In this document: one piece after another, positions 1 through 23,267 of the stretch
Numbering within the stretch: position 1 is the stretch's first letter
Layout of the letters: the number at the start of each line of letters is the position of its first letter
IMG/VR virus record: IMGVR_UViG_3300048929_000125
Coordinates: 1 to 23,267 of that record
Direction: 5' to 3' (one strand)
DNA: 23,267 nucleotides
Origin: a virus
Translations under genes and position numbers: made by a program
The notes under the pieces: generated by a model
The model's database searches: none
Seen by the model: only the letters and a program-made list of their open reading frames with translations
Told to the model about the DNA's origin: nothing

Positions 1-101
1 GCCGTGCAGACCATGCCGATGATGGCCGTTGAGACGGTGGAAATGGTGCGCACGCCGTCGTTAATCTCGATGACCTGCACGCCGTGATGATAGTCGCTCA
101 T
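1..101 (-). CDS. FI: Tail sheath protein FI (5' end only)
   Basis: Only the first 33 codons lie in the window; the gene runs off the left edge. The reading starts [20 protein letters not shown] and continues through a Ser-Thr-rich stretch to GMVCTA, which matches the start of the P2 contractile tail sheath protein FI. The sheath subunits surround the tail tube and contract during infection. A Shine-Dalgarno-like CGGAG lies 8 bases before the ATG at 101. The gene is the first of a new late operon, separated from G by a terminator and a candidate Ogr-activated promoter, as in P2 where FI, FII, E, T, U and D follow. No extra gene (P2 has Z/fun) is present between G and FI. Confidence 0.93.
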
Positions 102-169
102 CCGTTAAACTCCGTGGTGAAGTGGAGCAACTATTTTCTGTTGTGCGCGCGACTGGCGCGATGAATGGG

Positions 170-193
170 CGTTGGTGGAGGAATAACACAACC
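170..193 (-). promoter_or_regulatory. Candidate Ogr/Delta activator site of late promoter PF
   Basis: Read on the minus strand this is GGTTGT, 12 bases, CCAACG. The P2 late-activator consensus is TGTTGT-N12-ACAACA, so the spacing is exact with one mismatch in the first half and two in the second. A site centred at 181.5 predicts a transcript start near 126, giving a leader of about 25 bases before FI. Position and spacing agree with known P2 late promoters; activity is inferred. Confidence 0.55.
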
Positions 194-196
194 AGT

Positions 197-220
197 AAAA
201 AGCCCTCCGGGTGGAGGGCT
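197..220 (-). terminator. Rho-independent terminator after G
   Basis: On the minus strand AGCCCTCC, a 4-base loop ACCC, and GGAGGGCT form a perfect 8-bp GC-rich stem (201-220), followed by TTTT (200-197). It lies directly after the G stop codon and would end the V-to-G late transcript before the FI promoter. Confidence 0.85.
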
Positions 221-224
221 TCGT

Positions 225-647
225 TTATGCAGGCAATTCAGGCCACTGTATATCCGGTGCGGTACTGATATCCAGTCGGTTTAACATCACCCGGTAAAGC
301 CGCCAGCTCTCAAGCGCCGCGCGCTCATCATCGGTGGCAATCCCGAGCGCCCCGGCGTCCTGCAGTGGCAGGATGCGCGTATTTGCTTCACTCATCAGCG
401 ATGCGCGAAGCGCTTCGGCCTGGCTGATTAATTCGGCCTCTGTCGGTTCCGGCCTGCTTATCAGCACCGGCTGACCGTACTCGTCAGGTGTAATTTCTTT
501 CCCGTTACCCTGATTATTAATCAGATAGTTATACCAGTCCTCTGACACCGCCACACCATCATCAGGCCAGCATCCCGCCAGTAAATACGCTGCTTTCGAG
601 CTGTCAGGGTAAAATCCGTTCGAGGTCGCGCTATAAAATATCGTCAT
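225..647 (-). CDS. G: Tail fibre assembly chaperone G
   Basis: A protein of 140 aa that matches the phage tail fibre assembly (Tfa, caudo_TAP) family. The N-terminal part (about 1-60) resembles the fibre-contact region and ends in the usual PEPTEAEL-type linker (about 66-75). The C-terminal helical part has a W-R-Y-R pattern (about 114-119) and ends in WPELPA, both typical of the family. These chaperones help fold and join the distal tail fibre and are normally specific for the partner fibre encoded upstream. Its ATG lies one base after the TGA of H, so translation is probably coupled. It is shorter than P2 G (about 175 aa), which suggests a different fibre and chaperone module. Confidence 0.9.
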
Positions 648-648
648 A

Positions 649-2367
649 TCACTTACCCATCGCTATAAATCCGACCGTATTTTTTGCCGCAGCTTTGACC
701 ACAAACCCGGTAGTGCTGACACTTGATGCCCCCACGTCGCCGTATGCCCCGCTATTGACTGTGAGCGCAAGCGATGGCACCAGACTGAACGCAACAGGGA
801 AAGTGAAGCCCTGCCCGTCACTGGTCACCGCTACTTTTCCGTACTGAATCAACATGCCGGTGTTCGTATCACGAAACCATCCATTAGCCGCCAGTGAAGC
901 AGTGTTTATTTTCTGAAAACGCGCATCGGATTCTGCTTTGGTGTAAGCCTGCCCCGCAGGGGTATAACTCCCTTTCGCCTGATATTTATTATCGGTTTCC
1001 GCCTTAGTGTATGCCCCGACGTTGGCGGCAGGGATGGCGATATCAGCCGTTCCGTCAAACGCCACCCCCGCAATTTTGCGCGCGTTAAGCAGTCGGGTTG
1101 CAGAGACAGCATTGCCATTACTCGCGAGCGCACCAATTTCGGTAGGCGTCGGTTTGTTCGCAACATCATATTGTTTTGTCCACGCCGTCCACACACCGTT
1201 AAAAATGGTGCGGATATAGCTGCGGGAATTGCTGTATATACGGTAAATCTGAGTAAAACCAGCGTGCTTATATACTTCCAGTGACCCGGCAACCGCTTCA
1301 GGATAGTTTTTTCCTGTTGCTGCCTGGTTGTTAGCTGTCTGGAAATAGAGGCCCGGCGTGGTGTAGGCGTTTAAATCAGCAGCATTACCAATCGCCACAG
1401 CCTGACCGTTAAAAATATCCTGCGCGGTCACACTGATATCATCCGTCAGTGGCCTGCCATTCACTTTGCGGCCAGAGGGTACACGCCCGTTAGCGTTATC
1501 ATTTGCCGCTTTCACCGCTTTCGGCGTGGCAGCAAAGGCCTCAGACGTGCTATCGGTCACGCTGGTTAGCTGGACAATCCCCTTCTGCGCCGTGGTCGCG
1601 TCCTGAGCCGTATATTTACCCTTAGCAAGGTCATACGCCGCCTTAACCGCTTTCGGTGTTGCTGCGAGCGCCTCAGACGCGCTGTCGGTTGCGCTACTGA
1701 GCTGGACAATCCCCTTCTGCGCCGTGGTCGCGTCCTGAGCCGTATATTTCCCGCTGGCAAGGTCATACGCCGCCTTGACCGCTTTCGGTGTCGCTGCGAG
1801 CGCCTCAGACGCGCTGTCGGTCGCACTGCTTAACTGCGTGAAGCCCTTTTCTTTCAGAGTGGCGTCAGGATGGCGGCGTGACTGCTCGTGCTCCGCGAGC
1901 TTATCGTCGACATAATCCTGCGTCGCCATCACAAGCGTGGTATCGATGGACAGCTCGACCGTGTCGATGTCGCTCACCATGATAACCATGCGCAGGGTCT
2001 GCGCGCGCCCTGACCCTTCCGCCAGCTCGGGCTTGTAGCCCTCCGCCATATTACCGACCGCAATCAGCGTGCTGGTGTCGTCGTAAAGCCCCATTTCACG
2101 CAGCCAGAAACCGCCGGTCTCTGGCGGAATCACCAGCTCCGCGACGACATAGTTTTTGTGCTTTTTGTCCTGGCTGATTTTATTCAGCGCATGACGCCAG
2201 ACCTCATTGACCAGTTTTGTCTGACTGGCGTTCGGTTCGGGCAGTTTGCCGCCGCCATCCCCGACGGCCATCGCCACGAAATTGACTTTTTTCCCGTTCG
2301 GGACGCTCGCCGCCGCCAGCTTTTCCGCACCGGCTTTGGTGATAACGGTTTTATATTTTACTGTCAT
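649..2367 (-). CDS. H: Tail fibre protein H (receptor-binding fibre)
   Basis: A protein of 572 aa, shorter than P2 H (about 669 aa). Residues 1-160 are the conserved virion-attachment part of P2-type fibres, including [12 protein letters not shown] (85-96). Residues 179-290 are two full copies and one partial copy of a 44-residue repeat ([21 protein letters not shown]), the usual tail fibre repeat. The last 80 residues ([19 protein letters not shown] and beyond, with FTFPVAF) look like the Gp53-like C-terminal tip seen in receptor-binding fibres. The fibre recognises the host surface, probably lipopolysaccharide, and with G sets host range. The internal repeats could let fibre length change by recombination. 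Confidence 0.93.
1505..1833 (-). repeat. 132-bp in-frame tandem repeat inside H
   Basis: Two complete 132-bp units (1833-1702 and 1701-1570) and about half of a third (1569 to about 1505) encode the 44-residue fibre repeat. Units 1 and 2 are nearly identical; unit 3 has drifted ([23 protein letters not shown]). The near-identity of the first two points to recent duplication or exchange. Confidence 0.9.
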
Positions 2368-2378
2368 TGTGCTCTCAC

Positions 2379-2909
2379 TTATCCGGGGTAAACCGTGGTG
2401 ATATCGCCGTCATAGGTCAGCGCGCCGTAATACAGATGCCCCGGAATATCCTGAATAATATTCAGACCGATAAGATGGCGGCTCGCGGGTTTGGCATCGG
2501 CAATCAGCCGCTCCATTTCGTAATACATTTCCTCAGTGATGCCGGTCTCTAGCACGCCGATATCGAGGCGGAATGTGCCGGGCGGGTCGTTGGTTTCCCA
2601 CCATTCTGTGACGTTAATCAGATACCCGAGCGGCTCGACCACACGGCGCACCGCGCCTATCGTCCCTTTGTGCGCATGAATAAACCACGCCGCGCGGATC
2701 ACCTCGCGTTTTGTTTCTTCCGGCCAGCTTTCATCCCAGCGGTCGACCGAAAACGCCCAGGCAAGCCACGGCAGCAAATTTGACGGGCAGGTGTCGGCGT
2801 TCCACAGACGGCGCAGCGGGACGGGGGTATTTTCGATATCTGCACAGGCGCGTGCCGCCGCCACCTCAAGCGGTGACGAGCCGACCGGCAGCAGTCGGTT
2901 ATTACTCAT
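2379..2909 (-). CDS. I: Baseplate / tail protein I
   Basis: A protein of 176 aa, the same length as P2 gpI (phage tail protein I family). It carries the family features LLPVGSSPLEVAAARA near the N terminus, LLPWLAWAFSVDRWD in the middle (about 46-60), and HKGTIGAVRRVVEPLGY (about 79-95). It is part of the baseplate wedge, with J and W, and helps attach the H fibre to the baseplate. The start overlaps the end of J by 8 bases, so the two are translationally coupled; H follows 11 bases downstream. Confidence 0.93.
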   Translation of the reverse strand: MSNNRLLPVGSSPLEVAAARACADIENTPVPLRRLWNADTCPSNLLPWLAWAFSVDRWDESWPEETKREVIRAAWFIHAHKGTIGAVRRVVEPLGYLINVTEWWETNDPPGTFRLDIGVLETGITEEMYYEMERLIADAKPASRHLIGLNIIQDIPGHLYYGALTYDGDITTVYPG

Positions 2910-3810
2910 CGTTACCCCCGACCGTCACGCTATACGCGGTGCAAAAAGAGGCCTGCGTATCATCGAGCACGATATCGGCCACGGGTGCTACCAGTTCGAC
3001 ACGCTGCACACCCTCGACGTGGAGCGCGGCATAAATGGCTGACTTGCGAATATCCCGCCCGAGCCGGTGCTGTGCGCTGATATAGGTCTGCAGCTTCGCT
3101 TTTGCGGCACTGAGCACCGGCTCGCTTTCGGGGCCGGGATAAAGGTAAAGCGCCGCGTCGATGGTGTAGTCGACAATGGTCGCCGACTGGACGGTCACGC
3201 GGTCAGCGACCGGCCTCACGTCCTCATCGTTCAGCGCGGCACGCACCACGGCGAGCAGCTCGTCGGACGCCGCGCCGTTAGTCTCGCGGGACAACACCGA
3301 CACGGTCACGCAGGCAGGCTCCGGGCTGATGACTGAAATATCGGCGACCCGCCCGTCAGCGCTGCGGCCATGAAACTGATACGCACCGGTCGACCCGGCC
3401 ACGCTCATTCCCTCAAAGGCCTGTTGAATGCGCAGGCGATAGTCGGTGTCTGATTCCATCACGGCGGGTGTCGGCGGCAGCGTGGTCTCATCGGCTGGCG
3501 TGATAACGAGGCGCTCGACGTTGTAGTTTGCTCCGAGATTATCGAGGTCATGCCCTGCGGCATACGCCAGCATCACCGCGCGGGCCGACTCATTGACACG
3601 CTGTCGCCAGATAACTTCACGATAAGCGTTCTCCTGCAGGAGCTTCACAATCGGCTCAGATTCAAGCGTTAGCGTGCGCGCGACCGCCTCCTGCTGGTCT
3701 TCGGGATAAAGCGAGACAAGCGTCGCCTTGCGCTCGGTCAGGATGGTTTCAAAATCCAGCTCTTCCACGACATCGGGCGCGGCGAGCTGGTTCAGGTCAA
3801 CAATAGCCAT
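2902..3810 (-). CDS. J: Baseplate wedge protein J
   Basis: A protein of 302 aa, the same length as P2 gpJ and belonging to the baseplate J / T4 gp6-like family. The N terminus (MAIVDLNQLAAPDVVEELDF) and internal SVAGSTGAYQFHGRSADGRV stretch (about 136-155) are typical. It forms the outer baseplate wedge and connects to I and W. It begins 5 bases after the W stop codon, inside the V-W-J-I-H-G operon. Nothing looks broken. Confidence 0.95.
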   Translation of the reverse strand: MAIVDLNQLAAPDVVEELDFETILTERKATLVSLYPEDQQEAVARTLTLESEPIVKLLQENAYREVIWRQRVNESARAVMLAYAAGHDLDNLGANYNVERLVITPADETTLPPTPAVMESDTDYRLRIQQAFEGMSVAGSTGAYQFHGRSADGRVADISVISPEPACVTVSVLSRETNGAASDELLAVVRAALNDEDVRPVADRVTVQSATIVDYTIDAALYLYPGPESEPVLSAAKAKLQTYISAQHRLGRDIRKSAIYAALHVEGVQRVELVAPVADIVLDDTQASFCTAYSVTVGGNDE

Positions 3811-3815
3811 AGCGT

Positions 3816-4166
3816 TTAACTCAGTGGGATAGTGAGGGAAAAAGGCTGGTTTGAGTTGGTGCGCGTGCCGGTAATATCGACATACAGCGCGCCGTCATCC
3901 TCACCGCGCTCAAAGGTGATGGTCGACAGACTGACGCGTGGCTCCCACTTCTGGATCGCCGAGTAGCACGCGGCCATAATCTGCAGCCGCAGCGCCGGGG
4001 TCTGCGGCTGGTCAATCAGCGCTGACAGCAGCGAGCCATATTCACGGCGCATCACACGCGAACCAACCGGCGTGACCAGAATGTCGCGCACGCTCTGCCT
4101 GATATGGTCGGCCTCAGAAATACTGAGCCCGGTGTGGCTGTTCATACCTAAATAACGCACCGTCAT
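3816..4166 (-). CDS. W: Baseplate wedge protein W (gp25-like)
   Basis: A protein of 116 aa (P2 gpW about 115 aa) of the T4 gp25 / GPW family. The characteristic region is SISEADHIRQSVRDILVTPV followed by GSRVMRREYGS (about 36-46), where the family's conserved EYG lies. It is a core piece of the baseplate wedge. Its ATG overlaps the V stop codon (ATGA), which indicates coupled translation. Confidence 0.95.
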   Translation of the reverse strand: MTVRYLGMNSHTGLSISEADHIRQSVRDILVTPVGSRVMRREYGSLLSALIDQPQTPALRLQIMAACYSAIQKWEPRVSLSTITFERGEDDGALYVDITGTRTNSNQPFSLTIPLS

Positions 4167-4804
4167 TTCGTCCCCTCCGTTCTGCTACCGCCGCGTTCTA
4201 CTCCGCCGTGGTCGTGGTCATCCACCTGCACGCCGTTCGAGGTCAGTTTCCCGCCGCTGTGCTCGATATTTCCTTTCATCGTCCCGCCCTTCTGCACTTC
4301 GAGTGAGCCGGTGATGAGCTTGTTAGTGCACACCACTTCTGGGGTATCGAGCGTGATGCGGGTTTCAGCTTTGACCAGCACCACCGGCACAGTGGCGGTA
4401 AGGGATTCCGACGCGGTGACGTCGGCGGTTTTGATACCGGACACGGTGAGCGCCCCGCTGTCGGGTTCGTACTCGATAACCGCCCCGTCGGGAAAGGCAA
4501 TGTGAAGCGCATCAGGCGAGGCAGACGGCGCGGGATTGTCATCAGAGAAAATGGAGGGCAGCACAAACGCGGTGTCGAGTTCGCCACCGATGGCAAGAAT
4601 CAGCACCTGCTCGCCAACGGAAGGAGCCCACCACACACGCGAGCGACCGGCGCGGGAGGTCAGCCAGTTAAGCCAGGTGGTTTGCATCCCGCCGGTCTGG
4701 ACGCGACAGAGCCCAGCATCGTGATCGACGTCGGTCACGATGCCGGTACGGATAAGGTTGCGCATAGCGCGAGCGATATCCTGAAGTGAATTTAATGTGT
4801 TCAT
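4163..4804 (-). CDS. V: Tail spike / baseplate hub protein V
   Basis: A protein of 213 aa (P2 gpV about 211 aa). Residues 15-90 form the OB-fold part shared with T4 gp5 (VQTGGMQTTWLNWLT). Residues 100-190 are the repeat-rich beta-helix. The C-terminal tip has DDHDHGG with H197 and H199, the H-x-H motif that binds iron at the membrane-piercing apex of P2-type spikes. The gene is first in the tail operon. No strong Shine-Dalgarno sequence is seen before the ATG at 4804 (upstream bases read ATTCTACCTCC), which is odd for an abundant late gene. Directly upstream begins the AT-rich foreign island. Confidence 0.94.
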   Translation of the reverse strand: MNTLNSLQDIARAMRNLIRTGIVTDVDHDAGLCRVQTGGMQTTWLNWLTSRAGRSRVWWAPSVGEQVLILAIGGELDTAFVLPSIFSDDNPAPSASPDALHIAFPDGAVIEYEPDSGALTVSGIKTADVTASESLTATVPVVLVKAETRITLDTPEVVCTNKLITGSLEVQKGGTMKGNIEHSGGKLTSNGVQVDDHDHGGVERGGSRTEGTK

Positions 4805-4847
4805 GGAGGTAGAATGCCGCCTGGTATGGTCAACGACAATTAAATGC

Positions 4848-4871
4848 AGTTTGAAGAGGCATGAAACAACA
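4848..4871 (-). promoter_or_regulatory. Candidate late activator site upstream of V (PV), uncertain
   Basis: On the minus strand a perfect left half-site TGTTGT is followed after 12 bases by CAAACT, which matches the ACAACA half poorly (3 of 6). A site centred here would start transcription near 4804, on the V start codon itself, so the spacing does not fit well. A second isolated ACAACA occurs at 4915-4910, which would place the start near 4866. One of these is probably PV, but I cannot decide which. Confidence 0.3.
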
Positions 4872-5109
4872 CACTGATACTGTGCGAGATCAAAAAACTG
4901 TCGTTCCCTTGTTGTTCAACCTCTTACTTTTAAATAATTGAGATATTGAAAGTCATACAAGTGAACTATTTCATTGCAATCAGGAAATATTTAAAAAAAA
5001 TAAAACCAATTAACTCATGCTATAAGTTAAAAAATTTCCGATTGAACCATGAAGGAAACCAGGCAATAATAATAGCGTAGGTAAACCAAAAACAAAGCAA
5101 TGATATATT

Positions 5110-5143
5110 AGCGGACGGTGATGTCGCCTACTCCGCTCTTTTC
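5110..5143 (+). terminator. Hairpin followed by a short T tract
   Basis: On the plus strand AGCGGA (5110-5115) pairs with TCCGCT (5132-5137), with an inner GGTG/CGCC stem and ATGT loop, followed by CTTTTC. This has the shape of a Rho-independent terminator for plus-strand transcription, but I see no plus-strand gene before it. Read on the minus strand, the same bases follow an ATG and a 5-codon frame. It may be a structured part of an unknown RNA. Confidence 0.4.
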
Positions 5144-5225
5144 ATTAAATTAAACCCAGCCCTCCAGAATAATTATTACAATAATAAATGCTTGAAAGTT
5201 AGAAAAATATGATCATGAAATTAAA

Positions 5226-5332
5226 ATCGTGGTGCCGGGTGCCTCCCGGTGCTTCTTTGCCAGACCAAAGAAGCGCGAGCATATCGCAAAGGTGTCTGGT
5301 TCGACCCGCCGCATAGGGGGATTCACCACACC
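5226..5332 (-). ncRNA. Structured small RNA, possibly C4 / P4 CI-type antisense RNA
   Basis: The minus strand reads GGUGUGGUGAAUCCCCCUAU from the predicted start at about 5332. Stems seen: GUGGUG (5329-5324) with CACCAC (5234-5229) closes the whole molecule; CCGGG with CCCGG (5249-5235) forms a 5-bp hairpin; GCUUCUUUG with CAAAGAAGC (5274-5251) forms a perfect 9-bp hairpin. The 6-base loop of the last hairpin (GUCUGG) is exactly complementary to upstream CCAGAC (5299-5294), so a pseudoknot or a switch between two folds is possible. The C-rich AUCCCCCUAU near the 5' end is the kind of segment that pairs with ribosome binding sites. The pattern reminds me of the C4/CI phage antisense RNAs, but that family assignment is from memory. 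The 3' end is uncertain. Confidence 0.55.
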
Positions 5333-5336
5333 TAGA

Positions 5337-5365
5337 AAAATAGAAAACAGTCTCACGTGAGTCAA
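5337..5365 (-). promoter_or_regulatory. Strong sigma-70 promoter with palindromic operator for the 5226-5332 RNA
   Basis: On the minus strand TTGACT (5365-5360), a 17-bp spacer, and TATTTT (5342-5337) make a close match to the sigma-70 consensus. The 10-bp perfect palindrome CTCACGTGAG (5352-5361) sits in the spacer and touches the -35 box, as an operator would. The start is predicted near 5332-5330. Confidence 0.6.
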
Positions 5366-5528
5366 GTTTTTTTAGCAGACATGTGTTTTTTCATGATCCC
5401 ATGATCACAATAAAGAAATTTTGTGTCAGCTATGCTTATACCAAACGAAAAAGCATGCTTTTGTCACACCAGCTTAGTTTATATTTCCAACATTAATTGA
5501 CAATCATTATCTGACCTGCATGAAAACG

Positions 5529-5560
5529 CAAAAAAAAGTCCATCAATAAATTGACAGACT
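5529..5560 (-). terminator. Rho-independent terminator of the 5530-5609 RNA
   Basis: On the minus strand AGTCTGTCAAT, loop TT, ATTGATGGACT pair over 11 positions (two as G-U), followed by seven more T residues. This is a textbook intrinsic terminator facing left. Confidence 0.75.
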
Positions 5561-5609
5561 TCTGAAATATCAGAAAAGGTGCTTACCAACCATTTACTTC
5601 AGATGAAGT
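5530..5609 (-). ncRNA. Compact small RNA candidate with its own promoter and terminator
   Basis: A predicted minus-strand RNA of about 80 nt with three stem-loops in a row: AUUUACUUC/GAAGUAAAU (9 bp, 4-base loop, 5613-5592), UUCUGA/UCAGAA (5575-5560), and a terminator hairpin with a U tract (5560-5530). No open frame of useful length is present. The layout (promoter, 5' hairpin, short single-stranded part GGUUGGUAAGCACC, U-tailed terminator) is that of a trans-acting bacterial sRNA of the Hfq-binding kind. The 5' hairpin lies partly at the predicted start, so it could be an operator instead. Target and function are unknown. Confidence 0.55.
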
Positions 5610-5615
5610 AAATTT

Positions 5616-5645
5616 AGCATAGCACCACTTATGAGAAACGTACAA
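5616..5645 (-). promoter_or_regulatory. Promoter of the 5530-5609 RNA
   Basis: On the minus strand TTGTAC (5645-5640), an 18-bp spacer, and TATGCT (5621-5616) preceded by TG (extended -10). The 22-base inverted repeat 5592-5613 begins just after the -10 box, so it may also be a regulator binding site. Confidence 0.5.
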
Positions 5646-5932
5646 GTTTTTAGTATTCATTACCTATAGAACCAATAGAATGCTTACCATGCGTCTATGA
5701 TAAAACACATGGAACCACTCAGTAAGGACCTGCTTAACCACACAAAACTGCTTCAACTCTATTTAAATCAATAAACTCCAGCTTAAAATAGAGAATATAT
5801 GAATACGTTCTCCATAACTCACTTCAGTTTTCTTAGAATCAACTGTTCAATGAGAAACTTTTCTTGCATATCGAACACGAGTAACTTGCGTTCTGGGTAT
5901 TGCACATTTACTGCCACCAAACCTTGAATAGC

Positions 5933-5966
5933 CAATCGAAAAATAGTTAAAGATATTTTTCAATTG
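5933..5966. repeat. 13-bp inverted repeat
   Basis: CAATCGAAAAATA (5933-5945) and TATTTTTCAATTG (5954-5966) are inverted copies with one mismatch and an 8-base loop. It lies about 140 bases past the end of the acyltransferase gene. It has no T tract and is not a clear terminator; a protein-binding site or weak transcript end is possible. Confidence 0.4.
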
Positions 5967-6101
5967 CCGTATTTAAAACGAACCACCACTATTAAATGCC
6001 ACATTCCACATTTTGCTGACAGTAGCATTTTTCAATCTTCATTCTGTTTACCTATCGCATAATTCGAGATTCGACACTCATCCAACTAAATATATACTCT
6101 A

Positions 6102-6893
6102 CTAACGGATAATTCCACGTGTTGAGTGCTGGAAAAACCATTCGAATAGTTCGCCAACAGGATGCTTATTTAACCTCTCTTTTAACATAACCTTCGCTTC
6201 ATGTAACGATAGTGATTTATTGTAAAGTATATCGTAACAACCTTTTGTTAAGCTCTGATCGCTCTGACCCGACCCGGTGAAATATCTGGATGTGGTGTCT
6301 ATTCCATTGGGTTCAGCATAGTTACCGCTAGCATAAACAAATGGGGGAATATCCTGAGTTACACCTGAGTGATGCCCAACATTTGCATATGCACCTAATA
6401 CACAGAATTGATGGATTGCGCACATGAACCCGACCACAGCACCATCACCCAGTGCAACATGTCCTGCCAGGCCGCTGTTATCACCAATGTGCGTACTATT
6501 ACCAATGATGCAGTCATGCCCAATGTGAACGTTATTCAGGAGGGTATTATCGTCACCTATTATAGTGTAATTATTATCTTGCGCCGTGCCTCGATGGATT
6601 GTTGCATTGTTACCAATATTGTTACGACTCCCTATAATTAGCCTGGTTGACTCATTTTTATATTTTAGATCTTGATTCACTTCACCTATCGATGAAAACT
6701 GCCCAATCTGATTATCACACCCGATAACTGTAAATCCATTAATAACTGAATGGGACCCTATAATAGTTCCCTCACCAATAACAACATCCGCAGAAATAAT
6801 ACAAAATGGACCGATATTGACATGTGCCTCGATCACTGCGCCTGGTGCTATGATACTGCTACTCGAAACGCGTGCAGTAGAAGAGATCGTCAT
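6102..6893 (-). CDS. LpxA-like UDP-N-acetylglucosamine O-acyltransferase (moron gene)
   Basis: A protein of 263 aa, one longer than E. coli LpxA and alignable along its whole length (IGPFC, SIGEVNQDLKY, TIHRGT, HDC, IHQFC, final STRGIIR). Residues 1-190 are the hexapeptide-repeat left-handed beta-helix; the rest is the helical C-terminal domain. LpxA transfers a hydroxyacyl chain from acyl carrier protein to UDP-GlcNAc, the first step of lipid A synthesis. The catalytic base (H126, LpxA H125) and H123, H145, H161, K77, Q74 and D75 are kept. The acyl-chain ruler G173 is replaced by His174, H191 by Tyr192, and the GLKRRGF segment with R204/R205 is missing. A shorter acyl chain or a different sugar substrate is therefore likely. 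AGGA lies 8 bases before the ATG. The gene is AT-rich, stands alone and is oriented with the late genes; I infer a role in changing the lysogen's surface. Confidence 0.85.
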   Translation of the reverse strand: MTISSTARVSSSSIIAPGAVIEAHVNIGPFCIISADVVIGEGTIIGSHSVINGFTVIGCDNQIGQFSSIGEVNQDLKYKNESTRLIIGSRNNIGNNATIHRGTAQDNNYTIIGDDNTLLNNVHIGHDCIIGNSTHIGDNSGLAGHVALGDGAVVGFMCAIHQFCVLGAYANVGHHSGVTQDIPPFVYASGNYAEPNGIDTTSRYFTGSGQSDQSLTKGCYDILYNKSLSLHEAKVMLKERLNKHPVGELFEWFFQHSTRGIIR

Positions 6894-7113
6894 TTATATT
6901 TCCTGATAGCTAGAATGCTTATCGTCCAAAAAACGTTACGTTGGCTATCGTTCTGGAACAGCCACAAGGTAACGCTAACACTTTTATCAAGCTACAGAAT
7001 ACTCGTAATATCGTTACGTAGCGAATGTCTTGGCAGGAACAGTTTCTGCTATAACCTGGCTATTCAAGCGCTTTAAATACTATCATAATGAAATGCAAAA
7101 TTCCCATCCGAAA

Positions 7114-7578
7114 TTATTCAAAGGCTGAACTATCCCCAAGGTAATCAACTATCAGCTCCTCAATATATTTTTTATCAGCACGACTAAATCCCAGCAACTC
7201 ACGCTGTGGATACTGAACATCCTGACTATTAGGGGTTGGCCTGTCTTTAAGTCCGTACTGATGGATCTGCACGATACGTTGCACCTTACCGGTAAACTGC
7301 ACCACAGCAGTATCATTGCGGCCACGGGCTTTCATGTAGCGGCTGGTTCGCAGCTTCTGAAACATCGCCCTTTTAATACGCCCTTTTTTTGCCCTGATCG
7401 GCTGACGCTTTCGCGCCTGATACGGCGTGCCATCCGGGGCTTTTTGCAGTTTAATCCGTTGCTGTTGCGATTTTCGCAGCTCTTTCGCAATCGCAGCAGC
7501 AAGCTTTCGCCGCCCCGCCGGTGACAGCGCCCCAATCAGCCCGGCGAGCTTATCGTCAAAAGGCTTAAACTCATTCAT
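7114..7578 (-). CDS. S: Tail completion protein S
   Basis: A protein of 154 aa (P2 gpS about 150 aa) of the phage virion morphogenesis / tail completion family. It is basic in the first 90 residues (KELRKSQQQRIKLQK, QPIRAKKGRIKRAMF) and ends with the family's QYGLKDRP and YPQRELLGFS motifs. With R it finishes the tail before head joining. Its start overlaps the end of R by 8 bases. It is the last gene of the O-to-S operon; 7113 to 6894, between it and the acyltransferase gene, holds no gene and no promoter I can defend. The C-terminal residues (DSSAFE) lie next to the AT-rich island and may have been changed by its insertion. Confidence 0.93.
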   Translation of the reverse strand: MNEFKPFDDKLAGLIGALSPAGRRKLAAAIAKELRKSQQQRIKLQKAPDGTPYQARKRQPIRAKKGRIKRAMFQKLRTSRYMKARGRNDTAVVQFTGKVQRIVQIHQYGLKDRPTPNSQDVQYPQRELLGFSRADKKYIEELIVDYLGDSSAFE

Positions 7579-8038
7579 CCCATTTGCTCACCAGTTCGCC
7601 ATTGATATAGAGCTCGGTCGGGCGCGTGACCGGCTCGGGTAATGGCGGCTCAGGTGCATAGCTGACGTGCAGCGCGCCGTTCTCCTCCCTGACCAGCGTG
7701 CGCTCGGTAAGCTGCAGACTGATACTGAGATCAACGTTGTCACCGTCGTTTAAATCCATCTGGAAGCGGTAGCCCTTTTTGCGCCCCTCATCCGAGGTGC
7801 AAATATCCGGCTGATTCTCACGCAGCCACGCCGTCACCGGTACAAAAATCAAATCGGGGTCGCCGACAAAGTCACACACGATCACATTCAGGGTGTAAAT
7901 CTTTTCGTGCGACAGCGAGGCCGCGAGGCGTGCATCGATATTCCCCTCGTCGGCAAAGATGCGCATCATTTCGGGATTTGTTTCTAACTGCGGCACGGCA
8001 TCAGTGAGTGCCTTGCGCAGACTTTTCATTTTCTGCAT
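7571..8038 (-). CDS. R: Tail completion protein R
   Basis: A protein of 155 aa, the same length as P2 gpR (P2 phage tail completion R family). The sequence MQKMKSLRKALTDAVPQLET and the central FVPVTAWLRENQPDI are typical. R acts with S to complete the tail. I chose the ATG at 8038 because AGGA stands 8 bases before it; a second ATG at 8029 has a weaker site, and the longer upstream frame (to 8122) has no support. The start lies inside lysC, overlapping its end in another frame. Confidence 0.92.
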   Translation of the reverse strand: MQKMKSLRKALTDAVPQLETNPEMMRIFADEGNIDARLAASLSHEKIYTLNVIVCDFVGDPDLIFVPVTAWLRENQPDICTSDEGRKKGYRFQMDLNDGDNVDLSISLQLTERTLVREENGALHVSYAPEPPLPEPVTRPTELYINGELVSKWDE

Positions 8039-8291
8039 CGATTTTGTCCTGACAGTCTTTAGTGGTCTCGACCTTGAGCGCGCAGGCGGCGAGCGCATTC
8101 TCAAGCCTGCGGATATCGGCACTCAAATCGCCGTTAATCGTGGGCTCGCTTCCCGGCATCGGGCAAAGGCTCACTTTCGGGCAGTTGTTGTAAACAATGA
8201 CCGGCGGAGGCGCAGGCCTTTCGGGTGTGCAACCGGCGCACAGCATCAGGCAAATCAGCGCGATACCAGCGGCGTAAATCTTCGTTTTCAT
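8001..8291 (-). CDS. lysC: Outer-membrane spanin subunit LysC (lipoprotein)
   Basis: A protein of 96 aa with a signal peptide (MKTKIYAAGIALICLML) and a lipobox ending at C21 (LCAGC). The mature part is proline-rich (PERPAPPPVIVY), as in o-spanins. It corresponds to P2 LysC and lambda Rz1: a lipoprotein on the inner face of the outer membrane that pairs with LysB to fuse the two membranes in the last step of lysis. The gene starts inside lysB in a different frame, overlapping it by 158 bases, the usual nested arrangement. Position -3 of the lipobox is Cys rather than Leu, which is less common. Confidence 0.9.
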   Translation of the reverse strand: MKTKIYAAGIALICLMLCAGCTPERPAPPPVIVYNNCPKVSLCPMPGSEPTINGDLSADIRRLENALAACALKVETTKDCQDKIDAENEKSAQGTH

Positions 8292-8568
8292 TGAGTAACC
8301 TCGTGATAGTTTGTTCGCGCCTTACCGCCTGCTCACCGGCGGCAGTCAGTTCATCAGCGAGCCTGACCTGACCGGCCTCATTCGCCCTGGCGATACGTTG
8401 CGACACGGCAAGCTGATTTTTCAGCATCCCGATAGTCGTCTTTTGTTCGGTGGCGACTTTATTCGCCCTGTCGAATGAGCGCCGTAAATTGCCGTTCTCA
8501 TGACGCAGCCAGAGCACCGACGCCAGCACCAGACCGGCGGCAAGCAATATCACAATGATTCTGGACAC
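8134..8568 (-). CDS. lysB: Inner-membrane spanin subunit LysB (Rz-like)
   Basis: A protein of 144 aa (P2 LysB about 141 aa). Residues 3-21 form one N-terminal membrane segment (IIVILLAAGLVLASVLWL). Residues 23-105 are charged and helical, as expected for the periplasmic coiled coil of an i-spanin (NQLAVSQRIARANEAG). It works with the nested lysC product to disrupt the outer membrane after the wall is cut. The start overlaps the end of lysA by 19 bases. The family match is clear from length, topology and the nested partner. Confidence 0.92.
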   Translation of the reverse strand: MSRIIVILLAAGLVLASVLWLRHENGNLRRSFDRANKVATEQKTTIGMLKNQLAVSQRIARANEAGQVRLADELTAAGEQAVRREQTITRLLNENEDLRRWYRADLPDAVRRLHTRKACASAGHCLQQLPESEPLPDAGKRAHD

Positions 8569-8978
8569 AGGCCAGCCTCCTTAATGCGCCGACGGTACGA
8601 ACAACGAACCATGTTAAACAGGATCAGCCAAAGTAAGTACGTGAATGCGATAAACACCTTGCCCCCGGTAAGCAGGCATAAAACCGTACCAGCAGAAAGA
8701 ATCAGAGACCAAAATCGACGCCATAGTGGGCGGGGCTTTCCGATAAGAGACCTAAAAATAGCCATGTGTTTTGGCGTTCGGTAAGGGTCAGACTGACTCG
8801 CAAACCAGTCCTCATAGCTGACAGCAGCCAGCACACTTCCTCCGATACAAACCAAACAGCCAAATAACGCCCAGACGGCAATAAAATTAACGGCCACACC
8901 GTCGGGATTGTTCAAACCCAGCACAAGTAGAACGGCAATCACGACATTAAAAATCAGAGAAGATAACAACGCTTTCAT
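8550..8978 (-). CDS. lysA: LysA-like membrane protein (lysis timing)
   Basis: A protein of 142 aa (P2 LysA about 141 aa) with four likely membrane segments: about residues 5-22, 29-52, 88-103 and 107-123. In P2, LysA adjusts lysis time and is proposed to be an antiholin. The ATG at 8978 overlaps the K stop codon (ATGA), which decides this start over the longer frame that opens at 9095. The cassette order K, lysA, lysB, lysC is that of P2. Since the holin here is not the P2 type, whether this protein still acts on it is open. Confidence 0.8.
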   Translation of the reverse strand: MKALLSSLIFNVVIAVLLVLGLNNPDGVAVNFIAVWALFGCLVCIGGSVLAAVSYEDWFASQSDPYRTPKHMAIFRSLIGKPRPLWRRFWSLILSAGTVLCLLTGGKVFIAFTYLLWLILFNMVRCSYRRRIKEAGLCPESL

Positions 8979-9487
8979 TGAGGTACTCCTTTCATGCAGT
9001 AAGCCCATTCCCGCGCACGGCGGTTTTCCAGTCCTTGATTTTTGACGCCATTCACAAACACCCAGCGGGTAAGTTGGTCGCACGCCTGCCACCACTGCTG
9101 ACGTTTGATAAACAAGACCAGCGTCGAGCGACAGGCCGCGCCGGTTCCAACGTTGAAGGCAAAACTGACCAGCGCGTCATATACGCGCGGCGGCATCTTC
9201 ACCGGCACGCACACGGCGAGTCGTTGCTCGGTATTGAGCACATCCGCGACGAGGTTCGCCGCCGCCTGTCGCTCGGTGATATCCCCTTTCGGTGTGACAC
9301 CGGCAGTGTGGCCGATGCCTGACGTCCACACTCCCGCGCTGCACTGGTAAGGCGTCAGGCGACATCCTTCGAGGTCGGCAATCAGTGCCAGCCCCTCGGG
9401 CGAGGTGTTAAGCAGACGAAAGTCAGGCATCAGTACGGCCAGCGCCAGCACGGCGGCCACACTGCAGCGTTTAATGATTGAGCTCAC
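8975..9487 (-). CDS. K: SAR endolysin (lysozyme, phage 21 R-type)
   Basis: A protein of 170 aa of glycoside hydrolase family 24. Residues 9-20 (SVAAVLALAVLM) form a weakly hydrophobic signal-anchor-release segment. The catalytic triad is E40, C49 and T55 in E-8-C-5-T spacing (LEGCRLTPYQCSAGVWTSGIGH); Cys in place of Asp is seen in part of this family. It cuts peptidoglycan after the membrane is depolarised. This is not the P2 gpK type of lysis enzyme, although it occupies the K position between the holin and lysA. It overlaps the holin gene by 17 bases. I give the symbol K by position only. Confidence 0.9.
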   Translation of the reverse strand: MSSIIKRCSVAAVLALAVLMPDFRLLNTSPEGLALIADLEGCRLTPYQCSAGVWTSGIGHTAGVTPKGDITERQAAANLVADVLNTEQRLAVCVPVKMPPRVYDALVSFAFNVGTGAACRSTLVLFIKRQQWWQACDQLTRWVFVNGVKNQGLENRRAREWAYCMKGVPQ

Positions 9488-9692
9488 GTATCGCCCCCTT
9501 ATCCAGTCCGAGTGAGGTCAGATAGCGATAGGTTTTGCGCTTAAACCACAGATTCGTCAGCGCGGTAAAAATGGCGCAACCGCTACCCACATAAAGCGCC
9601 ATTTTCTCGGGCGACATCGCCCCGAAGTACGCCAGCCCCACGGCCAGCCAGTAGGCGATAAACGTCGTGATTTTTTCCATGCTCAGTCCCAT
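9471..9692 (-). CDS. Pinholin-like holin (phage 21 S type) at the Y position
   Basis: A protein of 73 aa with two membrane segments (about 8-25 and 31-49) and a basic tail (LTNLWFKRKTYR) that closely resembles the end of the phage 21 holin (LTNLYFK). It differs from P2 Y (93 aa, three segments). Pinholins make small holes that depolarise the membrane and so release SAR endolysins, which fits the K gene next to it. The start region MGLSMEK has two Met codons, like the dual start of S21 that makes holin and antiholin. The start overlaps the end of X by 10 bases. Confidence 0.87.
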   Translation of the reverse strand: MGLSMEKITTFIAYWLAVGLAYFGAMSPEKMALYVGSGCAIFTALTNLWFKRKTYRYLTSLGLDKGAIRELNH

Positions 9693-9886
9693 AGATTCAC
9701 CGTTTCGGTTTTCGGTGCGCTGTCGGTCTCGGGCAGCTCAATCGCCGTGCCGTGCGGCAGGATAATGCCCAGCTCAGACAGCCCCGGATTAGCCTGCAGC
9801 ACCGTCTCGACCACGCCCTCGGTGCGCCCGTAATAGCGCGCACATATCGCGTCGAGGGTGTCGCCCTGCATCGCGTAAACCTTCAT
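9683..9886 (-). CDS. X: Tail protein X (LysM-like)
   Basis: A protein of 67 aa, the same length as P2 gpX, and nearly superimposable on it (QGDTLDAICARYYGRTEG at 7-24, ETVNLWD at the end). It is a LysM-like small tail protein required for tail assembly. I take the ATG at 9886, whose A overlaps the L stop codon (TGATG); a longer frame opening at 9955 lies inside L and is not needed. Confidence 0.93.
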   Translation of the reverse strand: MKVYAMQGDTLDAICARYYGRTEGVVETVLQANPGLSELGIILPHGTAIELPETDSAPKTETVNLWD

Positions 9887-10392
9887 CAGATTTGCCCCAC
9901 GATACAGCGCGCCTTGTCCTGAATACGCGCCACTGACCAGCGCATATCCCGCCACATTTCATCGATGGTGCTGTCGATGCTGTCGGCCTTTTTGTCACCC
10001 TTGCTGGTCGCATCCACGCCGCGATAACGCTCATACAGCGTGGCGGTCGTCATCGAGCACACGGCGTTAAAGTAGTGGAAGCAGCGCACGCTCTCGCCGT
10101 CGAGCTCGTCGGTCGGAACATCCGCGAGCGTGGCATGACCGGCGTTGAGTTGCAGGTCGCGCCAGTCGCGCAGCTCCGCGTTAGTCTCCGCGATGGCGGT
10201 CTTAATCGCCCGGCGCAGGCGCACAGGGGACACGGTCTGCTCCAGTCGTATTTCTTCGCGCACGCGCTTCGGATCTACATCAGGAAAAAAAACGGTATTT
10301 TTAATCACCGGCTCACTCTCGCCCGGTGGCGGTATCACCACGCCCGGCACGTCCTGCGGCGTTGTTTTGGGCTCAATAATCAGTGTCGTCAT
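9886..10392 (-). CDS. L: Head completion protein L
   Basis: A protein of 168 aa (P2 gpL about 169 aa), phage head completion family. Typical stretches are EIRLEQTVSPVRLRRAI (about 47-63) and FHYFNAVCSMTTATLYERYR (about 105-124). It closes the filled head and prepares the connector for tail joining. Translation of X starts on its last base. About 100 bases separate it from M. Confidence 0.94.
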   Translation of the reverse strand: MTTLIIEPKTTPQDVPGVVIPPPGESEPVIKNTVFFPDVDPKRVREEIRLEQTVSPVRLRRAIKTAIAETNAELRDWRDLQLNAGHATLADVPTDELDGESVRCFHYFNAVCSMTTATLYERYRGVDATSKGDKKADSIDSTIDEMWRDMRWSVARIQDKARCIVGQI

Positions 10393-10491
10393 GACAACCT
10401 CGGGAAATAGGTGGGCGGTGGACGCCGGTCGCAGTCAAGGCAATCAATACCCGCGTTGACCGGCGTGCCGCCCGGCTCGGGGAGCGTTCGG

Positions 10492-11247
10492 TTAACCTGC
10501 GGCTTTTGCCGCCTTTGGTGGACGCCCGCGCCGGGCCGCCGGTTTAGCAGCGGGTTTGCGCGTGCGGGGTTTATTCGTTTTCGGTGCTGGTTCGGGTTTA
10601 GGCTTGAGCTGGCGCTCAATCTGTTCGATATCCTTTTTCACGCCGATAGTTCGCTCTAACTGGATCGCACGTTGCAGGTGCGCCAGCGCCTCGGGCAGTT
10701 CCCCTGCCTCACGCAGCACGTAGCCGGTGATTTTGTGCAGCTTCGCGCGCACGATATCGGGCATATCTGCACGCTCAGTCAGCGCAAGGGTATCGAGCAG
10801 CAGCGCCAGCTCAGGTGACTGTCTGGTGTCACGCAGGCGCTGTGCGGCAAGCGCCACCTCTTCGGCCAGCAAATACGGCGTGGTACGGCGATGACCGCCG
10901 ACCGGCATCGTGAGTCCCCAGGTCATCGCATATCGGGCAATCTCCAGCGCACCGGCGATATCATCCGCATCGAGACGCCAGAGCATGACGGTCATGACAA
11001 TGTCATCCTGTGCGCCCTTGCCATTTGCAAGGACACCCTCCACCCACGGCAGATAGAACGGCAGCAGCTCGCGCTTTTTATCTGCCTTGCGCTCTTTGGA
11101 TCGGATTTGTTTTAACGTGCGAGAGTCTGCGGCCAGCTTAACGAGCATCTGCTCATAGGCAGTTGCATTGCGCAGCGGAGCAGCAGCCCGCCGCGCGGTT
11201 TCAGAGGCCGAGACCCGCATCATGTGAAGCGCTGCGGGGCTCGTCAT
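10492..11247 (-). CDS. M: Terminase subunit M
   Basis: A protein of 251 aa (P2 gpM about 247 aa). It has the family stretches YEQMLVKLAAD, LPFYLPWVEGVL, DDIVMTVMLWRLDADDIAGALEIARYA in sequence, and a basic, proline- and alanine-rich C terminus (about 215-251) likely to bind DNA. It is the second terminase subunit that acts with the ATPase P at cos; in P2 literature it is assigned the endonuclease or small-terminase role. It is 3 bases downstream of N. Confidence 0.94.
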   Translation of the reverse strand: MTSPAALHMMRVSASETARRAAAPLRNATAYEQMLVKLAADSRTLKQIRSKERKADKKRELLPFYLPWVEGVLANGKGAQDDIVMTVMLWRLDADDIAGALEIARYAMTWGLTMPVGGHRRTTPYLLAEEVALAAQRLRDTRQSPELALLLDTLALTERADMPDIVRAKLHKITGYVLREAGELPEALAHLQRAIQLERTIGVKKDIEQIERQLKPKPEPAPKTNKPRTRKPAAKPAARRGRPPKAAKAAG

Positions 11248-11250
11248 GGT

Positions 11251-12318
11251 TTACTCTCCGCCGTTATCGTCTGCAGGTGCAGCGAATTTGCCGAGGGTGA
11301 TGTTTTCAATCAGACAACCGGCGGCATACGCTTCGACCACGTAATCAACATTCATTGATTCGTAGTTTTCGATGCGGTCTTTCTTCGGCTCCTCGATGAT
11401 GGCGCGGCGGTGCGCGTCGTCCATGAAGTAAATCGACAGGTTATCGAGGCGCGTCACCATCAGCGCATTTGCCGGGAAGTACGGCACGCGCACGGCAGGC
11501 AGGTTGCCGATGCGTTTCTGGCTGATGATGATGTCAGCGGCCAGCGCCTCGCTGTTTTCCTGCGTCTTGTTGACGATCGGGAAATATTTGTCGGCAAGCA
11601 GCTTGCGACCGGTGATGACGACGAGCTCCGGGTCATCCTGATAAATCTCGTCAATCAGGTTGGTCGTGGCATCCATCACCAGCGCGTCGAGGTTTTGATA
11701 GTCGCCGTTCTCCCCCACGCGGATCACATCAGAAATGACCTGGCCGTCTGCGTCGGTGATTTTTGACATTACGCGCGCCGGTGCTTCATTGCGGTACTTC
11801 TGCAGCCAGCCCACCGCGACATCCTGCAACATCGGATTGTTTTTGCGGTTTGAGGTTTCCGCGCGCTCGATACCGTTGAAACCGGCCATGATGAAGTCGA
11901 GCGACTGGCGTTTGATAATTGCGTCACGGATACGGGTCTGGAAGTCCTGGAATCGCGCCCACAGGTCGAGCTGTTTGTAACGGATATGGAAATCAAAGTT
12001 GATTTGCGCACATTCATACTTGTTGGATTCGAGCGCCGTAAAATCGGCGGTCTTACGCTCGTCATCCCCGGCGGTGTCAGCAGTGCTCGCAATCGTACCG
12101 TTTACGCCTACCCCGACTTTTTCGCCTTTCAGCTCATCGACCGGCACGATGTTGATTTTGTTCAGAAACGCGGATGACAGCTGCAGGGTGTTCATCAGCG
12201 TCTGCGTCACGGATGGCTCGACGGTGAATTTCTTCGCCACGTCGTCAGTTTCGACGCCGTTCAGCTCCGCGACGCGGGTCAGGTAGGCATTAAATTTAAA
12301 GCGGGTTTCTTTACGCAT
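11251..12318 (-). CDS. N: Major capsid protein N
   Basis: A protein of 355 aa (P2 gpN 357 aa). The N terminus MRKETRFKFNAYLTRVAELN and the conserved NKINIVPVDELKGEKVGV, PELVVITGRKLLADKYFP and LSIYFMDDAHRRAIIEEPK stretches identify it. The first 31 or so residues of P2 gpN are removed by the gpO protease during maturation, and the same probably happens here. It sits after the scaffold/protease O in the capsid operon. Confidence 0.96.
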   Translation of the reverse strand: MRKETRFKFNAYLTRVAELNGVETDDVAKKFTVEPSVTQTLMNTLQLSSAFLNKINIVPVDELKGEKVGVGVNGTIASTADTAGDDERKTADFTALESNKYECAQINFDFHIRYKQLDLWARFQDFQTRIRDAIIKRQSLDFIMAGFNGIERAETSNRKNNPMLQDVAVGWLQKYRNEAPARVMSKITDADGQVISDVIRVGENGDYQNLDALVMDATTNLIDEIYQDDPELVVITGRKLLADKYFPIVNKTQENSEALAADIIISQKRIGNLPAVRVPYFPANALMVTRLDNLSIYFMDDAHRRAIIEEPKKDRIENYESMNVDYVVEAYAAGCLIENITLGKFAAPADDNGGE

Positions 12319-12373
12319 GGGTAGTCCTGTTTTTTTGCAATAGGTATCAGACCGGGCAGCGCCCGGCGCGTTA

Positions 12374-13228
12374 TCAGCAGTTAGTCAGCAGCTCGTCGCC
12401 CGTCCCGCCTTTCGACTTCTCACGGCGCGGCTGGCGCTGGCTTTCGGTGTTATCGAGGGAGCTTTTCAGGGAGGTAAACGCCTGCGCACTTTCGTCTGCC
12501 TTGCGGGTCACGTCCTGCTTAAACTGCGCAAACGCGGTTTCCAGCTCCGTGACGCGGCTGTCGGTTGCGGTGAGGCTGGTCTGCACCAGTTCAGAGACTT
12601 CCGTCACCGCTTCATGCACATCAGCAAAACGCACATCGTCAGTGGCCTGTTTGCGACTGAAAATCGCCTTAACCTTGTCAGTCAGGCTGTGGAGTACGGT
12701 GTCGGGAACATCCTCAAATTCCAGCGCCGCCAGCGTGGCAACGGAAAACAGGTCGTCAGGGTGGGCTTTTTTACCGGCGAGCGGGTTCTGCGTCGCCCGG
12801 CTGCAGAATTCGAGGTATTCCGTGCCGAGGCTTGCCGGGTCATCCGTCACCGCCAGTCCCACGAGGTAACATTTGCCGCTATTGGCAAAGTTCGGGCGAA
12901 TTTCCATCGAGGTGTAAACCTTCTGACCGGCGCGCACCATGCTCACCAGCTCGTCAAGCGGCGCGATTTTGCCAAACAGCGCTTTCTTGCCGTTCAGCGC
13001 CGAGTCATCGCTGATGATTTCGGCTTTCACTTCGGTCACGTCGCCATAACGTTTGAGCACGCTGTCGGGCAGGATGCCGCGCAGGTGTTCGAGGTTAATG
13101 CGACAGCCATAGACACGCGGATCGAACGTGTCGGCCATATCCTGAATATCATCGCCACTAATGACACGGCCATCGCAGGTGTCACCCTCGACGCCGATGC
13201 GAAACCATTTAGAAACTTTCTTTGCCAT
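12374..13228 (-). CDS. O: Capsid scaffold and maturation protease O
   Basis: A protein of 284 aa, the same length as P2 gpO. The serine-protease triad known from P2 (Asp19, His48, Ser107) is kept at exactly these positions (CDG, LEHL, YTSMEI). Residues from about 200 on form the helical scaffold part that guides assembly of N, with heptad-like stretches such as SRVTELETAFAQFKQDV. It assembles the procapsid and cleaves itself, N and Q. AGGA stands 10 bases before the ATG. First gene of the O-to-S late operon, divergent from P. Confidence 0.96.
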   Translation of the reverse strand: MAKKVSKWFRIGVEGDTCDGRVISGDDIQDMADTFDPRVYGCRINLEHLRGILPDSVLKRYGDVTEVKAEIISDDSALNGKKALFGKIAPLDELVSMVRAGQKVYTSMEIRPNFANSGKCYLVGLAVTDDPASLGTEYLEFCSRATQNPLAGKKAHPDDLFSVATLAALEFEDVPDTVLHSLTDKVKAIFSRKQATDDVRFADVHEAVTEVSELVQTSLTATDSRVTELETAFAQFKQDVTRKADESAQAFTSLKSSLDNTESQRQPRREKSKGGTGDELLTNC

Positions 13229-13304
13229 TGTTCAGGTGTCCTGATGTTGGGTTTTCGGTTCGGGGTTAGTTTCCCGACTCCGACCCGCATCAGCCACCGC
13301 TTAA

Positions 13305-13328
13305 GATCCGATTAGATCTGACACAACA
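13305..13328. promoter_or_regulatory. Candidate late activator site between O and P
   Basis: ACAACA (13323-13328, plus strand) is a perfect half of the Ogr site; the other half (GATCCG) does not match. If centred at 13316.5, the -55 rule places one start near 13261 for O (33-base leader) and one near 13371 for P (23-base leader), both sensible. One site could thus serve both divergent promoters. Confidence 0.3.
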
Positions 13329-13393
13329 GGGGCTTAGCGATAAATCATGTCCATTTCCATAGCCTTTCCTCGCGACATCAAAACGAGGTGAGA

Positions 13394-15163
13394 ATGACAA
13401 TATCGACTGATTTATCACTGCTGAATGACCCACGAAGACAGGCGCGCCTGCTGTTCTGGCAGGGATTTTCCGTGCCACAAATCGCCGACACGCTGCAGAT
13501 GAAGCGCCCGACGGTGCAGAGCTGGAAGCAGCGCGACGGATGGGAAGACACCGCGCCGATTAATCGTGTCGAGTCGACATTAGAGGCGCGCCTGATTCAG
13601 CTCTACGCGAAGCCTGACCTGACGCCACATGATTTCAAGGTCGCTGATTTTCTGTCGCGCCAGATGGAACGGTTCGCACGCATCAACCGCTACGGCCAGA
13701 CCGGAAATGAAGTGGATTTAAACCCCAACATTGCGAGCCGTAACAAAGGGGATCGCAAAAAACCGAAACGTAACTATTTCAGCGAGGAGGCTATCGAGAA
13801 GCTGGAAGAGATTTTCCTCGACCAGTCTTTTGAGTATCAGCTCAACTGGCACAGGGCCGGGCTTGAGCACCGTATCCGCCACATCCTTAAATCGCGTCAG
13901 ATTGGCGCAACATTCTACTTTGCGCGTGAGTCCCTTCTGCGTGCGCTGAAAACCGGGCAAAACCAGATATTTTTGTCGGCCAGTAAGACGCAGGCGTATG
14001 TTTTCCGTAAATACATCATCGCCTTTGCGCGGCTGGTCGACGTCGACCTGTCAGGCGACCCGATTGTCATCGGTAACAACGGCGCAGAGCTGATTTTCCT
14101 CGGGACCAACTCCAACACCGCGCAGAGCCATAACGGCGACCTGTACGTCGATGAAATTTTCTGGATACCTAATTTCCAGCGCCTGCGCAAAGTGGCCTCG
14201 GGTATGGCGTCACAGTCGCACCTGCGCACCACCTACTTCTCGACGCCGTCAACACTGGCGCACGGGGCTTATCCGTTCTGGTCAGGTGAGCTGTTTAACC
14301 GGGGGCGCAGCAACCGCGACGAACGGGTCGACATCGACATCAGCCACAAGGCGCTCGCCGGTGGCGTGCTGTGCCCGGATGGGCAGTGGCGGCAGATTGT
14401 CACCATCGAGGACGCGCTCGCCGGGGGCTGCACCCTGTTCAATCTGGATCAGCTGAAACAGGAAAACAGTGCCGACGATTTCCGCAATCTGTTTATGTGC
14501 GAGTTCGTCGACGATAAGGCGTCGGTGTTCCCGTTTGAGGAGCTCCAGCGCTGCATGGTCGATGCGATGGAAGAGTGGGAGGACTTCGAACAATTTGCCG
14601 ACCGTCCGTTTAACTGGCGCCCGGTATGGATTGGCTATGACCCGTCACACACCGGCGACAGCGCAGGCTGTGCGGTACTGGCACCGCCACTGGTCGCCGG
14701 GGGCAAGTTCCGCATCCTTGAACGTCACCAGTGGAAAGGGATGGATTTTGCAGCGCAGGCCGAGGCCATTCGTTCACTCACTGAAAAATACACCGTCGAC
14801 TATATCGGCATCGATGCGACCGGCATCGGCCAGGGTGTTTACCAGCTCGTGCGCTCATTCTTCCCGGCAGCACGCGCTATCCGCTACACGCCTGAAATGA
14901 AGACCGCGATGGTGCTGAAAGCGAAAGACACCATCCGACGCGGTTGTCTGGAATATGACGCCGGTGCCACCGACATCACGCAGTCGTTTATGGCTATCCG
15001 TAAAACCATGACCAGCAGCGGTCGCAGCTCGACCTATGAAGCGAGTCGCAGCGAGGAAGCCAGCCACGCGGACATCGCGTGGGCGACCATGCACGCCCTG
15101 TTAAACGAACCGCTTTCCGCCGGGAGCGGGATGCACTCAAACTCTATTCTGGAAATTTACTAA
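13394..15163 (+). CDS. P: Terminase ATPase subunit P
   Basis: A protein of 589 aa (P2 gpP 590 aa). Residues about 25-50 (PQIADTLQMKRPTVQSWKQR) form a helix-turn-helix. The Walker A-like SRQIGAT (about 160-166) and Walker B-like YVDEIFW (about 251-257) mark the ATPase. The C-terminal part has the acidic nuclease-type residues in YDPSHTGDSAG and GIDATG. It pumps DNA into the head with M and the portal Q. I take the ATG at 13394 because GAGG stands 5 bases ahead; an in-frame GTG at 13388 overlaps that site. Q begins one base after the stop. Confidence 0.96.
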   Translation: MTISTDLSLLNDPRRQARLLFWQGFSVPQIADTLQMKRPTVQSWKQRDGWEDTAPINRVESTLEARLIQLYAKPDLTPHDFKVADFLSRQMERFARINRYGQTGNEVDLNPNIASRNKGDRKKPKRNYFSEEAIEKLEEIFLDQSFEYQLNWHRAGLEHRIRHILKSRQIGATFYFARESLLRALKTGQNQIFLSASKTQAYVFRKYIIAFARLVDVDLSGDPIVIGNNGAELIFLGTNSNTAQSHNGDLYVDEIFWIPNFQRLRKVASGMASQSHLRTTYFSTPSTLAHGAYPFWSGELFNRGRSNRDERVDIDISHKALAGGVLCPDGQWRQIVTIEDALAGGCTLFNLDQLKQENSADDFRNLFMCEFVDDKASVFPFEELQRCMVDAMEEWEDFEQFADRPFNWRPVWIGYDPSHTGDSAGCAVLAPPLVAGGKFRILERHQWKGMDFAAQAEAIRSLTEKYTVDYIGIDATGIGQGVYQLVRSFFPAARAIRYTPEMKTAMVLKAKDTIRRGCLEYDAGATDITQSFMAIRKTMTSSGRSSTYEASRSEEASHADIAWATMHALLNEPLSAGSGMHSNSILEIY

Positions 15164-15164
15164 G

Positions 15165-16175
15165 ATGGCAAAACATAAACCTATCCAGCAGGCAGTCAGC
15201 AAACCACAAAAAATGGAGGCGTTTACTTTTGGTGAGCCCTCCGCCGTCATGGATCGCCGCGACATTCTCGACTACGTCGAGTGTATCCATAACGGGAAAT
15301 GGTACGAGCCGCCCGTCAACTTCTCGGGGCTGGCAAAAAGTTTGCGCGCCGCCGTACACCACAGCTCACCGATTTACGTAAAGCGTAACATTCTGGCGAG
15401 CACCTACATCCCGCATCCGTTGCTGTCGCGTCAGGATTTCAGCCGCCTCGTGCTCGATTATCTGGTCTTTGCCAACGGCTATCTTGAAAAGCGAATGAGC
15501 GTCACCGGCCAGCTCATAAAGCTGGAAACCTCCCCGGCAAAATACACCCGACGTGGCGTCGAGGATGGCGTTTACTGGTATGTGTCGAGTTTCACGCACC
15601 CGCACGAATTCGCGCCCAACTCAGTCTTTCACCTGCTTGAGCCTGACATTAACCAAGAACTGTATGGGATGCCAGAATACCTGAGCGCACTCAATTCCGC
15701 CTGGCTGAATGAGTCGGCTACGCTATTTCGCCGCAAGTATTACCAGAACGGCGCACACGCGGGTTACATCATGTACGTCACCGACGCGGCGCAAAGCAGC
15801 ACCGACGTGGAGTCGCTGCGTGATGCGATGCGAAATTCGAAGGGGCTCGGGAATTTTAAGAATCTTTTTTTCTACGCGCCCAACGGGAAACCGGACGGCA
15901 TCAAGATCGTGCCGCTGAGTGAAGTCGCCACGAAAGATGATTTTTTCAATATCAAAAAGGTGAGCGCCGCTGACCTGCTCGATGCGCACCGCGTGCCGTT
16001 CCAGCTGATGGGCGGTAAGCCCGAGAATATCGGCTCATTAGGGGACGTCGAGAAGGTGGCGCGGGTGTTTGTGCGTAACGAGCTGACGCCGCTGCAGGAG
16101 CGATTTAAAGAGATTAATGACTGGCTCGGAATGGAGGTGATCCGCTTTAAAGATTACAGCCTCGATTCAGAATAA
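15165..16175 (+). CDS. Q: Portal protein Q
   Basis: A protein of 336 aa (P2 gpQ 344 aa), PBSX/P2 portal family. Characteristic parts are MEAFTFGEPSAVMDRRDILDY near the N terminus, KYYQNGAHAGYIMYVTDAAQ (about 193-212) and LMGGKPENIGSLGDVEKVARVF (about 282-303). Twelve copies form the DNA entry ring at one head vertex. It is coupled to P and is the last gene before the cos region. Confidence 0.96.
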   Translation: MAKHKPIQQAVSKPQKMEAFTFGEPSAVMDRRDILDYVECIHNGKWYEPPVNFSGLAKSLRAAVHHSSPIYVKRNILASTYIPHPLLSRQDFSRLVLDYLVFANGYLEKRMSVTGQLIKLETSPAKYTRRGVEDGVYWYVSSFTHPHEFAPNSVFHLLEPDINQELYGMPEYLSALNSAWLNESATLFRRKYYQNGAHAGYIMYVTDAAQSSTDVESLRDAMRNSKGLGNFKNLFFYAPNGKPDGIKIVPLSEVATKDDFFNIKKVSAADLLDAHRVPFQLMGGKPENIGSLGDVEKVARVFVRNELTPLQERFKEINDWLGMEVIRFKDYSLDSE

Positions 16176-16182
16176 ACCCCTC

Positions 16183-16207
16183 CAAAAATGCCGCCTCCGG
16201 GCGGCAT
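16183..16207 (-). terminator. Intrinsic terminator between the cos region and Q
   Basis: ATGCCGCC, loop, GGCGGCAT (16188-16207) is a perfect 8-bp stem. On the minus strand it is followed by TTTT, so it would stop leftward transcripts arriving from the early operon before they enter Q antisense. The stem lies 12 bases after the Q stop, so it may also help end the P-Q transcript. Confidence 0.75.
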
Positions 16208-16489
16208 CATCACCGACCGCCTCAGACGCCCCACACGCCACGCAACCATCGCCATAGCATCAGCGCAAACCAGCGAGGCGACAGCACCGCCACGACGCCC
16301 ACAGGCGCGTAAAATTAAATGCTGTCACCACCACTGGCGCGCAATGCTTTCCCCGCCACGCCTGCCCGCTTTATGGGTCGCTTTTAATGCAGGTGCATCA
16401 GCTGCCCTGAGCCGCGCCAGCGCTGGCGCTCGCTGGCAAATCACGCCCTTAAAAATGAATGCAAACTCATGCACCTAATGCACGCATCA
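16208..16489. other. Non-coding cos region
   Basis: These 280 bases carry no gene on either strand. They contain the cohesive-end site (16344-16362) and its flanking packaging sequences, with several repeated GCAT/TGCA motifs at 16385-16480 that may be terminase-binding elements. Confidence 0.75.
16344..16362 (-). other. cos: cos site (19-base cohesive end)
   Basis: The minus strand reads GGCGTGGCGGGGAAAGCAT. The known P2 cohesive end is GGCGAGGCGGGGAAAGCAC, so 17 of 19 bases agree. Its place between Q and the genes after A is exactly that of P2 cos. Terminase P/M cuts here to make the 5'-extended ends. Confidence 0.9.
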
Positions 16490-16747
16490 CTAAAAAAGCG
16501 GAAAATTCACGTCAAATTCGTCACTTTTGGCCTCGACGTGCGTCACCGTCATCAGATAAGCCAGCCCCTCGCTCAATGACACTGGTCGCCAAAAATCCAT
16601 CATATAAACATCGTCGTAAGTGCGGCCTAACCAATAGCCTCCGCCGCACTCCTTAGGACGCTGAAAAAACACCCATCCACCCGGTCGATAGTTCTCCAGC
16701 ACCTCATCCCGATAGACCACCTGATAATTTACGTCTTTGCCGCCCAT
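16490..16747 (-). CDS. Small unknown gene behind a LexA box, at the tum position
   Basis: A protein of 85 aa that I do not recognise: MGGKDVNYQVVYRDEVLENY, then GGWVFFQRP, YWLGRTYDDVYMMDFWRP (about 39-56) and an acidic end (EAKSDEFDVNFPLF). It is soluble, aromatic-rich and acidic, without a visible DNA-binding motif. I chose the ATG at 16747 because GAGG stands 5-6 bases before it; an earlier ATG at 16798 would run through the LexA box. It is the last gene before cos, the place of tum, the SOS-controlled antirepressor of phage 186, and of tin/old in P2. It shows no similarity I can see to Tum. A role in prophage induction or SOS response is inferred from position and promoter only. Confidence 0.7.
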   Translation of the reverse strand: MGGKDVNYQVVYRDEVLENYRPGGWVFFQRPKECGGGYWLGRTYDDVYMMDFWRPVSLSEGLAYLMTVTHVEAKSDEFDVNFPLF

Positions 16748-16768
16748 ATCGACCTCAATAAAAAAAAC

Positions 16769-16788
16769 CACTGTATTTGCATACAGTA
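16769..16788 (-). promoter_or_regulatory. LexA (SOS) box
   Basis: The minus strand reads TACTGTATGCAAATACAGTG. The LexA consensus is TACTGTATN8ACAGTA-like with CTGT and ACAG 8 bases apart; both are perfect here, and the first ten bases equal those of the recA box. It lies 22 bases before the start of the 16490-16747 gene. TTACCG 17 bases upstream of TACTGT is a possible -35. Confidence 0.85.
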
Positions 16789-16840
16789 GTTTTAGCATAT
16801 ACCGGCGGTAATTTCTAACGCCTCGCGCAGCGAGTTGTTT

Positions 16841-16882
16841 AACCCCGCCAACCCTGAAACAAGTTTCAGAACTGGCGGCGTT
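16841..16882. repeat. 42-bp imperfect palindrome
   Basis: CTGAAAC-AA-GTTTCAG (16854-16869) is the core, flanked at equal distance by CCGCCA/TGGCGG and then AAC/GTT, with a 3-base and a 1-base symmetrical mismatch. A second small hairpin CTCGC/GCGAG follows at 16822-16834. It lies between a small early gene and the SOS promoter. No T tract follows, so an operator or RNA structure is more likely than a terminator. Confidence 0.6.
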
Positions 16883-16905
16883 CTCTATGGTCGTCGTGAA
16901 GGTGG

Positions 16906-17106
16906 CTAGATCACTTCTAATTTCGCATTGCTGATATCGTGGTATTTGCGGTGATTGTCCCTGACGACACCGGCACACCCGACAAGCTCGTCAGGGGTCA
17001 GATTCTCGTTAATCATGATTTGCTGCAGACGGTGCACGACAGCCATCAGCTTGACACTTTTCGTGGTGTGTACCGGCGGCACTGGCATCATTCGCGGATA
17101 AGTCAT
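16906..17106 (-). CDS. Small hypothetical phage protein
   Basis: A protein of 66 aa (MTYPRMMPVPPVHTTKSVKL, then VVHRLQQIMINENLTPDELVGCAGVVRDNHRKYHD). The middle (about 20-50) looks helical. I do not recognise the family. The ATG at 17106 overlaps the stop of the preceding gene (ATGA), with GGTGG about 5 bases upstream, so it is coupled; a GTG at 17115 is an alternative. It is part of the early operon downstream of A. Confidence 0.6.
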   Translation of the reverse strand: MTYPRMMPVPPVHTTKSVKLMAVVHRLQQIMINENLTPDELVGCAGVVRDNHRKYHDISNAKLEVI

Positions 17107-17567
17107 TTTAACCACCCATTTGCTTTAGCATTTGCGACAAGCTCGTCTGAATATTGCCAGACACCATCATCAGCGACGAAAGCCCCACCCGAAACCCCGT
17201 TAAGTGTTTCATATCCAATAGCGAGACCTAATGGGTGCAAAATTTCGTGATTGATTCTGAAAACCAGCCCCTTCTCGCTTAGTTCTTTCCAGTTCAATAA
17301 CGACAGGCCGCTAGGTTCATCCGTGGCTAGTAACTGGATGCTCAACATCACATAGTTTCCCACCCACACCGTTAAATCAGTAACGTCTGTTACCCTTACT
17401 GATATGCGTTGCCCGGTGTATCCGTTTTCAGGCTCCCATTCATGCAACCTGAGGATATCGCCGCACGCATAATCTCGGTCATTGAGACGAAATTCAGCGC
17501 GTTTTTCCTCGTATTTCACAGCCTTGAAATGCTCAGGTGCAATTTTTAACTCATGTATTTTGCTCAT
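17103..17567 (-). CDS. DUF3850 (ASCH/PUA-like) domain protein with extra C-terminal domain
   Basis: A protein of 154 aa. Residues 3-60 (KIHELKIAPEHFKAVKYEEK, FRLNDRDYACGDIL, YTGQ) match the DUF3850 family, an ASCH/PUA-like fold thought to bind RNA or nucleotides. Residues about 95-154 (ELSEKGLVFRINHEILHPLG, FVADDGVWQYSDE) look like a separate small domain known from phage proteins of unknown function. I chose the ATG at 17567 because GAGGA lies 9 bases before it; the ATG at 17576 is too close to that site. It overlaps the A stop region. Its place after A corresponds to where P2-like phages keep optional genes. Confidence 0.75.
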   Translation of the reverse strand: MSKIHELKIAPEHFKAVKYEEKRAEFRLNDRDYACGDILRLHEWEPENGYTGQRISVRVTDVTDLTVWVGNYVMLSIQLLATDEPSGLSLLNWKELSEKGLVFRINHEILHPLGLAIGYETLNGVSGGAFVADDGVWQYSDELVANAKANGWLK

Positions 17568-17569
17568 TT

Positions 17570-19858
17570 TTACCATTCCTCAGACATTGAAAACCCCGGC
17601 CACAAATCAGTAGCCGCATACTTAAATTTTTTATCGCCATAAATCACCGTTGCCCCACGCGCCAGCGCGTCGAGCTCCCACCGTTCCGGGGTAATCCCTT
17701 CCTGTGCTAAATCGAAACGAATTTTTGCCACGCGATCCCTTTCGGCTCGGGTCATCCTGGCTGATGGCGCTTGCTCGCTCGTTTTGAGCGGAGCCGCATT
17801 TCTTTGCTGACGATTTTTGCGGGGCGCGCCCTCTTTTGACGCCGCTCTGAGTACCCTCATCACGTCGGGCTCATCCCACCCGATGACGCCCTTATCAATC
17901 AGATTTAACACCGCTGCGGCTTGCTCAGACGGTGTGGGTGTCATAACTGGATCACCACCGGCGGTGAGCTTTCCACAGTTATTGACAGGACTCCGAGGCG
18001 CGGCAGAGCCGCTTTTCAAAGTCAAAGGCTCAACGGCCAAAACCTTTGGAACGATGCGCCAGTCTGCGGATCGCGTTATACGGATATGACCCGCGCCGAG
18101 GTGAGGGGCATAAATGCCAACCACTCTCTCGATATCTTCCTCGTATTCGTTGACCTCATCCGTCACCTTACGGGCGACCCTGACGGTCTGGCCGTCACGC
18201 GGCATGTTTGCCCCACCCTGCGCGATGATATACAGGTCAAAATCGCCTTTATCTGCAGCCGCTCGCGCAGCCTCGACTCTGTCGTCAAACTCGCTGGCGA
18301 TACTCACGCCGCGAGGCAGCTTGCGCAGTTCGCGGTAAGCGCCCATTGTCGGGAGGCCAATTGGTTTAAACTGCGGGATGCGCCATGTAGACGCCCATGC
18401 GGTGACGGCTGCGGCTGTATCTTTCAGAGGCTTGCCGGTGTCGTGGTCGAGCTGGCCGTCGAGCGCGTAACCGTCGATATTTTTGGCAATGTATTTAGCG
18501 ATATAACCCGCCGCGCCGCCCTGATTAAGATGGCGTGATTCAAAGCGCTGTTTTGCCGCACCCTTTTCGTGGCCGTCCTCTTTTAGCGCGTAACGACGCA
18601 TAATTTCGTTAATGGCTTTACGCTGACCGGGTTTGCAAAACAGCATCATGTGCCAGTGTGGCGTGCCGTCGTGGTGCGGCTCGACAACGCGCATCCCGTA
18701 AACATCTAAATCGTTATCTTTGAAGGCGGTGCGTATCAGGCTCCAGATACGGCAGAGATAGCGCTGGCCGTCTTTGGGAGTGAATGCGGTTTCGTTCCAG
18801 CCGTGATTAAGCTGTACCGTTTTGTTTTTGCCTTTGCCGACCTGTCGGGTCGGGTGATACTTCGACGGCGTGGTCAGCGTGATAAACATTCCAACGTCAC
18901 CAACGCTGGCCGCGTAGCGCTCAATCCCGGCGATAGTGTTCATCAGCTCCATACGACGGATTTCAGGGTTTGAGATACTCCCCATGACCTTGCTGATGAG
19001 GTCGATACGTTCGCCGGTGATTTTGTTTTCCAGCTCGCATGATTTGAGGTATTCAAGATTAGCCAGGCGGCGCGCGTGAACATCGCGGATCGCCCTTTTG
19101 CTTGCGTAAGGTGAGCGGTCTTTATTGACCTCACCGGCAGCGATGAGCAGCGCCTCGCACCAGCGCATACGTTGCGCTTTGAGCTGGTCAACCCACCACT
19201 CATCCTTAATCAGACGGGAAATAGCGGAAAACGCCTGTCGGATCGTCATCTGACCCTTACGGTATTTTTTCCAGTTCATCGGTGTGAGGTTGAAAGCGCG
19301 CGCAACACCGGCAACTTTCCCGTATAAATGCGCCTGCGCCTCATCGGTGAAAAGAGTCTCTCTTCCGCCGTGCGCGTGAGCCCATGCGTCGCTTAACTCC
19401 TCGTATCTGCTCCAGAGCTGAGAGGCTATTCTGGCCGCAAATTTCCTTAGCTCTTTGTCGTTCATATCCGGCAGGCGTGCATATTCATCACGCGCAGACA
19501 AAAACCCAATCGAGGCGGATTCATTCATCCCGCACAGCTCATTAACACGCTCAAGACGCGGCAGCAGCTTGCGCTCAAAAGTGTTTTTGAGGAAATAGAG
19601 GCCACCAAGAGGGCTTTTGGATCGGCGGATGAAGTTATAACGCGAGGTAAAAAGCGTTTGCAGGAAAAACGGCAGGCGGTCAATCCGGTTTAAAACGCCT
19701 TGCACCTGACGGAGTTCGGCACGTGTAAGGGGTCTGTCGCGGCCAATGGCCTTGCGGGATTTATTCCACGGATAAGCACCGACGATGGTATCACCGGTGC
19801 TTTTTGATAGTGGAGGTGGTGGCGAGGGGGCGACGCGCCCCCGATTCTCAGCGGTCAT
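17570..19858 (-). CDS. A: Replication initiation endonuclease A
   Basis: A protein of 762 aa (P2 gpA 761 aa), HUH superfamily rolling-circle initiator. The metal-binding HUH motif is HWH at 401-403 (GTPHWHMMLF). The two catalytic tyrosines are Y452 and Y456 in YIAKY, matching P2 Y450 and Y454. The first 300 residues and the C terminus follow P2 closely. It nicks its own gene at ori, stays on the 5' end and starts one-strand replication with the Rep helicase. The start overlaps the end of the preceding small gene by 11 bases. The N terminus (MTAENRGRVAPSPPPPLS) differs from P2. Confidence 0.96.
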   Translation of the reverse strand: MTAENRGRVAPSPPPPLSKSTGDTIVGAYPWNKSRKAIGRDRPLTRAELRQVQGVLNRIDRLPFFLQTLFTSRYNFIRRSKSPLGGLYFLKNTFERKLLPRLERVNELCGMNESASIGFLSARDEYARLPDMNDKELRKFAARIASQLWSRYEELSDAWAHAHGGRETLFTDEAQAHLYGKVAGVARAFNLTPMNWKKYRKGQMTIRQAFSAISRLIKDEWWVDQLKAQRMRWCEALLIAAGEVNKDRSPYASKRAIRDVHARRLANLEYLKSCELENKITGERIDLISKVMGSISNPEIRRMELMNTIAGIERYAASVGDVGMFITLTTPSKYHPTRQVGKGKNKTVQLNHGWNETAFTPKDGQRYLCRIWSLIRTAFKDNDLDVYGMRVVEPHHDGTPHWHMMLFCKPGQRKAINEIMRRYALKEDGHEKGAAKQRFESRHLNQGGAAGYIAKYIAKNIDGYALDGQLDHDTGKPLKDTAAAVTAWASTWRIPQFKPIGLPTMGAYRELRKLPRGVSIASEFDDRVEAARAAADKGDFDLYIIAQGGANMPRDGQTVRVARKVTDEVNEYEEDIERVVGIYAPHLGAGHIRITRSADWRIVPKVLAVEPLTLKSGSAAPRSPVNNCGKLTAGGDPVMTPTPSEQAAAVLNLIDKGVIGWDEPDVMRVLRAASKEGAPRKNRQQRNAAPLKTSEQAPSARMTRAERDRVAKIRFDLAQEGITPERWELDALARGATVIYGDKKFKYAATDLWPGFSMSEEW
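17973..18003 (-). other. ori: P2-type replication origin (gpA nick site) inside A
   Basis: The minus strand contains CGCCTCGGAGTCCTGTCAAT followed by AACTGTGG, the conserved segment around the gpA cut site of P2, which lies inside gene A. The cut is expected between CTCGG and AGTCC. The match is from memory of the P2 origin. Confidence 0.75.
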
Positions 19859-20123
19859 TAGCGGTGAATGCTTCCAGACATTTTTGACCTAACAGCTCAA
19901 CCTGCTTTTCTAAATCGGAAAACTGACGAGCTTCACCGGTTAGAAGGTTATGCAGAATCAGGCCAGAAACGAGCTTAGGAATCGTTGGATAAAAGCCCAC
20001 GATATCGAGCCACTCTTTACCGGCATTCTTTCCAGATTTTGCGATTTTCTTTTCCTGCAAAATAAACTGAAATTGGTCGCTGGTAATAACGAATCTATTA
20101 TCGATAACGATATTAATGCTCAT
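19848..20123 (-). CDS. Small early protein, DUF5405-like (P2 orf91 position)
   Basis: A protein of 91 aa, the same length as P2 ORF91 and in the same place, just ahead of A. The pattern NRFVITSDQFQFILQEKKI, then GKNAGKEWLDIVGFYP and LVSGLILHNLL fits the DUF5405 family. Function is unknown. AAGGGA lies 4 bases before the ATG. The gene overlaps the A start by 11 bases, so A translation may depend on it. Confidence 0.8.
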   Translation of the reverse strand: MSINIVIDNRFVITSDQFQFILQEKKIAKSGKNAGKEWLDIVGFYPTIPKLVSGLILHNLLTGEARQFSDLEKQVELLGQKCLEAFTANDR

Positions 20124-20142
20124 ACAGTCCCTTATTAATTTA

Positions 20143-20355
20143 TTACTGACTCAAAAGAGAATTGTGAAGCTTTTCGGATTCCTGCCCCAACAGCTCGATA
20201 ATTTCAGTCCGATTCATTTCAGACTTACAAATGTGAGCTATCAAAGAATCAAGCGCCGACGCGAAACGGGTCGCCGTGACTAGCTGCGCCTCAACTGCAG
20301 CCTGTGCCAACAGTGCTTTCATATTGCTGCGAGGTGCTGATATTTCTTTATCCAT
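20143..20355 (-). CDS. Small early protein, DUF2732-like
   Basis: A protein of 70 aa, mostly helical ([39 protein letters not shown]). It fits the DUF2732 family common in P2-like phages (P2 orf83 region). GGAG lies 8 bases before the ATG. Function is unknown; it is part of the early operon between B and A. Confidence 0.75.
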
Positions 20356-20419
20356 TTACCTGGCTCCAGACAAAAAGATGCCCCGCACATTCAAGTGCGT
20401 AAAATGTTCAACTAGCTAA

Positions 20420-20920
20420 TTAATGCAAATACTGTTCAGGCTTAACCGAGGTTAAAATAGTTGGGGCATATTCAAACAAGCTGAATAATTCACGGAGCGC
20501 GCGGAATAATTTCTCACGCCAATAACAAGAATCTTCATCAATGCGCCAGTAAGGCTGATTAAATTCGACCTCGCTTAAACCAGCATGAAGGAATAAAGTG
20601 CGGCGCTGGCCTACGGATAAAAAACCGATGTATGACGACTCAGAAGCACCAACCTGACGACGTTTTGAAAATGCCGCTCGTAATTCATCGATGCCACAAG
20701 CCAAACGCTCGCGGTCGACATCGTTCATTTCCTCAAAGCGCATAGTTGCATGACGCTGTTTTAACTGAGCATGAAAACATACTGTCAGGCGATCACGTTC
20801 CATCATCTGATTATAAAAATCACAAGTATCCTGCCAACGGGGAAGCGCAAGATGTTTACCGATTACAACGCGAAGTGATTGAGGTTGTTTTTGGACCAGC
20901 GCAAGAGTCATAACCGACAT
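20420..20920 (-). CDS. B: Replication protein B
   Basis: A protein of 166 aa, the same length as P2 gpB. The stretches LPRWQDTCDFYNQMMER, CFHAQLKQRHATMRFEEMND and the end FSLFEYAPTILTSVKPEQYL match P2 closely. P2 gpB binds the host DnaB helicase and is needed for lagging-strand synthesis. AGAGGG lies 8 bases before the ATG at 20920. The start overlaps the end of the fil-like gene by 13 bases. Confidence 0.95.
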   Translation of the reverse strand: MSVMTLALVQKQPQSLRVVIGKHLALPRWQDTCDFYNQMMERDRLTVCFHAQLKQRHATMRFEEMNDVDRERLACGIDELRAAFSKRRQVGASESSYIGFLSVGQRRTLFLHAGLSEVEFNQPYWRIDEDSCYWREKLFRALRELFSLFEYAPTILTSVKPEQYLH

Positions 20921-21090
20921 AGGGATAACCCTCTTGATTTAAAGATAAGTTTCGCGGTGGCAAAAATACCAAGCTTGCGGGTTCTAATGATAACGCCCTG
21001 ACGTCCACGGCCATGGGTGATCGTGAAGTTAATCGAAACAGGGCTTTCATTACGGAGCAACTGGGCAATACAACGTGGCTCGGTCATCAT
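20908..21090 (-). CDS. Fil-like small early protein (P2 orf78 position)
   Basis: A protein of 60 aa: MMTEPRCIAQLLRNESPVSI, then THGRGRQGVIIRTRKLGIFATAK. It is basic and resembles the phage filamentation protein Fil family (186 Fil, P2 orf78), which stops host division when overproduced. I chose the ATG at 21090, which overlaps the cox stop codon and has GGGGGAG 5 bases before it; the next ATG at 21087 is equally possible. The longer frame to 21123 lies inside cox and has no support. Confidence 0.7.
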   Translation of the reverse strand: MMTEPRCIAQLLRNESPVSINFTITHGRGRQGVIIRTRKLGIFATAKLIFKSRGLSLCRL

Positions 21091-21362
21091 TTGGGCTCCC
21101 CCAAACCAAGCCACATAAGCCACCCTTCACGAATTTCTTTCGGGCGGCTTTCGTAGGCAAGTTTCATTCCGTTGTTCCAAGCAGGCAGATAAATCCAATA
21201 CTCCCCAGCACGACCAGATGCCGATTGAGGATCTGTCATTTCAATTACCGGCAATTTCCCTCTATCAATCATCCCCTTTACAGCACGCTCCGATTTGCCA
21301 ATCAGTCTTGCAAACTCCTGATATGGCACTGCATCTGTTTGTAACGCGATTTGCTTCGCCAT
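21087..21362 (-). CDS. cox: Cox: excisionase and early regulator
   Basis: A protein of 91 aa, the same length as P2 Cox. VPYQEFARLIGKSERAVKGM (13-32) is the winged-helix DNA-binding part, and the tail LAYESRPKEIREGWLMWLGL is nearly that of P2. In P2, Cox represses the C promoter, directs Int to excise, and activates P4 late genes. It is the first gene of the early leftward operon, divergent from C. Confidence 0.95.
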   Translation of the reverse strand: MAKQIALQTDAVPYQEFARLIGKSERAVKGMIDRGKLPVIEMTDPQSASGRAGEYWIYLPAWNNGMKLAYESRPKEIREGWLMWLGLGEPK

Positions 21363-21427
21363 GCTAAAGACCCCTCAAACATTTATGAATCGCTTCTAAT
21401 GTTTTATAGTGACTTATTGTGTTCATT

Positions 21428-21478
21428 TCTAAACACAAAACTATCTACATCTAAACCAAATGGTATTGAGATCTAAAC
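21428..21478. promoter_or_regulatory. Early control region: three direct repeats TCTAAAC at 22-bp spacing
   Basis: TCTAAAC occurs at 21428-21434, 21450-21456 and 21472-21478, exactly 22 bp apart, about two helical turns. P2 repressor C binds two direct repeats with 22-bp centres between C and cox; these are very probably its operators. The early promoter towards cox has a likely -10 TATAAA at 21409-21404 (minus strand), with the weak -35 TAGAAA 17 bp upstream next to the first repeat. The third repeat sits between 10 and 4 bases before the C start codon. Confidence 0.7.
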
Positions 21479-21481
21479 ACT

Positions 21482-21781
21482 ATGTCAAACGCGCTGAATG
21501 AAAAACTTGTACTCATTAGAAAGTCAGAATACCTAAGCAGGCAGCAACTATCTGATTTAACAGGGATTCCATATGGGACATTAAGCTATTACGAAAGCGG
21601 TCGGTCGACACCGCCTACAGATGTGATGATGAAAATATTGAAAATGCCTCAGTTCATGAAATACACACTTTGGTTTATGACTGACCAAATTTCTCCAGAA
21701 TCCGGGCAGATTGCACCGGCACTCGCACACTTTGGGCAAGAAACAACAAACTTGCCGCACTCAGACCAAAAGACTGGTTAA
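21482..21781 (+). CDS. C: Immunity repressor C (P2 type)
   Basis: A protein of 99 aa, the same length as P2 C and very close to it in sequence (IRKSEYLSRQQLSDLTGIPY, then GTLSYYESGRSTPPTDVMM). The helix-turn-helix is about residues 19-42. There is no C-terminal autocleavage domain, so RecA cannot inactivate it directly, as in P2. It keeps the early cox operon off. The ribosome binding site is weak, and the third operator copy lies between it and the ATG, which may keep C low. Confidence 0.95.
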   Translation: MSNALNEKLVLIRKSEYLSRQQLSDLTGIPYGTLSYYESGRSTPPTDVMMKILKMPQFMKYTLWFMTDQISPESGQIAPALAHFGQETTNLPHSDQKTG

Positions 21782-21895
21782 CGCTTCATCGCAGGTACAT
21801 TTTTGAAAAGTGCTTAATACTGGCCGAAAAGTACCCAGCATTTAAAAACAAGCAGTTAGCAACAAAGAGTAAACATACCTTCGGAGGGTTTTCTT

Positions 21896-22909
21896 ATGAC
21901 AATTAAGAAACTCGATGATGGTCGATATGAAGTGGACATTAGACCTGCAGGGCGCAACGGAAAGCGCATCCGCAGGAAGTTCGAAAAGAAAAGCGAAGCT
22001 ATCGCTTTCGAGAAACATACGCAGTACAACCATCACAACAAAGAATGGTTAGCGAAACCGACAGATAAGCGGCATCTGTCGGAACTGACAAAAATTTGGT
22101 GGGAGTTGAAAGGCAAACACGAGACTCACGGTCGAGATTACCTGGGCAAGATTGAGCTGTTTACCAAGATAACCAGTGACCCATGTGCCTTTCAGATTAC
22201 TAAATCATTGATAAGCCAATACAGCACTGTGCGGCGTTCTCAAGGCATCAAGCCATCGAGTATAAATCGTGATTTAACGTGTCTTAGCGGGATGTTTACT
22301 GCATTGATAGATGCGGAGCTATTTTTCGGGGAGCATCCTTTCCGGGGCCTGAAAAGGTTGAAGGAAGATAAACCAGAAACTGGATATCTCACGCAAGAAG
22401 AGATCGCCGAGCTTCTATCTAAAGTAGACGGAGATAATAAAAAAATTGCGATTCTTTGCCTTAGCACCGGCGCGAGATGGAGTGAGGCGGCAAAACTGAA
22501 AGCGGAAAACATCATCCAAAATCGCGTCACGTTTGTTAAGACAAAGACCAACAAGCCGCGAACCGTTCCGATATCCGAGGAGCTGGCAACAATGATCACT
22601 GCAGGTAAGCGTGGCTTTCTGTTCACTGACGCTAACTATCCAGCGTTCAGACGGCTAATGAAGGAGTTGAAACCGAACCTGCCACCGGGTCAGGCAACGC
22701 ACGCATTGCGTCACAGCTTTGCCACCCACTTTATGATTAACGGGGGCAGCATTATCACGCTTCAACGGATTCTCGGGCATTCACGAATTGAGCAAACCAT
22801 GACGTATGCACATTTCGCCCCTGAATACCTGCAGGACGCGATAACGCTCAATCCTTTACGCGGTGGCACTGACGCTCAGAGTGTCCACACAGTGTCCACG
22901 CTTGAGTGA
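21896..22909 (+). CDS. int: Integrase (tyrosine recombinase, P2 type)
   Basis: A protein of 337 aa, the same length as P2 Int. Residues 1-55 are the arm-binding domain; 60-155 the core-binding domain; the rest is catalytic. The active-site set is visible: R194 (TGARWSEA), K217 region (VKTKTNK), H269-x-x-R272 (HALRHSF), H295 (LGHSR) and nucleophile Y304 (TMTYAHF). GGAGGG lies 7 bases before the ATG. It inserts the phage at the cyaR-end attachment site, here about 85 bases downstream. About 115 bases separate it from C, with no clear terminator, so the two may be cotranscribed as in P2. Confidence 0.97.
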   Translation: MTIKKLDDGRYEVDIRPAGRNGKRIRRKFEKKSEAIAFEKHTQYNHHNKEWLAKPTDKRHLSELTKIWWELKGKHETHGRDYLGKIELFTKITSDPCAFQITKSLISQYSTVRRSQGIKPSSINRDLTCLSGMFTALIDAELFFGEHPFRGLKRLKEDKPETGYLTQEEIAELLSKVDGDNKKIAILCLSTGARWSEAAKLKAENIIQNRVTFVKTKTNKPRTVPISEELATMITAGKRGFLFTDANYPAFRRLMKELKPNLPPGQATHALRHSFATHFMINGGSIITLQRILGHSRIEQTMTYAHFAPEYLQDAITLNPLRGGTDAQSVHTVSTLE

Positions 22910-22976
22910 TTTATAGTGTTTTTCAGTGGTCTTGTGTGCCGCGCAAACCCGCATTGCACCGCTGAAAGCCCCTATT

Positions 22977-23015
22977 GTAAGGGCGTATAAACGCCCTTAC
23001 GCAGGCTTATTTTTT
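22977..23015 (+). terminator. Perfect 10-bp hairpin and T tract at the att junction
   Basis: GTAAGGGCGT (22977-22986), loop ATAA, ACGCCCTTAC (22991-23000) is followed by GCAGGC and then TTATTTTTT. The stem can end the C-int transcript, and the T tract belongs to the att core. The right arm of the stem is shared with the core. Confidence 0.6.
22994..23015. other. Attachment core (int-side prophage junction) in a cyaR-terminator sequence
   Basis: These 22 bases (CCCTTACGCAGG, then CTTATTTTTT) match the P2 attachment core, which is itself the 3' terminator of the host sRNA gene cyaR, with about three differences. The other copy, with cyaR, should lie beyond the left edge next to ogr. The host gene yegS follows, as at the E. 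coli locI site. The exact crossover bases cannot be fixed from one junction. Confidence 0.75.
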
Positions 23016-23095
23016 GCCCTTTCATCCTGTTCTTACCCGCTTTTTCCCTCGCTGGGATACACTCTTGTTAGTGCTAAAAAAGGGAGCAACGCTGA

Positions 23096-23267
23096 ATGGC
23101 GACATATCCGGATAGTTTATTGATCCTCAACGGCAAAAGTGCAGGCAACGACCTTCTGCGCCAGGCGATTGCCGACCTGCGTGATACTGGCGCGAACATT
23201 CACGTTCGCGTGACCTGGGAAAAAGGCGATGCCGCGCGGTATATCGACGAAGCCTGTCGGCTCGGGG
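23096..23267 (+). CDS. yegS: Lipid kinase YegS (5' end only, host gene)
   Basis: The first 57 codons are present and the gene runs off the right edge. [19 protein letters not shown] and [18 protein letters not shown] match YegS, a diacylglycerol-kinase-family lipid kinase. AGGGAG lies 9 bases before the ATG. It is host DNA outside the prophage and identifies the integration locus. Confidence 0.92.

Follow-up and report, generated by a model that had tools for sequence, protein, structure and literature searches.

What kind of RNA is encoded between the tail genes S and V of a P2-like phage, and on what does it act? The window examined here, the whole 23,267-nt stretch of IMG/VR record IMGVR_UViG_3300048929_000125, comes from a P2-like phage in which Phage_tail_S, Phage_base_V, GPA and integrase were found; among named records it is closest to Enterobacter phage ENT4, with 85.6% identity across the head and lysis genes. 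The original prediction had placed a structured small RNA, driven by a promoter of its own, in the moron region of this phage, and it likened that RNA to the antisense C4 and CI RNAs of phages P1 and P4. Such an RNA does lie there behind its promoter, both at the coordinates first given, and it proves to be a member of another family.

Scanning of the whole window with cmscan gave a single above-threshold match, to STnc100 (RF02076), at 5180-5359 on the minus strand over model positions 1-206 (55.1 bits, E 1.6e-9, against a gathering score of 47 bits). A permissive-filter scan over 4800-7200 again returned STnc100 as the sole match. The helices of the family (closing stem, 5', central and 3' hairpins; P1, P2, P4 and P5 below) are formed and conserved, the match covers the full model and includes the invariant motifs, and the copy occupies an intergenic prophage location in a phage of Gammaproteobacteria, as family members do. 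The minus-strand RNA at about 5332-5226 almost certainly belongs to STnc100. Members of this family are present in many copies per genome, with at least 11 annotated copies having RNA-seq reads in EHEC EDL933 and a Northern blot for one of them (PMC5331693). STnc100 also ranks among the most abundant annotated bacterial sRNA families in a 2022 survey that gives no function for it (PMC9029176). Members elsewhere lie between Q and the lysis genes, adjoin cor (cor-tail fibre) or stand near tRNAs in phage P1. The window copy differs in its setting, the late region of a P2-like phage instead of the interval between Q and the lysis genes, and in lacking the usual downstream intrinsic terminator. A blastn search of phages with 271 bases around the RNA found no match at E<=1e-5, and the RNA core alone gave phage matches at E<=10. 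Bacterial-genome matches were all from Enterobacterales among the matches listed, and a subgroup-specific pattern had no match in genome contigs.

Table 1. Features of the RNA locus and the neighbouring gene, in window coordinates.
Feature	Position	Strand	Evidence
STnc100-family small RNA, structured core	5226..5332	-	RF02076 match; fold z -2.5
P1 closing stem, 5' strand, pairs with 5228-5234	5324..5330	-	flank extension covaries
P1 closing stem, 3' strand	5228..5234	-	alignment covariation
P2 hairpin, 5' strand CCCCC, pairs with 5305-5310	5316..5320	-	compensated in relatives
P2 loop UAUGC	5311-5315	-	
P2 hairpin, 3' strand, one bulged base at 5308	5305..5310	-	alignment
Pseudoknot strand CCAGAC, pairs with P4 loop	5294..5299	-	swap test and alignment
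Variable linker with weak mini-hairpin GCGA/TCGC	5275..5293	-	differs even among P2-like orthologues
P4 hairpin, 5' strand GCUUCUUUG	5266..5274	-	double changes at 8/9 pairs
P4 loop GUCUGG, every base paired with 5294-5299 (pseudoknot)	5260..5265	-	
P4 hairpin, 3' strand CAAAGAAGC	5251..5259	-	alignment
P5 hairpin CCGGG-AGGCA-CCCGG, near-invariant	5235..5249	-	
Sigma-70-like promoter, TTGACT (5365-5360), 17-nt spacer, TATTTT (5342-5337)	5337..5365	-	position conserved in relatives
10-bp palindrome CTCACGTGAG overlapping the -35 box	5352..5361	.	not conserved
lpxA-like gene	6102-6893	-	NCBIfam LpxA equivalog

The elements described for the folded 107-base segment, namely the closing stem, the hairpins and a 6-nt loop with its complement, are all present and each is conserved (Table 1). 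The segment has a minimum free energy (MFE) of -44.7 kcal/mol (z = -2.5), with 3 of 200 shuffles equally stable. MFE folding alone mis-draws helices P1 and P2 because it cannot show the pseudoknot. The core is arranged in the order P1, GAAU, a bulged P2 with a UNNGC loop, a short strand (5-8 nt long), the variable linker, P4, P5 and P1; the mini-hairpin in the linker is weak and only partly conserved.

Comparative support for this arrangement comes from viral contigs, which were scanned with a 3' motif and with a 5' motif and gave at least 120 matches each. Among the matches listed, 107 distinct cores were extracted, with 41 representatives below 85% identity. GGTGAAT lies upstream in 178 of the 200 listed segments that were retrieved by the 3' motif alone (chance 1.5%), and the 3' motif, with at most two mismatches, occurs in 40 of the 41 listed segments retrieved by the 5' motif alone. 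Judged from the retrieved segments, the conservation of the RNA ends is not merely a search artefact. Helix P1 continues into the flanking sequence, where its pairs covary (0 of 5000 permutations), and the CCCCC strand of P2 becomes CTTTC, CCATC or GCGGC in relatives with matching changes on the opposite side. Over the whole structure, the positions said to pair are paired in 99.1% of cells, as opposed to 39-47% when slid; double changes occur at 13 pairs, and the covariation score is 0.325 compared with 0.145 for shuffled and at most 0.068 for slid controls.

The pseudoknot itself was assessed by exchanging strands and loops among 40 divergent representatives in which P4 was found. Mean contiguous pairing was 6.83 bp for the real combinations and 5.00 (sd 0.18) for the swapped ones, and none of 20,000 permutations reached the real value. 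In 18 distinct aligned sequences, the window included, all 108 pseudoknot cells are standard pairs, with five pair types (UA, AU, UG, CG and GU) at one position and 11-44% of cells paired in slid controls; the first MAFFT alignment (A1) had the pseudoknot strand one base out of register in several rows, and an N spacer was placed in alignment A2 in rows one base shorter at that strand, so that A2 counts lean towards the chosen register, and the swap test is independent of A2. The nearest P2-like orthologues carry a compensatory change from CCAGAC/GUCUGG to CCAGUC/GACUGG. The 6-base loop and the upstream strand thus very probably form a conserved pseudoknot. It is absent from the STnc100 model structure displayed by cmscan, and covariance models cannot encode pseudoknots. 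Two or three STnc100 copies stand close together in several phages (L104, L031, L121, L017 and L171), and in several cases neighbouring copies within one phage have different pseudoknot sequences.

These pairings bear directly on the antisense reading, in which the C-rich 5' part served as an anti-Shine-Dalgarno sequence and the 6-base loop as an antisense element acting on incoming or resident phages. The anti-Shine-Dalgarno role was rejected, as the C-run is a strand of P2 that is replaced with compensation in relatives. The loop is indeed complementary to the upstream strand and conserved, but it is taken up by the internal pseudoknot. With the C-rich strand inside a covarying hairpin and the loop inside a pseudoknot, neither element is free for a target. 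Identity with C4 or P4 CI was likewise rejected. The C4 model (RF01695) gave no match even at E<=1, and in the same scan it found phage P4's own RNA at 74.9 bits as a positive control. C4 itself has a 17-bp closing stem with two hairpins, and the window RNA resembles it superficially as a prophage RNA with a stable closing stem around internal hairpins; unlike C4, the window RNA is without free antisense loops and has a pseudoknot and the CACCGGGAGGCACCCGGCACC motif. Nor was an unpaired loop or strand found that would match a gene leader of this phage. The proposed antisense decamer ATAGGGGGAT occurs in the window at its own site only, and no run of at least 11 nt complementary to the RNA is present elsewhere in the window. 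In phage P4 the decamer has one single-mismatch match where 0.41 is expected, a chance-level result that gives no indication of action on other phages. When RNA duplex energies for about 28 gene leaders in the window were compared with those for shuffles of the RNA, the holin leader (p 0.02) and gene N (p 0.08) were the only ones below 0.1 among the matches listed, no more than expected from about 28 tests, in agreement with the earlier remark that no obvious target adjoins the RNA. An antisense immunity RNA of the C4/P4-CI type is, in view of these results, extremely unlikely at this locus.

The promoter had been described as near-consensus, and it is present with a position that is conserved. 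Among the matches listed, TTGAC precedes the RNA core by 37-38 nt in 10 of 41 divergent homologues, and its spacing is conserved in all P2-like relatives whose upstream DNA is covered. The bare match is not above chance, as the region holds 12 promoter-like sites against 9.3 +/- 2.7 in shuffles. The palindrome taken for an operator is real as well; it is found only in near-identical copies, and related P2-like loci have CTCCCATGAA (L271) or CTGGTGTAAT or similar (L181/L269) in its stead, so the operator reading is unsupported. On the 3' side, no clear intrinsic terminator follows the window copy, and intrinsic-terminator-like sequence lies within tens of bases of many homologues. A transcript of its own from this promoter is predicted with good confidence. 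The RNA would be transcribed alone from its sigma-70 promoter, which would allow expression in the lysogen. The predicted start lies at about the first base of helix P1, near 5331, and would leave the 5' end buried.

Related phages differ in what surrounds the RNA. In the window it lies about 425 nt upstream of V on the same strand, and it is present in about 10 of 80 gene V relatives, among the matches listed and the stretches covered. In one of these (L271) nothing but the RNA stands between S and V. In two others (L181, 2904-4274; L277, 5142-6512) a MASE4-GGDEF diguanylate cyclase gene lies directly downstream of it, in another (L275) this gene is cut by the locus end, and only a shorter GGDEF-containing ORF follows it in L229, L272 and L276. 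The S-V gap of ENT4 (L398, PV844615.1 14500-18500) has no STnc100 RNA. That gap contains an opposite-strand ORF of 354 aa, the start of which looks PIN-like by eye. TGTN12ACA, the P2 late-activator site, has no match near V. Given the varied contents of the S-V gap among relatives, the gap is a moron site and the RNA an independent resident. Comparison of these gene neighbourhoods has thus shown that this P2-like phage of Enterobacterales carries the RNA at the S-V operon boundary as an accessory gene (moron) in its own right.

The other accessory gene nearby in the window is lpxA-like. In E. coli LpxA, Gly173 is the acyl-chain ruler. The phage protein, which is 50% identical to LpxA in a Salmonella Infantis record, has a His at the residue aligned with Gly173 and keeps the catalytic His of the HIAHD motif, which suggests lysogenic conversion of lipid A acyl-chain length. 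The same lpxA-like gene is found directly after the head genes of another P2-like contig (L175:6001-6792), with no STnc100 sRNA in the short stretch covered beyond it, and this arrangement indicates that the lpxA moron may also move independently of the sRNA. It is conceivable that the RNA regulates lipid A or envelope genes jointly with its neighbour, all the more as PasD, an sRNA discussed below, is near lpxR in most genomes (PMC13192938). In close relatives, however, the RNA is found with no lpxA beside it (L271) or next to a GGDEF gene (L181, L277), which marks it as an independent moron. A partnership with lpxA was rejected for this reason, and joint regulation of the envelope is very unlikely.

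More divergent homologues extend the structural plan beyond the Rfam family. A divergent STnc100-like element lies between dicF and dicB in the Qin prophage of E. coli K-12 (NC_000913.3 ~1649473-1649590; L266 ~19474-19591) and scores 34.4 bits to the STnc100 model (E 4.2e-6 over 301 bases). Phage P1 has one between tRNA genes and an SPFH-domain gene (L257:2406-2520; MH422554.1 ~63686-63800), and SfV has one downstream of the cI region. All three share the P1/P2/P5 plan, the bulged P2 and the AGGCA loop; they differ in that P2 is GCGGC-UNAGC-GCACGC and in falling below the Rfam gathering score. In the K-12 copy P5 reads CCTGG-AGGCA-CCAGG, and a near-identical element (L143) has the pseudoknot complementarity CAGTTAA/TTAACTG and a helix P1 longer by up to 17 pairs. 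Pseudoknot complementarity is also seen by eye in the phage P1 element, whose closing stem runs straight into a stretch of U residues, in the manner of an intrinsic terminator. Unlike the window RNA, the K-12 element is part of the dicBF transcript, in which it lies immediately 5' of dicB. The dicBF operon is processed by RNase III/E, and the text of the paper describing this does not contain the terms secondary structure, pseudoknot or stem-loop (PMC10448788). A broader proposal unites STnc100 with the dicF-dicB and phage P1 elements in a single superfamily of pseudoknotted phage RNAs. Its members would not be antisense RNAs but would serve a conserved host protein or ribonucleoprotein as folded ligands, and they would have been dispersed as stand-alone RNA morons among unrelated temperate phages (lambdoid, P2-like and P1-like); this proposal is speculative and, taken as a whole, rather unlikely.

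Taken together, the window RNA is probably best explained, with fair confidence, as an STnc100 moron that is pseudoknotted, expressed in lysogeny and active in trans as a scaffold. The class of mechanism, a trans-acting folded scaffold presenting invariant loops, is proposed tentatively, as it falls a little short of an even chance. It is suggested because the compensated helices and fixed loops are conserved and the linker, the sole long free stretch, is not. The RNA would offer GAAU, the UNNGC loop and the AGGCA loop to a conserved host partner, which may be a protein or a conserved RNA, and it would have no C4-type antisense action on a neighbouring phage gene. The strongest competing explanation is that the RNA, like PasD, depends on Hfq and acts by base pairing; the fold would then be a stability scaffold and the linker or 3' tail a seed choosing host or prophage mRNAs. 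Common ancestry of STnc100 and PasD has been reported in a 2026 preprint, according to which PasD1 and PasD2 of enteropathogenic E. coli are prophage-borne and structurally homologous to STnc100, although they give no BLAST alignment to it, lie near Q and lpxR and have known Hfq-dependent targets (PMC13192938). PasD is Hfq-dependent and has many partners, mRNAs among them (PMC13192938, PMC8550237), which points to base pairing and against a scaffold, and a linker that varies could direct each copy to different targets. The seed of an sRNA is usually its most conserved part, however, and the linker of this RNA varies even from one orthologous P2-like locus to another; nor does any cis target stand out among the leaders of the window. 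This base-pairing alternative is doubtful but deserves serious consideration.

A further possibility is that the element is not a free RNA at all but acts in cis, as a leader or processing element for the V operon downstream or, in Qin, for dicB. Its orientation and distance relative to V, the lack of a strong terminator after the window copy and the place of the K-12 homologue within the dicBF transcript, where a cis role is possible, would all be compatible with such a function. On the other hand, the RNA and V are separated by a variable distance, about 0.5 to 2.1 kb, in which other genes lie, many homologues are followed by terminator-like sequence, and the neighbours of the family differ from locus to locus (Q-lysis, cor-tail fibre, the cI region, tRNAs). 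A cis-acting leader is improbable on these grounds.

The covarying pseudoknot, the K-12 homologue beside dicB and the stand-alone P2 moron copy together provide a structural model for STnc100. The function of this family is thereby made testable, with simple mutants of a 6-bp pseudoknot and a copy in a laboratory strain. Ultimately, the model argues that the conserved loops, and not the C-rich strand, are the active parts of the RNA.

Follow-up and report, generated by a model that had tools for sequence, protein, structure and literature searches.

A predicted, conserved small RNA gene family next to STnc100 in the S–V region of P2-like phages

Much work has been done on the prophage small RNAs (sRNAs) of lambdoid phages; on sRNAs of P2-like phages, we found little in the literature searched. 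Among the closest described systems, STnc100 has been linked to other prophage sRNAs (PMC13192938), and paired sRNAs occur at a lambdoid moron site (PMC4104026). DicF and other Hfq sRNAs of cryptic prophages are small prophage RNAs thought to target host mRNAs (PMC5069750).

Here we analysed a window of 23,267 bases, the viral record of a P2-like phage, in which a compact non-coding unit occupies the minus strand from 5645 to 5530 in the S–V region. About 1.3 kb between the LpxA gene and V holds no convincing protein gene. The first-pass annotation had proposed an unannotated sRNA gene of ~80 nt with its own promoter and terminator. These parts are present in the window and conserved in its relatives, and from sequence comparison we conclude that the unit represents a real family of sRNA genes in P2-like phages, conserved and so far without annotation. 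The features of the locus are as follows.

7114..7578, minus strand: P2 tail completion gene S (TIGR01635)
6102..6893, minus strand: LpxA-like acyltransferase moron, upstream of the unit (TIGR01852, 236.5 bits; cut-off 231.05)
5640..5645, minus strand: weak -35-like hexamer TTGTAC (3/6), 18-nt spacer to the -10; from sequence, with conservation reaching ~5654
5616..5624, minus strand: extended -10, TGC-TATGCT; from sequence, with TGCTA..CT invariant in 7 homologues
5530..5609, minus strand: predicted 80-nt sRNA; from fold z-score, homologues and covariance models, with transcription predicted
5596..5609, minus strand: 5′ hairpin ACUUC-AUCU-GAAGU; conserved pairs start at the predicted +1
5580..5589, minus strand: UUGGUAAGCA, the most conserved single-stranded segment and candidate seed; from conservation
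5563..5574, minus strand: second hairpin CUGAUAUUUCAG; from folding, only in the window's clade
5530..5563, minus strand: intrinsic terminator, 10–11 bp stem (5563–5534) and U8 (5537–5530)
5180..5359, minus strand: STnc100 sRNA (Rfam RF02076), downstream of the new sRNA (55.1 bits; gathering score 47)
4163..4804, minus strand: P2 baseplate gene V (TIGR01644)

Related loci were gathered by V and LpxA queries. Conservation provides the chief evidence for the unit. Multiple alignment reveals two conserved islands in the S–V spacer, at ~5655–5531 and ~5340–5221, and local blastn finds this two-patch likeness, at ~5654–5530 and 5331–5224, in five diverged P2-like contigs (L010, L042, L058, L061 and L067); L008, which is more closely related, gives a blastn alignment of 917 nt with 81% identity. 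In the multiple alignment, the first patch is 50–86% identical to clade 2 (20-nt steps, 5660–5521) and the second mostly 72–99%, with the DNA between them at 16–50%. Related viral contigs carry the unit together with its promoter, six of them aligning at 69–80% identity within a diverged spacer, and a DNA pattern scan located it in 12 viral contigs, several of them new. When 775 kb were searched with a covariance model built from the distant clade only (R2), the copy in the window was recovered with E = 2e-10 and 58.6 bits, and one significant forward copy was found in each carrier record searched whole. Random drift at promoter and stems, named by the first-pass annotation as a refuting outcome, is the opposite of what these relatives display: promoter, hairpin and terminator are all conserved. 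Weak covariance matches in L122 and L022 were set aside, as they comprised the terminator only or lay within apparent coding sequence.

Neither clade's element gave a blastn match in 5,426 complete E. coli genomes, nor in 50,697 phage records besides chance matches in Staphylococcus phages and STnc100 itself. A DNA pattern search of genome contigs returned no match, and no significant model match was obtained in 80 genome-derived P2 loci. The genomes of 392 Enterobacteriaceae species, searched under strict filters and with no positive control among them, likewise gave none. Rfam holds no family for the element (positions 5480–5720, even at E = 5), besides one meaningless weak match. The nearest named DNA to the carrier phages is that of Enterobacter phage ENT4 and of E. 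coli prophages, at ~85%.

The candidate promoter reads TTGTAC-N18-TATGCT on the minus strand, with TGC immediately 5′ of the -10. Because the -35 is poor and the promoter was absent from the output of a generic consensus promoter scan, evidence from this single sequence alone would not settle the assignment. The -10 differs between relatives, reading TAAGCT in L008 and TACCCT in L042. The predicted +1 is A5609 on the minus strand. In the 5′ hairpin, the five pairs inside this start are formed in 35 of 35 alignment cells, whereas the three that lie outside are formed in 10 of 21, and this pattern of pairing conserved from +1 inward fits a start at 5609. A longer hairpin is also possible in the window, with the -10 in its 5′ arm, and would need a start farther upstream; the longer stem is not conserved and occurs mainly in the window's clade. 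We consider it likely that an RNA is made from the unit's own promoter.

Folding of a nearly identical 80-nt stretch is more stable than that of dinucleotide shuffles (z = -3.8, with 0 of 200 as stable), and the 116-nt stretch gives z = -6.4 on the same comparison. Two hairpins had been proposed ahead of the terminator. The 5′ hairpin is conserved, but the second is confined to the window's own clade; it is absent from clade 2, which carries CUAAUUUUUCAA. The proposed intrinsic terminator with a long U tract is present as described, with its 10–11 bp stem and U8, and keeps 95.8% of its pairs across clades. It shows a single compensatory change (U-A to C-G) and two wobble changes, a modest covariation that does not clearly exceed that of shuffles. 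Between the 5′ hairpin and the terminator, UGGUUGGUAAGCACC is largely unpaired in the window fold, and a U-rich stretch, CUAAUUUUUC or ACCUUUUCUG, precedes the terminator stem. The Hfq class is characterised by a Rho-independent terminator ending in 7 or more U and preceded by a U-rich stretch, and the window and its relatives, with their U8 tail, share this feature. The layout resembles that of a base-pairing sRNA of this type, which would probably bind Hfq.

UUGGUAAGCA is the best conserved segment. The centroid folds of the window and L061 leave most of it unpaired, but it is paired in an alternative fold of the clade-2 variants L058, L067 and L042, which would sequester the seed. The 9-mer TGGTAAGCA from this seed occurs twice on the minus strand of the window, at 5681–5689 (upstream of the promoter) and at 5580–5588, with no further exact copies there; the upstream copy is also found in L008.

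Downstream, the known sRNA STnc100 lies at 5359–5180 and had been missed by the first-pass annotation. It follows the new sRNA in every adequately covered copy checked (six other carriers and the truncated L018), and the V loci with an STnc100 blastn match are the V loci with the new sRNA, with the exception of one cut-off contig. Pairing between the two RNAs is predicted to be no better than with shuffles. At six other STnc100 loci in phages and E. coli prophages, STnc100 sits near holin and lysis genes, mostly just past a Q-type gene, and the new sRNA is absent at all six loci inspected. Elsewhere in the spacer, a Fur box-like GATAATGATTGTCAATTA (~5510–5493) was dropped, as it is not conserved in L008. 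On the plus strand, 5110–5137 contains an inverted repeat, AGCGGA...TCCGCT, followed by CTTTT and conserved in L008, which is possibly a terminator or a plus-strand RNA.

The coding neighbour of the unit varies between phages: LpxA upstream in the window, none in L008, and a MASE4-GGDEF gene downstream in L010, L042 and L061. Since this neighbour differs, the earlier suggestion that the RNA regulates the neighbouring moron finds no backing, and the variation speaks against a control function dedicated to that moron. The LpxA moron passes the NCBI equivalog cut-off, and four further viral contigs carry an LpxA moron. LpxA is the first enzyme of lipid A synthesis, and the moron could change lipid A in the lysogen. 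The other moron, a 456-aa MASE4-GGDEF diguanylate cyclase between STnc100 and V (L010 2227–3597, L042 1933–3303, L061 2231–3601), looks disrupted or truncated in L058 and L067.

Across 127 loci, the S–V gap is ~69 nt in roughly 40 and 0.7–3.9 kb in most others, and a terminator-like site lies within 400 nt of S in only 18. These gap sizes and the few terminators near S indicate that S–V is a cargo site and that the S operon does not have this terminator as a constant component; the new sRNA and STnc100 are cargo of this moron hotspot. In L010 and L061, the S–V junction and first V codons occur twice, once at V and once where the cargo begins on its left side. These copies lie at 1349–1440 and 3975–4015 in L010, and in the same region of L061. 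The duplicated junction reads as a trace of cargo entry.

In a rival account, the S (or lpxA) transcript merely ends here: the unit would be its terminator and 3′ untranslated region, from which a 3′-UTR-derived RNA might be processed. The unit does begin ~70 nt past the S stop codon in L008, and a terminator is among its conserved pieces. However, an intrinsic terminator after S is missing from most P2-like relatives, which shows that the unit's terminator is not simply a late-operon terminator; the LpxA moron separates the unit from S in the window; and the -10 region and the 5′ hairpin from +1 are conserved as well. We therefore judge this account unlikely.

The best explanation, to which we assign a probability of roughly 0.7, is a base-pairing, probably Hfq-type sRNA for lysogenic conversion, carried as cargo. 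For its transcription, its timing, its use of Hfq and its class of target, we infer the following. The sRNA gene would be moron cargo at the S–V site in a subfamily of P2-like phages, and host RNA polymerase would start near 5609 from the extended -10 promoter. No Ogr-type TGT-N12-ACA site lies nearby or upstream of the unit, and because an obvious late-activator site of this kind is lacking, the RNA is expected to be produced in the lysogen. It would be ~80 nt long, with the hairpin at its 5′ end, UUGGUAAGCA exposed as the seed and, after a U-rich linker, the intrinsic terminator with U8, and would base-pair with host RNAs via the seed, probably with the involvement of Hfq.

No consistent target emerged across phage sequences, Enterobacter pattern matches and 20 E. 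coli K-12 sRNAs. The start regions of two long relatives share no common match as phage-internal targets, and among the K-12 sRNAs GlmZ and RyhB lead, unconvincingly. The 11-nt seed complement, searched in 8 Enterobacter genomes, gave no start-codon-proximal sense match in the 30 loci inspected, a narrow test. The porin and envelope mRNAs suggested earlier as targets thus receive no support from these 30 loci.

An alternative role is that of an anti-sRNA, or sponge, whose seed UGGUAAGCAAC would copy the translation start of sdhD and so titrate RyhB. The sdhD mRNA is a RyhB target. Over 11 nt, clade-2 seeds show complete identity to an Enterobacter host sequence (L190, L202, L211 and L212) that looks like the sdhD translation start, and they pair with the RyhB core at p = 0.006–0.023 (uncorrected, with 20 host sRNAs tried). 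AgvB, which acts in this way on GcvB, and AsxR offer a precedent (PMC4104026). In contrast, clade-1 seeds, that of the window included, do not surpass shuffles in pairing with the RyhB core (p = 0.23 and 0.55), nor was RyhB prominent among 20 host sRNAs in a whole-RNA test (uncorrected). A sponge is thus very unlikely and serves as no more than a lead; about as unlikely is the wider scenario in which the phage RNA, as a decoy copying the sdhD start, titrates RyhB and rewires the iron homeostasis of the lysogen, forming a two-sRNA control cassette with STnc100.

The unit had also been described as free of open frames. A 7-codon ATG frame does run from 5593 to 5570 on the minus strand of the window, and neither its ATG nor its length is conserved. 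Translation of this frame as a tiny gene or leader peptide (MVGKHLF-like) would agree with the GAAG just upstream of the ATG in the window and several relatives, but the ATG becomes ATC in L008 and GTG in L042, and the frame, only 7 codons long in the window, extends as far as the terminator in clade 2, leaving this reading highly improbable. Equally improbable is a DNA element, such as a protein-binding or recombination site, for although the cargo is inserted at S–V and has a junction copy at its left end in L010 and L061, that copy lies outside the unit, and conservation within the unit follows the logic of an RNA, with a hairpin from +1, a seed and a terminator with U8.

The base-pairing sRNA proposed here adds a small, conserved, unannotated and undescribed family to the P2-like phages. 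It also places STnc100 outside the lambdoid lysis region, upstream of V in a P2-like phage and in tandem with a second sRNA, and marks the S–V site as a place where RNA genes move as cargo. With a seed this short and conserved, the question of targets is open to direct testing.

Compared with known systems, the new sRNA shares with DicF the setting of a small prophage RNA and has no sequence relation to it in Rfam. Like PasA and PasC (PMC13192938), it is a prophage sRNA that co-occurs with STnc100. The Pas genes occur in E. coli genomes, and an indirect comparison with PasA, PasB and PasC, by blastn of both clades' elements against the 5,426 examined genomes, gave no match. STnc100 itself (PasD; RF02076; PMC13192938) is likewise a phage-borne intergenic sRNA of Enterobacteriaceae, but the new element matches neither its sequence nor the RF02076 model, and is ~80 nt long against a model of 206 positions; in lambdoid phages, STnc100 is located close to Q and the lysis genes, and the new sRNA is not beside it. 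AgvB and AsxR (RF02702 and RF02703; PMC4104026) are likewise short prophage sRNAs, paired at a moron insertion site and with possible mimicry of host mRNAs. The Rfam covariance models of AgvB, AsxR and Esr41 do not match the element. AgvB and AsxR are 51–60 nt long and form convergent pairs in lambdoid phages, whereas the new sRNA is ~80 nt long and stands in tandem with STnc100 in P2-like phages.

Follow-up and report, generated by a model that had tools for sequence, protein, structure and literature searches.

The window, that is, the whole stretch of DNA analysed here, is an IMG/VR virus record of 23,267 bases which is P2-like and whose hosts are gut-type bacteria. Its P2-like genes include those for lysis and replication, and those for tail, capsid, terminase, portal, repressor and integrase bear out the proposal of a first-pass annotation that the lpxA-like gene (Table 1) is borne by a prophage. 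The closest phage record is Enterobacter phage ENT4, with 85.6% identity across 94% of the compared 8.1 kb structural stretch.

Table 1. Coordinates of the lpxA-like gene and of the features around it in the window
Feature	Position	Strand	Remarks
gpV baseplate gene	4163..4804	-	one border of the cargo slot
1.3 kb low-GC stretch 3' of the lpxA-like gene	4805..6101	-	no ORF >50 aa
Rfam STnc100 small RNA match	5180..5359	-	55.1 bits (gathering 47); within the 1.3 kb ORF-free stretch
lpxA-like gene	6102..6893	-	ATG start, 263 aa, TAG stop
Gap from gpS to the lpxA-like gene	6894..7113	-	presumed own promoter, inferred by comparison
gpS-type virion morphogenesis / tail completion gene	7114..7578	-	other border of the cargo slot

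The slot between gpS and gpV

A low-GC insert (GC 0.36-0.41 vs 0.5-0.6) separates gpS from gpV and contains the lpxA-like gene, which lies on the minus strand, a point absent from the first-pass annotation. Because the same slot is empty in three of eight other P2-like prophages and phages and is filled with unrelated genes in the remaining five, the gene is an optional cargo (moron) of P2-like prophages. The filled slots (L052, L053, L155, L157 and L160) contain HEPN together with DUF262, several unknown proteins and one weak match to LmuA; in E. coli KV7, an NsnA-like DUF262 gene is present next to a HEPN gene. A known defence hotspot of P2-like phages adjoins cos (PMC9122126), and the gpS-gpV slot is distinct from it. 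The window protein itself matched no known defence family in PADLOC, and its assignment as a defence gene by homology was rejected.

Four sister viral contigs carry the gene at 96-100% identity, one of these copies being frameshifted, and a profile scan of viral contigs gave high-identity matches limited to the same P2 group. LpxA matches in fecal 'Bacteriophage sp.' records were rejected as support, their identity being below 41%. The LpxA of Pseudomonas phage Y1 (L112, OQ572403.1) was also set aside as phage support, since the record is marked UNVERIFIED and the copy resembles the chromosomal lpxA of P. aeruginosa; it is used here solely as a P. aeruginosa comparator.

The low-GC stretch downstream of the gene is common to the sister phages L002, L003 and L005, and matches to it were sought in E. 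coli and phage collections and none was found. The region of roughly 4871 to 5935 is missing in a P2 relic near tonB of Lelliottia sp. WAP21 (L006, 3995-5695). This relic has an intact copy of the gene, flanked by remnants of gpS and gpV that consist of their ends alone and are about 83% and 78% identical to the window.

The LpxA2 paralogues and their upstream regions

In agreement with the end-to-end LpxA match claimed earlier, the window protein aligns gaplessly to solved LpxAs (E about 7e-74 for PDB 1lxa), and the alignment runs from residue 4 of E. coli LpxA to its C-terminus with 122 of 262 residues identical (47%). The protein contains the LpxA C-terminal domain PF13720 and passes both curated NCBIfam models of LpxA, NF003657 (272.1 bits, cut-off 226) and TIGR01852 (236.5 bits, cut-off 231). 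The predicted AlphaFold monomer has modest confidence (pLDDT 74, pTM 0.66), and its top Foldseek matches are all LpxA with a TM of only 0.38; the model indicates the fold class only and nothing about the pocket.

Relatives with 55-84% identity were found by genome scan in Lelliottia, Buttiauxella, Citrobacter, Dryocola, Enterobacter, Cedecea and Serratia records. A canonical lpxA (about 400 bits) accompanies the paralogue (about 250-280 bits) in each of the 15 enterobacterial genomes tested, and Lelliottia sp. WAP21 has a canonical lpxA and two paralogues, namely the P2-relic copy and L054. Among 392 sampled genomes of the family to which one Buttiauxella genome (G009) belongs, at least 28 carry the paralogue, as do 11 of 12 in the genus of G009. 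One record titled Chryseobacterium sp. (L015, CACSKA010000003.1) has the enterobacterial flhA-flhE ... argS locus, and this assembly is probably mislabelled or contaminated.

In a maximum-likelihood tree, 38 paralogues form one clade (support 100) which is sister to the LpxA of Enterobacteriaceae and Serratia (support 98), with Proteus LpxA placed outside both and a paralogue stem of 0.43 substitutions per site. The window protein falls outside the LpxA orthologues and within this clade, for which we have coined the family name LpxA2, and it has the complete family signature (R204F, replacement of G173 and M170, A136G, T140G, A121V and T157C). New conserved residues have appeared in the family, for example Phe at position 204 in 34 of the 38 paralogues. 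The tree and the signature rule out a phage-private mutation of a host LpxA; the changes characterise an old paralogue family of the chromosome and are no individual modification of LpxA by the phage. On this topology, LpxA2 arose by duplication of lpxA inside the Enterobacterales, followed by fast change. Between paralogues dN/dS is 0.10-0.16, against 0.02-0.05 for the canonical lpxA of those genome pairs; the phage gene and the Lelliottia relic give 0.24. The family is thus under purifying selection, which is less strict than that on LpxA.

The paralogue occupies at least five unrelated chromosomal places: at flhE-argS, next to eptA, close to ybjG, close to dsbD and in the P2 relic near tonB. 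In one syntenic group (L095-L104) it is divergent from the gene of an EptA/MCR-3-like phosphoethanolamine--lipid A transferase; other neighbours are PAP2/ybjG in Serratia, and a GPH symporter with beta-galactosidase and argS in others. These neighbours (eptA, PAP2/ybjG, symporter, argS) were set aside as a guide to function, each seeming to reflect a single inherited location and to add no independent evidence.

A near-invariant AT-rich element, GTTCANAAAATAAATAAAATATA, precedes many chromosomal copies (L012, L091, L095-L099, L103 and others) whose genes are in unrelated places. It is located about 150-230 nt upstream of the paralogue, and a TATGCT-like box follows it at a fixed distance of 49-50 nt, irrespective of leader length (42 to 183 nt). 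The element was detected in seven of ten searched genomes, where it occurs exactly once, before the paralogue, and no known regulon emerged for it. Its position leads us to infer a resemblance to a promoter UP element. The phage copies are without the AT-rich element. In the window, a consensus promoter scan of the minus strand at 6894..7113 gave no match; TTATGAT, located inside TTTCATTATGAT and 195 nt upstream of the ATG, resembles the TTCATTATGCT box of the chromosomal paralogues, and the ribosome-binding region ATCAGGA is common to the window and its relatives. The retention of the TTTCATTATGAT box at about equal distance in the phage copies suggests that the phage may have taken the gene together with part of its promoter. 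In the metagenome contig L002, 161 bp are missing between gpS and the lpxA-like gene (around 1128-1138), either by deletion or as an assembly artefact; the junction shows a short shared word.

Catalytic, acyl-pocket and uridine-contact residues

Residues are given in E. coli LpxA numbering unless stated otherwise; the phage number is higher by one. All 12 catalytic and GlcNAc acceptor residues (Q73, D74, L75, K76, H99, H122, H125, D126, G143, H144, H160 and Q161, listed from PMC6286764 and general LpxA knowledge) are kept in the window protein, and the enrichment at catalytic positions has p = 8e-5 for this protein alone. The catalytic pair H125 and D126 corresponds to phage H126 and D127, and the alignment confirms the retention of H126, H123, H145 and H161 (phage numbering) reported earlier. 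Q73, D74, K76, H99, H122, H125, H144, H160 and Q161, which place the 3-OH of GlcNAc and the hydroxyacyl group, are invariant in the paralogues.

Of the nine acyl-pocket residues, A142 alone is kept in the window protein, the changes being A136G, N137D, T140G, I152V, G155F, M170N, G173H and H191Y (Val153, Phe156, Asn171, His174 and Tyr192 are the phage residues at 152, 155, 170, 173 and 191). The pocket positions are the ligand contacts of P. aeruginosa LpxA (PMC6820557) with an offset of +4, which is confirmed by alignment of P. aeruginosa Met169 with E. coli Gly173, supplemented from PMC6286764 and PMC6408518. None of the four residues of the uridine contact region (the contacts N198 and R205 and their neighbours E200 and R204) is kept, while eight orthologues keep three or four of them and R204 is found in every canonical LpxA of the alignment. 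The depletion of pocket and uridine residues together has a Fisher p of 0.004 for the window protein alone. The first-pass annotation had recognised His174 at Gly173, Tyr192 at His191 and the loss of the GLKRRGF segment with R204 and R205, all of which the alignment reproduces; the segment reads SRYFTGS in the window protein, with Phe205 and Thr206 in place of R204 and R205 (R204F, R205T). The pocket change is much broader than was stated there, because I152V, G155F, M170N, N137D, A136G, T140G and E200T had been overlooked.

This pattern extends over the family. The 38 paralogues are identical to E. coli LpxA at 100% of the catalytic and acceptor positions, 18% of the acyl-pocket positions, 22% of the uridine contacts and 48% of all positions; on average about 1.6 of nine pocket residues and 0.9 of four uridine contacts are kept, with 12 of 12 catalytic and GlcNAc residues in every member. 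Orthologues that are equally distant from E. coli LpxA (Acinetobacter, 135/262 identical; Neisseria, 126/262; Psychrobacter, 122/262) keep five to eight of the nine pocket residues and three or four of the four uridine residues. Mean pocket hydropathy is 1.21 in enteric LpxA, 0.19 in the window protein and -0.68 as the mean of the paralogue family, and the hydrophobic acyl-chain pocket of LpxA is thus not found in the window protein.

G173 and H191 are ruler residues of LpxA (PMC6286764, PMC6408518). The earlier statement that a bulkier residue at position 173 shortens the acyl chain is upheld by E. coli G173M and by M169 of P. aeruginosa LpxA, both of which use C10 (PMC6408518); in the alignment, this position is occupied by Met in P. 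aeruginosa LpxA and by Phe in Neisseria LpxA. Tyr at position 191 had been regarded as a meaningful change and is ordinary variation, as the LpxA of Aeromonas also has Tyr there, with Pro in Pseudomonas and Acinetobacter and Arg in Neisseria. Because the pocket is polar, with Asp, Lys or Arg in most relatives (D173, K/R170 and Q152 in most chromosomal members), a one-residue shortening of the C14 chain would be just one among several readings of the sequence. The idea of an altered acyl donor or acceptor is consistent with the remodelled ruler and nucleotide contact; its attribution to an individual phage modification of LpxA does not hold.

Candidate functions and known counterparts

We give roughly an even chance to the explanation that the window gene is a phage-captured LpxA2 and codes for an active acyltransferase which, by using a different acyl donor, alters part of the lipid A or of a related glycolipid precursor. 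The different acyl group would probably be shorter or more polar. In such a scheme, the LpxA2 duplicate would live beside the normal lpxA, with P2-like phages carrying a copy as optional cargo between gpS and gpV. A trimer would use the H125/D126 chemistry to acylate UDP-GlcNAc, or a closely related compound, at its 3-OH from acyl-ACP (or CoA), the prophage-expressed protein would compete or co-assemble with host LpxA, and part of the lipid A (or related glycolipid precursor) would receive altered 3/3' chains. That an added LpxA can act alongside the native one has a precedent in Bordetella pertussis, which makes mixed lipid A if it receives P. aeruginosa lpxA while keeping its own LpxA (PMC7712016). 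The envelope change of the lysogen may protect against other phages or envelope stress; by analogy, the former is plausible because the gpS-gpV slot elsewhere carries defence-like genes and P2-like phages have the cos hotspot.

Several points stand against this explanation. With R204, R205 and E200 lost, UDP-GlcNAc may no longer be the acceptor, the charged pocket residues of most relatives are ill-suited to a plain fatty chain, and the copy in the sister prophage L005 is frameshifted.

The first two points would fit a paralogue that acylates or acetylates another nucleotide sugar, for a surface glycan or a signal molecule and not for lipid A. Such a role would account for the lost uridine contacts E200, R204 and R205, to which N198 is added in the phage, and for the polar or charged groove, and it agrees with the fact that no lpx operon gene adjoins any of the enterobacterial copies. 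However, all residues which place the 3-OH of GlcNAc and the hydroxyacyl group are invariant, and no sugar-nucleotide pathway gene was recognised among the scanned neighbours of what is a single stand-alone gene in different places. We consider this role unlikely.

A regulatory subunit, which in mixed trimers with host LpxA and through altered shared active sites tunes or throttles lipid A synthesis, is less likely still. The active sites of LpxA lie between subunits, with catalytic and uridine contacts provided by different chains (PMC6286764), and LabP of Cronobacter, which is LpxA-related, binds and stimulates LpxA, a hetero-oligomer having been proposed (PMC5770445, PMC12444477). For pure regulation, however, there would be no need to retain the 12 catalytic and acceptor residues in full for so long.

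It is very unlikely that the gene is decaying cargo without function in the phage. The frameshifted copy of L005 (6001-6791) would agree with this, although its DNA is 99.6% identical to the window and the frameshift may reflect decay or a sequencing error, as would the four amino-acid changes and zero synonymous changes between the window and L003. Against it, the gene is intact in the window, L002, L003, L004 and the Lelliottia relic, the dN/dS towards the relic is 0.24 and the catalytic set is complete. A spare LpxA that retains almost the usual C14 specificity and raises the supply of lipid A while the phage grows would explain why both NCBIfam equivalog cut-offs are passed, but with one of nine pocket residues kept, against five to eight in equally distant orthologues, we regard it as the most improbable of all.

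LpxA counts as an essential enzyme that is invariant and present in a single copy, and as a drug target, and automatic models label LpxA2 as LpxA. If the phage-captured LpxA2 is an active acyltransferase with a different donor, the synthesis of outer-membrane lipid A may be changed in the lysogen at its first step. In a fraction of Enterobacterales, LpxA2 could affect how lipid A is built, how LpxA inhibitors act and how phages are received, and its presence on a P2-like phage means that it can move between strains. A wider proposal, which we make tentatively and consider unlikely to hold, is that Enterobacterales possess an overlooked, mobile second LpxA with a gene-specific promoter, which would make lipid A or a glycolipid with unusual 3/3' acyl chains either by itself or in a hybrid trimer with LpxA. 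In open-access full text, which leaves most subscription papers outside, no paper was found that joins lpxA with P2-like prophages, the nearest lines of work being the two LpxA homologues of Psychrobacter (PMC4557000) and LabP.

Among known systems, E. coli LpxA (NF003657, TIGR01852) shares with the window protein its length, the gapless hexapeptide helix, PF13720, H125/D126 and all acceptor-site residues. It differs from the window protein in the acyl pocket and uridine contacts, which are replaced in the latter, and in belonging to a separate clade; the window gene is stand-alone, outside lpxD-fabZ-lpxA-lpxB, and the paralogues occur beside a normal lpxA. The LpxAs of P. aeruginosa and Neisseria (C10 and C12 types) also have a bulky residue in place of G173; unlike the window protein, they keep R204, N198, E200 and a hydrophobic pocket and are the usual LpxA of their hosts. 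Francisella uses LpxD1 and LpxD2 as a temperature switch in which paralogous acyltransferases give different chain lengths; the likeness is in having acyltransferase paralogues, and these are LpxD, not LpxA, and chromosomal only. Psychrobacter cryohalolentis, compared by description only, has two LpxA homologues per genome as the LpxA2 hosts do, belongs to a different lineage, and its second homologue has been suggested to serve temperature-dependent lipid A (PMC4557000). LabP of Cronobacter sakazakii, likewise compared by description only, is an LpxA-binding activator (PMC5770445) that is said to be LpxA-like and is present beside LpxA (PMC12444477); its reported identity to LpxA is 26.7%, as against 47% for the window protein. 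LpxA2 has the fold and probably the chemistry of LpxA, and differs from it in donor pocket, lineage and carriage by a phage.
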